From Natrinema hispanicum (GTDB lineage: Archaea; Halobacteriota; Halobacteria; Halobacteriales; Natrialbaceae), in NCBI RefSeq assembly GCF_900111485.1, contig NZ_FOIC01000001.1, positions 186,001 to 250,000 on the forward strand: a DNA stretch of 64,000 nt, given 5' to 3'. Below are positions 1 through 64,000 of the stretch, piece by piece. The notes under the pieces are model-generated. The model was not told where the DNA came from. It saw nothing but the letters and a program-made list of their open reading frames with translations, and searched no databases. Both the position numbers and the translations under genes were made by a program. Position 1 is the first letter of the stretch. Each line of letters begins with the position of its first letter.

Positions 1-779
1 GCGACGAACGCCACGTAGTACCGATCACGGCTCGTCGCCACGGCGTACACGCCGGCGAGGATGAGCGTCAGCACGATGAGTGCCACCACGAGCGGCGAGA
101 CGAGTGCCGACCGAAGATCCGGGACTGCGACGGCGATGTACGCAAGCGTCAGGACGACTAACACCAGATAGGCACCGAGCGCGCGATGGCCGTCCGTCTG
201 GAGGTCGGCACGGAGCTCGCCCCGCGTCTTCAGCCGAAGGAAGGCGACACCGTCAACGACCGTGAGCGCAACGACGGTCAGGCCAACGACGAGGCTGGGA
301 AGGGTAATGATGGTCGTCGCGCCGACCAACCAGTTGGCGGTGAACATGCCGAGGAAAAACGGCGCTGTGACGCTGCCGACGATGAACGCGCGACCCCACC
401 AGCGTTGCCAGTTCTCGTCGTGGCGCTGTTCGTACATCTCGGGGGCAAGCCCACGGATGATGAGCGCACCAAGGATGGCGAACATCAGCAGGTAATGACG
501 GCTAAACAGGTTGCCGTAGACGGCCGGAAACGCCGCAAAGAGCGCACCACCGAAGACGACCAGCCACACTTCGTTACCGTCCCAGAACGGGCCGATCGCG
601 GCCAGTAACTGCTCACGTTCGTGACTGTCTTCACGGGTCGCAAACAGTAATCCGACGCCGAAGTCGAACCCGTCGAGAAACAGGAACATCGCGAAGATGA
701 AAAACACCAGTCCGAACCAGATATCCGCGAGCGGCAAGTCGAACAACGGGCCGTTCGCGAGCCAGCCGCCGTCAGTCAT
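1..779 (-). CDS. cydB: Cytochrome bd ubiquinol oxidase subunit II (partial, C-terminus off window)
   Basis: This is the second membrane subunit of the cytochrome bd-type quinol oxidase, which reduces O2 to water in the cell membrane without pumping protons. The frame reads MTDGGWLANGPLF..., and the family's DGFDFGVG motif lies in the first membrane helix, followed by the FWDGNEVWLV segment and several further hydrophobic helices. The ATG at 779 overlaps the cydA stop by 8 nt, so the two are co-transcribed and probably translationally coupled. About 259 codons are visible and the C-terminus runs off the left edge. No cydX- or cydDC-like gene is seen on the visible side. Confidence 0.93.
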   Translation of the reverse strand, partial: MTDGGWLANGPLFDLPLADIWFGLVFFIFAMFLFLDGFDFGVGLLFATREDSHEREQLLAAIGPFWDGNEVWLVVFGGALFAAFPAVYGNLFSRHYLLMFAILGALIIRGLAPEMYEQRHDENWQRWWGRAFIVGSVTAPFFLGMFTANWLVGATTIITLPSLVVGLTVVALTVVDGVAFLRLKTRGELRADLQTDGHRALGAYLVLVVLTLAYIAVAVPDLRSALVSPLVVALIVLTLILAGVYAVATSRDRYYVAFV

Positions 780-2196
780 CAGCGCCCACCTCGTCCGTTG
801 GCGTTTCCGGACGCTCAGTCACCGTAAGATCAGCCGGTGCTGGCGGTCCGCTACGGACGATTCGGGCGACGACGTAGAGATACAACACGAGCAATGCTAG
901 ATAGACGACGGTAAAGCCGGCCAATGTCACCGTCGCCTCTGTGCCGGTGAGGTCCGACGAAACGCCGGCACTCGTCTTCATGATGTCTTGAATGATCCAC
1001 GGCTGGCGACCGACTTCGGTGACGACCCAGCCGAGATGGACAGCGAAGATACCAAGCGGTGTCGACGCCATCAGCGCCAGGTGCAGCAGGTCGTCCTCGA
1101 GGAGTTGGCCACGAACCCAGCGGTAGCCGCCCCAGACGGCCAGGAGGATGAACCAGAACCCGAGGCCGACCATCGCCCGGAACGACCAGAAGACGAGGGC
1201 GACGGGTGGCTGTGGGCCTTCGAACTCCTCGAGGCCGCGGATCGTCGCCTGTGGATCACCACCGCTGGCGAGCCACGACGCGCCACCTGGGATCCCGATG
1301 CCGAAGATGTCTTTCGCCCGAGGATCGAGGAGATCCTCCATACTCGTCGGAAACGCAATGATGTACTCGGGGACGTACGACTCGGTCTCCCAGATGGCTT
1401 CCATTGCGGCGAACTTCTGTGGCTGCGTTTCGAACACGTGTCGTGCGTAGAGGTCGCCGTGGAGGACCTGCAGCGGCGCGGTGATGATGAGCGCGATGAG
1501 CCCGAACTTGAGCGTCGTCTCCCAAAACTCGACGTTCTCGATCGGGTAGCCCCAGATGTGGTGGCGGAACACGAAGTACGCGCCCAACCCCGCCAGAACG
1601 AGCGCCACCGATTCGACGGCGGCGTTTTGCATGTGGACGTACATCCAGATGAATCGCGGGTTCAGGTACGCAGCGAGGGGATCGACGAGCATCACCACCT
1701 GCTGGCCGTTTTCGGAGACCAGTTCGTACCCGCGTGGCGTCTGCATCCAGGAATTTGCGACCAGGATCCAGACGGCCGAGAGCCACGTGCCGATACCGAC
1801 TGCGACCGCTGAGATCATATAGAGGACGTTCCCGACGCGCTGGCGGCCGAAAACGAAGATGCCGAGGAACGTCGCTTCGAGCATGAACGCCATCATCCCC
1901 TCAAGGGCGAGTGGCCCGCCAAAGAGGTCGCCCGCGGCTGTCGAAAACACCGCGAAGTTCGTCCCGAACTCGAACTCGAGGACGATGCCCGTGACGGTGC
2001 CCACGACGAAGCTGATGGCGAAGATCTTCGTCCAGAACCGTCGCAGCTGCTCGTAGATGGGCTTGCCAGTGCGGATATCCTTCCAGGTGAAATAGATGAG
2101 GAAAGGCGCGAGCCCCATACTCATGACGGGGAAAATAATGTGGACGATCGTCGTCACCGCAAACTGCAGCCGGCTTGCAGCAACGGGCTCAAGCAT
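772..2196 (-). CDS. cydA: Cytochrome bd ubiquinol oxidase subunit I
   Basis: This subunit carries the hemes and oxidises quinol. At 474 residues it has a short Q-loop. Visible family landmarks are His19 (heme ligand position), Glu99 and Glu107 in the LALEG..LEATF region, His188 in YVHMQN, the SFRAM segment at 338-342 whose Met is expected to ligate heme b558, and the GRQPW signature at 396-400. About nine membrane helices are evident. It is the first gene of cydAB; on the minus strand a TATA-like ATATAA lies near 2265-2270, about 70 bp upstream of the start. Terminal bd oxidases are often used under low oxygen, which would suit a haloarchaeon in O2-poor brine (inference). Confidence 0.95.
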   Translation of the reverse strand: MLEPVAASRLQFAVTTIVHIIFPVMSMGLAPFLIYFTWKDIRTGKPIYEQLRRFWTKIFAISFVVGTVTGIVLEFEFGTNFAVFSTAAGDLFGGPLALEGMMAFMLEATFLGIFVFGRQRVGNVLYMISAVAVGIGTWLSAVWILVANSWMQTPRGYELVSENGQQVVMLVDPLAAYLNPRFIWMYVHMQNAAVESVALVLAGLGAYFVFRHHIWGYPIENVEFWETTLKFGLIALIITAPLQVLHGDLYARHVFETQPQKFAAMEAIWETESYVPEYIIAFPTSMEDLLDPRAKDIFGIGIPGGASWLASGGDPQATIRGLEEFEGPQPPVALVFWSFRAMVGLGFWFILLAVWGGYRWVRGQLLEDDLLHLALMASTPLGIFAVHLGWVVTEVGRQPWIIQDIMKTSAGVSSDLTGTEATVTLAGFTVVYLALLVLYLYVVARIVRSGPPAPADLTVTERPETPTDEVGADD

Positions 2197-2507
2197 GGCA
2201 GGAACGTAGAGACGGCGGCGCTGACACGTCTTTTGTGTGAACGTACCAGAAAGAGTGGGTGGCGTTATATGAACTCGCTGTCATACCTAGAATTGAGTTA
2301 GGTCCGAGTTACCTTATAGCTCACCCCTAATTGTTGTCTCGAGAGAGACGTTCTGGCCGCCGGTGTGGCGACGAACTGTTGTGATCCGTTCGTTCGACCG
2401 ACACAACGACCAGTCGCCAGTCCATAGGGCCGGCTCGGAACTCGCCGACGGGACGAACCGCATCGGAAGCCAACGATTGAAATCCCAGTCGTCCCAAGTA
2501 TCCCACA
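2197..2507. promoter_or_regulatory. Divergent intergenic region between cydA and fen1
   Basis: These 311 bp separate two divergent genes. AT-rich stretches resembling archaeal TATA boxes occur around 2262-2273 (either strand) and 2310-2320 (TTACCTTATAG). No convincing gene is seen: short open frames here lack the codon bias of the neighbours. It probably holds both promoters. Confidence 0.4.
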
Positions 2508-3485
2508 ATGGGAAACGCTGCACTCCGGGACATCGCTGTCATCGAGGAGATCCCCTTCGATGACATCGAGGGTGTCGTCGCCGTCGACGCCCACAACTGG
2601 CTCTACCGATATCTAACGACGACGGTCAAGTGGACCGACAGCGAGACGTATACGACCGCTGATGGCACCGAAGTCGCCAACCTCGTCGGCATCGTCCAGG
2701 GCCTCCCCAAATTCTTCGAGAACGACGTGACGCCGGTGATGGTCTTCGACGGCGGCCCCTCCGAACTCAAAGACGACGAGATCGAATCTCGCCGCGAGCA
2801 ACGCCGCAGCTACGAGGAGCAACTCGAGACCGCCCGTAAAGAAGGCGATGCGGTCGCTATCGCGCAACTCGAGTCCCGGACCCAGCGGCTGACGCCGACG
2901 ATCCAGGAGACGAGCCGTGAACTCCTTCGGTTGCTCGACGTGCCGATCGTCGAAGCACCCGCGGAGGGAGAAGCACAGGCCGCCCACATGGCCAAACGCG
3001 GTGACGCCGACTACGTCGGCTCGGAGGACTACGACGCTCTGCTTTTCGGGGCACCGCGTACCCTTCGCCAGCTCACGAGCAAGGGCGATCCCGAACTGAT
3101 GGATCTCGAGGCCACCCTCGACCACCACGACCTCACGCTCGAGCAGTTGATCGACGCGGCGATTCTCATCGGGACGGATTTCAACGAGGGCGTCTCCGGC
3201 ATCGGCCCCAAGACGGCGCTCTCCGAAATCGCCGACCACGGCGACCTCTGGAGCGTCCTCGAGGCCCGCGGCGACCACATCGAGCACGCCGATCGGGTCA
3301 GACAGCTGTTTCGCGATCCGAACGTGACCGATGACTACGAGTTCGAGACGACGCTCGAGCCGGACCTTGCAGCGGCTCGTGAGTACGTCACTGAGGAGTG
3401 GGGAGTCGACGAAGACGAAGTCGCACGGGGCTTCGAGCGGATCGAAGAAAGCGTCACCCAGACAGGGCTGGACCGCTGGACGTGA
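2508..3485 (+). CDS. fen1: Flap endonuclease-1 (FEN1/Rad2 family)
   Basis: This structure-specific 5' nuclease removes flaps during Okazaki-fragment maturation and base excision repair. Its 325 residues show the N-domain with Asp27 in [20 protein letters not shown], the I-domain [13 protein letters not shown]...[12 protein letters not shown] carrying the acidic metal ligands, and the helix-hairpin-helix GIGPKTAL. The C-terminus QTGLDRWT resembles a PCNA-interacting PIP box, as expected for archaeal FEN1. The start MGNAALRDI is typical, because the N-terminal Gly threads into the active site. The gene stands alone on its strand. Confidence 0.96.
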
Positions 3486-3822
3486 TCGAAGCGATAAGTG
3501 TTCTTGAAAGAAGCGGGTGACTTGAACAGCACCGTCCAAAATCGATGGCCGGGAACGGGCTCCGAGCACCGCGAGGAGTCCGTGATCCGGGGAAGGGCAG
3601 GCGATTCACCGACACCGACCGCGAGCGAACCCGAAGGGTGAGCGAGCGGGCCGACGACTGACGTGGAGAACGCTACGCGTTCGGAACGGAGGGAGGAGTG
3701 CTTTTGATCAACCTTTTGCCGAGCGACCGAGCAACGCGAGGGAGCGTCGTTCGAGACGCCTTTGGCGTCTCGTGATCACGAAAGGCGCTCCGCGCCTTTC
3801 GAACGACAGCGCAAAAGGTTGG
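3486..3822. other. Intergenic region rich in palindromes
   Basis: These 337 bp lie between the convergent fen1 and phosphomevalonate decarboxylase genes. No gene is supported. The region holds a small palindrome GAACGC-TAC-GCGTTC at 3668-3682 and the nested palindromic element at 3710-3820, described separately. Either could end transcription of one or both genes. Confidence 0.5.
3710..3820. repeat. Nested palindromic element (outer stem, middle stem, two hairpins)
   Basis: The outer arms are AACCTTTTGC (3710-3719) and GCAAAAGGTT (3811-3820). Middle arms GTCGTTCG and CGAACGAC lie near 3746-3753 and 3800-3807. Inside are two perfect hairpins with 3-nt loops: CGAGACGCC-TTT-GGCGTCTCG (3752-3772) and CGAAAGGCGC-TCC-GCGCCTTTCG (3779-3801), joined by the 10-bp palindrome CGTGATCACG (3771-3780). 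It ends 3 bp from the decarboxylase stop codon. It may be a terminator, an mRNA-stabilising structure, or a small repetitive element. Confidence 0.75.
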
Positions 3823-4806
3823 TTAGAAGAGGTGCTGATCCTCGTCGAGCAGCTTCGCAGGGCCACCGACGTCCCAGATCGTCGTCGAGACGCCACAGTC
3901 GGCGACCGCTTCTTCGACTTGCTCGGCGTACTCCTCGGTGGTGTTGACGTAGACGCTGGCACCGGTGTCAGTCGAGAAGTAGACGGGGATGTCCTCTTCC
4001 TCGCGGAGTTCACGAACCGTGTTGAAAATCGCGAGGGTGGCTGGCTGCCAGTAGACCCAGCCCGAAGGCCCGGTCATCGTGGTCGCCGCAAGCGACAGCG
4101 AGTCCTGTTCGGCGAGTTCGAACGTGCGCTCGAAGTCGTTGTCACGAAGCGCATCGCGCATCTCGGCGATCTGGCCGTGGATGTGGGCGTTGCGCGCCTG
4201 GAACATGTGGCTGTCGGCGGCCTCGCGGTGGGCGTCTTCAGTCTCTTTGTGGTATGGGACGAGCCCGACGACGATCTTTAAGTTCTCGTGGAGATCGGAC
4301 GGAATCCGCTCGGAGTGACAATCCTCGTCGTTGAGCCCGGTATACAGCTGGGAGAACGCGCCGGTGACCGCTCGAGCGGACGACGCCGAGCCGACGCGGG
4401 CGATCGTCGAGATTTCCTGTCGCGAGGCGTCGAGGTCGGCCGCTTCAGCCAGCGCCATCGCGGCGGCTGCAAAGCCAGACGACGACGAGCCCAGCCCGAC
4501 GTTCGAGGGGAAGCTGTTCTCGCTCTCGAGACGAACGGGATAGACGGTGTGGGCGGCGTCGGATTTCGAGCGGGCCTTCTCGACGACGGCCTCGACGCGT
4601 TCGTACGCGCGGCCGTCGAGTTCTTCGCCGTCGACGATGAACGTGTCCTCGTCGTAGTCCATCGAGAACTCGACGGTCGTCCGCGTGTGGCTTGGGGCCG
4701 TACAGACGCTGATACTGTCGTGATACGGGAATCGCTTGATGTCGTCGCGCATCCCGTGGTACTTGACCAGCCCCTGAATGGGGTGGGCCATGGCCGTGGC
4801 TTTCAT
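3823..4806 (-). CDS. mvaD: Phosphomevalonate decarboxylase (annotated as diphosphomevalonate decarboxylase family)
   Basis: This GHMP-superfamily enzyme acts in isoprenoid (archaeal lipid) biosynthesis. In haloarchaea this family is known to decarboxylate mevalonate 5-phosphate, giving isopentenyl phosphate. The 327-residue frame shows VKYHGM near the N-terminus and the GHMP loop FPSNVGLGSSSSGFAAAA, followed by the ARVGSASSARAVTGAF segment. The ATG at 4806 (MKATAMAHPIQGLVKYHG) is preferred over an in-frame start 36 bp upstream, because homologues begin about here and the extra residues look non-coding. The stop is followed within 3 bp by the palindromic element. The nearby polyprenyl synthase belongs to the same lipid pathway but is not in one operon with it. 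Confidence 0.9.
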   Translation of the reverse strand: MKATAMAHPIQGLVKYHGMRDDIKRFPYHDSISVCTAPSHTRTTVEFSMDYDEDTFIVDGEELDGRAYERVEAVVEKARSKSDAAHTVYPVRLESENSFPSNVGLGSSSSGFAAAAMALAEAADLDASRQEISTIARVGSASSARAVTGAFSQLYTGLNDEDCHSERIPSDLHENLKIVVGLVPYHKETEDAHREAADSHMFQARNAHIHGQIAEMRDALRDNDFERTFELAEQDSLSLAATTMTGPSGWVYWQPATLAIFNTVRELREEEDIPVYFSTDTGASVYVNTTEEYAEQVEEAVADCGVSTTIWDVGGPAKLLDEDQHLF

Positions 4807-4926
4807 ACCCTGATAGGTGGCTGAGGGCCGCTTAAAGCTCACGGCATTCGGCTATCGGTCGGTCCTCGCTGTGTCGGCCGGAATCGAACCCGAACGCTGA
4901 AACGAACCGGCTGCCACCACACCCCT

Positions 4927-5610
4927 ATGGGCACCCCACGCGAGACGCGGCAGGCACAGGCCGAGACGGTCGTCGACCGACTCGAGGCGGAATACCCCGA
5001 TTCGACGATTTCGCTGCGGTACTCGAATCGCCTCGAGTTGCTGATCGCGGTGATCCTCTCGGCGCAGTGTACCGACGAGCGGGTCAACACGGAGACGAAG
5101 GACCTCTTCGAGAAGTACGATGGCCCCGAAGACTACGCAAACGTAGCGCAGGACGAACTCGCCGAGGATCTGAACTCGATTACCTACTACAACAACAAGG
5201 CGAAGTACATTCGTAGCGCCTGTGAAACGATCCTCGAGGACCACGACGGCGAGGTGCCGGACACGATGGACGAGCTAACCGAGCTGTCGGGAGTCGGGCG
5301 GAAGACGGCCAACGTCGTCCTCCAGCACGGCCACGACGTGGTCGAGGGGATCGTCGTCGACACGCACGTCCAGCGGCTCTCACAGCGGCTGGGATTGACC
5401 GAGGAAGAACGTCCCGAGCGGATCGAGGAGGAGCTGATGCAAATCGTGCCCGAGGACTACTGGCAGCAGTTCACCCACCTCTGTATCGACCACGGACGAG
5501 CGGTCTGTACGGCACGGAATCCTGACTGTGGCGACTGCGCACTGGCAGATATTTGCCCCTCTGAGAAGGGCGACAGCGAGATCGATCTCGCCGCCGGCGA
5601 ACCGTGGTAA
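4927..5610 (+). CDS. nth: Endonuclease III (DNA glycosylase/AP lyase)
   Basis: This base-excision repair enzyme removes oxidised pyrimidines. It has 227 residues, the usual size. Visible are the helix-hairpin-helix LSGVGRKTANVVL with catalytic Lys126, catalytic Asp145 in VVDTHVQRL, and a C-terminal 4Fe-4S loop with Cys194-X6-Cys201-X2-Cys204-X5-Cys210, the canonical spacing. The start MGTPRETR fits family alignments. The neighbouring mvaD is divergent with about 120 bp between starts, so each has its own promoter. Confidence 0.95.
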   Translation: MGTPRETRQAQAETVVDRLEAEYPDSTISLRYSNRLELLIAVILSAQCTDERVNTETKDLFEKYDGPEDYANVAQDELAEDLNSITYYNNKAKYIRSACETILEDHDGEVPDTMDELTELSGVGRKTANVVLQHGHDVVEGIVVDTHVQRLSQRLGLTEEERPERIEEELMQIVPEDYWQQFTHLCIDHGRAVCTARNPDCGDCALADICPSEKGDSEIDLAAGEPW

Positions 5611-5711
5611 TCGCCCGAGTGGAGACCGACCCCTGTCGATAGCGACCGGTCACCGACCGTGGCAAGCCCAACGTCTTTTCGTGGCTCACAGCTATGCCCG
5701 TCGGGATCAGT

Positions 5712-5972
5712 ATGTCCGACGACACCGACGAACGCGAGACGACCGGCAAAGAGGAGCACGGACGCGACGTCCAACTCGAGCACGAACAGACCGACCCAGA
5801 GGAGGCGCGTGACGAGGACGAACTGACCGAGGAAGAAAAGAAAGCGCGCGAGCGACAGGACGAACAACAGCGCCGACAGGACATCGAACACAAATCGGAC
5901 GACCGAGAAGACGCCGCGCTCGAGCAGGAAAATCCAGACGGGCACCGAGACGAAGAGCCATACAACAGCTAA
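5712..5972 (+). CDS. Small, highly charged acidic protein, unknown function
   Basis: This is an 86-residue protein made almost wholly of D, E, R, K, Q and H, with no hydrophobic core. The middle (EEEKKARERQDEQQRRQD) could form a charged helix or coiled coil. The start MSDDTDERET at 5712 is preferred to an in-frame ATG 18 bp upstream because haloarchaeal proteins of this kind usually begin MSDD or similar. It is followed by T-rich tracts (5995-5998, 6001-6004) before a convergent gene. No enzymatic motif is seen. It is likely intrinsically disordered, and its function is unknown. Confidence 0.7.
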   Translation: MSDDTDERETTGKEEHGRDVQLEHEQTDPEEARDEDELTEEEKKARERQDEQQRRQDIEHKSDDREDAALEQENPDGHRDEEPYNS

Positions 5973-5994
5973 CCGGACCCGGGACGCTGCTGCA

Positions 5995-6004
5995 ATTTTC
6001 GTTT
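5995..6004 (+). terminator. T-rich putative terminator of the small acidic gene
   Basis: Two TTTT tracts (5995-5998 and 6001-6004) lie just past the stop at 5972. Archaeal polymerase terminates on short U-tracts. The second tract reaches the end of the convergent gene at 6004. This call rests on the T-tracts alone. Confidence 0.35.
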
Positions 6005-6777
6005 TAGTGCTCCGGGACGATCAGCGTCGAGAGCGTGTCGGTAACTGAGATGGTGACTCGTGCATCCATTGACGCCATCCCGACCGATCGGTCGTCGACG
6101 ACGAGACGGACGTCGTTTTCGTTTCGCTCGACGGTAAACGCGAGGTCATCGTCGGGGAGAACCCACTGACGAGTCTGGGTGACGAACGGACCGATCGGAG
6201 CCACGGCGACCGCGTCGATGGCCGCCGAGAGCTGGGGCGCGTCGACGGTGCTGGCGTAGCCGTGGCTTCCGGCGGGTGTCGCCGCGACGACACCGTCGGC
6301 ACGAAACGTCGCGACGGGCTGGCCGCGACTGTGGACTCCGTATTCGGAGATACGCGCCGGTTCGTCGGTGACGAGGGTCACGTCGAACAGTGCGCGATCG
6401 CGGACGACGGTGTCGTTTGACTCGAGGCTGACACCGAGTACGGGCTGTGGACGGCAGACGGCGTCACCGCTAATGACCGCTTCGAGTGCGTCGGGTACGC
6501 GCTCGCGGTCGACCGACTCGATGCCCGACACCGGACCGACCGGCAGGACGGGAGCATCGATGCCCGCTCGCGAAAGTGCTGTCAGCGACGCTTCGCCAGC
6601 CGTGACCAGCACCGACGGCTCCGCCTCGAGTACGGTCTCGAGGCCGTCGCTGACGATCGTCACGTCGGCGTCGGCCGACTCGACGCGAGTACCGATTTCG
6701 ATGGCGTCAGTGTCGTCCGCTGGGCCATCGATGACGCCGACGACGGGCTTTTCGCCGGCGCTCCACGCGGCATCCAT
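6004..6777 (-). CDS. NAD-kinase-like protein with degenerate nucleotide-binding motif
   Basis: The C-terminal part shows the NAD-kinase signature ADGVVAATPAGSHGYAST (160-177), corresponding to GDGVIVSTPTGSTAY of true NAD kinases, followed by the beta-rich VAVAPIGPF region. The N-terminal GGDGT motif that binds ATP and NAD is replaced by VTAGEASLT (58-66), so the catalytic aspartate is missing. At 257 residues it has family size. It may be a haloarchaeal paralogue that binds nucleotides without phosphorylating them, or that acts on a different substrate. A true NAD kinase is not seen in this window. It is single-gene on its strand, with M28 peptidase upstream in the same direction. Confidence 0.75.
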   Translation of the reverse strand: MDAAWSAGEKPVVGVIDGPADDTDAIEIGTRVESADADVTIVSDGLETVLEAEPSVLVTAGEASLTALSRAGIDAPVLPVGPVSGIESVDRERVPDALEAVISGDAVCRPQPVLGVSLESNDTVVRDRALFDVTLVTDEPARISEYGVHSRGQPVATFRADGVVAATPAGSHGYASTVDAPQLSAAIDAVAVAPIGPFVTQTRQWVLPDDDLAFTVERNENDVRLVVDDRSVGMASMDARVTISVTDTLSTLIVPEH

Positions 6778-6868
6778 GGTCGTCAGTTCACACGGCCCAA
6801 TGAAAAGGGTACGGTTGTCGGTCGCCGACTGCCTGCCGGCGGTCGATCCGTCCTGTGGTAGTGACGTG

Positions 6869-8275
6869 TTACTCGTCGTAGGGCCAGTCGCCGGTAATCT
6901 TCATCCCTTCAGCGAGGTCTTGTGCTTCGAGGTCGACTGCGATGTCTTCGGGCGTCCGGTGGTCGACGGTCACGTCTTCGCGGGCGAGTGCAACGATGGA
7001 CGCGGTCAGGAGGATCGCCTGTTCGCGCAGGGTCCGTGGCTCGAGTTTCTCGATCGTGTCGGCGAAGGTGTGTCCCCATCCTCGGCCCGCGCCCTCGGAG
7101 ACCGATTTGACGTAACAGCCGGGTACGCCCTCCACGACGAACGGCCAGTGATCGCTGTGGGGGCCAAGCGTCGGCACCGTCTCGATCGGGTGGTCGTATC
7201 GCTCGGCGACCTCGTCTGCGACGGCTGCGAGCGCGTCGAAGCCGTGGGTGACGAACTCGAGCGTTCGAGCGTTGACGACGCCGTCGTTGTTGACCACTGC
7301 CTTGATCGCGTCGCTGTCGGCTGCCTCGGCATACCGGGTCGAGCCGACCAGCCCGACCTCTTCGGCACCGAAGGCGACGAACTCGACGCGGGTCTCGAGG
7401 TCGTCCTCGCGGGCAGCGAGCGCGTTCGCGAGTTCGACGACCATCGCGGTACCGGCCCCATTGTCCATCGCACCCTCGGCGATGTCGTGAGCATCGACGT
7501 GGCTCGTCACGAGGATACGCTCGTCGGTGTCAGGGCCGAGTTCGGCATGGACGTTCTGGCTCTCAGCGGGGTGGATATCGGCCTCGACGGCGAGCGTGAT
7601 CTGCTCACCGTCGAATCGACGGGCCAACCGTGCGCCGACTTCGCTCGAGACGCCGACGGCCGGAAGCTCGCCGATCGGGTCCGCGTCAGTCTCGTCGGAC
7701 TCCGTCCGACTGTCTGTGTCCGCGGAACGTCGTTCCGCGCTACCCACGCTGCCGGTCGGCGGCAGACAGCCCTCGACGTGGTTGCGATAGATGAAGCCGA
7801 CAGCACCGTTCTCGACGGCGTGATAGTACTTTTCACGGCGGTGGAGATACCGATCGTAGTAGTCGGGCACGTCGCTGCGGACCATGACGATCGCACCCTC
7901 GAGGTCGGTCGTCTCGAAATCCGCGGGGAGGCCGTAGCCGAGGTCGACCAGTGGCCCGGTGACGCGGTCGTCAGGGCTGCGCGGGAGCGCGATACAGTCC
8001 TGTGTTGTGTCGCCGGCCGTGATCGCGCTGTCACCGCGGGTCCAGCCCTGTATCTCGAAGGACTCGAGGCGGGCATCCCGCGCGCCGGCGGCGGCCAGCG
8101 CGTCACGGGTTAGTTCGGCAGCCTCGCGTTCGCCCTTGCTGCCGGCCATGCGATTCCCGACGTCGACGAGAGACTCGAGGTGGGTCCAGCCGACGTCGCT
8201 CTCGAAGATCGAGCCGATCCAGGCGGTCATGACCGTATCGTGGGCGGACGGCCGGGTAACTGTATCGCTCCCCAT
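6869..8275 (-). CDS. M28 family zinc metallopeptidase
   Basis: This is an aminopeptidase-like zinc hydrolase. Family ligands are visible in order: His and Asp in VTSHVDAHDIAEGAMDNGAG, the Glu-Glu pair in FGAEEVGLVGS, Asp in VVNNDGVVN, and His in LGPHSDHWPF. A PA-like insertion precedes the catalytic core. No signal peptide is seen, so it is probably cytoplasmic. Three starts are possible: a GTG at 8323, an ATG at 8275 (MGSDTVTR) and an ATG at 8230 (MTAWIGSIF). The GTG lies too close to a TATA-like CTTATCAC, so 8275 was chosen, and 8230 also matches homologues. Two palindromes at 7694-7739 encode a serine/acid-rich linker inside it. Confidence 0.88.
   Translation of the reverse strand: MGSDTVTRPSAHDTVMTAWIGSIFESDVGWTHLESLVDVGNRMAGSKGEREAAELTRDALAAAGARDARLESFEIQGWTRGDSAITAGDTTQDCIALPRSPDDRVTGPLVDLGYGLPADFETTDLEGAIVMVRSDVPDYYDRYLHRREKYYHAVENGAVGFIYRNHVEGCLPPTGSVGSAERRSADTDSRTESDETDADPIGELPAVGVSSEVGARLARRFDGEQITLAVEADIHPAESQNVHAELGPDTDERILVTSHVDAHDIAEGAMDNGAGTAMVVELANALAAREDDLETRVEFVAFGAEEVGLVGSTRYAEAADSDAIKAVVNNDGVVNARTLEFVTHGFDALAAVADEVAERYDHPIETVPTLGPHSDHWPFVVEGVPGCYVKSVSEGAGRGWGHTFADTIEKLEPRTLREQAILLTASIVALAREDVTVDHRTPEDIAVDLEAQDLAEGMKITGDWPYDE
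7694..7739. repeat. Two 3-nt-loop palindromes inside the M28 peptidase coding sequence
   Basis: GTCGGAC-TCC-GTCCGAC occupies 7694-7710 and CGCGGAAC-GTC-GTTCCGCG occupies 7721-7739, with 10 nt between. Both arms are perfect. The reading frame passes through and encodes a low-complexity segment between structured parts of the peptidase. Confidence 0.8.
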
Positions 8276-8349
8276 CGCTTCGCTTGCTGGCCGTCCTCGA
8301 ATGAACGGGTCGCCAACTTTCACTTCCAGTGATAAGTCTAACTACGAAT

Positions 8350-8359
8350 CTTTTTTACG
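8350..8359 (+). promoter_or_regulatory. Putative TATA box for the polyprenyl synthase gene
   Basis: CTTTTTTACG lies about 26 bp upstream of the ATG at 8381, the spacing expected for a leaderless haloarchaeal transcript. Confidence 0.45.
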
Positions 8360-8380
8360 CCGCTCCTGCTCGAAACTGAT

Positions 8381-9445
8381 ATGCGGGAGATGCTTGCCGA
8401 CTGGCGGCCGGCCATCGACGAGGCGATCGCCGATCTGGTCCCACGCGAAATCGACGCGGACTATCTCGAGACGTTCTTCGGGCCACCGACCTACGAGTAC
8501 GATGCCACTGGCATCGAGTGTGCGCTTGCGACGCCGCTGTGGGACCTCCTCGATCGTGGTGGGAAACGATGGCGTGCGATTCTCTTTCTGGTCTTCATCG
8601 AGGGGTTCGGCGAGGATCCTGCCGAGTACCTCCCCTACGCCTGTATTCCCGAACTCCTGCACAACGGGACGATCATCGTTGACGACGTTGAGGACGAGGC
8701 GACGATGCGGCGGGGCGATCCGGCACTGCATCACGTCTACGGACACGACATCGCGCTCAACGTCGGCAATGCGATGTACTTCCTGCCGCTGAAAGTGATT
8801 ACACAGAATCCGGCCGACCTGCCAGCCGACCGGCAGCTGGCTGCCTACGAGATGTTGATGGACGAACTCAACCGGACCCACCTCGGGCAAGGCATGGACA
8901 TCTGCTGGCACAACGAACGCGAGGTCCGGGTCAGCACCGACGAATACCTCGAGATGTGTGCGTGCAAGACCGGCTGTCTCGGGCGGATCGTCGCCCGACT
9001 GGCCGCGATCATCACCGATCAGCCCGACGCGGTCGAGGAGGCAGTTGCCACGTACGCGGAACTGACCGCCGTTACCTTCCAGATCGGCGATGACATCTTG
9101 GACGTCGAACACTCGCTTGGTCGAGCCGGCGAGTTCGGCAAGGAGTTCGGCAACGACATCCGCGAGGGAAAGAAGACGCTGCTCGTCATCCACGCGATGG
9201 CAGAAAGCGACCCTGAGCGTGCCCGACGGCTGCAGGCGATTCTCGAGGCCGACGAGAACACTGACGACGAGATCCACGAGGCGCTCGAGATTCTCGCGGA
9301 AACCGGGAGCATCGAGTCCGCCCGCGAGTGTGCCCTCGAGTTGGCTGCCCAAGCGCGGGCGGTGCTCGAGGAGGTAGACTTCGACACCGAGACGACGCGG
9401 AAACTCGAGGAGTTCACGGAGTTCGTCATCGAACGCGACGTATAA
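8381..9445 (+). CDS. Polyprenyl (geranylgeranyl/farnesylgeranyl-type) diphosphate synthase
   Basis: This trans-prenyltransferase condenses IPP with allylic diphosphates to make the chains of archaeal lipids or quinones. Its 354 residues include the first Asp-rich motif DDVED (101-105) followed by ATMRR, and the second Asp-rich motif GDDILD (Asp237, 238, 241). The region GGKRWR binds diphosphate. The short DDxxD spacing is that of archaeal enzymes. The exact chain length (C20 or C25) cannot be read with confidence. The TATA box near 8354 and the lack of a ribosome binding site suggest leaderless translation. Confidence 0.92.
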   Translation: MREMLADWRPAIDEAIADLVPREIDADYLETFFGPPTYEYDATGIECALATPLWDLLDRGGKRWRAILFLVFIEGFGEDPAEYLPYACIPELLHNGTIIVDDVEDEATMRRGDPALHHVYGHDIALNVGNAMYFLPLKVITQNPADLPADRQLAAYEMLMDELNRTHLGQGMDICWHNEREVRVSTDEYLEMCACKTGCLGRIVARLAAIITDQPDAVEEAVATYAELTAVTFQIGDDILDVEHSLGRAGEFGKEFGNDIREGKKTLLVIHAMAESDPERARRLQAILEADENTDDEIHEALEILAETGSIESARECALELAAQARAVLEEVDFDTETTRKLEEFTEFVIERDV

Positions 9446-9453
9446 CTGTCCTA

Positions 9454-10194
9454 TTACAGCCGGCGGTGTTCGCGCCCGGCCGTGAGGCGGTCGTCGGCCC
9501 AGTCGATATCGACGGGGTTGGGCGGCTCGCTCGTCAAGCCATCGCGGCTGACGATCTCGAGGGTTCGGTTCCGCGCGTCGGGCGTAAACGGCGACGCCGC
9601 CATTACCTGTGCGACATCGGCCCGCGGAATCGATCCCGAAAACGAACCACCGCCCTCGTTGACCACGACCGCACCGCTTGGTGGATCGTTCGTGAGTCTG
9701 CCGGGACGGACGATCGTGTAGTCCAGTCCCGATCGGCGCAGAGCCGTTTCGGCGTCGTGTTTGGCTGACAGCGTGCCCCGGATCAAGAGCCGAGCCGGAA
9801 GCGACAGCCCCGCTTTCGACCTCCCGACACCGATCGCACTCTCGAGAACGAAATAGGAGACACCGGCCCCAACGGCAGCAGTGATGAGGTTGATGACACC
9901 GGTTCGATCGACCAGTCGGCTCCCGATCGTGTGACGAACCCCCGGTGGCGTGCCGACCGCACAATAGATGATATCACAGTCATCGACCGCCGCGACGGCG
10001 TCGGCCGACTCGAAGAAATCGGCCACGATCACGTCGTCCGCCCCGTGTCGCTCGAGCATGTCGACGTTCGCGTACGACCGCGTGGTCGCGCGCACCGAGA
10101 GTTCGGTCGGCCGGAGGACTGACAGGAGTTCCTGTCCGGTCTCCCCGCTGGCACCGGCGACGAGGACCCGATCGGGTATGCGTGAGCGATCCAT
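9454..10194 (-). CDS. NAD(P)-binding SDR/NmrA-like protein
   Basis: This is a Rossmann-fold protein of the atypical SDR (SDR_a5, NAD(P)H-binding) type. The N-terminal dinucleotide motif is VLVAGASGETGQELL, followed by ATTRS, ADFFESADAVAAVDDCDIIYCAVG and VSYFVLESAIGVG. The usual YxxxK catalytic pair is not obvious, as in many atypical SDRs, and KHDAETALRRSGLDYTIVRPG matches the family. Such proteins act as redox enzymes, epimerases or NADPH sensors. The start is taken at 10194 (MDRSRIPDRV) rather than 36 bp upstream. It converges on the polyprenyl synthase with only 8 bp between them. Confidence 0.82.
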   Translation of the reverse strand: MDRSRIPDRVLVAGASGETGQELLSVLRPTELSVRATTRSYANVDMLERHGADDVIVADFFESADAVAAVDDCDIIYCAVGTPPGVRHTIGSRLVDRTGVINLITAAVGAGVSYFVLESAIGVGRSKAGLSLPARLLIRGTLSAKHDAETALRRSGLDYTIVRPGRLTNDPPSGAVVVNEGGGSFSGSIPRADVAQVMAASPFTPDARNRTLEIVSRDGLTSEPPNPVDIDWADDRLTAGREHRRL

Positions 10195-10307
10195 CGAACG
10201 AGTTACCGCACGGACACTGAAAACGCTCACCAGCAGTTGATGTCTACGACTATCAATACATCGTGCATGAAAACACCGCCGTCCGTTCTCGTGGCCGTCA
10301 GTGGTCT

Positions 10308-11123
10308 TTACTCGGCCTGATCGTCGGACTGGAGTCGCTTCGTCGTCTTGACTAACGGATGGCGCGCGTAGTCGACGACATCGATATCGTCGATTTGTTC
10401 TAACTCCTCTTTTTTGGCCGTGTCTGCCATCCCTAACTCGATCTCACGGTCGATAACGATGACGTAGGCATCCATCTCGTCGATCCCGAGCCGATCGGCC
10501 GCGAGCACACGGTGGTGGCCGTCGGCCAGCAACAGCATCCCGCCGTTGTCGATGACCACCAGCGGCTCGGCCAGTCCGCGTTCGAGCTCGTAGCGTCTCC
10601 CCTCGAGTTCGTCAGCGTACACCCGGCCCTGGGTAGGTGTCAGCTCCGAAAGCGGGACGGTGCGGCGCTCTTGGGTTAGATCGATCTCGTGGATTTGCTC
10701 TAACGTTCGCATGAGCTTGCCGACCTTCTCGGGGGTTGCGCGTTCGATCTGGCTGCGGATGACGTCAGCGTTCGAGATAATTCCGACGAGGTTGCCCGCG
10801 TCGTCGACGACGGGAAGTTTCTGGATGCCGGAACGGAGGATGACGCGGGCGGCATCGTTGACCTTCATGTCGGGGTGGGCGACCAGCAACTCCGTCGCCA
10901 TGATCTTGAAGATCGGATCATCGTCGTCCGCAAGCAACAGATCGCGGGCGCTGATGAACCCCTCGACGCGGCGGCGCTCGCAGACGGGAAAGCCGCTGTG
11001 TTCGTCACTCTCGGCGATTCGTCTCGCGACCTCGCCGACCGTTTCGTCGGGCGACACTGTCGCGACATCGCGCGTCATGTAATCTTTGACCCGGGGCTTC
11101 GTCCGGTCCGACACGACCTCCAT
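10308..11123 (-). CDS. CBS-domain protein fused to a ParB-like nuclease-fold domain
   Basis: This 271-residue protein has two CBS repeats (about 13-66 and 73-127: MTRDVATVSPDETVGEVA... and MATELLVAHPDMKVNDAA...). A ParB/Srx-type domain follows around 150-215, with LSELTPTQGRVY and LLLADGHHRVLAADRLG, in which the GHHR motif is the ParB box II signature. There is no helix-turn-helix downstream, so it is not a full partition ParB. CBS pairs bind adenine nucleotides, and ParB-fold domains may bind or hydrolyse NTPs. A nucleotide-sensing regulatory role is inference. It probably has its own promoter; the next gene on the strand is 39 bp upstream. Confidence 0.85.
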   Translation of the reverse strand: MEVVSDRTKPRVKDYMTRDVATVSPDETVGEVARRIAESDEHSGFPVCERRRVEGFISARDLLLADDDDPIFKIMATELLVAHPDMKVNDAARVILRSGIQKLPVVDDAGNLVGIISNADVIRSQIERATPEKVGKLMRTLEQIHEIDLTQERRTVPLSELTPTQGRVYADELEGRRYELERGLAEPLVVIDNGGMLLLADGHHRVLAADRLGIDEMDAYVIVIDREIELGMADTAKKEELEQIDDIDVVDYARHPLVKTTKRLQSDDQAE

Positions 11124-11162
11124 AGACGATTATACGGGTGCCGCGCGCAAAAGCACTGTCTT

Positions 11163-11507
11163 CTATTCGGGGATGCCGTTTGGAAGTCGCGTCTCTGTTG
11201 TGACAAGCGAAAGCGCGATCCCGCCGGCGGTGAGCAGCAGTGAAACGACCACCAGCCTAACTCGAAGTGGGAGGACCACGGTGGCAACCCCCAGGAGTGG
11301 ACTGATCGAAACGAGCGTTGTGACAGAGACGGGCGTGTCACTGGCGAGGTGGATGATGGCAGCGTACAGACCGAGAACTGTCGCATGGGCCGCAAAGACG
11401 GGAGTGAACCGTAGTTCTCCGTTTGCGGCGAGAACGAACCCACTGAGGCCGGTAAGCGTCGAGACACCCGCAATCGTGTCAGTAAGCCACCGCGCTCTGT
11501 TTCTCAT
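11163..11507 (-). CDS. Small membrane protein, unknown function
   Basis: This 114-residue protein contains about four hydrophobic segments (IAGVSTLTGLSGFVLA, FAAHATVLGLYAAIIHLA, TTLVSISPLLGVATVVL, LVVVSLLLTAGGIALSL) and an Arg-rich N-terminus (MRNRARWL). No family is recognised. It sits 39 bp upstream of the CBS-ParB gene on the same strand, so the two could be co-transcribed. Codon use matches the neighbours. Confidence 0.65.
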   Translation of the reverse strand: MRNRARWLTDTIAGVSTLTGLSGFVLAANGELRFTPVFAAHATVLGLYAAIIHLASDTPVSVTTLVSISPLLGVATVVLPLRVRLVVVSLLLTAGGIALSLVTTETRLPNGIPE

Positions 11508-11593
11508 CTACCATGTTGTATGAACACACTGACAAAATACATTGTGCCCCGACCGCGAGCCGATCGACAGGTGCCGACTCGAGTCGGACACCC

Positions 11594-13087
11594 TTATGCC
11601 GACTCGCCGTCTTCCGACCCACCGCGCTGGGTGAACAGCCACTCGCTGGTTTGCGTATAGGCTCCGACCGGGACCCCCGGTCGCGTCTCGAGTGCCTCGA
11701 AAAAGCGGTTGATAATCACTTCTTCGACGATGCTGACGATCGATTCGACCTCTTCCTCGTCGTCGGCACTACCCAAGATACCGATCTCGAGTTGGGCGCC
11801 GGCCATGTCGGCGTGACCGCCGGCGCTGCCGATTCGATCGAACGCGTCCCGAAGCGTTTCGCCGAGATCGACATCTGCCGCCCGCGAGCGGGCCGAGAGA
11901 TACACCATTTCGTCGTCGAACCCGAAGACCAGCGTCGTCTCGATCCCCTCCATCGTCAGCAGCTGATCTGCGGCCTGCGGTAACGCGTCCCGGTTGCTGA
12001 TCCGATTGACGCTGGCAACGGCGACTGACCCTCGTTCGATCCGGTTTTTGATCGCCCGTGCGATCGTCTCGAGTGTCTCACCCTCGAGCGACGGCTGTTC
12101 GATCTGGCGCAGCAGCGACGTGTCGACGTGGGGAGACAACACTGAGGCAGCCCGGAAATCGGCCGGTGAGACTTCCCGCGTAAAGTCGTTCGTATCGACT
12201 CGAATGCCATACAGCAGCGCCGTCGCCGTCGCTGGATCGAACGCGAGATCGAAGTGCTCTATGTACTCGGTCAGGACGGTGCTGGTCGCGCCCGCCTCCT
12301 GCCGGAGGTCGACGAACTCGCCGGGGACCGGCCCGCGAGGTGGGTGGTGGTCGATGACAATGTCGACGTGAAGGTCCGCCGGTAGCTGGTCGTTGACGCC
12401 GGGTCGGGAATGATCAACGAGTGCGAACGCCGAATAGTCCGTCAACGGATCGTCGGGAGCCATGTTTTGCAGGTCCAGATCGAGTAAGTTGACCATCGCC
12501 CGGTTCTCCTGATGGGAGATATCGCCGAAATAACAGGCGTCAGCGTCGACGCCAACTGATTCAGCAATGTCGACGAGCGCGACCGCGCTCGCAAGCGCGT
12601 CCGGATCGGGATTGTCGTGGGTTACAACCGCCAGTCGACCGTCGATCCCCGCAAGCGACGCCCGGAGTTCGATAGCCGCCTCGGCCGACGCACTCGCTGT
12701 CTCGAGTGCGTGGTCTGCGATCGCCGCCGTCGGATCGACAACGTGGTCCGCCAACGCCGCGAACTGGCTGCGGTCCGTCGCCGTCGCGTGCCCACCCAGA
12801 TAGGCCACGATCGAGACGGCGGGGAACTGCTCACGCGCGAGCTCGAGTGCGGTCCGATTTCCGTCGGTTCGATCGCCAGCGACGAAGATCACGTCCGGTC
12901 GGTCGACGGTCGCGATGGTATCGGGATCGGTTGGATCCGCGTGCCGGGCGGGCACGCTCTCGTCGCGTAACGTTTCCACGGCGCTTGCATCGTCAGTGAT
13001 GACGAGCACGCGGCCGTCGCGCTCGGCGACCTGTTCGGTCACTTTCCGACAGACGGTCCCACAACCGAGCACGAGCCGGAAAACCAT
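11594..13087 (-). CDS. TrkA-N domain/DHH phosphoesterase fusion (RecJ-like family)
   Basis: The 497-residue protein begins with a Rossmann-type TrkA-N region (LVLGCGTVCRKVTEQV..., about 1-110). A DHH phosphoesterase follows, with THDNPDPDALASA, YFGDISHQENRAM and the DHH signature VIDHHPPRG, and it ends with a DHHA1 domain carrying GGHADMAGAQLE. Such proteins hydrolyse cyclic dinucleotides, nanoRNA or related phosphodiesters. The fusion is common in haloarchaea, but its substrate is not settled. The Rossmann domain could sense a nucleotide. It lies 45 bp beyond the stop of nuoN but is divided from that operon by its own start region. Confidence 0.88.
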   Translation of the reverse strand: MVFRLVLGCGTVCRKVTEQVAERDGRVLVITDDASAVETLRDESVPARHADPTDPDTIATVDRPDVIFVAGDRTDGNRTALELAREQFPAVSIVAYLGGHATATDRSQFAALADHVVDPTAAIADHALETASASAEAAIELRASLAGIDGRLAVVTHDNPDPDALASAVALVDIAESVGVDADACYFGDISHQENRAMVNLLDLDLQNMAPDDPLTDYSAFALVDHSRPGVNDQLPADLHVDIVIDHHPPRGPVPGEFVDLRQEAGATSTVLTEYIEHFDLAFDPATATALLYGIRVDTNDFTREVSPADFRAASVLSPHVDTSLLRQIEQPSLEGETLETIARAIKNRIERGSVAVASVNRISNRDALPQAADQLLTMEGIETTLVFGFDDEMVYLSARSRAADVDLGETLRDAFDRIGSAGGHADMAGAQLEIGILGSADDEEEVESIVSIVEEVIINRFFEALETRPGVPVGAYTQTSEWLFTQRGGSEDGESA

Positions 13088-13132
13088 TTATCGCGGCTTG
13101 CGACCCCGAGGGGTAAAAGCTACCGGGTCGCG

Positions 13133-14659
13133 TTAGCCGACGACTGCCGCCGCCGCCTCGAGTGCGGCGGTGGCGATCGGATCGAACGCCGGCAGGATGA
13201 CGACCGTCATCACGGCGGCGGCGATGATCGCCGCGTAAAGGCCGGTCGGCTGGGCGAGGCGATCCCGATCGAGGATCGGCTCCTCGATCCAGAGGGCCTT
13301 GACCAGCCGCGAATAGTAGTACAGCGAGAGCGCGCTGTTGACGACGAGCGCGGCGGCGAGGACGAGCAAGACCGTGTTGTCCGCGGCCGCGTTGACTGTC
13401 TCGGTGTAGAGCAGGTACTTGCTCCAGAAGCCACCGAACGGCGGCACGCCGGCGAGACTAAACATGAACACAGCCATCGCCGCGGAGGCGAAGGGTGCCT
13501 GTTTCGAGAGGCCGTTGTAATCCTCGAACGTGGGGCCGACACCCCAGTACTCGGCCAGCGCGACGAACAGGAACGCACCCGTGTTCATGAAGCCGTAGAC
13601 CAGCAGGTGCATCATCGCTGCACCCATGACGAGGTCGCCGGCCTCAGTCGAGAGCGCCGCCAGCCCGATCAGCACGTAGCCGGCGTGACCGATCGAGGAG
13701 TAGGCGAGCATCCGCTTGACGTGCTCTTGGGTCGCCGCCGCGAAGTTGCCAAGCGTCATCGTGATGATCGCCAGCACGACGAAGATCCACGTCCAGTCGA
13801 CGTTGATGACCGCCGTCGTCGCCTCGAGCGGGAACGCCGTCGTGAACACGCGGAAGGCGAGCACGAAGCCAGCGGCCTTCGAGGCCGAGGAGAGAAACGC
13901 CGAGATCGGCGCGGGCGCGCCCTCGTAGGCCTCGGGGGCCCAGAAGTGAAACGGGACGCTGGCGGTCTTGAACGCGACGCCGCCGATCAACATCAGGATG
14001 CCAAGCCCGAGCAGACCGCCCATCTCGCCCGCCGCGCCGAGGTTCGCCGCGACGGCCTCGAGTTGCAGCGAGCCGGTCGCGCCGTAGACCAGCGAGATGC
14101 CGTAGACGAAGATCGCCGACGACAGCGCGCCGATCAGGAAGTATTTGAGCCCCGCTTCGACGCTGCCGCGGTTGTCCTTCAGGATCGCGACCAGCGCGTA
14201 CGACGGCAGGCTTGTCAGCTCGAGTGCGATGAAGATCGTCACGAGGCTGTTCGAAGCCGCGATCATCGACATCCCGGTCGCCGCGAGGACGACCAGCGAG
14301 TAGTACTCAGCTTGGTAGGTGTGATCGCGCAGGTAGTCGTAGCTCGCCACCGCGACGAGGGCAGTGACGATCGAGATGATGATCATGAAGTACAGCGCCA
14401 ACCGGTCGACGATGAACTGGCCGTTCATGACGTCGACGACGCCGTAGTTTTCGATCCCGGTCGCACCGACGCCGGCGGCGGTAAACCAGACGGCGACGGC
14501 GAGCGAGGCCAGCGAGCCGGCGACGGCGGTGCCAGCAAGCAGCGAGCGGTTCGTCGACCGCGGATTGATGCTATCGAACAGGAACAAGACGAGTGCCGTT
14601 CCTGCCAGGATCAGTGCCGGGGCGAGTGCCGCCCATTCGGGAAGCTGGAAGACTGCCAT
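13133..14659 (-). CDS. nuoN: NADH dehydrogenase-like complex I subunit N
   Basis: This is an antiporter-type membrane subunit of the haloarchaeal complex I, thought to couple quinone reduction to proton translocation. Its 508 residues form about 14 helices with the conserved Lys/Glu-containing segments ALELTSLPSYALVAILK, GVAFKTASVPFHFWAPEAYEGAP and RMLAYSSIGHAGY. The ATG overlaps the nuoM stop in TGATG (1 nt shared). It is the last gene of the nuo operon. Confidence 0.96.
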   Translation of the reverse strand: MAVFQLPEWAALAPALILAGTALVLFLFDSINPRSTNRSLLAGTAVAGSLASLAVAVWFTAAGVGATGIENYGVVDVMNGQFIVDRLALYFMIIISIVTALVAVASYDYLRDHTYQAEYYSLVVLAATGMSMIAASNSLVTIFIALELTSLPSYALVAILKDNRGSVEAGLKYFLIGALSSAIFVYGISLVYGATGSLQLEAVAANLGAAGEMGGLLGLGILMLIGGVAFKTASVPFHFWAPEAYEGAPAPISAFLSSASKAAGFVLAFRVFTTAFPLEATTAVINVDWTWIFVVLAIITMTLGNFAAATQEHVKRMLAYSSIGHAGYVLIGLAALSTEAGDLVMGAAMMHLLVYGFMNTGAFLFVALAEYWGVGPTFEDYNGLSKQAPFASAAMAVFMFSLAGVPPFGGFWSKYLLYTETVNAAADNTVLLVLAAALVVNSALSLYYYSRLVKALWIEEPILDRDRLAQPTGLYAAIIAAAVMTVVILPAFDPIATAALEAAAAVVG

Positions 14660-16185
14660 CAGAGCCCACCTCCCTGGATGATCGGATCAATTGCGTCGGT
14701 TATCATGGTGAAGATCAAGTCAGGGGCCACGCCGAGGGTGATGATCAGTCCCAGCAGGACGATCATCGACGCGACGTCGTGGACGGGGGCGCGGCTGACC
14801 TCGTAGTCGGTTTCTAGGTTGTACGGTCCGAATACCGTCCGCTGTAGTGCAAACAGCAGGTAGCCCGCGACGATGACGATGCCGAACATCGCCAGCGACG
14901 TAAACAGCGCCGAGTATGCGAGCAACTCGGAGCCGAACGAGCCAAAGAAGATGAAATACTCGGCGGCGAAGCCGGACATCAGCGGCAGCCCCATGTAGCC
15001 GAACGCGCCGGCGATCAACACGCCGACGGCGATCGGCATCCGGTCTGCCATGCCCGACATGTCGGTGACCATCCGGGTGTGGGTGGCGTTGTAGATGACG
15101 CCGACCGACATGAACATCAGCCCGGAGATGAGGCCGTGGGAAACCATCTGGAAGGTCGCGCCACCAACACCGAACTGGGTGTACGCGACCAGTCCAAGGA
15201 TGACATAGCCCATCGACGAGACGGACGAATACGCGACGATCCGTTTGAGGTCGGTCTGGGCGAGCGCCAACATCGCGCCGTAGATGACGCTGATGACGGC
15301 GATCGCCGCGATCGGCACCGCGTAGGCTTCGACCTGCTCGGGGAACATCGTGAAATTGAACCGGAGCAGGGCGTAGGTCCCCATCTTCAGCAGCACGCCG
15401 GCCAGCAGAATCGACGCTGGCGTGGGGGCCTCGACGTGGGCGTCAGGGAGCCACGTGTGGAACGGCACCACTGGCACCTTCACCGCAAAGCCGAGGAACA
15501 TGCCGATGAACGCAAGCGACGCGAGCGTCGTCCCGCTCAGGCCGAAGAACCCTTCGGGGCCGCCGGCGAGCATCGCAGTCGCGATTTCGGGCAGTCCGAA
15601 TGAAGTGACCGAGTCACCGAGCCCGAAGACGAGCGAGACGAACGACCCGAACATCACCAGCGACGCCACGTTCGTGTAGACGAAGAACTTGATCGCGGCG
15701 TATTTGCGACGCGGGCCGCCCCAGATCCCGATCAGCAGGTACATCGGGATCAGGACCGCCTCCCAGAAGACGAACCACAGGAAGAAATCGAGCGCCGAGA
15801 AGACGCCGATCAACATCGCCTCGATAAAGAGGATCAGGCCGTAGAACTGCGACTCGCGCTCGTCGATCGGCGTCCACGAGCTGACGATCGCCAGCGTACA
15901 GAGGATCGCCGTCAGGACGACCAGCGGCAGGCTGATCCCGTCGAGACCGACGAACCACGAGATCGAGTAGCCGCCGATCTCGAGCCACGCCGCCTGTGAT
16001 TCGAACGCCAGTTCGCCGTCGAGCAAGGCGTTGCCGCTGCCATCGAAGGCCGCAAACAGCCACAGCGACAGCGCCGTCGGCACAAGGCTGATAGCGAAAG
16101 CGAGTTTGCCAGCAATGCGATTCGGCGCGACGAACGTCACCAGCGCGCCGACCAGTGCAACCGCGATCAGTATTTCAATCATCAT
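14659..16185 (-). CDS. nuoM: NADH dehydrogenase-like complex I subunit M
   Basis: This antiporter-like proton-translocating subunit spans the membrane about 14 times. Motifs include FWEAVLIPMYLLIGIWGG, FAVKVPVVPFHTWLPDAHVEAPTPASI (trans-membrane Lys and Pro break), and KRIVAYSSVSSMGYV. The ATG at 16185 gives an ATGA overlap with the nuoL stop (16182-16185) and 508 residues. An in-frame GTG 9 bp upstream is less likely. Confidence 0.96.
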   Translation of the reverse strand: MMIEILIAVALVGALVTFVAPNRIAGKLAFAISLVPTALSLWLFAAFDGSGNALLDGELAFESQAAWLEIGGYSISWFVGLDGISLPLVVLTAILCTLAIVSSWTPIDERESQFYGLILFIEAMLIGVFSALDFFLWFVFWEAVLIPMYLLIGIWGGPRRKYAAIKFFVYTNVASLVMFGSFVSLVFGLGDSVTSFGLPEIATAMLAGGPEGFFGLSGTTLASLAFIGMFLGFAVKVPVVPFHTWLPDAHVEAPTPASILLAGVLLKMGTYALLRFNFTMFPEQVEAYAVPIAAIAVISVIYGAMLALAQTDLKRIVAYSSVSSMGYVILGLVAYTQFGVGGATFQMVSHGLISGLMFMSVGVIYNATHTRMVTDMSGMADRMPIAVGVLIAGAFGYMGLPLMSGFAAEYFIFFGSFGSELLAYSALFTSLAMFGIVIVAGYLLFALQRTVFGPYNLETDYEVSRAPVHDVASMIVLLGLIITLGVAPDLIFTMITDAIDPIIQGGGL

Positions 16186-18233
16186 GCGAACCACCCTCCG
16201 AGATAGCCGAGGACGAGCAGTAAGGCGATGAACCCGCCCACCAGCAACGCCGCGTAGTTAGTCACGATACCTGTCTGGATGCGTTTCACCCAGTTGCTGC
16301 TGAACAGACTCACGGTCGACGTCCCGTTGACGATGCCGTCGATAACAGTCTGGTCGAACCGGTCGGCAGCTCGAGCCAGCGGCAGCGTGAATCCTTGGGC
16401 GAGCCAGACCTGGTACTCGTCCTGGTAGTAGTTGTTCCGCAGGAGGCTGTACGCGCCGCCGAGTTTCTGCATGTGGCGGGTCGGCTCGGGCACGTTATAC
16501 AGCGTGTGTGCGGTGAACGCGCCGGCTAGTGCGAGCCCGAGCGACAGGCCCGCACTCAACAGCATCGTTGTCGTCTCGGAGCCACCGATGACGCCCTCTT
16601 CGAAGGCGACCGTCTCGTGGTACGCGTGGTAGGTCAGCCCTTCGACGTAGCCATACTCGCCATCGAGCCAGAACTCGAGGAACGTGATGTCGACGTTGAG
16701 TAGCTTCGCGACGGGTGCCATGTTCACGAGTCCGGTGACGGTCGCGAGGATCCCCAGCACGATCAGCGGGACCTTGATGGCCCAGCCGACTGGGTGTGGG
16801 TCTTCGGCGGTCTCCGACCGGGGCTCACCGTGGAAGGTCAGGAAGACCATCCGGAACGTATAGAAACCCGTAAAGAACACCGCAACCAGACCCATCGCGT
16901 ACGCCGCGAGGATGACCGGCTGCTCTAAGCCGATGATGAGCGCGTCGAACAGCACCTCGTCTTTCGACCAGAAGCCGGAGAAGGGGACGATCCCCGCGAG
17001 TGCGAGCGCGCCCGCAAGGAAGGTGTAGTAGGTGACGGGCGCTTTGTCTTTCAGGCCGCCCATCTTCCACATGTTCTGTTCGTGGTGCATGAGCACGATA
17101 ACAGCCCCGGCACCGAGGAACAGCAAGGCCTTGAAGAAGGCGTGATTCAGCAGGTGGAAAACGCCGGCGACGTAGCCGCCGACGCCGAGGCCGAGCATCA
17201 TATAGCCATACTGGCTGATGGTCGAGTACGCAAGCACCTGCTTGACGTCGTCTTTGACGACGCCCATCGTCGCCGCGAACAGGGCGGTGAAGCCGCCGAC
17301 GAACGCGATGATCGAAAGCGCCGTCGGGGAAAGCGCGTAGTAGCCGAACATCCGCGCGACGAGATAGACACCGGCCGCGACCATCGTTGCCGCGTGAATG
17401 AGTGCGGAGACGGTGGTCGGGCCTTCCATCGCGTCGGGTAGCCAGGTATGGAACGGGAACTGTGCGGACTTGCCGAGCACCCCGCCGAGCACGAGCAGGC
17501 CGGTGATCGTCACCCACGTCTGGGCGTCGAAGCCGAACAGCGTCGCGCCGTCGTCGATTGCCGTCTCGGCGGCGGTGACAAACGATCCTTCGCCAGCGAA
17601 GCCGACCGTGCCGAACGTCGCCGCGATGGCGACGACCCCGATCAGGAAGAAGTAGTCACCGAAGCGGGTGACCAGGAACGCCTTCTTCGCGGCCGAGGGG
17701 GCCGATTCCGTGCGGAACCAGAACCCGATCAGCAGGTACGAACACAGGCCGACGAGTTCGAAGAACATGAACGCCATCAGCAGGTTGTCCGCAAAGACAA
17801 AGGCGAGCATGCTGAACGTAAAGAGGCCGAGCTCGGCGTAGTACCGCGGTAGCCCGGTCTCACCTTCGGCGTTCATGTAGCCGAGGCTGAACACGTGGAC
17901 GAGTAGAGCGACCAGCGAGACGATCACCAGCATGAGCGCCGAGAGCGGATCGATCAACACGCCGAATGTGAAGGCGACCCCGTCAGCGCCGGTCTCGCTT
18001 GCGGCCGCGCCGGCCGTCCACTCGTACAGCGTCGTGTGATATGCGTTCCCACCGCCGACCGCCACGAACATCACAAGCGAGATCAGCAGCGAGCCTGCCG
18101 TCGCGATAATACCCGGAAGCGCGCCTTTCTTCGGCAGATGCTTCCCAAAGAGCAGCGTGACGACGAACGCCACGAGCGGGAGCACTGCGATCGCCGGTGC
18201 GAATCCGAATGGTCCTGTTGCTGTTGCTGCCAT
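16182..18233 (-). CDS. nuoL: NADH dehydrogenase-like complex I subunit L
   Basis: This is the largest antiporter-like subunit, with 683 residues and about 16 membrane helices, expected to carry the C-terminal amphipathic arm. Visible signatures are FFELVGLCSYLLIGFWF, KSAQFPFHTWLPDAMEGPTTVSALIHAATMVAAGVYL and KQVLAYSTISQYGYMMLG. It is separated from nuoK by 1 bp and overlaps nuoM by 4 bp. Confidence 0.97.
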   Translation of the reverse strand: MAATATGPFGFAPAIAVLPLVAFVVTLLFGKHLPKKGALPGIIATAGSLLISLVMFVAVGGGNAYHTTLYEWTAGAAASETGADGVAFTFGVLIDPLSALMLVIVSLVALLVHVFSLGYMNAEGETGLPRYYAELGLFTFSMLAFVFADNLLMAFMFFELVGLCSYLLIGFWFRTESAPSAAKKAFLVTRFGDYFFLIGVVAIAATFGTVGFAGEGSFVTAAETAIDDGATLFGFDAQTWVTITGLLVLGGVLGKSAQFPFHTWLPDAMEGPTTVSALIHAATMVAAGVYLVARMFGYYALSPTALSIIAFVGGFTALFAATMGVVKDDVKQVLAYSTISQYGYMMLGLGVGGYVAGVFHLLNHAFFKALLFLGAGAVIVLMHHEQNMWKMGGLKDKAPVTYYTFLAGALALAGIVPFSGFWSKDEVLFDALIIGLEQPVILAAYAMGLVAVFFTGFYTFRMVFLTFHGEPRSETAEDPHPVGWAIKVPLIVLGILATVTGLVNMAPVAKLLNVDITFLEFWLDGEYGYVEGLTYHAYHETVAFEEGVIGGSETTTMLLSAGLSLGLALAGAFTAHTLYNVPEPTRHMQKLGGAYSLLRNNYYQDEYQVWLAQGFTLPLARAADRFDQTVIDGIVNGTSTVSLFSSNWVKRIQTGIVTNYAALLVGGFIALLLVLGYLGGWFA

Positions 18234-18234
18234 C

Positions 18235-18540
18235 TTACCACCTCATCGTCGTCGGAACCGTGACGTCGATGTCACGGAAGTTACGGTACAACACCAGGAT
18301 GATCCCGAGTCCGACGGCCACCTCGGCGGCAGCCAGCGCCATCGTAAACAGCGCGAACAGCTGGCCGGTGAGGTTGCCGTGATAGAACGCGAACGCGATC
18401 AGATTGATATTCGCCGCGTTCAGCATGAGTTCGACGGACATCAGGAACAACAGTGCGTTACGACGCGTCAACACCCCGAACAGCCCGATACAGAACACTG
18501 CCATCGACAGCAGCACGTAATACTGCACGTCGACGGTCAT
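18235..18540 (-). CDS. nuoK: NADH dehydrogenase-like complex I subunit K
   Basis: This is a 101-residue, three-helix membrane subunit. It contains LFLMSVELMLNAANINLIAF, which carries the conserved membrane Glu, and ALAAAEVAVGLGIILVLYRN with the second Glu. It overlaps nuoJ2 by 4 bp (ATGA). Confidence 0.95.
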   Translation of the reverse strand: MTVDVQYYVLLSMAVFCIGLFGVLTRRNALLFLMSVELMLNAANINLIAFAFYHGNLTGQLFALFTMALAAAEVAVGLGIILVLYRNFRDIDVTVPTTMRW

Positions 18541-18989
18541 CGGCTGTCACCTCCAGTGTCTGTGTGCCGGTCGTTCGTTGCTGCACTCGAGCCGTCGGTC
18601 CCACCGTCAGTCACGGCCGGTTCCGGCCCGCCAGTGGCGCTTGCTTCCTCGCCAGCGCTCGAGAGCGCGGCGACGGGTTCGCCACCTTCCTCGCGTTTCG
18701 CGAGGACGAGCGAGGCGTCGAGTGCGGCGTCGAGTGCGACGGCGACGAGCAAGACGGCGGCGAGGAACGGTTCGGTGCCGCCGATCTGTTGGAGTTCATC
18801 GAAGCCAAACAGCGCGTAGCCGAGTTCGGCCGTAATTGAGACGTCGGCGGGGAAGCCAGCCCCCGCAGCCGCGGTCATCGGCTCGAAGGCCGCGTTCAGC
18901 GTGATCAGTGCCATCACGCCGAACAGCCCGACCGCGAGTAGTCCGGGGACCAGCGTCTTTCCGAGTCTGAGTTTCGGGCCGGTCGTCAT
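18537..18989 (-). CDS. nuoJ2: Complex I subunit J, C-terminal part (split NuoJ)
   Basis: This 150-residue product begins MTTGPKLRLGK at an ATG overlapping the nuoJ1 stop by 4 bp. It carries two membrane helices (LVPGLLAVGLFGVMALITL and PFLAAVLLVAVALDAALDASLVLA), matching the last helices of NuoJ, then a Ser/Gly/Glu-rich hydrophilic tail ending in TDTGGDSR. In haloarchaea NuoJ is commonly coded by two adjacent genes. An in-frame upstream extension to 19175 is only a shadow of nuoJ1. Confidence 0.85.
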   Translation of the reverse strand: MTTGPKLRLGKTLVPGLLAVGLFGVMALITLNAAFEPMTAAAGAGFPADVSITAELGYALFGFDELQQIGGTEPFLAAVLLVAVALDAALDASLVLAKREEGGEPVAALSSAGEEASATGGPEPAVTDGGTDGSSAATNDRHTDTGGDSR

Positions 18990-19258
18990 GCCTGTACCAC
19001 CTCGTCCGTGTCGGAATCGTCGCGCTGGGTCAGCATGACAGCGAACGTGATGAGGACGAGGACCCCGCCGACGTAGACGAGGACCTGCATCATGGCGACG
19101 AACTCCGCCGCCAGCATCACATAATGGATTGCCACGCTGAGCAGCGCCACGCCCAGCAGGAGCGCCGAATGCCACGGGTCCTGCATGAGCACGACACCCA
19201 CCGCGCTGGCAAGCGTGAGTAACGCAAACAGCGCGAACGCGATCAGCTCGTAGTTCAT
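18986..19258 (-). CDS. nuoJ1: Complex I subunit J, N-terminal part (split NuoJ)
   Basis: This 90-residue protein has three membrane helices (LIAFALFALLTLASAVGVVLM, SALLLGVALLSVAIHYVML, EFVAMMQVLVYVGGVLVLITFAVML). It includes the NuoJ VQVLVYVGG-like segment. It stops just where NuoJ2 starts, so the canonical NuoJ is split in two. It follows nuoI with a 41-bp gap. Confidence 0.9.
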   Translation of the reverse strand: MNYELIAFALFALLTLASAVGVVLMQDPWHSALLLGVALLSVAIHYVMLAAEFVAMMQVLVYVGGVLVLITFAVMLTQRDDSDTDEVVQA

Positions 19259-19299
19259 GTATTGGTAGTTACTGCCCGTTTGCGGGACGGGCGGACCCG

Positions 19300-19761
19300 T
19301 TACTGGTAATCGACCTCCCCTTCACCTTCACCGACCCACGCGTCTCGATCGGGTTCGCGGGCGGCGAGTGGGTCGATGTCTTTGTACCACGGTACTGCCT
19401 TCAGCTGCTCTTTGTTGTAGACGAAGTCGTGTTTCGTGTCCGCGGTGAACTCGAAGTTCTCCGTCAGCAGGATGGCGTCGACGGGACAGACCTCCTCACA
19501 GAGCCGGCAGTAGATACACTGGCCGATGTGGAGGTTGTACTGTTCGCCCTGTCGTTGATCGTTCGTGACGATCTGGATCGTGTCGTTCGGGCAAACGTTT
19601 TCACACTGGCGACACCAGATACACCGCTCCTGGCTGAACTTGTGGACGCCGCGGAATCGCGGCGAGACGTCCGGTGCGGTCTCTGGATACTCTACCGTGA
19701 ACGTCGAGCCGTCCAGTGCGTGTTTCATCGTCGTTGCCATCGATTTGAGTATCCCGATCAT
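19300..19761 (-). CDS. nuoI: Complex I iron-sulfur subunit I
   Basis: This 153-residue ferredoxin-like subunit holds two 4Fe-4S clusters: Cys47-X2-Cys50-X2-Cys53-X3-Cys57 and Cys82-X2-Cys85-X2-Cys88-X3-Cys92. It passes electrons toward the NuoB cluster. The start MIGILKSMATTMK at 19761 gives an ATGA overlap with nuoH, and an upstream in-frame extension is a shadow of nuoH. Confidence 0.96.
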   Translation of the reverse strand: MIGILKSMATTMKHALDGSTFTVEYPETAPDVSPRFRGVHKFSQERCIWCRQCENVCPNDTIQIVTNDQRQGEQYNLHIGQCIYCRLCEEVCPVDAILLTENFEFTADTKHDFVYNKEQLKAVPWYKDIDPLAAREPDRDAWVGEGEGEVDYQ

Positions 19762-20870
19762 GCTATCAGCCCCACGATTACCGCGGTCAGGATGAGATTC
19801 GCAAAGGAGAGGACGAGCAGTCCCTTCCAGCCGATCTCGATCAGTTGGTCGATCCGGACGCGTGGCACCGCAGAGCGCAGCCACTGCGTCGCGAAGAACA
19901 CCGCCCAGATCTTGATGATAAACCAGACGATGCCCGGCAGGACGGGGCCTGCGGGCCCGCCGAGGAAGATCGTCGCGATGATCGCCCCGCCGAGGAAGAT
20001 GTGGAGGAACTCACCGAGGTAGATCAACACGAAGTGCACCGAGGAGTACTCGGTCTGATACCCCGCGACGATCTCGGTTGGTGCCTCCGGCGTGTCGAAG
20101 GGGTTGCGCCCGACCTCCGCGAAGTTCGCCACCAGAAAGAGGACGAACGCGAAGGGGTTGACGAACGCGTACCACGTCGGAATCGAGATACCAGCGATCT
20201 CGACCAGCGTCTCGTGTTGGGCGGCGACGATCTCGCCCATCTGTAGCGTGCCGGCGAAGATCACGACCGACATCCCGGTGATGACCAGCGGAATCTCGTA
20301 GGCGATATTCTGTGCCACCGCACGAAGGCCGCCGAGCAGCGAGTACTTGTTCGCCGACGCGTAGCCGGCCATCACCAGCCCGAGACTGGCGATCCCGGAG
20401 ACGGCGAAGACGTATGCAAGTCCGACCTCGGGATCTGCGAGGTGGAGGCCGCTTCCCATCGGGATGACGGCAAACCCAAGCAGCGCCGACGCCGCAACGA
20501 CGATCGGCGCGAGATCGTAGGCCGGTCGATCGGCGTTTTCGGGAATGATAAGCTCCTTCGAGAGGAGTCGAACCGAGTCGGCGACGATAATGAACAGTCC
20601 TGCCGGCCCGAGCCGATTGACCGCGATCCGGTCGGTGAAGGCGGCAGTGATCTTTCGTTTCGCCCACGGCCCTGCGACTCCAGTCATCGCGAGCATCAGG
20701 TTCCCGATGAGAAAGGCCGCAAGGAACGTCGCGAGGAGTTCTCCGCCGAGGCCGAACCCGTCGAGGCCGGTCAGTTCACCGATCCGTTCGGGGAGCAAGA
20801 CCGTATCCTGCAGCGGGACCGCCGGCAGCCCCGACGCCGCATCGGTTGCGGCGACAGTTGTGCCGGTCAT
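19758..20870 (-). CDS. nuoH: Complex I membrane subunit H
   Basis: This subunit helps form the quinone cavity at the membrane interface. From MTGTTVAATDAASG it has 370 residues and about eight helices. NuoH signatures include RLGPAGLFIIVADSVRLLSKE, YEIPLVITGMSVVI, FAEVGRNPFDTPEAPTEIVAGYQTEYSS and RSAVPRVRIDQLIEIGWK. The ATG at 20870 was chosen because it sits next to the nuoCD stop; a GTG/ATG 42 bp upstream lies inside nuoCD. Confidence 0.95.
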   Translation of the reverse strand: MTGTTVAATDAASGLPAVPLQDTVLLPERIGELTGLDGFGLGGELLATFLAAFLIGNLMLAMTGVAGPWAKRKITAAFTDRIAVNRLGPAGLFIIVADSVRLLSKELIIPENADRPAYDLAPIVVAASALLGFAVIPMGSGLHLADPEVGLAYVFAVSGIASLGLVMAGYASANKYSLLGGLRAVAQNIAYEIPLVITGMSVVIFAGTLQMGEIVAAQHETLVEIAGISIPTWYAFVNPFAFVLFLVANFAEVGRNPFDTPEAPTEIVAGYQTEYSSVHFVLIYLGEFLHIFLGGAIIATIFLGGPAGPVLPGIVWFIIKIWAVFFATQWLRSAVPRVRIDQLIEIGWKGLLVLSFANLILTAVIVGLIA

Positions 20871-20871
20871 A

Positions 20872-22527
20872 CTATCGGTCCACCTCCCCGAGCACGATGT
20901 CGAGACTGCCAAGCGACGCGATCATGTCGGGGATGTACTCCCCTTCGGCCATCTCGGGCAGCGCCGAGAGGTTGTGGAAACACGGGCTGCGGATCTTGAA
21001 CCGACCCGGCTTGTCCGTGCCGTCCGCGCGAATGTAGATGCCGAGTTCGCCCTTTGCACCTTCGACGGCGCGGTAGATCTCGGTGTCCGCATCCGGCTTC
21101 AGCGTCCGCGGAACGTTGCTCTGGACGGTCCGTTCGTCCTCGGGCCAGTCCTCGAGCAAGTCGAGACACTGCTCGATGATCTTCGCGGACTCCTCGACTT
21201 CTTGCATACGCACGAGGACGCGGCTGTAGTTGTCACAGCCGTCCTTGGTGACGACGTCCCACTCTAAGTTCTCGTAGTAGCCGTAGGGGTCGTCCCGACG
21301 GAGGTCGTAGTCGATGCCCGACCCGCGAGCGACGGGGCCGGTACAGCCGTACTGTTTGGCGACCTCGGGCTCGAGAATGCCGGTATCGTGCGTTCGAATC
21401 TGGAAGATCTCGTTTGCGGTCAGCAGGTCGTTGTACTCGTCGACCTTTGCAGGAAGGCCATCGAGGAAGTCGCGCGTCTTCTCGATGAACTCCTCGCGGG
21501 GTTCGGGCAGGTCCCAGGCGACCCCGCCCAGCCGGAAGTAGTTGAACATGAGCCGCTGGCCGGTCAGATCCTCGAGAATGTCCTGGACGACCTCACGATC
21601 ACGCATCCCATACTGGAAGATGGCGGTGAAGTCGCCGTAGACGTCCAGTGCGAACGTCGCCAGCGCGAGCATGTGTGAGGCGATCCGGGAGAGTTCGGCC
21701 CCCATCGTCCGAATGACCTGGGCGTACTCGGGGACGTCGATGTCCGCGAGGTCTTCGGCGACGCGTGCGTAGGCCCACTCGTTCAAGAGACCAGCCGAGA
21801 CGTAGTCCCAGCGGTCGGGATACGGCATGATCTGGTGGCGATAGGTGCCCTGCTGGCACATCTGCTCCTCACAGCGGTGGAGATAGCCGATGTCGGGATC
21901 GACGTCGACGACGGTTTCACCGTCTAACACCGTCTCGATGTGGAGCACACCGTGGGTCGCCGGGTGGTGTGGCCCGATATTGAGGAACATCGTGTCCGAC
22001 TCGTCGTCGTGGTGGTCGGGCTGGATCGGATTGGCGTGTTCCGTCAGCGTCACCAGCTGGGGTTTCTCCTGGTCGTAGTCCCGCGAGAGCGGGTGGCCCT
22101 GCCAGGTTTCCGGCAGCAGGATCCGTCGCGGATCGGGGTGGCCTTCGTAGTCGATGCCGACGAGGTCGAACGCCTCCCGTTCGTGCCAGTCGGCAGTACG
22201 GAAGACCGGTTCGGCGGTCTGGCTGACCGGCTCGTCGGTCGTGGTCGGCACGACGACCGACACTTCTTGTGTCGGATCGGCGTATTTCCGGAGGTGGTAG
22301 ATCGATTCGTACCGGTCCGGATACTCCTGTGCGGTCAGGTTGGCGAGGTGGTCGAATCCGGCCTCGTCCCGGAGGTCTTTGAGGACGTCCTGAACGTCGT
22401 CCGGCCGGATGACGAATCCGGGCGCGTTCAGATGATCGTCGCGTGCGAGCGCGCGATCACCGACGATCGCCTCGAGTTCGTCTTCGGTGACCTCGACTGC
22501 CGGCTGTCGTTCGAGTCCCGTGCTCAT
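20872..22527 (-). CDS. nuoCD: Complex I fused subunit CD
   Basis: The 551-residue fusion joins NuoC (about 1-165, with ...[20 protein letters not shown] near its end) to the NuoD 49-kDa-like domain (about 180-551: [36 protein letters not shown]). The NuoD part shapes the quinone site with NuoB. A fused CD is usual in haloarchaea. It overlaps nuoB by 4 bp. Confidence 0.96.
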
Positions 22528-23240
22528 GGTGAATCAGCCCAGTTGTAGCGCATGACGAGGTCGTCTTCGTCGATGTCGTCCGCGAGCTTCTGGACGAGCT
22601 CGTCTTTCGGCAGGTCGCCGAACTTCTCGAGTTCGTACGGTTTGACGACGACGGGCGTCGACTCGCCGTTGCGGATGCGTTCTTGGAGTTTGGCAATACC
22701 GTAGACGAGCGCCTCCGGCCGCGGCGGGCAGCCGGGGACGTGGATGTCGATGGGGATGATCTCCTCGGCACCCTTGACGACGTTGTAGCCTTCCTGGAAG
22801 GGGCCGCCGGAGATCGTACACGAGCCCATGCCGACGACGAACTTGGGTTCGGGCATCTGGTCGTAGACCCGCTTCATGCGGGGGCCGAATTTGGAGACGA
22901 TTGTCCCGGGGACGATCATCACGTCGGCCTGACGGGGCGACGCGCGTGGCACGCCGGCCCCGAAGCGATCCAGGTCGTGTTTGATCGCGTAGGTGTGCAT
23001 CATCTCGATGCTGCAACACGCGATCCCGAACTGGAGCATGAACATCGAGTTGCCCCGCACCCAGTTCATGAACTTGTCGAACTTCGTGAGAATGAAGGGG
23101 GTCGATCCGAAGGCCTCGCGAAGCTTGGAGTTGAAGCGGTCGTCGGCACCCTCCCCGATGCGCGAATCGCGGGTGTCCGTCGACGGTGCGGTGCTGTCGT
23201 AGATCTGCTGGCGTGGTTGTTCGGGTTGTTCGCTACTCAT
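22524..23240 (-). CDS. nuoB: Complex I subunit B (N2 cluster)
   Basis: This 238-residue subunit binds the terminal 4Fe-4S cluster N2. The ligands are visible as the adjacent Cys75-Cys76 in [11 protein letters not shown], Cys141 in [12 protein letters not shown], and Cys171 in [15 protein letters not shown]. About 40 hydrophilic, acidic residues extend the N-terminus, as in halophile homologues. It overlaps nuoA and nuoCD by 4 bp each. Confidence 0.97.
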
Positions 23241-23641
23241 GGTCTGTCAGCGTCCAGTTGGCGAGGTGTCCGTGCCCACTGTACCGCGCCTGTGCGCCAC
23301 GCCCACGCGAGTCCGACGAGCAGGATAGCGACGAACGCCAGCATCGGCCCGAGCGCGCGGGCAAGCGGGATATCCGCCGCGAGCGCATCCTGATAGGCGA
23401 CCGCCCAGGGGAACAGAAGGACGGTCTCGATATCGAAGACGACGAACAGAAGCGCAACCATGTAGTATTGAATATTGAACCGGATGCGCGTTCCGCCGGT
23501 CGGAATCTCGCCACTCTCGTAGGTGGCGCGTTTACTCGTTTCGGGAACCGTGGGCCGCAGGAGATACGATACCGTCATCATCCCGAACGGTATCAGTACC
23601 CCGACGAGCGCCAGTGCCCCGATGGCGATCCAATCATTCAT
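23237..23641 (-). CDS. nuoA: Complex I membrane subunit A
   Basis: This 134-residue, three-helix subunit is the first gene of the nuo operon. NuoA signatures are RATYESGEIPTGGTRIRFNIQYYMVALLFVVFDIETVLLFPWA. The start MNDWIAIGAL at 23641 agrees with family length; an in-frame start 75 bp upstream would add a basic, unlikely N-terminus. A TATA-like CTTATGTG on the minus strand at 23674-23681 lies 36 bp upstream, and a second TATA with an inverted repeat lies at 23743-23772. The haloarchaeal complex lacks NuoE, F and G, so its donor is not NADH in the usual way. Confidence 0.95.
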   Translation of the reverse strand: MNDWIAIGALALVGVLIPFGMMTVSYLLRPTVPETSKRATYESGEIPTGGTRIRFNIQYYMVALLFVVFDIETVLLFPWAVAYQDALAADIPLARALGPMLAFVAILLVGLAWAWRTGAVQWARTPRQLDADRP

Positions 23642-23947
23642 CTCGGTAACGTTCGGGGCTTCAAACCGCACACACATAAGGGTTGATCCTTTGTTTTTGC
23701 GGGAAACACGGGCCACAACGGGATTTCAGCGTGAATAACTCCCATGTGAATAGTCACATGATCCTATATATAGATACCTGGAGAGGTGTCGGACCGGTAA
23801 AGAAATATTACTCGCCGTCGAACCAGTAACGTTGGGCACTCGAGCGGCCCCGTCTTTATCCAGCTGAAAATTCCAAGCAGTCGTGACAGGTGTTCTGCAA
23901 CTGGGGTCAGAACGTGACCAGATCTCTCGCGAACGGAATCGCGCTCG
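23642..23947. promoter_or_regulatory. Nuo operon promoter region
   Basis: This region of 306 bp lies between nuoA and the stop of purE. It holds the nuo inverted repeat and the TATA elements described separately. No gene is supported here. Confidence 0.55.
23743..23772 (-). promoter_or_regulatory. Putative nuo promoter: TATA box with adjacent inverted repeat
   Basis: TATATATA (23765-23772) lies about 125 bp upstream of the nuoA start. Directly downstream on the minus strand is the perfect inverted repeat CATGTGA-ATAG-TCACATG (23743-23760). Its place between TATA box and gene is where a repressor would block RNA polymerase or TFB entry. Confidence 0.5.
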
Positions 23948-24586
23948 TTACTGTTCGCGCTCCCGGAACGCCGGCGTCCCCTCGTCGTGGAGTTCACGGG
24001 ACACAGCCCCGACGCCGTCGCGTAGTCCCTCGTGGTACTCGACCAACCGGTCGCGAACGTCGTCGTGCTGGCGAGCGAGGATTTGGGCGGCCGATAGCGC
24101 GGCGTTGAACGATTTGCCGGCGTCGACGGCGACCAGCGGCGCGCCGGTCGGCATTCCGATGACGCTGTCGACGGATTTTTCCTGAACCGGGACGCCGATG
24201 ACTGGCAGCGGATACGCGATCGAGGCAGTCATGTTCGGCAGATCCGCGGACTTGCCGCCCGCGCCAGCGATGAGAACCTCGAGCCCACGATCCTCGGCCG
24301 TCTCGGCGTAAGCCGTCATTAAGTCCGGCGTTCGGTGGGCCGACGTGACGTAGGTCTCGAACGTGAACCGTTCATCGGGCGCGTCCTCGTAATCGGTCTG
24401 CTCGGCGAAGCCGAGGTCATCCACGAAGGCATCGTAGGCTCCGCGACGTTTGCCGCCGGTCATCATCGTCTCGAGGTCGGAGTCACTGCCCATCACGATC
24501 CCGATGTCGGGAGTCTCCGCAGCCGGGCGGTCCTGGTCGGCTTCGTCGTGCAGGCGGTCGATCAAGTCGCTAACGCTGTCGCTCAT
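23948..24586 (-). CDS. purE: N5-carboxyaminoimidazole ribonucleotide mutase
   Basis: This enzyme of purine synthesis converts N5-CAIR to CAIR. Its 212 residues are longer than the bacterial form (about 160). Conserved are GIVMGSDSDLETM, VTSAHRTPDLM, AGAGGKSADLPNMTASIAYPLPVIGVPV and PTGAPLVAVDAGKSFNAALSAAQIL. An insertion of about 20 residues (GFAEQTDYEDAPDERF) lies before the SAHRTP motif. It is downstream of purK by 75 bp on the same strand, so the two form a purKE operon. Confidence 0.95.
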   Translation of the reverse strand: MSDSVSDLIDRLHDEADQDRPAAETPDIGIVMGSDSDLETMMTGGKRRGAYDAFVDDLGFAEQTDYEDAPDERFTFETYVTSAHRTPDLMTAYAETAEDRGLEVLIAGAGGKSADLPNMTASIAYPLPVIGVPVQEKSVDSVIGMPTGAPLVAVDAGKSFNAALSAAQILARQHDDVRDRLVEYHEGLRDGVGAVSRELHDEGTPAFREREQ

Positions 24587-24661
24587 AGGCGATGCTGGTC
24601 GGGCAAGCGACTTGAAACAGTGGTAAACGAGACCGAGATCGAATCGATCGCAGTCGAGCGA

Positions 24662-25825
24662 CTACGACTGGAACGTCACGGCGGCCTCGAGTTCGCGCGC
24701 CGTCTCGAGGAGGTCGTCGATGGAGTCGGTGCCTTCGTCGCCCGTCACGGTGACGTGGCCCATTTTTCGGAGCGGGCGCGCCTGCTGCTTGCCGTACCAG
24801 TGGAGGGCCGCGCCGGGTGTTCCGAGGATCTCGTCGATGTCGCCCACGGCTGCCGGTTGCTCTTCGTCGACGTCGCCGAGCAGGTTCGTCATCACCGTCG
24901 GCGAACGCAGGGCTGTCGAACCGAGCGGCCAGCCCAGCACGGCCCGGGTGTGCTGTTCGAACTGCGAGGTTTGGGTCCCCTCGATCGTCCAGTGGCCCGA
25001 GTTGTGCGGGCGCGGGGCGATCTCGTTGAGCAGGATCTCGCCGTCCGTCGCTTCAAAGAGCTCGATCCCGTAGACGCCACGCCCGTCCATTACTTCGAGC
25101 ACGTCCCGCGCAACGTCATATGCGCGCTCGGTAACGGCTTCGCTCGAGCGGGCAGGAACGATCGTCTCCCGGAGGATCTCGTCTTCGTGGACGTTCTCGC
25201 CCAGCGGGAAGGTGGCAACCTCGTCGTCACCCTTGACGGCGATAACCGACACCTCGCGCTCGAAGTCGACAAAGGACTCGACCATCGCGGGACCGGCGAC
25301 CGACTCGAGGGCGTCCTCGGCGTCGGCTTTGGACTCGACTGGTACGTTCCCACGCCCGTCGTAGCCGCCGGTGCGGGCTTTGAGCATCACCGGCGCGCCG
25401 TAGTCATCGATCGCCTCGCGAATGTCGTCGGCATCGTCGACCTTGCGAAACGGTGGCACTGGAACGCCCGCGTCCTCGAGTTCGCGTTTCTGGACGAGTT
25501 TGTCGTGGATCGTCTCGAGCGTCGAGGGCTTCGGGTGGACCGGCGTCCCCGTCTCCTCACTGATGCGGTCCATGACGTTCTGGTCGGCGAGTTCGATTTC
25601 GAACGTGAGGACATCGGCGCGCTCGGCGAGGTCGCGGATCCCCGCTTCGTCGTCGAAGTCAGCAACGATCTGGTCGCGGGCCACGAGCGCCGCCGGACAG
25701 TCCGGCGTCGGATCGAGCACGACCACCTCGACGCCAAGCGGTGCGGCCGCCTCGGCGAGCATCCGCCCGAGCTGTCCCCCTCCGACTACACCGATCGTCG
25801 GTCCCGGCGTCCGTAGCGTCGTCAT
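24662..25825 (-). CDS. purK: N5-carboxyaminoimidazole ribonucleotide synthase
   Basis: This ATP-grasp enzyme makes N5-CAIR from AIR, bicarbonate and ATP and hands it to PurE. From MTTLRTPGPTIGVVGGGQLGRML it has 387 residues, with the N-terminal loop GGGQLGRM, VVLDPTPDCPAA, the ATP-grasp YDGRGN and NEIAPRPHNSGHWTIE. A start 78 bp upstream is in frame but adds residues unlike the family. Confidence 0.94.
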   Translation of the reverse strand: MTTLRTPGPTIGVVGGGQLGRMLAEAAAPLGVEVVVLDPTPDCPAALVARDQIVADFDDEAGIRDLAERADVLTFEIELADQNVMDRISEETGTPVHPKPSTLETIHDKLVQKRELEDAGVPVPPFRKVDDADDIREAIDDYGAPVMLKARTGGYDGRGNVPVESKADAEDALESVAGPAMVESFVDFEREVSVIAVKGDDEVATFPLGENVHEDEILRETIVPARSSEAVTERAYDVARDVLEVMDGRGVYGIELFEATDGEILLNEIAPRPHNSGHWTIEGTQTSQFEQHTRAVLGWPLGSTALRSPTVMTNLLGDVDEEQPAAVGDIDEILGTPGAALHWYGKQQARPLRKMGHVTVTGDEGTDSIDDLLETARELEAAVTFQS

Positions 25826-26023
25826 TACGCCGCGGTTGTCGTCGGCCGCGCTTAAGAATTCCCAAACGGGATGCTCGAAGCGCGATCGCTCCTTGCTGCC
25901 CACGTATCACAGATGCGTTCCGATCGAACGGAACTGGCCGTGACAGCAAACGGTGTCACCCGACGAATTTGTTATCTTATAAAAACCTTCGTGGAGAGCA
26001 CCCACGTCAGAAACTGACTACCA

Positions 26024-26034
26024 GTACATATGTT
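26024..26034 (+). promoter_or_regulatory. Putative TATA element of the DUF4097 lipoprotein gene
   Basis: The AT-rich GTACATATGTT lies about 28 bp upstream of the ATG at 26057, a spacing fit for a leaderless transcript. A second AT-rich tract (CTTATAAAAA, around 25976-25986) offers an alternative promoter. Confidence 0.35.
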
Positions 26035-26056
26035 GTGAGAACGGGTAGTTCTCCGT

Positions 26057-26881
26057 ATGCAACATGATATTTCGCGACGCCAGTTGCTCGGTGGGGGAAG
26101 TCTCGGCACCCTCGGCACACTCGCCGGCTGTCTCGCGACTGGCAGGGGCGCAACGGAAACCGTGACGGAAACCTACGAAACCTCCGATCTCAGTTCACTC
26201 GCGCTCGAAACCGTCAACGGCGCGATCACCGTCGACGGAGCCGAAGGCGACGCGATCGAGGTCACGGCCGACAAAGCGGCACCGACCGAAGACACTCTCG
26301 AGTCAGTAACTCTCGAATCCAACCGGAGCGACGGGCAACTCACACTCGAGACGAACTTCGAAACGACGCCGTTTCTCTTCGGCCCCGATCCCAAAGTCGA
26401 CCTCGCGGTGACGGTTCCGTCGGGAATCCAACTTGCGCGGGCGGAGACGACCAACGGCGATGTCGCGACCCGGAACGTGACCGGCGACCTCGTCGCCGGA
26501 ACGACGAACGGCCGGATCGATGCTGAGGGCGTCGACGGCGGACTGAGCGCCGAGACCACTAACGGCGAGGTCCATGCCGCTGGCGTCAGCGGCGACGTAG
26601 ACGCGGACACGACGAACGGGGATATCGACATCGTGCTTGCAGACGGCGGCGACCTGACCGCGGAGAGTACTAACGGCGAAATCACGGTTCGGGCACCCGA
26701 ATCGGTCGATGCGACCGTCAGCATCGAGACGACCAACGGCGACATCTCGGTCGAGGGCTTTGGCGATTCGACCGCCTCGAGCGACAGTTCGCTCGAGATG
26801 ACGCTGGGTGATGGGACCCGCCGCATCCGTCTCGAGACGACCAACGGCGACGTGTCGTTTCGCAGTACCGACACGTCGTAG
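26057..26881 (+). CDS. Tat-exported DUF4097-type lipoprotein with tandem beta repeats
   Basis: This 274-residue protein has a Tat signal (SRRQLLGGGSLG) and a lipobox LAGC with Cys25, so it is anchored outside the membrane. The remainder is a repetitive beta-solenoid of the DUF4097/DUF4098 type. About six units carry TTNGD, TTNGR, TTNGE or STNGE, spaced 17-24 residues apart, each turning between short beta strands. The Asp/Glu-rich surface suits high salt. Its role is unknown; similar proteins are called putative adhesins. No neighbour in the same direction is close enough to form an operon. Confidence 0.85.
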   Translation: MQHDISRRQLLGGGSLGTLGTLAGCLATGRGATETVTETYETSDLSSLALETVNGAITVDGAEGDAIEVTADKAAPTEDTLESVTLESNRSDGQLTLETNFETTPFLFGPDPKVDLAVTVPSGIQLARAETTNGDVATRNVTGDLVAGTTNGRIDAEGVDGGLSAETTNGEVHAAGVSGDVDADTTNGDIDIVLADGGDLTAESTNGEITVRAPESVDATVSIETTNGDISVEGFGDSTASSDSSLEMTLGDGTRRIRLETTNGDVSFRSTDTS

Positions 26882-26973
26882 CGGTTCTTGTCCGGCTCGA
26901 GCGCGAGAATCGGGTGCTGTCGAGCCCTGGCCCGGCCGACAATCGATAGCACGCGGCCACCGCAGAACGGTAC

Positions 26974-26983
26974 CTCTTTTACC
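26974..26983 (+). promoter_or_regulatory. Putative TATA box for ribH
   Basis: CTCTTTTACC lies about 26 bp upstream of the ribH ATG at 27005, with no ribosome-binding sequence between. Confidence 0.4.
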
Positions 26984-27004
26984 CGTCCTCCCTACCGCTC
27001 GCCT

Positions 27005-27439
27005 ATGACCACGCTCGGACTGGTGGTCGCGGAGTTCAACCGGCCGATCACCGAGCAGATGGAGCAGGACGCACTCGAGGCCGCAACGGCCGCGGGTGCC
27101 GACGTGTACGAGACGGTCCACGTACCGGGCGTCTACGACGCGCCGCTGGCCGCTGACCGGCTCGCACGTCGCGACGAGATTGACGCTGTCGCCGTGATCG
27201 GCACCGTCATCACCGGCGATACCGACCACGATCAGGTGATCACCGACGCTACCGCGCAGCGACTCTCCGACGTGAGTCTCGAGCGCGATACGCCGGTGAC
27301 ACTCGGCGTGACCGGCCCCGGCATGTCCGCCGCCGAAGCGCGCGAACGCGTCGAAAACGCTGCCAAGGCCGTCGACGGCGCGCTCGATCTCGTCGACGAA
27401 CTCCCAGATCCCAGTCCCGTAGCCGACTCCCAACAATGA
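27005..27439 (+). CDS. ribH: 6,7-dimethyl-8-ribityllumazine synthase
   Basis: This enzyme makes the penultimate intermediate of riboflavin. Its 144 residues show the archaeal RibH features: VVAEFNRPITEQM at the N-terminus, VPGVYDAPLAADRL, and GTVITGDTDHDQVITDATAQRL with the catalytic His. The start MTTLGLVV is supported by a TATA element 26 bp upstream; the open frame continues upstream without coding character. It overlaps the following aminotransferase by 4 bp. Confidence 0.92.
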   Translation: MTTLGLVVAEFNRPITEQMEQDALEAATAAGADVYETVHVPGVYDAPLAADRLARRDEIDAVAVIGTVITGDTDHDQVITDATAQRLSDVSLERDTPVTLGVTGPGMSAAEARERVENAAKAVDGALDLVDELPDPSPVADSQQ

Positions 27440-28581
27440 CTATGGAATTTACCGACCGTGTAACCCGAGTCGAACCGTCCGCGACGCTTGCTATCTCCGC
27501 GCTCGCAACCGAACTCGAGGCCGAAGGCGCAGACGTCGTCGACCTCTCCGTCGGCGAACCCGACTTCCCCACGCCCGAGAACATCGTCGAGGCCGGCAAG
27601 GACGCGATGGATGCCGGCCACACCGGCTACACGACTTCCGCCGGTATCCTCGAACTGCGCGAGGCCATCGCCGACAAACTCGCCGACGACGGCTTAGAGC
27701 ACACCGCCGACGAGATCATCGTCACACCCGGCGCGAAACAGGCTCTCTACGAGATCGTCCAGGCACTCATCGAAGACGGTGACGAGGTCGTCCTGCTCGA
27801 CCCCGCATGGGTCTCCTACGAGGCGATGGTCAAGATGGCCGGCGGCGAGTTGACCCGCGTCGACCTCTCTGACTCGGACTTCCAGCTCGAGCCCGCCCTC
27901 GACGACCTCGAGGCCGCAGTTTCGGACGACACCGAACTACTCGTCGTCAACTCCCCGTCGAACCCCACCGGCGCGGTCTACTCCGACGCCGCGCTCGAGG
28001 GCGTCCGCGATCTCGCCGTCGAACACGACATCACCGTCATCTCCGACGAGATTTACAAGGAGATCACCTACGGTGTCGAACCGACCAGCCTCGGCACGCT
28101 CGAGGGCATGGCCGACCGCACCGTCACCGTCAACGGCTTCTCGAAGGCCTACTCGATGACCGGCTGGCGGCTCGGCTACTTCGCCGGTCCAGAGGATCTG
28201 ATCGACCAGGCCGGCAAACTCCACAGCCACTCCGTCTCCTCGGCCGTGAACTTCGTCCAGCACGCCGGCCTCGAAGCGCTCGAGACCGAGGACGCCGTCG
28301 ACGAAATGGTCGCAGCCTTCGAAGAACGCCGCGACCTCGTCATCGATCTGCTCGACGAACACGACGTCGATGTCGCCGTCCCGGAGGGTGCGTTCTACAT
28401 GATGCTCCCCGTAGACGACGACGATCAGGCCTGGTGTGAAGGCGCGATCGAAGACGCCCACGTCGCGACCGTGCCCGGCAGCGCCTTTGGCACCCCCGGC
28501 TACGCGCGGATCTCGTATGCAGCGAGCGAAGAGCGACTCGAGGAAGGCATCGAGCGACTGGCCGAGGAAGGCTACCTGTAA
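27436..28581 (+). CDS. Class I pyridoxal-phosphate aminotransferase (aspartate aminotransferase-like)
   Basis: This fold-type I PLP enzyme has 381 residues. Features include SVGEPDFPTPENIVEAG, the glycine-rich GAKQALYEIV PLP-phosphate region, NSPSNPTGAVYSD, ISDEIYKEITY with the Asp and Tyr that contact the cofactor, and the Lys of VNGFSKAYSMTGWRLGYF. Such enzymes usually transaminate aspartate or aromatic amino acids, but substrate is not readable here. The 4-bp overlap with ribH shows co-transcription; any functional link is unclear. The start may also be ATG at 27442 (MEFTDRV). Confidence 0.92.
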   Translation: MTMEFTDRVTRVEPSATLAISALATELEAEGADVVDLSVGEPDFPTPENIVEAGKDAMDAGHTGYTTSAGILELREAIADKLADDGLEHTADEIIVTPGAKQALYEIVQALIEDGDEVVLLDPAWVSYEAMVKMAGGELTRVDLSDSDFQLEPALDDLEAAVSDDTELLVVNSPSNPTGAVYSDAALEGVRDLAVEHDITVISDEIYKEITYGVEPTSLGTLEGMADRTVTVNGFSKAYSMTGWRLGYFAGPEDLIDQAGKLHSHSVSSAVNFVQHAGLEALETEDAVDEMVAAFEERRDLVIDLLDEHDVDVAVPEGAFYMMLPVDDDDQAWCEGAIEDAHVATVPGSAFGTPGYARISYAASEERLEEGIERLAEEGYL

Positions 28582-28635
28582 GCCGGCTCCGTCGCGAGCA
28601 GCTTTTCCGTTGCCGAATCGGGTTCCCTGAATAGA

Positions 28636-28654
28636 CTCGAGCGCGTCGCTCGAG
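28636..28654. repeat. Perfect 3-nt-loop palindrome
   Basis: CTCGAGCG-CGT-CGCTCGAG lies in the 137-bp gap after the aminotransferase gene. It could be its terminator hairpin or a member of the same palindrome class seen elsewhere in this window. Confidence 0.6.
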
Positions 28655-28688
28655 GCCGTTCGGATCACTTTCACTGCGGTTGGCTAGT

Positions 28689-28722
28689 GTTTATTTCCCC
28701 ATAACTACGACGATAGTTATGG
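28689..28722 (+). promoter_or_regulatory. TATA box and start-codon inverted repeat of the HNH gene
   Basis: GTTTATTT (28689-28696) lies about 26 bp upstream of the ATG at 28719. A perfect inverted repeat follows, with arms CCATAACTA (28699-28707) and TAGTTATGG (28714-28722) around CGACGA. The right arm contains the start codon, so a bound protein would block the transcription start, or the mRNA would fold over the ATG. Confidence 0.6.
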
Positions 28723-29468
28723 ACTGTCCGACCTGTGGGAAGTCCCTGAACACCGAACAGGGAATGCGCCAGCATCATACCAAAGTCCACGGTGAGCCAC
28801 TCCCCAATCGAACCTGTACGGGCTGTGGAGTCGAGTTCTACGACCCGAAAGCACGACGCGAGTTCTGCGACGACTGTAATCCAAACGGTGGAGAACACAA
28901 CGGAAACTGGAAAGACGCGAAAGAAACCGGGACGTGCAATCGCTGTGGAGCGACGCTCGACTACTATCCCTCGGACAAGCCAGGTATGTACTGTCCAGAA
29001 TGCGTCGAGAGTGCCCGCGGAGTGGTACCGGGAAATCCGTCGGAGAAAGGTGAGCGGGTCATCGTCGGCTGCGAAGCCTGCGATGCCGAACTCGAGGCTC
29101 GGCCGGCGCGACTCGAGAAGCAGAAACGAGGCGTCTTCTGTACGCTCGAGTGCTACGGTGACTGGTTATCAGAGAACGTCGTCGGACCGGATCACCATCA
29201 GTGGGAAGGCGGATCGATCGACTACGGCCAGCGCTGGTGGCGGGTGCGACGGCAGGCCCTTGAGCGTGACGACTACGAGTGTCAACACTGCGGGACGAGT
29301 GCCGAAGAACTGGGCCGGAATCCCGACGTGCATCATCGCCGGCCAGTGCGGTCGTTCGAGCGGCCCGAAGCTGCACACACGATGGACAACGTGATAACGC
29401 TCTGTCGGAGCTGTCATCGCCATGCCGAAGCGGGGACGATCACACTTCCGTCTCACGACGAAAAGTAA
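28719..29468 (+). CDS. HNH endonuclease with N-terminal C2H2 zinc finger and further zinc knuckles
   Basis: The 249-residue protein begins with a classical C2H2 finger (Cys3, Cys6, His19 or 20, His24). More CxxC pairs follow (33/36, 50/53, 73/76, 92/95, 118/121, 141/145), like zinc beads. The C-terminus carries an HNH nuclease: Cys188-X2-Cys191, His205-His206, Asn224, and Cys229-X2-Cys232-His233. Such standalone HNH proteins are frequent in haloarchaea and are often linked to mobile or defence DNA, but no element boundary is seen. The start MDCPTCGKS is set by the TATA box 26 bp upstream. The inverted repeat over the start suggests autoregulation (inference). Confidence 0.85.
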   Translation: MDCPTCGKSLNTEQGMRQHHTKVHGEPLPNRTCTGCGVEFYDPKARREFCDDCNPNGGEHNGNWKDAKETGTCNRCGATLDYYPSDKPGMYCPECVESARGVVPGNPSEKGERVIVGCEACDAELEARPARLEKQKRGVFCTLECYGDWLSENVVGPDHHQWEGGSIDYGQRWWRVRRQALERDDYECQHCGTSAEELGRNPDVHHRRPVRSFERPEAAHTMDNVITLCRSCHRHAEAGTITLPSHDEK

Positions 29469-29513
29469 CACTATTGTGCGATGGCGGTCTATCCATCGAG
29501 TGACGTTCCGTGG

Positions 29514-29563
29514 AGTCCCGTGGTGGCGAGTAAATCCGGAGGATTTACGAGGTACACGGGACT
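29514..29563. repeat. Nested hairpin with a tRNA-acceptor-like arm upstream of tRNA-Gln
   Basis: Outer arms AGTCCCGTG (29514-29522) and CACGGGACT (29555-29563) match the acceptor strands of the tRNA-Gln that follows. Inside is a perfect hairpin GTAAATCC-GGA-GGATTTAC (29530-29548). It may be a decayed partial tRNA copy or a palindromic element. Confidence 0.6.
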
Positions 29564-29578
29564 TTGATCGGAGTGAGA

Positions 29579-29682
29579 AGTCCCGTGGTGTAGTGGCCAA
29601 TCATATGGGCCTTTGGACGTGTTTCGGTTCAGTCCGTCACGGAAGCAAGCCCATGACGGCAGTTCGAATCTGCCCGGGACTA
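29579..29682 (+). tRNA. tRNA-Gln (anticodon TTG) with a 31-nt intron
   Basis: The acceptor strands AGTCCCG (29579-29585) and CGGGACT (29675-29681) pair perfectly, with discriminator A at 29682. The D-arm stem is GTG/CAT, the anticodon stem TGGGC/GCCCA encloses loop C-T-TTG-G-A, and the T-arm stem GGCAG/CTGCC encloses TTCGAAT. An intron at 29617-29647, after position 37, must be removed to form the anticodon stem, and its site is the canonical one. A 31-nt intron in tRNA-Gln(UUG) is known from Haloferax volcanii, which I recall but cannot check here. CCA is not encoded. Confidence 0.88.
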
Positions 29683-29843
29683 TCATACTATTCCTTACAC
29701 TTTTCGCCCAGAGAGCTATTGGTATGAGCTACCGCTGTGATATCCGCCAATAGAACACAGCCCTCACACAGATAGCCCCTGAATACCCGCGACCTCGTCC
29801 TAACAACTCCATAGTAATCCCTGCGTCCTCGAGAGCCCATGCT

Positions 29844-31181
29844 ATGTTCGGAACGAGCGGTATCCGCGGCACTGTCGGCGAAGCAGTAACAGCCGAACTC
29901 GCGCTCTCGATTGGGCGCGCCGTCGCGTCCGACGGCTACGAGCGGGTCGTCGTGGGACGAGACGCTCGAGAGAGCGGCGCGGTCCTGACCGATACAGTGA
30001 CCGCCGGACTGCGAGAATGTGGCGCAGACGTGCTCGAGGCCGGTGTCGCACCAACACCGACGATCGCCAGAGCGGTCCCGCGAACGAACGCGGATGCAGG
30101 CATCGTCGTCACGGCCTCGCACAATCCCGCACCGGATAACGGGCTCAAACTCTGGTCGGCCTCGGGCAAGGCCTTCGATCCCGAGCAACTCGAGGCGATC
30201 ACCGCTCGCATCGAAGGCGACGAGTACGACCTCCGTCCGTGGGACGGACACGGCTCGCGCGAGCCGGTCCCGGATGCGACCGATCGCCACGCGGCGGCAT
30301 TGTGCGAGTCTGTTTCGATCGACGAGCCGCCGAGTGTCGCCGTCGACATTGGGAACGGCACCGGTGCGATCACCGCCCGCGTGCTCTCGGAGGTCGGCTG
30401 TGACGTCGTGACGCTGAACGGACAGCGAGACGGACGCTTTCCCGGTCGGCCGAGCGAGCCGACACGAGAGACGCTCGGCGACCTCTCGGCACTCGTCGAG
30501 GCGACCGACGCGGCGGTGGGGATCGCCCATGATGGCGACGCCGATCGGATGCTCGCCGTCGACGAGACCGGTTCTTTCGTGCCGAAAGATGCCCTCCTCG
30601 CCCTGTTCGCACGTGAGGCTGCGACCGATGGCGACGTGATCGCTGCGCCGATCGATACGAGCATGGCTGTCGACGACGCGCTGGCGACGGTCGGCGCGTC
30701 GGTGAGCCGAACGCGGGTCGGTGACGGCTTCGTGGCCGACCGCGCCACACAGCCGGACGTCGTCTTCGGCGGGGAGCCCAGCGGGGCGTGGATCTGGCCG
30801 GACGAGACGCTGTGTCCGGACGGCCCGCTTGCCGCGTGTAAACTCGTCGAACTCATTGCCGACCGCGGGGTGCTGTCCGATCTCGTCGCGGAGATCGAGA
30901 CGTACCCCATCCGCCGCACGTCGGTCAAACTCGAGGACAAAGAGGCCGTGATGAACCGAGTCCGAGAGCGCGTCCGCAAGCGCTACGACGACATTGAGAC
31001 GCTCGACGGCGTCTACGTCGATGTCGGCGACGGCTGGTTCCTCCTGCGTCCGAGCGGCACCGAGCCGGTCATCCGCCTTACGGCCGAAGCGCGAGACGAG
31101 TTTCGGGCCGAGCAACTGGAAGCAGATGCCGTTGGGCTCCTCGAGAACGTGCTCGAAACGATGTCGGGCATTCGCCCGTGA
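29844..31181 (+). CDS. Phosphohexomutase, GlmM-like (phosphoglucosamine/phosphomannomutase family)
   Basis: This enzyme interconverts hexose or hexosamine 6- and 1-phosphates. Its 445 residues show the N-terminal MFGTSGIRG, the phosphoserine loop TASHNPAPDNG with Ser92, the metal loop DGDADR (230-235), the sugar-binding GEPSG, and the phosphate-binding RPSGTEPVIRL near the C-terminus. The GlmM assignment is supported by GlmS within the same region and by FGTSGIRG, although the archaeal family also contains phosphomannomutases. Its place at the left edge of the glycan locus fits supply of activated amino sugars. Confidence 0.87.
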   Translation: MFGTSGIRGTVGEAVTAELALSIGRAVASDGYERVVVGRDARESGAVLTDTVTAGLRECGADVLEAGVAPTPTIARAVPRTNADAGIVVTASHNPAPDNGLKLWSASGKAFDPEQLEAITARIEGDEYDLRPWDGHGSREPVPDATDRHAAALCESVSIDEPPSVAVDIGNGTGAITARVLSEVGCDVVTLNGQRDGRFPGRPSEPTRETLGDLSALVEATDAAVGIAHDGDADRMLAVDETGSFVPKDALLALFAREAATDGDVIAAPIDTSMAVDDALATVGASVSRTRVGDGFVADRATQPDVVFGGEPSGAWIWPDETLCPDGPLAACKLVELIADRGVLSDLVAEIETYPIRRTSVKLEDKEAVMNRVRERVRKRYDDIETLDGVYVDVGDGWFLLRPSGTEPVIRLTAEARDEFRAEQLEADAVGLLENVLETMSGIRP

Positions 31182-31352
31182 CCGGTGCCACAAATCTAGC
31201 AGACCGCCAGAATTCGGGCGGTGTGGTGGGTTTAACGTCTCGATAATGAAGTATCCCGTCTCCATCGATAGGCGTAGAGACGTGGTGCAACGAACAACGC
31301 CGCTGCCGTGGGCTGTCGGCTGCGGTCGAACGAACACATTGAGTAGTAAAGG

Positions 31353-33032
31353 ATGACTCGGACGTTTCGCCGTGACGACACGACATCGACTGGGGGTACG
31401 AACGAATCGAACGGGCTGGACACGCTGCTGATCGGGATCGATGCGGGGTGTCTGCCGGTTTTCGAACGGTTATTCAAAGCAAACCGAATTCCGACCATCG
31501 AGCGGCTCTGTTCGGAGGGGGTCGCCGCGCCGCTCGAGTCGCAGATCCCACCATGGACGCCGAGCGCGTGGCCATCGATTTATACCGGGGTTAACCCCGG
31601 GAAACACGGTGTGGTCGGCTTTGTCGGCTACGACGGCTACGACTGGCACGTGGCGAGCAACGACGATGTCCACGAGCATTCGCTGTGGACGCTGCTGGAT
31701 CACCATGACCGCTCGAGCGTCATCGTCAACGCACCAGTGACGCATCCACCCGACGAGTTCGACGGGGCGGTGATCCCCGGCTTCCTCGGGCCCGAGGACC
31801 CGCCGTGTCACCCCGCCGGACTCTTAGACGAGGTCCGCGACGCGATCGGGGAGTATCGCGTCTACCCGAGCTACACACGAGACGACGACTCGCTGTCCGA
31901 CAGTGCGAAGATCGACGAGTATCAGAACCTCGTTCGGATGCGCGGCCAAGCGTTTCGCTACCTCGTCGGCGAGTTCGAGCCGGACTTCGGCTTCGTCCAG
32001 TTCCAGAAGACGGATACGGTCTTCCACGAGTTCAGCGGCAAGCAACGACACGTCGACCGCGTCTACGAAGCGACCGACGAACAGATCGGAAAGATTCTCG
32101 AGGACTGCGATCCCGACCGCGTCTTCCTCGTGAGCGATCACGGCATGGGACAGTACGACGGGTACGAGTTCCGGGTCAACGAGTACCTCCGCGATATGGG
32201 CTACCTCGAGACGACGACCGGCGGCAAGGGGATGCCGTCGTGGACACCGATGCGCAGACGGCTCCGCGAAGGCGAAGAGTACGACACCTGGGAGCCCGGC
32301 GTCGCTGCACGCGCAGCGTCGGTTGCCGCCCGATTCGGCATCACCGCCCGTCGCATCAGGACCGCGCTCGAGCGGGTCGGACTGGCCGAGCTCGCCATCG
32401 AGTATGCACCGAGCGGCATCTCCCGGACGGCCAACGAGCAGGTCGACTTCGCCGAGTCGGAGGCCTACGTCCGTGCACGGACCGAACTCGGCGTTCGAAT
32501 CAACCTCGAAGGGCGGGAACCGAACGGTATCATTCCACCGGAAGAGTACGAGGAACTCCGCGAGAACCTCATCCGGGCGCTTCAGGCGATCGAAACACCC
32601 GATGGCGAGCCGTTCTTCGAGACGGTCGCGCCGCGCGAGCAGTACTTCCACGGTGACGAACTCGAGGAGACGGTCGACATCGTCACGATCCCTGCTGGCT
32701 TCGATCACATGCTCTCCGAGCAGCTGGGCGAGGGCAACTACTTCAGCCCGGCCGAACCGTGGAATCATAAACTCGACGGGGTCTTCATCGCCGCGGGTGA
32801 GGGAATCGACGAGACCGCCGCGCTCGAACGGACCCACCTCTTCGATGTCGCGCCGACGGTCATGGCCGCGATGGGCGTTCCCTACAGTGACCGCATGGAC
32901 GGCAGCGTCGTTCCCGTCGTCGACCCGATCGAACCGACGTCCTATCCCGAGTACGACACGCACGACGGTAAACGACCGGCGACGGACGAGGCGGTCACCG
33001 ATCGGCTGGCCGATCTAGGTTACATGAACTGA
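31353..33032 (+). CDS. Alkaline-phosphatase-superfamily phosphodiesterase (type I nucleotide pyrophosphatase/phosphodiesterase-like)
   Basis: This 559-residue cytoplasmic metalloenzyme has the first metal loop LLIGIDAGCLPVF, the nucleophile region PPWTPSAWPSIYTG, GKHGVVGF, and VSDHGMGQYDG with the second Asp-His pair. A further His lies in PAGFDHML near residue 450. It hydrolyses phosphomono- or diesters; relatives in glycan clusters can transfer or remove phosphate groups on sugars or lipid carriers (inference). No signal peptide is visible. Codon bias matches the rest of the locus. Confidence 0.85.
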   Translation: MTRTFRRDDTTSTGGTNESNGLDTLLIGIDAGCLPVFERLFKANRIPTIERLCSEGVAAPLESQIPPWTPSAWPSIYTGVNPGKHGVVGFVGYDGYDWHVASNDDVHEHSLWTLLDHHDRSSVIVNAPVTHPPDEFDGAVIPGFLGPEDPPCHPAGLLDEVRDAIGEYRVYPSYTRDDDSLSDSAKIDEYQNLVRMRGQAFRYLVGEFEPDFGFVQFQKTDTVFHEFSGKQRHVDRVYEATDEQIGKILEDCDPDRVFLVSDHGMGQYDGYEFRVNEYLRDMGYLETTTGGKGMPSWTPMRRRLREGEEYDTWEPGVAARAASVAARFGITARRIRTALERVGLAELAIEYAPSGISRTANEQVDFAESEAYVRARTELGVRINLEGREPNGIIPPEEYEELRENLIRALQAIETPDGEPFFETVAPREQYFHGDELEETVDIVTIPAGFDHMLSEQLGEGNYFSPAEPWNHKLDGVFIAAGEGIDETAALERTHLFDVAPTVMAAMGVPYSDRMDGSVVPVVDPIEPTSYPEYDTHDGKRPATDEAVTDRLADLGYMN

Positions 33033-33131
33033 CCGCCCTCACAGGACGGTTTCGAGTCGCTGCAACTCGCTTACCCGCGGTATAAGTATGGGCCACTGGT
33101 CCCGACGACGGAGTACGACACCGATATCTCA

Positions 33132-33794
33132 ATGGGATTTATTGCAGAAATCCATCTCAGCCACGACAGCCTTCCATTGGTCCCGACGATAGAACGCTGT
33201 TCCGGCGTGACGCTCAGATACGAGTACGGGACGACGACCGATGCGCAACGCCAACAGTTCGTCTCGGCGTTCAGCGACGCGGATACAGCACTCGAGGCGG
33301 CGATGGACGCCGACCCGACCGTTTCGAACCCGACACGTGTCGCCGTCTTCGAGAACCGAACGATCTATCGCGTCGACGTCGAGACGCCCCTCGAGATCGT
33401 TCCTGACTGCTGTGTCGAGAACGGGGTGTTCGCCTTCACGATCACGAGTGGCGACGGTGGGTGGATCACACGGGTCCACGTCCCCAATCGCGACGCATTG
33501 TCGGCGTTTCGAGCACACTGTCGCGCTCACGGCGTCTCGTTTCGGGTGAACCGACTGTACGACTCATCAGCGTCCGACGAGCAGACGTATTTCCTCACAG
33601 AACGCCAGCACGAGGTGCTCACAATGGCCTACTTCGCCGGCTACTTCGACGTGCCACGCGGAGCCACACAGGACGACCTCGCCGATCGACTCGGCATCTC
33701 GGATTCCGCGGTTTCCCAGCGACTTCGCCACGCCGTCTCCGAACTGATCGCCGCCACGCTCGAGAGCGATCGAATGCCCGAGGAATGTCGATAA
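33132..33794 (+). CDS. HTH_10 (bacterio-opsin-activator-like) transcriptional regulator
   Basis: This 220-residue protein has an N-terminal beta-rich sensor-like region and a C-terminal HTH_10 domain (about 150-210: LTERQHEVLTMAYFAGYFDVPRGATQDDLADRLGISDSAVSQRLRHAV). That domain is the haloarchaeal winged helix of Bat-type regulators. A TATA-like GGTATAAGTA lies about 50 bp upstream. It lies between the phosphodiesterase and the secreted beta-helix gene, so it is a candidate regulator of the locus. Confidence 0.88.
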   Translation: MGFIAEIHLSHDSLPLVPTIERCSGVTLRYEYGTTTDAQRQQFVSAFSDADTALEAAMDADPTVSNPTRVAVFENRTIYRVDVETPLEIVPDCCVENGVFAFTITSGDGGWITRVHVPNRDALSAFRAHCRAHGVSFRVNRLYDSSASDEQTYFLTERQHEVLTMAYFAGYFDVPRGATQDDLADRLGISDSAVSQRLRHAVSELIAATLESDRMPEECR

Positions 33795-34054
33795 CGAGAC
33801 GGATGATCAGGAGCCGATCGCCACGATGGTCCGTCGCGAGAGCAGTGATTACCGAGGTGATAAACGAGAAGTTGACGCGTGAGAATTTCCTCGTTCTCGC
33901 CGCTGGATCGGCGAATTGTAACACGTGCAACCGTTTCAACAATCGAATCGCTTCGGCTGACTCGAGTGCGACGGCCGACTCTCGAACTTAAAAACTTGCT
34001 ATCCGAATCCATAGCTACTGGACCCCGTCATTACTCACAACGACTTGTATTTCA

Positions 34055-35692
34055 ATGTCGGATGGACGTGATCTGCAGCGCTTGAATCGTGACGCTTCTC
34101 GTGATTCTCACTCGACCGAGGGGGAGGCCGGTCGACCATCGATCGACGGATCGAGCTCACGGTCGAGGAGGGGGTTCCTGCGAAAAACCGTGGCGGCGTG
34201 TGCCGCCGGACTCGGCTTGACGTCGACTGCCGCCGCATCGGACCCGTACGACCACTACGACGACGAGTACGCGACCGTCGTAGACGTGACCGAGGCCGGC
34301 GCGGACGATACCGGTACTGAATCGATCACGCCCGTGCTCGAGGACCTCCGCAGTGACGACACGCTGCTCGTGTTTCCCGAGGGAGAGTACTTCATGGACG
34401 AGCAGTTTCGATTCACGGGCTTCGACAACTTCGGCGTCGTCGGCGAGAACGCGACGCTTATTCCGGCGGACTTCCACGAGTTCGACGGGCCGCAGTATCG
34501 GCTGTTCCGCCTCGGTGTCTCGTACAGCCCCGGGGGCCACCTCCGCTTCGAAGGCTTCGACGTCGACCAGTCGGCACCCGACACGGGGATCCGGACGATC
34601 GAAGCCTCCGCCGACCGACTCGAGGTCCGCGACGTGACGATCGACGGCTTCCACGACAGCGGGACGTGGGGGCCGGGCATGTTCAACGTCACCGATCCCG
34701 ACGGCTACGGGATTGTCGAACGGTTCCGAGCGCCGGACGGCGGTGCGTGGGTCGACAATACGCCGAACGCCGGCAACCGCTGGCGTGGCCCGATCGGTAT
34801 CGAAGCGAACCAGAACGTGGGAACGCTCGAGTTCAGACACTGCTGGCTCGGCGGCTTTCCGAACAACGGCCTCTACGCGGCGGGTGGCAAGGGGACGATC
34901 ATCGTCCACGGTGGCTGGTTCTACAACAGCAACGGCGCGAACGTGCGTGTCGGTGGCCAGGGAAGCGAAATTCGGTGGCCGACTGTCGAAGTCGACGCGA
35001 CGCGGCCGGCGGATAGAGCCCAGCGTGGGATCCGGATCGAAAACGGTCGTGATATCGAGATCTACGGGGCCGCTATCGAGATCACCTCGCCGATGCCGAC
35101 GAGTCACGCGATTTCGGTGATGAACAACTGCGAAAGTGCCCGGATCGCCAATACGCGCCTGGATATCCGAGGGTCGGACATCAACCACGGAATCGTCCTC
35201 TCGCCCGAGTGCGGCGAGACGACGATCGTCGAGACGGATATCACCCACGAAACCGCCGGCGGCTATCCGCTCTGGATTCGAGAGAGCGATCGGACCGAGC
35301 AGATACTCGCCGAGCAGCTGACGATCTCGGGGCAGGCAGGCGACGGTGGCGGCTTCCGCGACGGGATTCGGTGTGAGCGGGACAACTGCCGCTTCAGCTA
35401 CGTCGATGTCATACAGCAGGGCCGAGACGGGACGGACCGGAACGCCATCGTCAACACAGGTACGGATCTGACGGTCTACCAGAGCGAACTGCGAGCCAGT
35501 CAGCATCCGTTCATCGACCTCGGTTCCAACGCACTCGTTCGTGACTCGGTACTCGAGTCGTCGGGTGACGAGGAAGCCGTCTGCCTCTACGATTCGTCGA
35601 CGAGCCCGGCGTTCAAGAAGAACCGACTGGTCGACGGAATCCGTGACCTCGGGGCGAGTGACGTCACGACCTGGGAGAACACGTACTCGTAA
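34055..35692 (+). CDS. Tat-exported right-handed beta-helix protein (pectate-lyase-like fold)
   Basis: This 545-residue protein has a Tat motif (SRRGFLRKT) after a 30-residue charged leader. The signal region ends near AAASDPYDHY. The mature part shows repeated short beta strands ended by Asn/Gly (VGENATLIP, EVRDVTIDGFHDS, IHGGWFYNSNGANVRVGG, IANTRLDIRG, TTIVETDITH, TVYQSELRAS) typical of a parallel beta-helix. The fold often binds or cuts polysaccharides; no catalytic triad was identified. Its place next to the flippase suggests action on the exported glycan (inference). Confidence 0.8.
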   Translation: MSDGRDLQRLNRDASRDSHSTEGEAGRPSIDGSSSRSRRGFLRKTVAACAAGLGLTSTAAASDPYDHYDDEYATVVDVTEAGADDTGTESITPVLEDLRSDDTLLVFPEGEYFMDEQFRFTGFDNFGVVGENATLIPADFHEFDGPQYRLFRLGVSYSPGGHLRFEGFDVDQSAPDTGIRTIEASADRLEVRDVTIDGFHDSGTWGPGMFNVTDPDGYGIVERFRAPDGGAWVDNTPNAGNRWRGPIGIEANQNVGTLEFRHCWLGGFPNNGLYAAGGKGTIIVHGGWFYNSNGANVRVGGQGSEIRWPTVEVDATRPADRAQRGIRIENGRDIEIYGAAIEITSPMPTSHAISVMNNCESARIANTRLDIRGSDINHGIVLSPECGETTIVETDITHETAGGYPLWIRESDRTEQILAEQLTISGQAGDGGGFRDGIRCERDNCRFSYVDVIQQGRDGTDRNAIVNTGTDLTVYQSELRASQHPFIDLGSNALVRDSVLESSGDEEAVCLYDSSTSPAFKKNRLVDGIRDLGASDVTTWENTYS

Positions 35693-35820
35693 CCGCGTCT
35701 CGACCCGTTTAACCCCCGTATAATAACGCCACACAGTCGCCACTGTCTCGCCACAGTGAGTACGTCGGATCGTGAGCGATCGTCGTCGATGGCGGCTGTC
35801 GATTGTCACAGGGTGAAACC

Positions 35821-37458
35821 GTGAATCGGAGTATTGCGAGCGGCGTCTTCTCGGTGGTCAGTGCGAAAGTAGTCGTGCTCGTCGTCACTGCGCTCTCGAC
35901 GCCGCTTTTGTACCGGCTTCTCGGCGCATCGGCGTTCGGCGAATACGCGTTTTTGCTGTCCATCTTCGCGATCTACATGATATTCGTCAGCTCCGGGATC
36001 ACTGACGGCGTCCGAAAGTTCCTCGCGGAGGATCGGGCCGCAGCCAACTGGAGCGAACACGTCGTCGGCTTTTATCTCCGGCTGGCGATCGTGCTCTCTG
36101 CCCTCGGGGCCCTCCTGCTGGTGCTTGCGACACGGTTCGGCGTCGTCGGCCGTGCGTTCGGATCCGATCTGACGCGGTATTTCTACGTCCTCGCCGCACT
36201 CGTCGTGACGGCGCAGTTTCGCGATTACGCGCGAAAAACGCTTATGGGATTCGGCCTCGAGCGATATTCAGAACCCCTGAAGATCCTCGACAAGATCGGA
36301 TTCGTCGTCGTCGCCGTGCCGCTGGTGTACCTCGGCGCTGGTGTAATCGGCGCGCTTGCAGGGCATCTGGTTGCAAGTACGCTCGTCGCCGTGATCGGAC
36401 TGGCGCTCGTGCATCGCCGCGTGTCGCTGTCGTGTCTCTTCAGCCGCCCGACGAAGCGGTTCCCCCGGAAGCAGATGCTCACGTTCAACTCGATGAGCAT
36501 CGCGCTGGTCTTCCTGCTGATGTCGCTCTATCATATCGACATCGTGATGCTCCAGCATTTCCGGGAGAGCGCCGCGGTCGGGAACTACAAGGCGGCGCTC
36601 ACACTCGCCGAGTTCCTCTGGTTCATCCCGATGGCCCTTCAGACGGTGTTCGTCCACTCGACATCGGAGTTGTGGTCGCAAAACCGGTTTCGAGAGATCT
36701 CGGAGCTGGCATCCCGAACGACGCGGTACACGTTCCTTCTCACGGGCGTCATGGCGGTTGGGCTCGCGGCGCTTGCGGATGTCGCCGTGCCGATCTACTT
36801 CGGTGCGGACGCCATGCCAGCGATCACGCCCCTGCTGCTGTTACTCCCTGGATCGCTCGGGTTCGCGCTCGCGCGCCCAGTGTTGGCGATTTCACAGGGG
36901 AAGGGCATGCTCCGATATCCGGTCGCGGCCACCGGTGGTGCGGCTATGATTAACCTCGTGCTCAACGTCGCGCTCATCCCTCGTTTCGGGATGCACGGTG
37001 CCGCCATCGCGACCAGCGTCGGCTACGGTTCGATGTTCGTCTTCCACTGCTGGAGCGCTCGACTGGTCGGCTTCGATCCCCTTTCGGACGCGCGACTCGG
37101 ACGGTCGATACTGACGACCGTCCTCGCAGCCGTGCCGATCGTCGCCCTCTCGACCGCTCTCACGAACCCGTGGCTCGCACTCGCAGCCGTCCCGCCCGTC
37201 GGATTCGTGATCTTCGTCACGTTCGCGCTGCTCGTCGGCGCACTGGATCCCGCCGAACCCTTCGAGGTGCTGTCGATGTTCCCCGATCCGCTCGGCGCGA
37301 AGGCGGACGCGATCGGTAGTCGGCTCGCGGCCGGCGGGAGGGAGCGAGGGGAGCGCAACTGGCTCCATAGTTTGCTGTTCGTCGCCGGACTCTCCCTGCT
37401 CGTCTCGGGGCTCACGCTGGGAATATTGGGATCCGGAATACAGACCGTCACTCCGTGA
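35821..37458 (+). CDS. Polysaccharide flippase (MOP/Wzx-like)
   Basis: This integral membrane protein of about 545 residues has 12-14 helices, first NRSIASGVFSVVSAKVVVLVVTALSTPLLYRLLG. The polysaccharide-synthesis family signature GASAFGEYAFLLSI is visible near residue 38-51. It probably translocates lipid-linked glycan units to the outer face. The GTG at 35821 (MNRSIASG) is preferred over an in-frame TTG at 35803 because it gives a usual N-terminus. It lies downstream of the beta-helix gene by 128 bp, and TATA-like CGTATAATAA is near 35716-35726. Confidence 0.88.
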   Translation: MNRSIASGVFSVVSAKVVVLVVTALSTPLLYRLLGASAFGEYAFLLSIFAIYMIFVSSGITDGVRKFLAEDRAAANWSEHVVGFYLRLAIVLSALGALLLVLATRFGVVGRAFGSDLTRYFYVLAALVVTAQFRDYARKTLMGFGLERYSEPLKILDKIGFVVVAVPLVYLGAGVIGALAGHLVASTLVAVIGLALVHRRVSLSCLFSRPTKRFPRKQMLTFNSMSIALVFLLMSLYHIDIVMLQHFRESAAVGNYKAALTLAEFLWFIPMALQTVFVHSTSELWSQNRFREISELASRTTRYTFLLTGVMAVGLAALADVAVPIYFGADAMPAITPLLLLLPGSLGFALARPVLAISQGKGMLRYPVAATGGAAMINLVLNVALIPRFGMHGAAIATSVGYGSMFVFHCWSARLVGFDPLSDARLGRSILTTVLAAVPIVALSTALTNPWLALAAVPPVGFVIFVTFALLVGALDPAEPFEVLSMFPDPLGAKADAIGSRLAAGGRERGERNWLHSLLFVAGLSLLVSGLTLGILGSGIQTVTP

Positions 37459-37748
37459 CAGAACCGGTACGCGCCGCTGGCCCCTTCTCGTACGCGGATG
37501 ACCGAAGAAACAGGAGTGGTCGGTCTTCAGGCCGGACGAGCCATCCCTCACGGAGACTGAACTGACGCCGAAACAAAGGAAGCTTGCCAGTAAATAATAG
37601 TACGACTTCTTTATTTAGAATATGTTGTGAAACTCGCGACTCGCGGTACGTTCAGGGGAAGGAGTAATCAGTTGCTGCTGTGACCCGCTTTTTCACACCC
37701 TATATGTGTGGCACGATGAACTTTACCGGTAGCAGATGCCACATCTCT

Positions 37749-37874
37749 ATGGAGAGTGAAAATTGTCCAAACTGCGGAACAGAAAATCCCAGTACACTAC
37801 TTGAACCGGGGAGGAAGGTCCGGATCAGATGTACAAGCTGCAATCATACATGGCTCATTGAATATCCACCTTGA
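37749..37874 (+). CDS. Very small zinc-ribbon protein
   Basis: This 41-residue frame starts MESENCPNCGTENPS. It has two CxxC pairs (CPNCG and CTSCN) 21 residues apart, the pattern of a small zinc ribbon like those plentiful in haloarchaea. A TATA-like CCTATATG near 37698-37706 lies about 47 bp upstream. Longer in-frame starts exist (37680 or 37716), but the preceding residues are not conserved-looking. No neighbour overlaps it. It may regulate or bind nucleic acid; function is unknown. Confidence 0.55.
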   Translation: MESENCPNCGTENPSTLLEPGRKVRIRCTSCNHTWLIEYPP

Positions 37875-38011
37875 CCATCGATCAAGTGTGGAGTTCAGTA
37901 AGCATCAGCCGTTACCGGTTCCGCCCGTCCCAGTTTCAAACCCGACTCTGAATAACGAAATCGTAGTCCCAACCCGAACGACCCTGCAGGCGAATTTGCG
38001 CTCGCACGGCG

Positions 38012-39070
38012 CTATCGCACCTGCCGCTCGAGCGATTCACTTTCGGCCATGTCGAACACCATCGCCAGCAGGAGGAACGCGATACCGGCGACGAGCAACA
38101 GTAGACTCGTCGCGCCCTGGACGGCCGGTGTGCCGGGACTCGGAAGCGCCGAAAACACCGCCACGCCGGTTCCGAGGACGCCGATCGCAGCCGTCGCCGC
38201 ACCGAAGAGGTAAAACAGGGCGAGCGGGTGGAAATCCACCGCGAGGTACTTGATTTTCAGCCGCCACAGGAAGTCGCGAAGCAACATCACCGAGACCTTT
38301 GGGATATACTCCGCGTACGCGATGCTCGACTCCTCCTCGCCGTAGACCGCCGGCATCGCCACGTCGGCGACACGCATCCCGTGGACGTTCAGTTTCACCA
38401 GCAGGTCGTTGCAGTAGCCGTAGTACTCGTAGAGGTTTTCGACGTCGATCGCCGCGAGCGCGTCGTGGGAGATCGCCGTGTATCCGTTCTGGGGGTCCAT
38501 CGTCTTCCAGTACCCCGACGCGATCTTCGTCAGAAACGTCAGCGTCGCGTTGCCGATGAACCGAAATCGTGGCATCGCGGCCCGGTACTCTCGTGACAGA
38601 AGCCGGTTGCCCTTCGCGTAGTCTGCGCGTCCCTCGACGATCGGGTCCAGGAGCCGTGGCAACTGGGAGAGGTCCATCTGCCCGTCCGCGTCAACGGTGA
38701 CTGTCGCGTCCACGCCATCCGCGAGTGCGGCGAGGTAGCCGGTCTTGATCGCGCCACCGGCACCGCGGTTCTCCCGGTGTTCGATCGGGACGACCCGGCC
38801 AATCGTGTCGCGAACCGTCGCCCGATTCGCCAGCGCGGTTGCGCCGCCGTCGGCCACGAGTTGCTGGACGGTCGGATCACCGTGGTTCCTGTGTTCGCTC
38901 GCGTCGGCCCGCGCAGCCTCGAGAATTTCGCTCCAGGTGCCGTCCGTCGATCGGTCGTCGATCACGTAGATCCGATCGACGTACGCAGGTATCTCGCGGA
39001 TGACGTCGCCGACGAACCCTTCCTCGTTATAGGCGGGTATCACGACGCCGATGCTCGAGCCCCGGTACAT
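38012..39070 (-). CDS. GT2 glycosyltransferase with C-terminal membrane helices (dolichol-phosphate sugar synthase type)
   Basis: This 352-residue enzyme begins MYRGSSIGVVIPAYNEEGFV. It has the GT2 motifs IDDRSTDGTW and VDADGQMD and, beyond residue 275, two hydrophobic helices (ALFYLFGAATAAIGVLGTGVAVFS and GATSLLLLVAGIAFLLLAMVFDMA). Such a layout is that of dolichyl-phosphate hexose synthases, which charge lipid carriers for glycan assembly. The ATG at 39070 shares 1 nt with the stop of the upstream lipoprotein gene (TGATG), showing co-translation; a GTG 3 bp earlier is possible. Confidence 0.88.
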   Translation of the reverse strand: MYRGSSIGVVIPAYNEEGFVGDVIREIPAYVDRIYVIDDRSTDGTWSEILEAARADASEHRNHGDPTVQQLVADGGATALANRATVRDTIGRVVPIEHRENRGAGGAIKTGYLAALADGVDATVTVDADGQMDLSQLPRLLDPIVEGRADYAKGNRLLSREYRAAMPRFRFIGNATLTFLTKIASGYWKTMDPQNGYTAISHDALAAIDVENLYEYYGYCNDLLVKLNVHGMRVADVAMPAVYGEEESSIAYAEYIPKVSVMLLRDFLWRLKIKYLAVDFHPLALFYLFGAATAAIGVLGTGVAVFSALPSPGTPAVQGATSLLLLVAGIAFLLLAMVFDMAESESLERQVR

Positions 39071-40335
39071 CACTGGTCACCCAGGAGGTCAGTGGCAGTG
39101 ACGACCTCGACGTTCTGCGCGTCGATATACTCGAGCAGCCCGTCGAAGGCCGCCTCGCTCATGCCGTCCTCACCGATGTATTCGAAGTGCAGGACTGCGA
39201 GTTCCCCATACTCGGCGGCGTAATCGACGTACGTTTTCGTCTCGTCGCCGGCATCGCCGGCGAAGAAACCGACGTTGTAGGGGTCCGTCAGCGGGAGCCC
39301 GTTCGGGCCGCCGCCGAACCGGAACGCCTGCTCGTGATACTCCCGGACAAGGTCGTTTGCCGTCGACCCGAGGATGTTCCGCGGCGTAATGAAGTGCTTC
39401 GCGCCGTCTTCGAAGCCGCGGTTCTCGAGATACGCTTTCGTCCGTCGGATCATCCCCTCCTGTTGCTCGGGGGTGAACTCGTGGAGGAATTTCGAGCCGG
39501 TTCGTGGCCGGGCTGCGAGGTCCCAGCCTGCGCCGTCCAGTTCGGTGAGCTTGTCGAGCGTGAGCCGGCCGCCCTCGCCGACGGCCTCGGGGATGACAGC
39601 TTCGACACCCGCGAACCCGTACTCCTGGAGTCGGTCGAAGGCGTGCGTGTAGTGACTCTCGAGCGTCCCGTCGAACAGGAGCATGACCTGACCCGTGTCG
39701 GGCCAATCGGTCGCCCGGAGGTCGTCGACCCGACAGTCGATCGAGCCACTCATCTCACCGCGACGGCGGGCGATCAGCCGAATCTCACGGACGTCAGAGA
39801 GATCGGGCTGGGTCTCGATCCGGTCGGTGCCGAAATCGACGCGCACCCACCGATCGGCTGGCCCGGTGAGCGTGCGTTGCATGGCGTGTACGTTGCGCGA
39901 GTTCGGCGCGAACAGCTCGAGCGTGAGATGCAGCTGATCGCGACCGGTGAAGTTGACGGCCAGCGAGAGGTTCTTCCCGCTCAAATCCAGCCCATCGGGA
40001 ATCGTCTGATAGATAGCCGCGTACTCGGTGTTCTCGGACGCCGTGAGATGCGCAGACTGCGATCCGGCGTATGGATCGTCCGTCCCGGCCTCGAGATCGC
40101 CGCTGCCGATCATCGCCCGCCACTTCTCGAGGTCCTCGAAGCGATCGATCGGGTCTCCCGGGAGGTCCAAGCTGTCACCAGCTCCCGACTGGGAGGTTCC
40201 GTCGCCCGACTGGGTGGCCGTCGGTTTGCCGTCCGTCCCGCGCCACTCGCGAACCTGCGAGAGACAGCCCGCAAACCCGAGTGTGCCGACCGCCGCAGCC
40301 GTGGTTATGAACGATCGTCGGTTTCGGTCCGTCAT
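39070..40335 (-). CDS. Tat lipoprotein, polysaccharide-deacetylase fold with eroded catalytic motifs
   Basis: This 421-residue protein has Tat motif NRRSFITTAAA and a lipobox LGFAGC (Cys24). A beta-sandwich-like region (about 60-210, FEDLEKWRAMIGSGD...DDLRATDWPDTG) precedes a NodB-like fold. The usual FDDG motif reads FDG (221-223), losing one Asp, and the His motif reads AARPRTG (274-280), with no His. It is a paralogue of the protein at 42854-44182. It may therefore bind glycan without deacetylating it. It forms an operon with the GT2 gene, and a TATA box lies 34 bp upstream. Confidence 0.82.
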   Translation of the reverse strand: MTDRNRRSFITTAAAVGTLGFAGCLSQVREWRGTDGKPTATQSGDGTSQSGAGDSLDLPGDPIDRFEDLEKWRAMIGSGDLEAGTDDPYAGSQSAHLTASENTEYAAIYQTIPDGLDLSGKNLSLAVNFTGRDQLHLTLELFAPNSRNVHAMQRTLTGPADRWVRVDFGTDRIETQPDLSDVREIRLIARRRGEMSGSIDCRVDDLRATDWPDTGQVMLLFDGTLESHYTHAFDRLQEYGFAGVEAVIPEAVGEGGRLTLDKLTELDGAGWDLAARPRTGSKFLHEFTPEQQEGMIRRTKAYLENRGFEDGAKHFITPRNILGSTANDLVREYHEQAFRFGGGPNGLPLTDPYNVGFFAGDAGDETKTYVDYAAEYGELAVLHFEYIGEDGMSEAAFDGLLEYIDAQNVEVVTATDLLGDQ

Positions 40336-40363
40336 TGACCGCGTGGACGAACCCTTCGCTTTT

Positions 40364-40372
40364 CCTTATACA
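40364..40372 (-). promoter_or_regulatory. Putative TATA box for the lipoprotein-GT2 operon
   Basis: On the minus strand TATAAGGA lies about 33 bp upstream of the ATG at 40335. There is no evident ribosome binding site, consistent with a leaderless message. Confidence 0.4.
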
Positions 40373-40481
40373 GGCATTAGGAGGCCTATCGCCGACCACT
40401 TCTCGTCGGACACGAGACCGTCGTCTCGCTGACTGCCCTCACTACACACTCGCTGCTGGCGGGTGACGCCGTTTATTCACG

Positions 40482-40491
40482 CGATAATAAT
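40482..40491 (+). promoter_or_regulatory. Putative TATA box for the GT2 gene
   Basis: CGATAATAAT lies about 31 bp upstream of the ATG at 40518. Confidence 0.35.
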
Positions 40492-40517
40492 CCGGGCCGG
40501 ACCGGAAGCTGCGGGAA

Positions 40518-41492
40518 ATGACTCGCGTCAGCGTCATCATCCCGACGTACAACAGAGCGGCGACGCTTCCACGCGCGATCGACAGCGCGCTCGCCCAGAC
40601 GATCGACGACCTCGAGGTGGTCGTCGTCGACGATGGCTCGACCGACGACACCGAGTCGGTGCTGGCCGCCTACGAGGACTCGCGGGTTCGGCCGGTCGTC
40701 CACGAGACCAATCACGGGGCGAACGTCGCCCGGAACACGGGCCTCGAGCACGCACGCGGGGAGTACGTCGCGTTCCTCGACTCCGACGACGAATGGCATC
40801 CCGAGAAACTCGAGCGCCAGCTCGCGGCACTCGAGGAACGCTCGAACGACTGGGTCGGTGTCTACTGTGAGACGGGATACGAGCTGTCCGGGACGGACGG
40901 ACGGCTCCGGTCTGCTGCCGCGTCCGTGCTCGCTCGCTTGGACGATGATCCGACGCGCGAAGGTGACGATGAACTCGTCGGCGAGATCCTCGCGGACAAC
41001 GTCCAGCCGGGTGCCGGCTCGACGCTACTCGTCCGGACCGACGTCGCCAGAGACGCCGGCGGCTTCGACGAGGAGCTCGATCGGTTCCAGGACCCCGAGT
41101 TCTGCCTGCGCGTCCTCGAATGTGGAAAGCTCGCCTACGTGGACGAGGAACTCGTCGTCCGCGAGGAGACCGGGAGTCCGCCGGCGGCGGTCATCGAAGT
41201 CGCCAGCGAGCAGTACCTCTCGGCGTACGAGTCCGACGTCGAGCACTTCGAGGAGCGAGGCTACGAGATCTGCTCGAGCCACGCACTCATCCTCGCAAAG
41301 CAGTACTTCGCGGAGGGACGATTCCTGCAGGGGCTATGGCACCTCCGAACGGCGTCGGTGTCGCCACGAACGTGTCCCGGTGTCTGCTGGGTCGCCGGCG
41401 CTGGCATCCGGCGGCGACCACGTCCGGTCGTCGCGGCGCTCGTCGTCTCGCTCGTCATCGCGACGCTCGGTCGGCGCGCGCTCACTCGGTAA
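40518..41492 (+). CDS. GT2 glycosyltransferase
   Basis: This 324-residue GT-A-fold enzyme starts MTRVSVIIPTYNRAATLPRAI. It has VVVDDGSTDDTE, ARNTGLEHARGEYVAFLDSDDEWHPEKLE and a later acidic region FDEELDRFQDPEFCLRV. The C-terminus has a hydrophobic helix (VVAALVVSLVIATLG), so it is membrane-bound. It would add one sugar to the growing glycan; donor and acceptor are unknown. It is divergent from the deacetylase-like lipoprotein gene across 182 bp of intergenic DNA holding both promoters. Confidence 0.92.
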   Translation: MTRVSVIIPTYNRAATLPRAIDSALAQTIDDLEVVVVDDGSTDDTESVLAAYEDSRVRPVVHETNHGANVARNTGLEHARGEYVAFLDSDDEWHPEKLERQLAALEERSNDWVGVYCETGYELSGTDGRLRSAAASVLARLDDDPTREGDDELVGEILADNVQPGAGSTLLVRTDVARDAGGFDEELDRFQDPEFCLRVLECGKLAYVDEELVVREETGSPPAAVIEVASEQYLSAYESDVEHFEERGYEICSSHALILAKQYFAEGRFLQGLWHLRTASVSPRTCPGVCWVAGAGIRRRPRPVVAALVVSLVIATLGRRALTR

Positions 41493-41606
41493 GTTGGGGG
41501 CCACGTTGGTCCGTTGGGTTCAGTTTCCAGCGCCTGAGCGCGAGCGTTCGATCGACATAGACCGTTGCAGAAGCGAAAGTATCCCGTTTCTATCCTTATC
41601 GCACCT

Positions 41607-41617
41607 GTAGTAAAACC
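41607..41617 (+). promoter_or_regulatory. Putative TATA box for the secreted M14-like gene
   Basis: GTAGTAAAACC lies about 30 bp upstream of the ATG at 41642. Confidence 0.35.
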
Positions 41618-41641
41618 GCCTGACACCAACGGGGCGGACGA

Positions 41642-42757
41642 ATGCAACGCGATACGCTCTCACGGCGGACCGTTTTGGCTGTCGCAGCCGGGTGTACACT
41701 TACGAGCACTGGCGTCGCCAGCGTGGTCGGCGATACGGCCGACACCGACGGGGGAACAGTCACGCGAACGTCGTTCCCCATTCGCGAGGGAACGGACGAG
41801 GAAACGACCGTCTTCGTGATGACCGCAGACGCCGAGGGACCGACGGCGGTCGTCGTCGGAGGGATCCACGGAAACGAGGTGGCAGGCTACACGGCCGCAG
41901 ATCAGATCGCCGATTGGACGATCAACGCCGGCACGCTCGTCGTAATCCCCGAGGCCAACGCCGTCGCGATCGAGCGCGGAACCAGAAACGACGAGGAAGG
42001 GACCAACCTCAATCGACAGTTCTCCGAGGGAGAGACACCGCAGACGGAACTCGCACGCGCGATCTGGGACGTCATCAGCGAGTACGATCCCGACGTGGTC
42101 GTCGACCTTCACGAATCGACCGACATCTACGCGGGTGATCCCACGGACGGCGTCGGCCAGGCCATCTTCTACTCGGACGGCGATGAGGCGACCGCCGTTG
42201 ACGTTGCCGAGTACGTCACCAGAAACTACGTGGACGACCCTGACCTTGCGTTTCAGTCCGGACCGTTTTCCTCGCCCGATTCCGAACCGAACGGGCTGCT
42301 CGTCCACAAGGCCGCCCGCGATCTGAACGCCGACGCGTTCCTCGCGGAGACGCTCTCGACCGACGTCGCACTCGAGACTCGCGTCCAGTGGCACAGGGCG
42401 ATCGTCGAGCGACTTTTCGAGAGTCTAACAGAAGCCGAACTATCCGCTGACGACGTCGACGAGACATCCGACACTGAGCCACCGGTCGCACGGATCGAAA
42501 CGGTGCCGACGGACGCGGCCGAAACAACGCTCGAGCCGGGCCAGACGGTGACGCTGGACGCATCACAGTCGCGCGATCCCGACGGCGAACTCGTCCGCTA
42601 CGAGTGGCGCATCGGTGACGACGGCGCGTTCGACCGGACCGGCGAGACGATCGAGGTGACGATCAGCGAGAACACAGAGCAGTCGGTCGTGCTCCGCGTC
42701 GTCGATGCCGACGGAGCGACCGACACCGATCGGATCACGCTCTCGGCGGGCTGCTGA
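41642..42757 (+). CDS. Tat-exported M14/AstE-type metallopeptidase-like protein with PKD-like C-terminal domain
   Basis: The 371-residue product has a Tat motif (SRRTVLAVAAGC). A zinc carboxypeptidase/aspartoacylase-type core follows, with His76-X2-Glu79 (GGIHGNEVAG), NLNRQF, and a second ligand region DVVVDLHEST with His157. A late ETLSTD segment may supply the catalytic Glu. From about 280 on it has a PKD/Ig-like beta domain (PVARIETVPTDA...TVTLDASQSRDPDG). Exported amidases of this kind hydrolyse amide-linked substituents, perhaps on glycans or peptides. It lies in the glycan cluster between GT and deacetylase genes; its substrate is unknown. Confidence 0.82.
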   Translation: MQRDTLSRRTVLAVAAGCTLTSTGVASVVGDTADTDGGTVTRTSFPIREGTDEETTVFVMTADAEGPTAVVVGGIHGNEVAGYTAADQIADWTINAGTLVVIPEANAVAIERGTRNDEEGTNLNRQFSEGETPQTELARAIWDVISEYDPDVVVDLHESTDIYAGDPTDGVGQAIFYSDGDEATAVDVAEYVTRNYVDDPDLAFQSGPFSSPDSEPNGLLVHKAARDLNADAFLAETLSTDVALETRVQWHRAIVERLFESLTEAELSADDVDETSDTEPPVARIETVPTDAAETTLEPGQTVTLDASQSRDPDGELVRYEWRIGDDGAFDRTGETIEVTISENTEQSVVLRVVDADGATDTDRITLSAGC

Positions 42758-42853
42758 CTGACTCGGCGTCGAACTCATACGCGGCGGTCGTCGGTGAACG
42801 GACGGCGGTCGCCTCGAGAAATGGCCCCAGTTCCGTGGGCGGGTTGCGCCAAA

Positions 42854-44182
42854 TCAGCGGTTGCTCGTCCGCAACTTCCAGAGGTCGTCGAAGGTGATGA
42901 CCTTGACATCGGCGCTGTCGATGTACTCGAGCAACGTCTCGTAGTCGGCCTTCGGCATCGTATTATGGGCTTCGAAGGTGTGGAAGTTTAGGATCGTACA
43001 CTGGTTGTGCTGGGCAGCGAGGTCGACACACCGTTTCGATATCTCGAGGTCGTGGCCGATCGTCCGCGGTAACACCAGCGGATCGAAGCCGTAGACGCTC
43101 GTCGTATTGACGTTGCCGGCCTGGTTGAAGCCACCACAGTAGTGGTAGGCGGTCGCCTGCTCGAGGCTCGTCTTGTCGAAGCTGTTGTGGGGGTGGACGA
43201 TGTAGTTCGCACCTTCGAACCCGTTGTCGATGAACCACTGCTTGTCCCGTCGAAGCCGTTCGTCGATCGCCGCTTCGTCGTCGAGTTCGTGAATCGGCTC
43301 GTGCGTTCCGTGGACGACGATCTGGTCACCAGCTTCCTGTCGGTCCAGCAGTTCCGAAATCGACATGATCCCGTCGCGGCCCTGTTCGGCCCACCGCGGT
43401 ATCGCCGCCTGAACCGCCGGGAACCCGTACTCGTCGTGGAGCGGCGCGGCCGTCTCGTAGTAGTCGAGCGACCCGTCGTCCCAGCTCAGCATGACGTACC
43501 CCTGATCGGGCGTCGGATGGGTCCGCAGATCGTCGATCCAGACTTCCGCCTCCGGCATGGAGTGGAGCACTTGAATCTCGAGCCGATCGAGGTGGTCGAG
43601 TGCGGGTTCGTACTCGCTTTGCTGGAAGACGCCGGGACTCGCGCGGAACCAGCCGACGTCAGGCGAGCGGTACCGGATCTGGCGCAGCGAGTAGACTTTC
43701 GAGCTCCCGAACTGATCGACCACTCGCAGGTTGACCGTGATGCTGTCGGGCGTCGTCGTCCGCACCGCGAACGACAGGTCCGTTTCCGTCAGATCCTCGC
43801 CTTCGAGGCTCCGTTCGGCGATGACGTTCCTGCTGCCGTTCGACCGAAGTCTGAAGCTCTGATCGCCGTCGAACACGACGTCCTCGTCTGCCCCACCTGA
43901 TCCCTGAACGATGGTCCAGGCGTCGAGATCGCTGAAGTCGTCGAGCAAGTCGCCGGGCTGTCGATACCGTTCTCGGCTGTCGAACTCGGTCTCGAGCGGC
44001 GGTACCCCGTCAGTGAGTCCCGGCGTGGAACCGCTCGCGTCGCTTGGCGTCTCGTTCGACGACTGACCGGAGACCTGGTTAGCTGCCGACTCGAGTTGCT
44101 CCGCACAGCCGGCCATGCCGGTGAGTCCGGCTGCACCCGAGAGTGCGAGAAACCGACGGCGCGTCGTACGTTTCCGTGACAT
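42854..44182 (-). CDS. Tat lipoprotein, polysaccharide-deacetylase (NodB-like) fold
   Basis: This 442-residue protein has Tat motif TRRRFLALSG and lipobox TGMAGC (Cys26). After a beta-sandwich-like region (about 80-220, FSDLDAWTIVQGSG...DDLRTHP) comes the NodB-like domain with WDDG (234-237). The His-rich HGTHEP (291-296) sits where H-(S/T)-x-x-H is expected, with spacing altered. A further HPHNSFDK near 330 follows. It resembles the protein at 39070-40335 across its length, but keeps the acidic motif. It could deacetylate a HexNAc-containing surface glycan (inference). A TATA box lies 35 bp upstream. Confidence 0.85.
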   Translation of the reverse strand: MSRKRTTRRRFLALSGAAGLTGMAGCAEQLESAANQVSGQSSNETPSDASGSTPGLTDGVPPLETEFDSRERYRQPGDLLDDFSDLDAWTIVQGSGGADEDVVFDGDQSFRLRSNGSRNVIAERSLEGEDLTETDLSFAVRTTTPDSITVNLRVVDQFGSSKVYSLRQIRYRSPDVGWFRASPGVFQQSEYEPALDHLDRLEIQVLHSMPEAEVWIDDLRTHPTPDQGYVMLSWDDGSLDYYETAAPLHDEYGFPAVQAAIPRWAEQGRDGIMSISELLDRQEAGDQIVVHGTHEPIHELDDEAAIDERLRRDKQWFIDNGFEGANYIVHPHNSFDKTSLEQATAYHYCGGFNQAGNVNTTSVYGFDPLVLPRTIGHDLEISKRCVDLAAQHNQCTILNFHTFEAHNTMPKADYETLLEYIDSADVKVITFDDLWKLRTSNR

Positions 44183-44210
44183 TAGTGCGCCGAAGCTACC
44201 GACAGCGATC

Positions 44211-44222
44211 CCATTATTATGG
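44211..44222 (-). promoter_or_regulatory. Putative TATA box for the NodB-like gene
   Basis: CCATAATAATGG on the minus strand lies about 35 bp upstream of the ATG at 44182. It is also a near-palindrome. Confidence 0.35.
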
Positions 44223-44407
44223 ATTCAATAGGTCGAGTCGGTAGCCGTCTGACCCGGTTCATTCCCGCCGTCTGAGCGCTTAACGGTAGCATAGTAATTG
44301 AGCGGACTATCAAGGGTGTTTCACAGAGGCGTACGCGAACGAGGAGCGGGCGGAGCTCGTCTCTTCCACACTACTGTCGTACGCCGTCTCTCAGGTGGTC
44401 TTCGACG

Positions 44408-46111
44408 ATGAACAGGGAACTCTTCGGTGTAATGGGTGGTATCGACACGTTCGAGCGGTTCAGATCCAGCGACGAATTCGACGAGGTGCTCGCCGGGCCA
44501 GCCCTCACAGTCGGCATCAGGGACTCGGATCTCGGCGCATCCGGCTGGAGCGCCACGTACACCGGCGAGGAGGGCTGTTGTCTCGTCTGGGGCGAGGCGT
44601 ACGTCCCCGATGACGACCCAAACGCCGCGCGCTGGCTCCTCAAGCGCTACGAGACGATCGGCATCGAGGCACTGCGAGAGCTCAACGGCTCGTATCTGGC
44701 CGTAATCGACGCCAAGGTAAGCGGCGACGCGTTCGTCGCTACGGATCCAGTCCGTTCTCGAGAGTGTTTTTACACCGACGAGCCGGGCGTTCGCGTCTTC
44801 GGAACGGACGCCGCTGCGGTCGGCCACACAATCGCGGAGCCGACGCTCGACCGGAACGGCGTCCTCGAGTTCCTGCATCTGGGTGTGATACTCGGCGAGA
44901 AGACAGCCGTTACTGAACTCTCTCGACTCCCGCTCGACAGCCGACTGACGCCCGTGTCGGTCGACTCGCTGGGACGGTTCGTCTACGAGCCGCTGTCCCC
45001 CAGGGAGTTCGACCCCGTTGACCAACTCGCTGACCGTCTCGACCGGGCATTCCGACGGCGGTCGTCGCTGCCGGGGCGAACGGGCGTCCTCCTCTCGGCC
45101 GGCTACGATTCGCGGATCGTCCTCTCGCAGGTCGACGACGTCGACCGGAGTTACACGGTCGGCTCGCTGGACGCCCAGGAGGTCCGCGGTGCGCGAGCGC
45201 TCGCCGCCCAGTACGGTGCGAGCCACACTGCCTTCCCACCGGACGAGCGATATCTTCGGCCCGACGAGTCGAAGATCCGCTACTCACAGGGGATCAAGGA
45301 GTCTCTGCACATCCACCACGCCGGCTACACGGACGAAATCGAGGTCGACACGATGTTCCACGGGCTCCTCTGTGACACGTTTTTCCGCGGCCATTTCACC
45401 GCCTCGGAAACCGTCGACGTGCTCGGCAAACGCGTTCCGACCGGTCGACTCGAGTCCGATCCGGATCCCGTCGAGTCGCTGCTCGAGAAGTTCGGCTATA
45501 GCCACGAGGCGAGTCTCGAACTCGCCGCACAGACGTCGTTCGACGTCGATCCGGACACGTTCGTCAGGGAGGCAGTCGCCGACGAGTTCGCGGCGCGACG
45601 GGATCGTGCAGACACCGTACAGAACGCGCTCACCTGCTGTGGCATCGCGAACCAGCCATCGATGCCGTTTCACAACCATCTCTCCGATCACTTCGTGACG
45701 TCGTTTCTGGCGACGGATCGCGAACTGGTCGACTGGCACCTCCGGACGCCACCGGAACACCGAACGACAGAAACGTTCCTCCGTGCGTGCGAGCAAATTG
45801 ATGACGACATCCTACGACATCGACCACCTGATCGACCGTATGACGCGCGGCTATTCAACGAGGTCGAGGGGTTCGTCCGTCGAAAGACGCCGTTTCTCGC
45901 ATCGTTCGAACCACCATGGCCGGATCGACAGACTCTCTTCGAGCGACACGATTTCGATCGGCGGCTACTAGGCGACCTCGAGCACGTCCACGGCCTGCCG
46001 GCCAGACACAAACTCAGACTCACTGACCTCCGTGGGTGGCTCGACTGCTGGTCGGAGTTACCGGCACAGCTCCTTCCGTGGCTTCGCCCATCGGACCCCG
46101 TGGTCGCATAA
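44408..46111 (+). CDS. Asparagine-synthetase-like ATP-dependent amidotransferase lacking glutaminase Cys
   Basis: This 567-residue protein resembles AsnB. The N-terminal domain (1-170) keeps the Ntn-hydrolase-like shape (LNGSYLAVIDAK, VFGTDAAAVGHT) but begins MNRELFG, so the Cys2 nucleophile of MCG... enzymes is absent. The C-terminal ATP-pyrophosphatase domain has the motif SAGYDS (230-235), close to SGGxDS. It probably activates a carboxylate with ATP and forms an amide or other bond with ammonia or an amine. Homologues in glycan loci amidate uronic acids, and beta-lactam synthetases share the missing Cys. It follows the NodB-like gene divergently. Confidence 0.83.
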   Translation: MNRELFGVMGGIDTFERFRSSDEFDEVLAGPALTVGIRDSDLGASGWSATYTGEEGCCLVWGEAYVPDDDPNAARWLLKRYETIGIEALRELNGSYLAVIDAKVSGDAFVATDPVRSRECFYTDEPGVRVFGTDAAAVGHTIAEPTLDRNGVLEFLHLGVILGEKTAVTELSRLPLDSRLTPVSVDSLGRFVYEPLSPREFDPVDQLADRLDRAFRRRSSLPGRTGVLLSAGYDSRIVLSQVDDVDRSYTVGSLDAQEVRGARALAAQYGASHTAFPPDERYLRPDESKIRYSQGIKESLHIHHAGYTDEIEVDTMFHGLLCDTFFRGHFTASETVDVLGKRVPTGRLESDPDPVESLLEKFGYSHEASLELAAQTSFDVDPDTFVREAVADEFAARRDRADTVQNALTCCGIANQPSMPFHNHLSDHFVTSFLATDRELVDWHLRTPPEHRTTETFLRACEQIDDDILRHRPPDRPYDARLFNEVEGFVRRKTPFLASFEPPWPDRQTLFERHDFDRRLLGDLEHVHGLPARHKLRLTDLRGWLDCWSELPAQLLPWLRPSDPVVA

Positions 46112-46232
46112 CGGACTCTACATTACATACGAGATATTACAGGTGTTTTGAGAGCGTTTTGCAACTATTATCACTTGTGAAACCCGCTCTCGCTGCGATT
46201 TATTCCGTTCATTATCGATAAACCGTGAGAAA

Positions 46233-46241
46233 CCTTATATA
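46233..46241 (+). promoter_or_regulatory. Putative TATA box for the DUF7344 gene
   Basis: CCTTATATA lies 26 bp upstream of the ATG at 46264 and decides that start over one at 46225, which would lie upstream of the TATA box. Confidence 0.5.
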
Positions 46242-46263
46242 CCAAGGTATTTTAGCGTGGAAT

Positions 46264-46749
46264 ATGCGTCTGACGCCGTCTTGGCTGCGCTCTTCGTCGG
46301 AGGGGGATGCCGACGAACGCTCGGGGGATTCGGAGACGACTTCTGAGTTTACGATGGTCTACTCACCGGGGAGTGATGTTTCGACGACCGATACGGACAA
46401 GACACGAGTACGGGAGTTCGTTCCGGAGTCCGATACTGCGCTCGTGGCTGTCCTCGACGAGTTGAACACGCCTGTCACCGTCGACGAAGTCACCGATGAA
46501 CTGATCGAGCCGGCCCGGCCCCCGATCGAAACCTGGGCAACCGTCCACGAGCGACTCCATCAGGATCGCCTGCCAGCACTCGATGCGGCTGGAGCAATCG
46601 AGTTCGACGCGACACGTGGAGTGATCGAGCGGTCCATAACTCGTACGAACGAGAATCAGTTCTTCTCATCGGCCGTGCTTGCGGCGATTTCTCTTGGATT
46701 GCTGTGTGTCGTTATTGCGCTCGTCTCGGTTTCCGTTCTGATCTCGTAA
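46264..46749 (+). CDS. DUF7344-type winged-helix protein with C-terminal membrane helix
   Basis: This 161-residue protein, starting MRLTPSWLRSSSEG, has an acidic N-terminus. The DUF7344 winged-helix-like region (about 70-130: SDTALVAVLDELNTPVTVDEVTDELIE...RLHQDRLPALDAAGAIEFDATRGVIE) is the haloarchaeal type often used in regulators. A single hydrophobic helix (FSSAVLAAISLGLLCVVIALVSVSVLIS) ends it, which puts the HTH at the membrane. A TATA box at 46233-46241 sets the start. It converges on the second DUF7344 gene. Confidence 0.8.
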   Translation: MRLTPSWLRSSSEGDADERSGDSETTSEFTMVYSPGSDVSTTDTDKTRVREFVPESDTALVAVLDELNTPVTVDEVTDELIEPARPPIETWATVHERLHQDRLPALDAAGAIEFDATRGVIERSITRTNENQFFSSAVLAAISLGLLCVVIALVSVSVLIS

Positions 46750-46806
46750 TAGTACACCCTGTCATAGATCATCGCCGTTTGTCGTCGAGAATGATCTTGC
46801 TCGTCG

Positions 46807-47418
46807 TTAATTGACAAGCCTGCTGATCGTGAGCACGGTAAAGATCGACAGGATGAGCGCGCTCAGGCCGATCCCGGAGAGAAACGAGACGACCGGCAGT
46901 TCCATCACTGCGCCGATGAGGACTGCATAGGAAACGACCGTCGCACCGATGTAGTAATCTTCCCACTCGGCGCTCTCCGCCTGTTGCTCGTCCATCGAGT
47001 CGTCGGTCGACTCGAGTTGGAGATACTGGTCGACTCGGTCAGCAAGTGGCTTTCGCTCGACGATTCCGCGGTTCTGCTGGTAGTCGATAAGGCCCGCCTC
47101 GTCGAGTTTCGAGAGATGCGACTGATACAGTGGGATATAGACCCGCTGGCGTTGTGTGGAGGTGAGCTCCTCAACAGTGGTGTCGTGTTCCCACGCTGCG
47201 ACCTGCTCTGCGACATCGCGCATGCGTACGGGGTCTTCAGTGCCGCGGAGATATCGGAGAACCATCCGACGGCGTTCGTTTTGCAGGAGATGAAAGATTT
47301 CGTCCTTTGAAAACGCAGGCTCCTCGGAGAGACGATCAGCTTCGGTATCCGTGTCTGGACTATCGTCGATAGCACCCTGATCATCTATCCCATCGGAGCT
47401 GATATATTTCGCTTTCAT
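46807..47418 (-). CDS. DUF7344-type winged-helix protein with two C-terminal membrane helices
   Basis: This 203-residue protein opens MKAKYISSDG with a long acidic N-terminus. It carries a DUF7344 winged-helix region (about 38-125: FSKDEIFHLLQNERRRMVLRYLRG...QSHLSKLDEAGLIDYQQNRGIVE), then two hydrophobic helices (YIGATVVSYAVLIGAVMELPVV and SGIGLSALILSIFTVLTI). It is likely a membrane-anchored transcriptional regulator. TTTATTA on its strand at 47448-47454 lies about 33 bp upstream of the ATG. It converges with the other DUF7344 gene 57 bp away. Confidence 0.82.
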   Translation of the reverse strand: MKAKYISSDGIDDQGAIDDSPDTDTEADRLSEEPAFSKDEIFHLLQNERRRMVLRYLRGTEDPVRMRDVAEQVAAWEHDTTVEELTSTQRQRVYIPLYQSHLSKLDEAGLIDYQQNRGIVERKPLADRVDQYLQLESTDDSMDEQQAESAEWEDYYIGATVVSYAVLIGAVMELPVVSFLSGIGLSALILSIFTVLTISRLVN

Positions 47419-47807
47419 TGCACCAGTATCCCCTATCCAGAGGTGGGTAATAAAGGATAGAAATAGTGTATTCGTGAACGACCCGTTTTAAGTAATTTCA
47501 TAGAGTCTATCTACTTTTCGCGTCATTTTAATACACGCAGATACTAATTTAGAGGGCTTGAAAGTCAAGAATCTCGAAACAGTTCGATTATTTATTTCGA
47601 GAAGATATGCTACGCCGATTTCGGAAACTCAATTCGAATTTTGGATCGTTCATACTCTCACGACACTCAATAACGGGAGAATGTAGCTCGAGCAAATCCG
47701 ATATCGAGATTATTATACGTCACCGTCAGACAGCCGTCGGACCAACCCGTGAGTTCGGGGCTTATTCGGGCGATAATAAACCGTCACTGGCCTCTAGAGA
47801 CGACGAA
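47419..47807. other. AT-rich divergent intergenic region
   Basis: These 389 bp between the DUF7344 gene and DUF1616 gene are unusually AT-rich for this genome (runs such as CATTTTAATACACG and GATTATTTATTTCG). The first part serves the promoter of the leftward gene. An open frame continues upstream of 47808 to 47607 but lacks the codon bias of DUF1616 and is not supported. GATAATAAA near 47772-47780 could be the TATA box of the rightward gene. Confidence 0.45.
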
Positions 47808-48797
47808 ATGAGCGACACCAACTGGTGGTTTTTCGATTTGGCGGCCGTTATCGCGGTCACTGGCGTTCTCACGTTCGGAATTATTTCAGGTATGGAGGGT
47901 GCTGTAAGAACCGTGCTGGCGATTCCGCTCGTGTTGGTTCTTCCTGGGTATGCGCTCGTCTCGGCCCTCTTTCCTGACAAGCCAAACGACGACTATCAGT
48001 CGTTCGACACCAAAAAAACAGGACTCGGTAGTCCGTTGCTGGTCAGTGGTGGACTCGAGGCGATCGAACGGGCGATCCTGTCAATCGTTTTTAGCGTCGC
48101 GCTCGTTCCTGCGATTACCCTTTTCGCGGCCGTAACCCCGGGGGGAGTGACGCTAGAACCGATCCTTATTGGGCTCTCGATGCTCACTGTTATGCTCGCA
48201 CTCCTTGCAATCGGCACACGCTACCGCTGTCCGGCCGATCGACGATTCGTTCCGTCGGTCGCGTCGATCTCACCGTTCTTTACTCGGGACCGACCGAGTC
48301 CGTACGATCGGGTCAACAATCGACCGTACAACGTTGCAATCGCAGTTGGACTGGTCTTGTTGCTCGCAAGCAGTGGCTTCGCCCTTGCGAACCCACCCCA
48401 ACACGACGGATTCACGGAACTGTCGGTCGAGACGAAAAACGTCACCGGAGAGATTGACACGATGTACGACTCGACCTATACCGCGGGAGCGTCACAGGAA
48501 CTGACGGTGACGATCACGAATCAGGAACACGAAACGCGCCGTTACACGACTGTCGTCTTGCTCCAGCGGGTGAGCTCCGAGGGTGACAGCGTGACCGTTC
48601 ACGAATCAACCGCGTTGGACAAAGAGGCCGTGACGGTTGCCGACGGCGAATTGACGCGACAGCCCCTCGAGATCACGCCGACGATGCAGGGAAGCGATCT
48701 GCGGCTAGCTGTACTGCTCTACGAGGGCGATCCACCGGCGGAGCCGACGGCCGACAACGCCTATCGCGTCGTTCGGCTCCCGATCGAGGTGGAATAG
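47808..48797 (+). CDS. DUF1616 membrane protein
   Basis: The 329-residue product, starting MSDTNWWFFDLAAVIAV, has four to five membrane helices in its first 200 residues. An extracellular beta-rich region follows (about 230-329: FTELSVETKNVTGEIDTMYDSTYTAGASQELTVTITNQEHETRRYTTVVLLQRVSS). This is the DUF1616 family, common in haloarchaeal S-layer and glycosylation loci. It is followed directly by the YdjM-like gene (0-bp gap), which suggests an operon. A role in envelope assembly is inference. Confidence 0.86.
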   Translation: MSDTNWWFFDLAAVIAVTGVLTFGIISGMEGAVRTVLAIPLVLVLPGYALVSALFPDKPNDDYQSFDTKKTGLGSPLLVSGGLEAIERAILSIVFSVALVPAITLFAAVTPGGVTLEPILIGLSMLTVMLALLAIGTRYRCPADRRFVPSVASISPFFTRDRPSPYDRVNNRPYNVAIAVGLVLLLASSGFALANPPQHDGFTELSVETKNVTGEIDTMYDSTYTAGASQELTVTITNQEHETRRYTTVVLLQRVSSEGDSVTVHESTALDKEAVTVADGELTRQPLEITPTMQGSDLRLAVLLYEGDPPAEPTADNAYRVVRLPIEVE

Positions 48798-49376
48798 ATG
48801 TGGCCGTGGGAGCACCTCGCGTTTGCGTACGTCCTGTACTCGCTGACGAAGAACGTCGGCTTTCGAGCGTCTCCTTCGGGCCGCGAAACGATCCTCGTCG
48901 CCATCGGATCACAGCTTCCGGATCTCGTCGACAAACCGCTCGGATGGACGTTCGGGTTCGCGGAGACCGGCTACTCGATCGGGCATTCGATCTTTGTCGC
49001 CCCTGCTGTCTGTCTCGTCGCGTACGCGGTGGCCGCCCGGAGAGGGACTCGAGCGCTTGCGGGTGCCTTCTCGCTTGCGTACCTCTCACACCCGATCGCC
49101 GACTTGCTCAGTCAGTTGCTCCGGAACGGTGTCGTTGACGGCCGAATCATGCTCTGGCCGATCGCATCGCCACCAGGGACCGATCACGGGGGGTTCCTCG
49201 ACCACCTGCTTCTGTACCTTGCTCGGTACATCTATCAGCTTCTCACCGGCGGTCTCACGATCGAGATCGTCGCACAGTTGTTCCTAGGCCTCGCTGTCGT
49301 GGCACTCTGGCTCTCCGACGGCGCACCGCCGACCGCCGATGTCTGGCGGCGCTTGCGTACCCGAAGCCATCAGTGA
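48798..49376 (+). CDS. Membrane-bound YdjM/DUF457-type metal-dependent hydrolase
   Basis: This 192-residue integral protein starts MWPWEHLAFAYVLYS and has the family's His-containing first helix (WEHLAFAY), ILVAIGSQLPDLVDKPLGW, TGYSIGHSIFV and AYLSHPIADL. The Asp-Asp and His residues are those of the LexA-regulated membrane hydrolase family, which is thought to act on envelope lipids or glycans. It immediately follows DUF1616. Confidence 0.82.
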   Translation: MWPWEHLAFAYVLYSLTKNVGFRASPSGRETILVAIGSQLPDLVDKPLGWTFGFAETGYSIGHSIFVAPAVCLVAYAVAARRGTRALAGAFSLAYLSHPIADLLSQLLRNGVVDGRIMLWPIASPPGTDHGGFLDHLLLYLARYIYQLLTGGLTIEIVAQLFLGLAVVALWLSDGAPPTADVWRRLRTRSHQ

Positions 49377-49772
49377 CCGGCGAGCGAACGCCGTCGAATC
49401 GGACGGGGATCTTCCTTCCACGACAGCGAACGACACTGCGTCGCTCTCACGGTTGGTCTACTTAAAGCGACCGAGAAGAGACGACCAGTCGTTTCGAACT
49501 CACGGCCACGAACGCGGAACGGCGTTCCCACCACCGTTGGCTTCTCGAGCGCGTGTCGATCGTCGTCTCGACGACAGCAGTGTCGTGGTCGTCTGGCGCT
49601 CGAGAGAGCGCCGTGATCGGCCTGGAGAGTATCTGCCTGATCGGGTCGTGACGGCAAAGGAGTGGGGCAGAAGCGGTCGCAATCGACTGTCTCGGTATCG
49701 CTCGAGATGGGCATCGCTTGCCGGGTTAGATAACGGTGGTTCGAAAAAGCAGTCGGACGGTCCCGTCGACGA
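49377..49772. other. Intergenic region between convergent genes
   Basis: These 396 bp contain no supported gene; a 145-codon open frame across them has Arg-rich, non-conserved content. A hairpin GGCGCTC-GAGA-GAGCGCC at 49595-49612 may be a terminator of the DUF1616 or GT-C transcript. Confidence 0.45.
49595..49612. terminator. Hairpin between convergent genes
   Basis: A perfect 7-bp stem GGCGCTC/GAGCGCC with a GAGA loop lies midway in the convergent gap. No T-run follows, so its role in termination is uncertain. Confidence 0.3.
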
Positions 49773-51746
49773 TTAGCGGCCTGCCGGAGAGGGCGTACAC
49801 ATCGTCACGTCTCCGTTCGTGTAGACCGTGGCCTGATCCGGCCGACAGAGCTGCGTCGGAGAGAGGTCTTCGATCCGCGCAGTTCCGTCCGTATCCGTGA
49901 CGTACGTCGCCTCGGTCGATTGCGCCGACCGATAGACCGTGTAGTCGTGGGCTGCGACGCCGCCTTCGGGAACCGTTGCGGTTGTCGTCGATGGATACGC
50001 GCCGGTCCGACTGAACAGCGTCTGATAGGGGTGATCGGTGTGGAGTTGCTGATCGGGGCGGATCTCCTCGCCGTCGGGCGAGCCGGTCAGTTCGGCGATC
50101 GACTCGGCCGCGGCGAGTTCCGTCTCGTCGTACGCGAGGCGCTCGTGCTGGTCCGAGAAGACCGGATTTTCGACGTTGCTCTCGACGGCGAGGACCATCG
50201 CGCCCGGATACGCGAGTGCGCCGATCAGTAACACGGCGACGACGAGCGAGGGCCTCAGGCTTCCACGTAGCGTCCGCAGCCCGATCGCACCGAGGACGGC
50301 CATCGGCGCATAGAGGAACGCGAACCAGCGCGTCGGGATGAACGTCCGGATGCCGAACATCGGGAACCCGAGGATGAACACCAGCATGAACGCCGCCGCC
50401 AGCAGGAGCGTGAACACCGACTGTTCGGCGCGTCGCCTATGAACGACGTACAGACAGCCGGCGAACGTGCTACCAAGCAGGAGCAGGAAGCCGAGGTTGT
50501 CCACGTAAGGAACGACCTGCTCGAGCAGCGTCGGCGCGGCTTCGGCCCCGGCTTTGGCCGTTTCGGACTCGCTCGCGGTGTTGAGGAAGCCAGCGCTGTC
50601 TTCGAGCGTCTGCGTGAAGTAGCTCAGAACCGTCCCCAAAAACGAGTCCTGATTGTACGGCGTCAGCGACCAGACGAAGATCGTCAGTCCGAGGTTGAAG
50701 ACGACGAGGCCGACGAGGTTGACCGGCTTTTTCGTCCGGAAGACGCTCGTGTCGAGTCGCGTGAGCCCGAACGGGCCGATCACGAACACGAGTTGCGCGA
50801 TAAACGCCGCGAGTAACAACACGAGCATGATGAACGTCGACACCTGGTGTGTGAGAATGACGGCGATGCTCAGCAACAGGAGCAGCGCGAAGTCCCGGAT
50901 CGTGTACTCGATCCGCATCACGCGGATCAGCGCATACAACATTGCGAGGAAGAAGACCAGCCCCAGACTCGTGGGGATGATATGGATTCCCCACCGCGCG
51001 ACGTGGTTGCCGAACGCGTAGAGCGCCGTCGCTAGCACCGCCCACCGCGTCGAGACGAGCAGGTTCGTCGTCGCGTAGACGAGCAGGACTGATATGGGCA
51101 TCACGAGGCCGACAGAGAGGTACAACGCGGCGCGAATCGGGACGTCGTACAGCAACGACGAGGCGGCCACCAGCAGGTGGTAGAACGGCGAGCCGTAGTG
51201 TTTGTTATCGGAGATCGCGCTCAGCGACTGCTCCGTGAGAATCGCGTCGACGAGTTCGCGGTGGGTCCAGATGTCGATCCCGATGTAGCCCGGCGTGGTA
51301 TAGAGCGCCGCGAATCGGAAGACGAACGCAAAGCAGACGATCTGGAGCAACAGCAGGCCGGGATGGAGATCGCGATCGTTCACGAAGACGATCTGGCCGA
51401 TAACGAGCGTGCCGACGACACTCGCCAGCCCGAAGAACGCGAGCGTTCGCTCCCCCTGTAGGACCGGTAACACGACGAGGCCCGACAGCCCGACGAAGAC
51501 GACGCTCGGAAGCGCCATCGACACTGACGAGGGAAGCGTCGGAACTGCCCGCGCGTCGTCGCGCTGATACAGGGAGACGATATACAGCACACACGCGGTG
51601 CCAAGGATGACCGGCACGGTCTTGATGTAGATCTGTGACGTGAGAAATCGCAGCGGGAACAACGCCAGCGCGAGCAGGAGCCCACCGATCGCCGCGACGG
51701 TGTCGAGTCGCAGCGGTCGCAGTTCCGACAGTGAGCTATACTTCAT
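49773..51746 (-). CDS. Large multispanning membrane protein, GT-C glycosyltransferase-like
   Basis: This 657-residue protein starts MKYSSLSELRPLR and has at least 12 membrane helices. A loop after the early helices, GYIGIDIWTHRELVDAI, is followed by ALYLSVGLVMPISVLLVYA and an acidic C-terminal domain (PGAMVLAVESNVEN...). The layout suits a GT-C enzyme of the family that uses dolichyl-phosphate sugars on the outer face. No unequivocal GT-C motif was read, so the assignment is partly by context. The start overlaps the GT4 stop by 11 bp. An in-frame start 33 bp upstream is less likely. Confidence 0.72.
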   Translation of the reverse strand: MKYSSLSELRPLRLDTVAAIGGLLLALALFPLRFLTSQIYIKTVPVILGTACVLYIVSLYQRDDARAVPTLPSSVSMALPSVVFVGLSGLVVLPVLQGERTLAFFGLASVVGTLVIGQIVFVNDRDLHPGLLLLQIVCFAFVFRFAALYTTPGYIGIDIWTHRELVDAILTEQSLSAISDNKHYGSPFYHLLVAASSLLYDVPIRAALYLSVGLVMPISVLLVYATTNLLVSTRWAVLATALYAFGNHVARWGIHIIPTSLGLVFFLAMLYALIRVMRIEYTIRDFALLLLLSIAVILTHQVSTFIMLVLLLAAFIAQLVFVIGPFGLTRLDTSVFRTKKPVNLVGLVVFNLGLTIFVWSLTPYNQDSFLGTVLSYFTQTLEDSAGFLNTASESETAKAGAEAAPTLLEQVVPYVDNLGFLLLLGSTFAGCLYVVHRRRAEQSVFTLLLAAAFMLVFILGFPMFGIRTFIPTRWFAFLYAPMAVLGAIGLRTLRGSLRPSLVVAVLLIGALAYPGAMVLAVESNVENPVFSDQHERLAYDETELAAAESIAELTGSPDGEEIRPDQQLHTDHPYQTLFSRTGAYPSTTTATVPEGGVAAHDYTVYRSAQSTEATYVTDTDGTARIEDLSPTQLCRPDQATVYTNGDVTMCTPSPAGR

Positions 51747-52698
51747 GACTGACCCCCGTCGGATAGCTCGTCCCGCCATCCCTGTCTAACACTTGTCGAT
51801 ACAGCCCGTGGAGACGCTCACCGAGTGTGTCGACGGAGAGCCCGTCGATCGACTCGCGGCCGTCGGATCGGCCGCCGTCTTCGATGGCTCGCTCTAAGCC
51901 GCCGATGAGCGCCCCGTCGTTGTCACTGACGGTACAGTTCGTCAGGCCGCGGATCGTCTCGCGGACGAAGCCGACGTCGGTCGAAACGACCGGCAGGTTA
52001 CACGCGGCGGCTTCTTTGACGACCATCGGGCCGCTCTCGCGTTTCGACGTGACCAGGAGGACGTCGCTCGCGTTCATGTAGTAGGGTATCTCGTCGTGAT
52101 CGACGCCGGAGACCGTTCGCAGCTCGAGGTCGACGTCGGCTTGCTGGACGAGGCGGCGAGCGCGCGGATAGTCCTTCACCGAACGGGTCTGGTCGTATGG
52201 GAACAGTGCGATCGGTCGGTCGGTTTCCCATCCAAGGTACTCGCGCGCGCCTGCCCGCGACAGCGGCCGAAAGAGATCGGTGTCGACGCCGAACGGGATC
52301 AGTTCGTGCTCGGTCTCGAGGTCGCGGGACATGACCCGGCTCGGCACGACCGCGGCGTCCGCCCGGCGAGCACCGTATCGGCTGCACGATCGCAGCCACG
52401 TCCGGTCGCTCATGAGGTCCGTCCCCCACAGGGTGAGCACCACTGGCCGGGTCGGCTGGGCGAGCGCGAACGGGGCGACGAGTCCGTAGTTCGCGTGCAC
52501 CAGATCGTACGACGACGACCGAACCATCGAAAGGACGTTCGAGTAGTATCGTGCGTAATCCGCCGGTGTCCGGCCCGAATCGCCGCTGTGTTCGCCGGGG
52601 ACTTCGAGGACCGTACAGTCGATACCGCGCGCTTCGAGAGCCGAAACTTGCTGGTCGAAAAACGGTCGTGATGACGTGACCAGTTGGAGTACGTTCAT
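51736..52698 (-). CDS. GT4 glycosyltransferase
   Basis: This 320-residue GT-B-fold enzyme starts MNVLQLVTSSRPFFDQQVSAL. The C-terminal half has the GT4 nucleotide-sugar region: IPFGVDTDLFRPLSR, YYMNASDVLLVTSKRESGPMVVKEAAACNLPVVSTDVGFVRE with the ESGPMVVKEA motif. It overlaps the DUF354 gene by 4 bp and the GT-C-like gene by 11 bp. A scrambled copy of its C-terminal coding part lies at 58950-59170. Confidence 0.93.
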   Translation of the reverse strand: MNVLQLVTSSRPFFDQQVSALEARGIDCTVLEVPGEHSGDSGRTPADYARYYSNVLSMVRSSSYDLVHANYGLVAPFALAQPTRPVVLTLWGTDLMSDRTWLRSCSRYGARRADAAVVPSRVMSRDLETEHELIPFGVDTDLFRPLSRAGAREYLGWETDRPIALFPYDQTRSVKDYPRARRLVQQADVDLELRTVSGVDHDEIPYYMNASDVLLVTSKRESGPMVVKEAAACNLPVVSTDVGFVRETIRGLTNCTVSDNDGALIGGLERAIEDGGRSDGRESIDGLSVDTLGERLHGLYRQVLDRDGGTSYPTGVSHEV

Positions 52699-53768
52699 GG
52701 ATGATCCGGATTCGGCACAGGGGTCGCTCGACCAGACGTGCGCGCCTGCGCGAGCGTTTCGACCTGCCGAACGACGAGCTCCGTCACGTCGATCCGATCC
52801 GCGAGCAGGCGTTCACGACGACGCTCCCACGTCTCGGCGGGTTCTTCGATGACCGAGACCGCCTGCTCGAGCCCGCGTGCGTGTCTTTCGTCGCCGGTAT
52901 ATTCGAACAGCAGACCGTACTCCTCCTCGAGTTCCGCCGTGTAGCCGAGCGAGAGCGGGTTCACGTAGACCGCCGGCGTGCCGAGCACGGCGGCTTCCGC
53001 CGCGGTCGTCGCACCTTCGCTCAGGACGACGTCGGCGGAAGCGAGCAGGTCGTGCATCCGATCCGGCGAAGTCTCGAACTGGTACGACGCGAGCTCGGAC
53101 GGCGGTTCTCCTTCGGCGGTCAGCAAGACGTGCAGGCCCGCATCCTCGAGTCGATCGACGACTGCCCGGGGATCGTCGAAGCCGCCGTGGCCGACATCGT
53201 GGGAGGCGTCCCAGCTACTGAGTCGAACGACGGCGAAGGACGTTTCGGGGTTTAATCCCACTTCCTCGAGAACGGTCGGATCGGGCTCGAACCGATCCGG
53301 GTGGAGGTAGGCGAGTTCGTGATAGCCTGGATACGTCACCTGTTTCGCGCCGATCTCGTCGCGATAGCACGCCGGTGTGGAGATCGTGTCCGCGAACGGA
53401 TAGGCGAGTTTCGTGATGAGGGTCGCGTGTTCGGTGTCGTAGAAGACGAGGCTCTTCGCGCTCGTCACCGACGCGACGTGGGCGGCGGCGACGCCACCGA
53501 TCGCCGTGATCACGTCCGGATCGATCCGCCGCGCCCGCCGGAGGAGTCGCAGCTCGTAGGTCGCCTGCACCGCCGCCAGTGAGACCAGCGAGTCGGATTC
53601 GCCGGCAAGCACCTCGTGGTCGATGTCGTACGCCTCGAGGAGTTGGATGGCGACGTCGCTCTCGCGAGCGAAGACGTGGACCTCGTGCCCGCGCGCCTCG
53701 AGTTCCGCGATCGGGTGCCGGAAGAAGTGGACGTGTCCGGGATGCTGAATCGTGATCATCACGCGCAT
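52695..53768 (-). CDS. DUF354 protein (archaeal UDP-sugar epimerase/GT-like fold)
   Basis: The 357-residue protein starts MRVMITIQHPGHVHFFRHPIAEL. It has a GT-B-like layout with HVFARESDVAIQLL, VITAIGGVAAAHVASV, SLVFYDTEHATL, and the C-terminal SADVVLSEGATTAAEAAVLGTPAVYVNPL. COG1817/DUF354 members resemble UDP-GlcNAc 2-epimerase and glycosyltransferases. Its function is unproven, and an upstream extension is only shadow. It follows the nucleotide-sugar dehydrogenase by 117 bp and overlaps GT4, so the four genes form one operon. Confidence 0.88.
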   Translation of the reverse strand: MRVMITIQHPGHVHFFRHPIAELEARGHEVHVFARESDVAIQLLEAYDIDHEVLAGESDSLVSLAAVQATYELRLLRRARRIDPDVITAIGGVAAAHVASVTSAKSLVFYDTEHATLITKLAYPFADTISTPACYRDEIGAKQVTYPGYHELAYLHPDRFEPDPTVLEEVGLNPETSFAVVRLSSWDASHDVGHGGFDDPRAVVDRLEDAGLHVLLTAEGEPPSELASYQFETSPDRMHDLLASADVVLSEGATTAAEAAVLGTPAVYVNPLSLGYTAELEEEYGLLFEYTGDERHARGLEQAVSVIEEPAETWERRRERLLADRIDVTELVVRQVETLAQARTSGRATPVPNPDHP

Positions 53769-53885
53769 CGGCGATCCACCTCCGCGGGGGGCTGTCGGCT
53801 CGAGACGGGGCCTGCCTCCGAGGGTGCTTGGCTTCCCGTCCGGGCGACGACCGTCTCGAATCCGTGCCGCTGGTCGCACATTGCC

Positions 53886-55286
53886 TCACAACCTCCGGTA
53901 GACGAATCCCGCATCGACGGCCGCGCCTTCGTCGACCGTGCCGGTCACGTCGATCAGCGCGGGCTCGTCCGCGAGTTGGCTCGCCACCGCCGGGAGATCG
54001 AGGTGCTCGAACTCCGCGTGCGGCGTCGCGAGCAAAATCGCGTCGAACCCCTCAAACGAGAGTCGGTCCTGAACGTCGATTCCGAAGGCTTCGCGGGCCG
54101 CGTCGTCGTCAGCGAACGGATCGAATCCTTCGATGTCGATGTCGTACTCCCGAAGCTCGTCGATGACGTTGTTGATTTTCGAACTGCGGATGTCGCCGAC
54201 GCCCGGTTTGTACGCCAGTCCCAACACCAGCACGCGGCTCTCGCGGAGCGTCTTGTGACACTGGTTGAGGGCCTTGATCGTCAGCTCGGCGACGTGGTCG
54301 GGAACCGATTCGTTGACCTGCCGGCCCGTCTGCATGAGCTCCGGCTCGAATCCCTCCTTGGCCGATCGGTACGCAAAGAAGTACGGATCGACCGGGATGC
54401 AGTGGCCGCCGACCAGTCCCGGCCGGTAGTCGTGGAAGTTCCACTTCGTGCCCGCAGCCTCGAGGACGGCCTGCCCGTCGACGTCCATCTGATCGAGCGC
54501 CATCGAGAGCTCGTTGACGAACGCGATGTTGAGATCTCGCTGGGCGTTCTCGACGACTTTGCAGGCTTCGGCGACCTCGATCGACGGGGCACGATGGACG
54601 CCCGCGTCGACGACCGACTCGTACAGCGTCGCCACGTCCTCGAGTACGGTCTCGTTTTGGGCGCTGACGACTTTGACGACGTCCGCGAGCCCGTGTTCCT
54701 CGTCGCCCGGTGTTGCGCGCTCCGGGGAGTACCCGACGAAGAAGTCCTCGGTTGCGGTCAGTCCGGACGCGTCCTCGAGCGCCGGCACGAGCACGTCGCG
54801 TGTCGTGCCTGGATAGACCGTCGACTCGAGGACGACAGTCGTTCCAGAGGTCATCTTCGACCCGACCGTGGTCGCCGCGCTTTCGACGTAGCCGAGGTCC
54901 GGCCGCTCGTCGTCGTCGATCGGTGTCGGCACGGCGATGATGACATAGTCGGCCTCGGTGATCGCAGTCGCGTCGGTCGTATAAGAGATGTCGCCGTCCT
55001 GAATCACGTCGTCGGTGAGATCACCGGTCGTATCGATCCCCTCTTGGAGTCGGTCGACCGTCACGTCGTCGACGTCGTATCCGATGACGCGGTAGTCCGA
55101 CTGCGCGAACCCGACCGCAAGCGGCAGCCCGACATAGCCCAGTCCGACGACGCAGATCGTCGCTTCGCGCGTCGATCGCTCCGTCTCGTGCTCGAGGCTG
55201 GTCTCTTCACCGCTCGATTCGGCCTCGTACTGGCCGCTCGCTCGCTCGTCCGATTGCGTCTCCGTATCGCTGATTATCGTGGTCAT
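53886..55286 (-). CDS. Nucleotide-sugar dehydrogenase (UDP-HexNAc 6-dehydrogenase type)
   Basis: This NAD-dependent enzyme oxidises C6 of a UDP-sugar to a uronic acid. In its 466 residues, CVVGLGYVGLPLAVGFA (45-61) is the NAD motif, STVYPGTTRDVL follows, ENAQRDLNIAFVNE lies near 246-259, and catalytic Cys296 lies in GGHCIPVDPYF. The sequence resembles WecC/TviB/WbpA enzymes, favouring UDP-ManNAc or UDP-GlcNAc as substrate. A 42-residue Ser/Glu-rich extension precedes the NAD motif. It heads the DUF354-GT4-GT-C operon, with TTTATCC on its strand near 55417-55425 as a candidate TATA box. Confidence 0.92.
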   Translation of the reverse strand: MTTIISDTETQSDERASGQYEAESSGEETSLEHETERSTREATICVVGLGYVGLPLAVGFAQSDYRVIGYDVDDVTVDRLQEGIDTTGDLTDDVIQDGDISYTTDATAITEADYVIIAVPTPIDDDERPDLGYVESAATTVGSKMTSGTTVVLESTVYPGTTRDVLVPALEDASGLTATEDFFVGYSPERATPGDEEHGLADVVKVVSAQNETVLEDVATLYESVVDAGVHRAPSIEVAEACKVVENAQRDLNIAFVNELSMALDQMDVDGQAVLEAAGTKWNFHDYRPGLVGGHCIPVDPYFFAYRSAKEGFEPELMQTGRQVNESVPDHVAELTIKALNQCHKTLRESRVLVLGLAYKPGVGDIRSSKINNVIDELREYDIDIEGFDPFADDDAAREAFGIDVQDRLSFEGFDAILLATPHAEFEHLDLPAVASQLADEPALIDVTGTVDEGAAVDAGFVYRRL

Positions 55287-55642
55287 GGGTGGTGCGTTGT
55301 CGCTGGACCGTCACACGACCGAGTGCGACGGTGACTGTTCGGAACTGTCGGGCCCGCGATCGGCGGACCGTGCTACAAACTCGGCAAGTCGGTGTCGGGG
55401 GATTACTATACCGCGGATAAACCGGTGCAAGTGTCTCGCGCAGTGAAACCGGGCGGCGACTGGCGCTGCCAGCAGCAGTACCCCGGCAGACGGCTACACG
55501 CCGGGATGAGCGCTTAAATCGTTGTTAAACGCTCCTATACGGATTCATAATGAAGGTCACGGGAGCTGGATCTCCAGTGCGGTCGGCGAGGTCACGTCCA
55601 CCGTGACTCGGTCACACCGGCCGCAGCAGAACCGCGTCAATC
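55287..55642. promoter_or_regulatory. Divergent intergenic region upstream of the dehydrogenase
   Basis: These 356 bp separate two divergent genes. Candidate TATA elements are GGTTTATCC near 55416-55425 and TATAGTAAT near 55405-55412 on the minus strand, and CGCTTAAATCG and CCTATACGG near 55510-55545. No gene is supported. Confidence 0.4.
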
Positions 55643-56278
55643 ATGGTGTCACATTCCCCGCTCGGAGTCAGAGCCCAGCTCGCATCGATTCATAGCACCG
55701 TCTCGATCGATATGGGTCTGACTTCATCCCACCAGGGCGTCCACGCGAGTCCCTTGCAGACAGGTAGTCTCTGGATCGGCGGTCGATCCGCCGACCCGTT
55801 GCAACTGCTTCGCACGACATCATTCGGGGATGTGGCCCTGATTGCGGTTCTCTTCGTGCTCATCAGTGTACTCATCGGGATTCGCACGGCGGACGTGTTG
55901 TCGGAACACGACCTCGAGCTTTCGTCGCTCCCGCTTGTCGCGAAGACGGCAGGCGATACAGCGGACACAGCTCACGCACGCACTGACAGTCCTCGGGCGT
56001 ATGAAACGTATCTGTCGCCCGAGACACCACCGAGACTCCTGAGTGACGAAGGAAAAGTCGTCCGGCTGCTGGTTGCGAATCACGGCCGGGTTCGCCAACA
56101 CCGGATCGCAGACGAGACCGGCTGGTCGAAGTCGAAAGTGAGCCGCATCTGCTCACAGATGCACGCCGACGGCACGATCGAAAAGCGATCTGTTGGTCGG
56201 GAAAACGTCATCGTCTTTGCCGACCACCCGGCCGACGACGAGCCGCAGTCGGACGACGCCGAAAATCCGCTTCCGTAA
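55643..56278 (+). CDS. Winged-helix regulator with an internal membrane helix
   Basis: This 211-residue protein has a hydrophobic helix (FGDVALIAVLFVLISVLIGI, about 61-80). A winged helix-turn-helix follows in the C-terminal half (about 134-190: LLSDEGKVVRLLVANHGRVRQHRIADETGWSKSKVSRICSQMHADGTIEKRSVGRENVI). The pattern is that of haloarchaeal membrane-anchored IclR/MarR-like regulators. The true start may be internal (MGLTSSHQG); the first residues are not hydrophobic. It lies between the dehydrogenase and glmS, so it may control the glycan genes. Confidence 0.78.
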   Translation: MVSHSPLGVRAQLASIHSTVSIDMGLTSSHQGVHASPLQTGSLWIGGRSADPLQLLRTTSFGDVALIAVLFVLISVLIGIRTADVLSEHDLELSSLPLVAKTAGDTADTAHARTDSPRAYETYLSPETPPRLLSDEGKVVRLLVANHGRVRQHRIADETGWSKSKVSRICSQMHADGTIEKRSVGRENVIVFADHPADDEPQSDDAENPLP

Positions 56279-56876
56279 GCACCCATCGGCTCCGTTGACA
56301 TCCACAATTGCACCACCCGGAACGCGGTCGACGTCGCCGAGCCATCGTGCGACGATGGCGACCAGTTCTGTCGGCCGTGTTTCGATTTCCATCGACCAGA
56401 GCGCGTTTACACCGTTCGTAAACCGATCGACACCCTATTCAGCAGCATCGTTCTGACGCTGTGGCTGCTTGTCGGGCGGACGCCACTGTAGCGTTTCACT
56501 GGATAGAATCAGCCATGCCCCCGGTTCGGATGGGGTCGCACGAACGCCGTGCGCTGCTGGGATAGGGACCGAACCGAGCCGTCAAAAATTGTGAAACTGA
56601 ACACGGATTACACAGTCGATAGCTCGCGTCGCGTTCGTGGTATCGTCTTATTCGTGGTATAGTAATGGCCGCTGTTGTCCGTGGTGGAAGTGACGCCCGG
56701 TCCGACAGCAGAGCGCGGACGGGTTCGACGATACCAATGACACGGAACAGTACTGCACTCACCGCAGCGGTCTCGAGCCGACTCGATACGTCCGTCACAG
56801 CCGTCGATTGCCCCGCCGCACACGACGCAGCCGATGCGGCGTGGTCGCCGGCCGTACAGCCGGAGGTGATCGGCTG
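56279..56876. other. Gap before glmS with a possible leader ORF
   Basis: These 598 bp have no confident gene. A 70-codon open frame (56665-56877) ends in TGATG with the glmS start and contains the ribosome binding site, but its third-position GC is lower than in neighbours. A TATA-like CTTATTCG is near 56646-56653. The rest shows short frames without bias. Confidence 0.45.
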
Positions 56877-56877
56877 A
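56665..56877 (+). CDS. Possible leader peptide upstream of glmS
   Basis: This 70-codon frame starts MAAVVRGGSDARSD, or internally MTRNSTALTAAV at 56737. Its stop shares one nucleotide with the glmS ATG (TGATG), and it runs across the glmS ribosome binding site, which would couple their translation. Codon use is weaker than in true genes here, and no homologue is recognised. It is a candidate only. Confidence 0.25.
   Translation: MAAVVRGGSDARSDSRARTGSTIPMTRNSTALTAAVSSRLDTSVTAVDCPAAHDAADAAWSPAVQPEVIG
56862..56870 (+). promoter_or_regulatory. Strong Shine-Dalgarno site of glmS
   Basis: GGAGGTGAT matches the 16S rRNA 3' end in all nine bases and lies six bases before the ATG. Most genes in this window lack such a site, so glmS is translated by the classical route, and probably lies within a longer transcript. 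Confidence 0.75.
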
Positions 56878-58685
56878 TGTGCGGGATTATCGCGCGAATC
56901 GGTCACGGGAACGCAGCAGAGACGCTCCTCTCGGGGCTCGAGAACCTCGAATACCGGGGCTACGACTCGGCAGGCATCGCCGTCCAGAACGGCTCCGGCG
57001 TCAAGGTCCACAAATGTTCGGGCGAGGTCTCCGACCTCAAATCGACGTTGAGTACACAGCCACACGGAAATATGGGAATCGGCCATACCCGCTGGAGTAC
57101 CCACGGGCCCCCGACTGACGAGAACGCCCATCCGCATACGGACACGGCCGGTGACGTCGCGGTGGTTCACAACGGCGTCATCGACAACTACGATGAACTC
57201 CGAGCGGAGCTTCAGGAGAAGGGCCACGAGTTCGACAGCGACACTGACACCGAAGTCATTCCCCACCTCATCGACGAGTATCGGGACGCGACCGGCGACA
57301 CCGAGCAGGCCGTTCGCCGGGCTGTCGACACGCTCGAAGGGAGCTACGCGATCGCCGCGATCGTCGACGGCGAAGAGGCGGTCTACGCCGCACGGAAAGG
57401 ATCGCCGCTCGTCCTCGGGCTCGATGAGGAAGAGTGGTTCCTCGCCAGCGACGTCCCGGCGTTCCTCGATCACACCGACGAGGTGATCTACCTCGAGGAT
57501 GGCGATCTGGTGGTCCTCGAGCCCGACTCCTACCAGATCACCGATCTCGACGGGAATCCGATCGAGCGGCCGGTCGACACCGTCGATTGGGATCCCGAAG
57601 ATGCGGGCAAAGGCGAGTACGACCATTACATGTTAAAGGAGATCCACAACCAGCCGACCTCCCTCGCCAATACGATCGAAGGCCGGGTCGAGGATGGCGA
57701 TGTCGCGTTCGAGGCCCTGCCACCGGGCTCGTTCGACGGGATCGAGTCGGTCCAGTTCGTTGCCTGCGGGACATCGTATCACGCGGCGATGTACGGCAGC
57801 CAGTTGGTTCGCGAGGCCGGGATTCGGGCCGACGTCCTCCGAGCCAGCGAGTACGAGTCGACGACCGGACCGGTCGACGAAACCACGCTCACCATCGCGG
57901 TCACACAAAGCGGCGAGACAGCCGATACCCTCGATGCGCTCCGAACCGCGGCCGATCGCGGCGCGCGAACCCTCGCCGTCACCAACGTCGTCGGTTCGAC
58001 GGCCGCCCGCGAAGCCGACGACGCGGTCTACATCCGCGCCGGCCCGGAGGTCGGCGTCGCCGCGACGAAGACCTACTCCTCGCAGGCGGTCACGCTCGCG
58101 CTCCTCTCCCAGCGCATCGCCGGTGACGTTCCTGACGCGACCCCCGCCGACGACCGAGCGGCGATGCTCGAGGCGCTCGCAGATCTGCCAGAGCACGTCG
58201 AGACCGTCCTCGAGTCGACCCACGCTGAGACGCTTGCACAGGACACCCTCGACAGCGAGTCGTTCTTCTTCATCGGCAGCGGGCTCGGTCGTTCCGTCGC
58301 GCTCGAGGGTGCGCTAAAATTCAAGGAGATTACCTACGAGCACGCGGAAGGGTTCGCCGCCGGCGAACTCAAACACGGGCCGCTGGCGCTCGTGACCGAG
58401 GAGACGCCGCTGTTTGCGGTCTACACGAGCGGTGACGACGAGAAGACGAAGACGAACGCGATCGAAGCCAAGTCCCGCGGTGCGCCGATCGTCGCCGTCG
58501 GACCCACCGACCATCCCCTCGTCGACGTCGCCGACGCACACCTGTCGGTTCCCGAGACCCACCCCGTCTGGGCTGGGCTGCTTGCGAACGTCCAGTTGCA
58601 GTTGCTGTCCTACCACGCTGCGAAACAGCTCGAGCGGCCGATCGACAAACCACGCAATCTCGCGAAAAGCGTGACGGTCGAATGA
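56877..58685 (+). CDS. glmS: Glutamine-fructose-6-phosphate aminotransferase
   Basis: This enzyme makes glucosamine-6-phosphate, the entry to UDP-GlcNAc. It has 602 residues. The glutaminase domain starts MCGIIARIG with the nucleophile Cys2, and has YRGYDSAGIAV and HTRWSTHG. Two SIS isomerase domains follow (VACGTSYHAAM, VTQSGETADTLDALR, and later FIGSGLGRSVALEGALKFKEITYEHAEGFAAGELKHGP). It ends DKPRNLAKSVTVE, the usual C-terminal tail. The Shine-Dalgarno at 56862 sets the start. It provides the amino sugar for the neighbouring glycan genes. Confidence 0.97.
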   Translation: MCGIIARIGHGNAAETLLSGLENLEYRGYDSAGIAVQNGSGVKVHKCSGEVSDLKSTLSTQPHGNMGIGHTRWSTHGPPTDENAHPHTDTAGDVAVVHNGVIDNYDELRAELQEKGHEFDSDTDTEVIPHLIDEYRDATGDTEQAVRRAVDTLEGSYAIAAIVDGEEAVYAARKGSPLVLGLDEEEWFLASDVPAFLDHTDEVIYLEDGDLVVLEPDSYQITDLDGNPIERPVDTVDWDPEDAGKGEYDHYMLKEIHNQPTSLANTIEGRVEDGDVAFEALPPGSFDGIESVQFVACGTSYHAAMYGSQLVREAGIRADVLRASEYESTTGPVDETTLTIAVTQSGETADTLDALRTAADRGARTLAVTNVVGSTAAREADDAVYIRAGPEVGVAATKTYSSQAVTLALLSQRIAGDVPDATPADDRAAMLEALADLPEHVETVLESTHAETLAQDTLDSESFFFIGSGLGRSVALEGALKFKEITYEHAEGFAAGELKHGPLALVTEETPLFAVYTSGDDEKTKTNAIEAKSRGAPIVAVGPTDHPLVDVADAHLSVPETHPVWAGLLANVQLQLLSYHAAKQLERPIDKPRNLAKSVTVE

Positions 58686-58707
58686 TCGGCTCGTCGCACA
58701 GCTAACG

Positions 58708-58713
58708 TTTTTT
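58708..58713 (+). terminator. T-run after glmS
   Basis: TTTTTT lies 23 bp after the glmS stop, an appropriate archaeal termination signal. Confidence 0.4.
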
Positions 58714-58949
58714 CGCGGTCAGTTCGACGCCACCGGTTCACGGCTCGAAGCCGCGCGTCGTGTCCCCTCACACTGTCAGTAGCTGCAGCGGTGCAGACAA
58801 GCGACGAGTGTTGAAACGCCGTTGCAGTGAGTTACACTGCTCGAGCGACAGAGCAGGATCACCATGACCGATTGCCTACTCTCGAACGACGATCGGACAG
58901 CCTCCTCTCTCGGTGCCCCCGGACAGCTCGGCCCGTTGCCTGACCCAGC

Positions 58950-59170
58950 ACTCGGCGAGGCAGTTCGTGGTGAGACCGAGTCGACAGCGGGTTCGGTTAT
59001 CGACTCGTGGCTGTTGGATCGACACTCATCTCCGATAGCCCGCTCGAGGCCACCGAGGAGGTCCATCGGTGTCGCTGACAGTGCAGTTCGTCGGGCTATG
59101 ACACGGTTCGCTGACGCCACCGCATGTACTCTGCCGGTCGTCTCGACCGACGTTGGGGTCGTCCCCAACT
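58950..59170. pseudogene. Decayed GT4 glycosyltransferase C-terminal remnant with an inverted segment
   Basis: On the minus strand 59095 down to about 58951 reads like the GT4 C-terminus (LGGLERAIGDECRSNSHESI against IGGLERAIEDGGRSDGRESI, with NCTVSD before it). On the plus strand 59110-59170 reads ACTLPVVSTDVG against ACNLPVVSTDVG of the same GT4. These parts are adjacent in the intact gene but lie in opposite orientation here, so about 60 bp have been inverted. No long reading frame is kept, so it is a dead duplicate. Confidence 0.7.
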
Positions 59171-59543
59171 GGTGGAAGAACCAGCGTCCAGCGTTCGGTC
59201 TTCGCTATCGGTCGGGGCTGATACGGTCTACTGTAACGAATTCCCGGCGCATCCGCAGGACGGGTCGCGGATACGCTGGAACTGACTGACAGTAGTCCGT
59301 ATGAATCAACAGCGGTCCAGTGTCTCGAGACCGATAGCGAGGGTCGTTGTTCGAGACATGGCTCATCTGGCGTACTCGAGCGGTCGATCATCGCCGTCTC
59401 GAACGGAGATGCGTACAGCCCGCCGTCTCGGAGAGCGGTATTCGGATGTGGTCGAGACCGTACTGCCGCCGACAAAACGAGAACCACAACCACGTCCTCA
59501 CACGAACGGCCGCCACTACACCACGGCCGGCGGTGCGCCGTGG

Positions 59544-60557
59544 TTAGCCGTCTTTCGACTCGAGTGTCAGCGTGATCGATTCGTCCCCGCCATCGATCGT
59601 GACAGGTCGCGGCTTCGGCTCCGCGAACGTGTACCCGTCCGCGTTTGCGGTGACCGCGTACTCGCCGTCCTCGAGTTCGAACGTCGCCTCACCATCGTCG
59701 TTAACTTCTTTCGTTTCCTTCTCGTTCGAGCCAAAGAGGAGGGCGTCCTCTGCGACCTCGACGGTCGCATTCTCGACCGCAGTGCCGTTCTCGTCCTTGA
59801 CGGTCACTGCAAGCGTGTGCGTCCCATCGCTATCGTCGGTGCCGTCGCCGGCTTGGGTCTGTTGCTCGAGCGTTAGCGTGATCGTCTGGTCTGCACCATC
59901 GACCTGAACGGATTTCTCCGTGGTTTTGTAGCCGTCCGCGTCCGCAGTAACTGCGTACTCGCCGTCCTCGAGCACGAATTCGGTCTCTCCGTTCTCGTCA
60001 ACCGATTTCGAGACGTTCGAGGCTGATCCGGGATCGACGGTAACGGTGGCGTTGTCGATCACATCGCCGTTCTGTGATTCGACGACTGCCGTCAGTACGT
60101 GCGATTTGTCGGTCGTCGTCTCGTTGCTGCCGTCGGAGTTCGTGCTGTCGGTTCCGTCCGCTTGGGTGTCGGTACTATCGGAACTGTCCGCCTGAGTGTC
60201 CGTGCTGTCGGTACCATCCGTCTGGGTGTCCGTACTGTCAGTTCCGTCCGTTTGTGTGTCCGTACTGTCGGTACTATCCGTCTCTTCCGTTTCGTTGGCT
60301 GTCCCGCCGGTCCCATCGGTCGTATCGCCATCGCCTACCGAGTTGCTGTCGGCCGTGTCGCCACCGTCGTCGGCCGGCTGTTGGACATCGTCGAGCCTGT
60401 CGCTGACCGAGCCGACGGCGCTGCTGACGGACGCACCGCTCGCGGCGAGTACCAGGCCAGCCAGCAGGAACACGATGCCACAGACGGTAAGCAGGATCTG
60501 GACGCTACGCTGAATCGATCGGGTCTCCGTTCGGCTGTGTTGGGCATTGCGGCGCAT
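59544..60557 (-). CDS. Membrane-anchored protein with acidic DST-repeat stalk and two carboxypeptidase-regulatory-like domains
   Basis: This 337-residue protein starts MRRNAQHSRTETRSIQRSVQ. It has one helix (ILLTVCGIVFLLAGLVLAASG), which may anchor it. A Thr/Asp/Ser-rich stalk follows, with repeats such as DGTDSTDTQT (about 95-145), then two beta-sandwich domains of the CarboxypepD_reg/PEGA type (VLTAVVESQNGDVIDNATVTVDPGS... and TLAVTVKDENGTAVENATVEVAEDA...), each ending EDGEYAVTA(D/N)ADGY. It is probably on the cell surface. A 12-bp palindrome ATTATCGATAAT overlaps its start codon. Confidence 0.82.
   Translation of the reverse strand: MRRNAQHSRTETRSIQRSVQILLTVCGIVFLLAGLVLAASGASVSSAVGSVSDRLDDVQQPADDGGDTADSNSVGDGDTTDGTGGTANETEETDSTDSTDTQTDGTDSTDTQTDGTDSTDTQADSSDSTDTQADGTDSTNSDGSNETTTDKSHVLTAVVESQNGDVIDNATVTVDPGSASNVSKSVDENGETEFVLEDGEYAVTADADGYKTTEKSVQVDGADQTITLTLEQQTQAGDGTDDSDGTHTLAVTVKDENGTAVENATVEVAEDALLFGSNEKETKEVNDDGEATFELEDGEYAVTANADGYTFAEPKPRPVTIDGGDESITLTLESKDG
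60160..60290. repeat. Coding tandem repeats of the DST stalk
   Basis: About four 30-bp units, each encoding the ten residues DGTDSTDTQT or close variants, lie in tandem within the surface protein gene. The units vary mainly at third bases. They are protein-level repeats, not a CRISPR array. Confidence 0.75.
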
Positions 60558-61043
60558 TATCGATAATTTTGGGCTTGAGAGATAGTGTCAGTACGTTACA
60601 CACCCATCGGCTCGCCGACCGACAGGACCGTCGGTGGGACCCGGTCAGTGGACAACCAGTCGGTCGTCTCCACACTCCCGGTCTCGGTCACTGTCGAAAC
60701 CGGGACGCCATCCGGACGATACCGATCTGAGCGGTCGCTCGAGGAGCGCTGTTGGCTATGCCGTGTGTCAGACACAGGTCTGCGAGATTTCATTAGGCGA
60801 CGATTCTACTGTTTGGTGGTTCACTATAGGGTCCATAAATCCGTTTCACACGGCCTGTTGTGCCGAGTTTCCGGTGCACTTGCAGAACGGCCGCGGGCGT
60901 CCCAAATTGAGTTACAGACGGCTGTATCACTCCGGGCCACGAGGTTGTCATCGCCGTCGGTGTCGATCGACGGGTGTGCGGTTCGGAGCGTCCCGTGAGC
61001 GAGACCGGCGGACGATGCGGTTGATTGTCGACCGTTTCAGTTG
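60558..61043. other. Intergenic region without a supported gene
   Basis: These 486 bp contain short open frames of Arg-rich content only. The palindrome ATTATCGATAAT (60556-60567) at its left end could contribute to the promoter of the surface protein. Confidence 0.4.
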
Positions 61044-61871
61044 CTACGCCGCGGTAACTCTCTCGAGGAAGTTAGCCGTCACCCGATTGAACGCATGCGG
61101 CCGGTCCAGATTGACCAGATGGCCCGAGTCGGACAGTTCTACTCGCGTGCCGTCGGCAACTTCCGCGGCGATCTGGGAACCCTGTCGCTTGACGAGCGAA
61201 GCCTCCTGGTCGCCGTGGACGACGAGCGTCGGCGTCTCGACGCCGGTTAACTCGGGCGGATCGTACTGATAGAGCGCATCGAAGATCTTGCGATACTCCG
61301 TCGCCGAGATGTCGCCGACGCCGTCGATCGCTTCGGCTCTGACGTCGGAGTCGACAGACAGCCACCGCTTGCCAGTCGTCGCTTGAATCGACTGCAGCAT
61401 CGACTGGAAGGTCCCCGTCGAGCCCGACAGCGACAGCGACGTCGTCAGCGCCGGCAGCGGCGACCACAACGATTTCATCGCCGTCGGGAGTTCGACCGGC
61501 GGCATCGATCGCACCGCCCCGCCCAAGATCGCGGCCGAGGCACTGTTTGGATGGCGGTCCAGAAACTCCTGGACGACCATCGACCCGAGCGAGAGCCCAC
61601 AGAGGATCGGCTGGTCGCCCTCGAGACGGGATAGCAGCGCCTCGAGGTCGTCGGTAAAGAGTTCGATCGAGTACTGGTCGGCGTCGGTCGCGCCGGTACT
61701 GCCGTGGCCGCGAACGTCGAGCGTGACGACCCGATACTCGTCGGCGAAGTGGTTGACCTGTGGCTCCCAGGCCGTTCCGTCCATCCATCCGCCGTGGACG
61801 AACACCAGCGGCCGGCCGTCGCCGCTCGTCTGATAGTGGATGGTTCCGTCGTCGAGCTCGAGTGCTGCCAT
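61044..61871 (-). CDS. Alpha/beta hydrolase
   Basis: The 275-residue protein starts MAALELDDGTIHYQTSGDGR. It has the oxyanion loop FVHGGWMDGTAWEPQ, LDVRGHGSTG, and the nucleophile elbow GLSLGSMV with Ser94. The acid Asp is in VVHGDQEASL and the His in SDSGHLVNLDRPHAF. Such enzymes split esters, lactones or haloalkanes; the substrate cannot be read. No signal peptide is seen, and the gene is alone on its strand. Confidence 0.92.
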   Translation of the reverse strand: MAALELDDGTIHYQTSGDGRPLVFVHGGWMDGTAWEPQVNHFADEYRVVTLDVRGHGSTGATDADQYSIELFTDDLEALLSRLEGDQPILCGLSLGSMVVQEFLDRHPNSASAAILGGAVRSMPPVELPTAMKSLWSPLPALTTSLSLSGSTGTFQSMLQSIQATTGKRWLSVDSDVRAEAIDGVGDISATEYRKIFDALYQYDPPELTGVETPTLVVHGDQEASLVKRQGSQIAAEVADGTRVELSDSGHLVNLDRPHAFNRVTANFLERVTAA

Positions 61872-61977
61872 ACACAGGCTGGGGACCGCTCGCTCTTAGA
61901 ATGCCGGGTTGCGTTCGCATTGGCTGAGAAAGGGGCGGCTAGTTCGCTCACCGCCTCGCACAGTCGGGACCGACCCC

Positions 61978-63540
61978 CTACTCCGGTCCCAGCCAGCGGT
62001 CCCAGACCGAGTCGAACTCCGACTCGTCTTCGGAGATGCGATCCCACGCCGCAAGCCCGCGCTCCTCGCGGGAGCCAGGAACGGTGTTGTCGAGAACCAG
62101 TGCCGCGAGTCCGCCGATGGCCATCCCGGTCGAGCCGATGATGTAGATCGTGTCGATGACGGCCTGCGCCGCGGCTTCGATCGCAGTTGCGGCGGCCGTG
62201 TTCGCCAGGCCGGTCGCACCAATCATGCCCTCGAGGTCGACGGCTTCACGGAACGCGACCGTGCTCTCGAAGTTACCCATGTACGCCGGGATCGCCAGCC
62301 CGACGAAGAGAGCGAAGCCGATGATGAAGGTGTTTCTCGAGGAGGCGAGATCAACGTGACGCAGATTCGAGATGCCGACGGCGACGATCTGGCCGAACAT
62401 AGCAATAAAGAGTCCGCCGACGATCGGATCGGGGATCGTCGCGATCAACTGCCCGAAATAGCCGATGAAGCCGACGAACAGCATGACGACGGCTCCGATC
62501 TGGACGACGTACCGAGAGGCGACACCGGTCAGGCCGATCGCACCGATATTTTCAGAGTACGACGTCGAGCCGGCGGTCCCCATGATTCCCGAGAAGACGT
62601 TCATCAGTCCTTCCATGCCGATGCCGTGGTTGATCCGCTTCTCGCTTGGCGCACCCGCACCCGAAATGTTCGCCACCGCGTAGTAGTCGCCGATGCTCTC
62701 GACGATCGAGGCCAGCACGCCGGCGAACATCCCGATGACGAACGCGGTCGTTATTTGCGGAGTGCCCCATTGGAACGGATAAATCAGGAGCAGCAGATCA
62801 CTGCCCGCGACCTGACCGAGGTCGACGTAGCCCGGATGGGCCCCACCGATCACGCCGAACACCGATAGCGCGGCGGCGATGAGCCATGAAATCACGAGTG
62901 CGAGGATTACTGGATAGAGCCGGAACGCCTTGTGTCGAACGTCGAGATATTGCGAAAAGAGTAGAATGAGACCAAGCGTGAGTCCAAGCAGCCACCAGCT
63001 CTGATTCGCCGTGGTGATCTGGGGGGCATTGAACAACGATAATCCGATCAGCGCGATCGTTGGCGCGATGACCACCGGCGAGAGGTAATTGCGCAGTTTC
63101 CCGACCAGACCGAAGTATCCCATTGCGATCTCGACGGTAGCGGCGACGATAATCGCTCCCTGAAGTTGTAACAGTGCGGCCTGCCAGTCTGGCTGTCCCG
63201 AGACGCCGCCGGCAGTGACGACGCCGACAATCGCCAGCGCCGGCGCAAGCATCGAGAACGGCGCGCCCTGGACGATCGGATACCGGTTCCCGAACGTCGT
63301 CTGGGCGAGCGTCGCGATCCCCGAAACGACGAAGAACGTCCCGATGAAGTGGGCAGTCACACCCGGAGGCATCCCCATCGCGCCGGCCAGGATCAGCGGC
63401 ACTGCGATGTTCGCACCGACCATCGTCAGATAGTGCTGGACCCCGAGCACTATCGATTCACCGAGCGGTGGCTTGTCGTCGATTCCGTACTCGATCGCAT
63501 CACCGACGGATTCGTCGGCGACTTGCTCATCCCCCGTCAT
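61978..63540 (-). CDS. NCS2-family uracil/xanthine permease
   Basis: This 520-residue transporter imports uracil, xanthine or a related nucleobase by proton symport. The start MTGDEQVADESVGDAIEYG gives an acidic cytoplasmic N-terminus. About 14 helices follow, with the NCS2 motifs ESIVLGVQHYLTM (Gln-His pair), QGAPFSMLAPALA, the central ESIGDYYAVANISGAGAPSEKRINHGIGMEGLMN, and GTAGSTSYSENIGAIGLTGVASRYVVQ. An in-frame extension to 63804 overlaps the VWA gene and is not real. Confidence 0.94.
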   Translation of the reverse strand: MTGDEQVADESVGDAIEYGIDDKPPLGESIVLGVQHYLTMVGANIAVPLILAGAMGMPPGVTAHFIGTFFVVSGIATLAQTTFGNRYPIVQGAPFSMLAPALAIVGVVTAGGVSGQPDWQAALLQLQGAIIVAATVEIAMGYFGLVGKLRNYLSPVVIAPTIALIGLSLFNAPQITTANQSWWLLGLTLGLILLFSQYLDVRHKAFRLYPVILALVISWLIAAALSVFGVIGGAHPGYVDLGQVAGSDLLLLIYPFQWGTPQITTAFVIGMFAGVLASIVESIGDYYAVANISGAGAPSEKRINHGIGMEGLMNVFSGIMGTAGSTSYSENIGAIGLTGVASRYVVQIGAVVMLFVGFIGYFGQLIATIPDPIVGGLFIAMFGQIVAVGISNLRHVDLASSRNTFIIGFALFVGLAIPAYMGNFESTVAFREAVDLEGMIGATGLANTAAATAIEAAAQAVIDTIYIIGSTGMAIGGLAALVLDNTVPGSREERGLAAWDRISEDESEFDSVWDRWLGPE

Positions 63541-63622
63541 CGATTTCCGTCGGATAACAGCCGAGGGGCGTTCAAAGGGGTGTTGATCCGCCTTCTCCCT
63601 CGTTTCGGACAGTTGTCCTGTT

Positions 63623-64000
63623 TTATGAGCGCTGGCTCTCATCGGCCGCTCGCTCGGCGGCCGCCCGGACCCGCTCGACCGACAGCGTCGAGAGATCCAC
63701 TCGCTCACCGTCGGTCTCGCTTGCGACGAGTTGCGAGAGGCCGGCACGGGAGTCGTCGCCGGCGTCAACGACGACCACCCGCGTGTCGTCCGTCGCGAGC
63801 GCACGGGCTGCCTTGCGAGTCGCCGCCGTCGGGCTCCCGTCGGCGACGTTCGCCCGACCGTCGGTGACGAGGACGACGACCGATGCGTCGGTGTCGGCGC
63901 GCTCGATGACTTGTCTCGAGGTCTCGAGTCCCGCCGGCAGCGGCGTTCGATCGCCCGAGGGCAGATCCTTGAGGTGACGAGCGGCCAGCGAGACGCTGTC
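63623..64000 (-). CDS. VWA-domain protein, magnesium-chelatase subunit D-like (partial, N-terminus off window)
   Basis: The visible 125 C-terminal residues (DSVSLAARHLKDLPSGDRTPLPAGLETSRQVI...VVVLVTDGRANVADG...VVVVDAGDDSRAGLSQLVASETDGERVDLSTLSVERVRAAAERAADESQRS) show the VWA core with LVTDGRANV, typical of ChlD/BchD-like proteins. In haloarchaea such genes go with cobalamin or chelatase clusters beyond this window. The upstream part is cut by the right edge. It converges in direction with nothing; the permease gene follows on the same strand after 82 bp. Confidence 0.85.
   Translation of the reverse strand, partial: DSVSLAARHLKDLPSGDRTPLPAGLETSRQVIERADTDASVVVLVTDGRANVADGSPTAATRKAARALATDDTRVVVVDAGDDSRAGLSQLVASETDGERVDLSTLSVERVRAAAERAADESQRS

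Follow-up and report, generated by a model that had tools for sequence, protein, structure and literature searches.

Introduction

In the set of microinversions described between human and chimpanzee, all definite cases are flanked by inverted repeats, and in half of the set the arms of these repeats are 4–8 nt long (PMC8755829). MITEs, for their part, have been described in Haloquadratum (PMC3119063). Here, we analyzed a locus that adjoins a glycan (sugar-coat) gene cluster of a Natrinema-group haloarchaeon, within a contiguous stretch of 64,000 nucleotides (hereafter, the window). The locus holds a broken copy of the end of a GT4 glycosyltransferase gene, part of which is inverted. It makes a clean archaeal microinversion case, for which the parent gene and its inverted repeats can be compared along with an uninverted copy. 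The genome of the window is referred to as G000; among its relatives, G021 is Haloterrigena sp. H1 and G007 is Natrinema hispanicum DSM 18328.

A broken second copy of the GT4 gene end lies downstream of glmS

The intact GT4 gene occupies positions 51736–52698 of the window on the minus strand (963 nt). Its product matches the Pfam families PF00534 (E 6e-14), PF13692, PF13579, and PF13439, with Glycos_transf_1 and Glyco_trans_4_4 among the domains, and 20 further genomes of the genus have best matches with an open frame, at 61–94% protein identity. An initial annotation of the window, made from the letters alone, had proposed a broken duplicate of this gene at 58950–59170, some 6.3 kb away, with the part reading LPVVSTDVG on the plus strand and the rest on the minus strand. 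Comparing 58688–59543 with the GT4 region on both strands by blastn bore this out, distance and coordinates included. Positions 58999–59096 matched 51848–51947 on the same strand (75% identity across 100 bp, E 1e-14), while 59113–59164 matched 52014–51963 in reverse orientation (83% identity across 52 bp, E 7e-11). The next GT4 match had an E-value of 0.4, and everything else was noise.

A nucleotide profile built from 21 GT4 genes of the genus and run with nhmmer extended the same-strand piece to 58920 (GT4 nt 732–939, E 5e-20) and recovered the inverted piece as GT4 nt 685–738 (E 5e-9). We thus delimit a 3′-end part in the parental orientation at 58920–59112 (minus strand, GT4 nt ~737–939) and an inverted block at 59113–59164 (plus strand, GT4 nt ~685–736). 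The two pieces are neighboring parts of GT4 and jointly cover nt ~685–939 of the 963, with many indels. Searching the whole genome with 58900–59200 returned only the stretch itself and the GT4 gene. Weak profile matches at 55014–55173, and at similar places in relatives, were discarded as composition noise, as they fall inside a UDP-sugar dehydrogenase gene.

The C-terminal part had been described as readable on the minus strand. Instead, this part was found to be split over two frames, so that with the inverted block the pieces lie in different frames and on different strands. Protein readings of the remnant gave no significant Pfam family match, and a search of Rfam gave none either. Indels between the remnants of G000 and G021 disrupt any frame. 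Judged from these features, the remnant is a non-coding pseudogene fragment of the duplicated GT4 gene, frameshifted and most likely without function now.

The upstream end of the remnant is inverted at a quasi-palindrome of the parent gene

In the intact gene, the segment equivalent to the inverted block (51963–52014, minus strand) is a quasi-palindrome. It has GAAGCCG at its start and CGGCTTC near its end (GT4 nt 685–691 and 726–732 of a block spanning 685–~736), and these 7-bp arms enclose an inner stem, CGGTCG-TTT-CGACCG. This pair is the sole perfect 7-bp inverted repeat among the 15504 spans of 44–60 bp in GT4. Folded as DNA, the segment forms a hairpin of −14.7 kcal/mol (z −3.25), which 1 of 200 shuffled sequences equaled. 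By folding energy alone, it ranks 31st of 912 GT4 windows, and since 30 other 52-nt windows of the gene fold as well or better, we regard the inverted repeats as better evidence than the energy.

We then simulated inversions in a template made of the GT4 body and the G007 flank. The best segments were 58, 53, and 52 bp for G000, G021, and G024, respectively, and alignment scores rose from 107 to 175, from 110 to 174, and from 73 to 133, that is, a gain of 60–68 units for an inversion of 52–58 bp. The block is therefore about 52 bp long rather than the 60 bp first proposed. The GT4 body is required for this estimate: when only G007 or G008 served as the template, the inferred length was not stable (29 or 90 bp), presumably owing to the decay of these copies themselves. 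Inverted repeats lie at the breakpoints or within a few nucleotides of them, with short arms. Given that the block falls on the one perfect 7-bp inverted repeat that GT4 has in this size range, flipping between such short repeats, by template switch or break repair, is the likely mechanism. With an invertible phase-variable switch in mind, we noted that each genome shows one orientation (one genome per species) and that the arms measure 4–7 bp.

The remnant is shared with relatives, inverted in some and uninverted in others

To place the remnant in relatives, we used as an anchor the glmS-like gene (glucosamine-6-phosphate synthase; SIS and GATase_6 domains) that borders it on the left at 56877–58685 on the plus strand, and whose syntenic best match is present in 22 genomes. 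G021 aligned to 58690–59543 at 87% along the full length, inversion included, with 91% identity between the two remnants. G024 showed the same inverted arrangement in a more advanced state of decay. In G007 and G008, GT4 nt 678–868 were found on the same side of glmS, at the orthologous place, as one contiguous and uninverted piece of ~75% identity. An intervening insertion sets this piece ~2.4 kb further from glmS, and the right-hand flank of G000 aligns to G007 and G008 directly beyond the block. In the other 17 of the 22 genomes with a syntenic glmS, no remnant was found within 1.5 kb downstream. Among 31 named 20-kb loci of other haloarchaea, it was present only in those of H1 and N. hispanicum, the others giving weak matches. 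The scrap is an old inherited scar, common to at least three species.

The insertion beside the G007 remnant (2.3 kb; locus L050, 8990–11270) carries, from open reading frames read by eye, a putative secreted alpha/beta-hydrolase-like lipoprotein gene, an HTH gene, and a small membrane protein gene; the gap in G008 is similar in size. The glmS locus of G008 (L051, G008:C17:48000-62000) is without GT4, the DUF354 gene, the UDP-sugar dehydrogenase, and the HTH gene, yet has kept the remnant. Its glmS match begins at residue 30–31 and is reported with one in-frame stop. To the right of the remnant in the window, the minus-strand gene at 59544–60557 encodes a protein with a pair of carboxypeptidase-regulatory-like/PEGA domains and a linker of T/D/S/Q-rich repeats, which differs from species to species.

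The remnants form one clade whose branching conflicts with the species tree

With all remnants set to one orientation, the five formed a single clade inside the GT4 genes of G000, G007, G021, and G024 (support 79), which derives them from the local GT4 and not from another glycosyltransferase. Within this clade, G007 and G008 branched first (88), and G024, G021, and G000 grouped together (97); the tree rests on about 185 columns. Identity was 65–72% between remnant groups and 67–78% between remnants and the intact gene. The groups thus differ from one another about as much as, or more than, they differ from the parent, the pattern that copies of a conserved gene should show when they decay without constraint. 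Since the five remnants group together and the uninverted copies branch first, the data support one partial duplication and, after it, a single in-place inversion of some 52 bp in the allele lineage of G000, G021, and G024. This is the first of the two origins that the initial annotation had envisaged.

The rpoB tree, in contrast, placed G000 with G007 and G008 (0.995) and left G021 and G024 outside, and the GT4 tree joined G000 with G007 (0.994). Strict vertical inheritance with a single inversion is at odds with these trees, so that either exchange between lineages or a reversal is needed. Along the G008 sequence, identity to G000 was 97% at the glmS end, about 73% over the gap, and 97% again at 60400, that is, a mosaic. 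The gap downstream of glmS was thus probably exchanged between species or lineages. The earlier reading of the scrap as a mark of recombination at this right-hand edge of the glycan locus holds in a weak sense, that of the mosaic to the right of glmS; the scrap itself is an old inherited scar.

A MITE-like palindrome stands beside the remnant

An imperfect palindrome of ~87 bp, TSA-TACGGTCTGCTGT...ACAGTAGTCCGTA-TSA, lies at 59218–59304, 54 bp from the remnant and not part of it. It has at least 41 matches in the genome of the window, with many more elsewhere in the genus (see also loci L097–L126), and a search of Rfam with it gave no match. Counting by eye, 22 of 23 aligned copies carried the same 3-bp direct repeat, TCA or TGA, at both ends. 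This repeat resembles a target-site duplication within CTSAG, so that the palindrome looks like a MITE-like element, one that we presume may be mobilized by an IS5-type transposase. At the remnant site, it was present in G000 and G021 and was not found in G024, G007, or G008. We considered it as a cause of the inversion and rejected it, since G024 has the inversion; the palindrome probably arrived later.

Discussion

We propose the following history, which we hold with high confidence as a whole. An ancestor of a five-species Natrinema/Haloterrigena group would have acquired, in the gap that follows glmS, a same-orientation copy of ~260 bp of the local GT4 3′ end, which then degenerated as a pseudogene fragment. 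Along one line of alleles, today found in G000, G021, and G024, the upstream ~52 bp of the scrap would later have flipped in situ between short inverted repeats, with replication template switching or microhomology-driven break repair at a hairpin-prone site as the probable process; we infer this enzymology from its product. The other allelic lineage, that of G007 and G008, would have stayed uninverted and gained the 2.3-kb insertion. As to how the fragment was copied, its position would suit a large tandem duplication with later deletion, since its 3′ end points to glmS, in the orientation of the parent. However, the flanks, searched for the GT4 5′ part and neighboring genes as a trace of such a duplication, yielded nothing above noise.

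Several other explanations were weighed against this history. Haloarchaeal GC-rich sequence yields many weak matches, so that the resemblance might be owed to chance or composition, or point to another glycosyltransferase family. We give practically no credence to this, which the E-values of the two pieces, against 0.4 for the next match, already refute; the remnant is also nearer to the GT4 genes of the subclade (73–78%) than to those of more distant species of the genus (55–63%). That the stretch is a functional element, either a small protein or an RNA acting on GT4, is suggested by a 141-aa open reading frame spanning it (58864–59289). Yet indels break this frame in G021, neither Pfam nor Rfam recognizes the stretch, its divergence between species exceeds that of neighboring coding genes, and G008, at whose glmS locus no GT4 gene was detected, retains it, all of which makes a function highly improbable. 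Adjoining pieces of opposite orientation could also stem from two independent insertions of GT4 fragments, the second origin put forward at the outset. However, the pieces are adjacent in GT4 (nt 685–736 and 737 onwards) with almost no loss between them, and no direct repeats were seen at the junctions on inspection by eye. Together with the single remnant clade, the contiguous copies in G007 and G008 largely refute two insertions, and we regard them as very unlikely.

The conflict with the species tree gives some room to a block that flips repeatedly, either inverted in the common ancestor and reverted in that of G007 and G008, or inverted independently in several species. The rpoB tree nests G007 and G008 inside the inverted group, and the block is bounded by inverted repeats and prone to form a hairpin. 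A recent reversal should, however, have left an identity near the 91% seen between G000 and G021, whereas the G007 and G008 remnants branch first and are just 65–69% identical to the others, too divergent to make a reversal in them the likelier event. Moreover, the 97% identical DNA on both flanks of the G008 stretch is as expected of allele exchange. We therefore judge repeated flipping improbable. The same low standing falls to the broader idea that this hairpin-prone part of GT4 flips recurrently, the same ~52 bp having been inverted more than once, or inverted and reverted, within the species group; we are quite doubtful of it.

Collectively, one partial duplication with a later in-place inversion accounts for the remnant, which is ordinary genome decay of a duplicated gene end together with a well-resolved microinversion. 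The remnant leaves the view of the glycan locus unchanged. It hints at an exchange, between Natrinema species, of the DNA that follows glmS. As a truncated, frameshifted second copy near its parent and in the same orientation, it resembles any partly duplicated gene that has decayed into a pseudogene fragment, its internal inversion being the sole difference. With the human/chimpanzee microinversions (PMC8755829), it shares a short in-place inversion and inverted repeats of 3 nt or more whose edges lie at the breakpoints. Unlike those, which span 17–33 bp, it measures about 52 bp and sits in a pseudogene fragment of an archaeon, and it is old, the inverted segment having no exact match any more.
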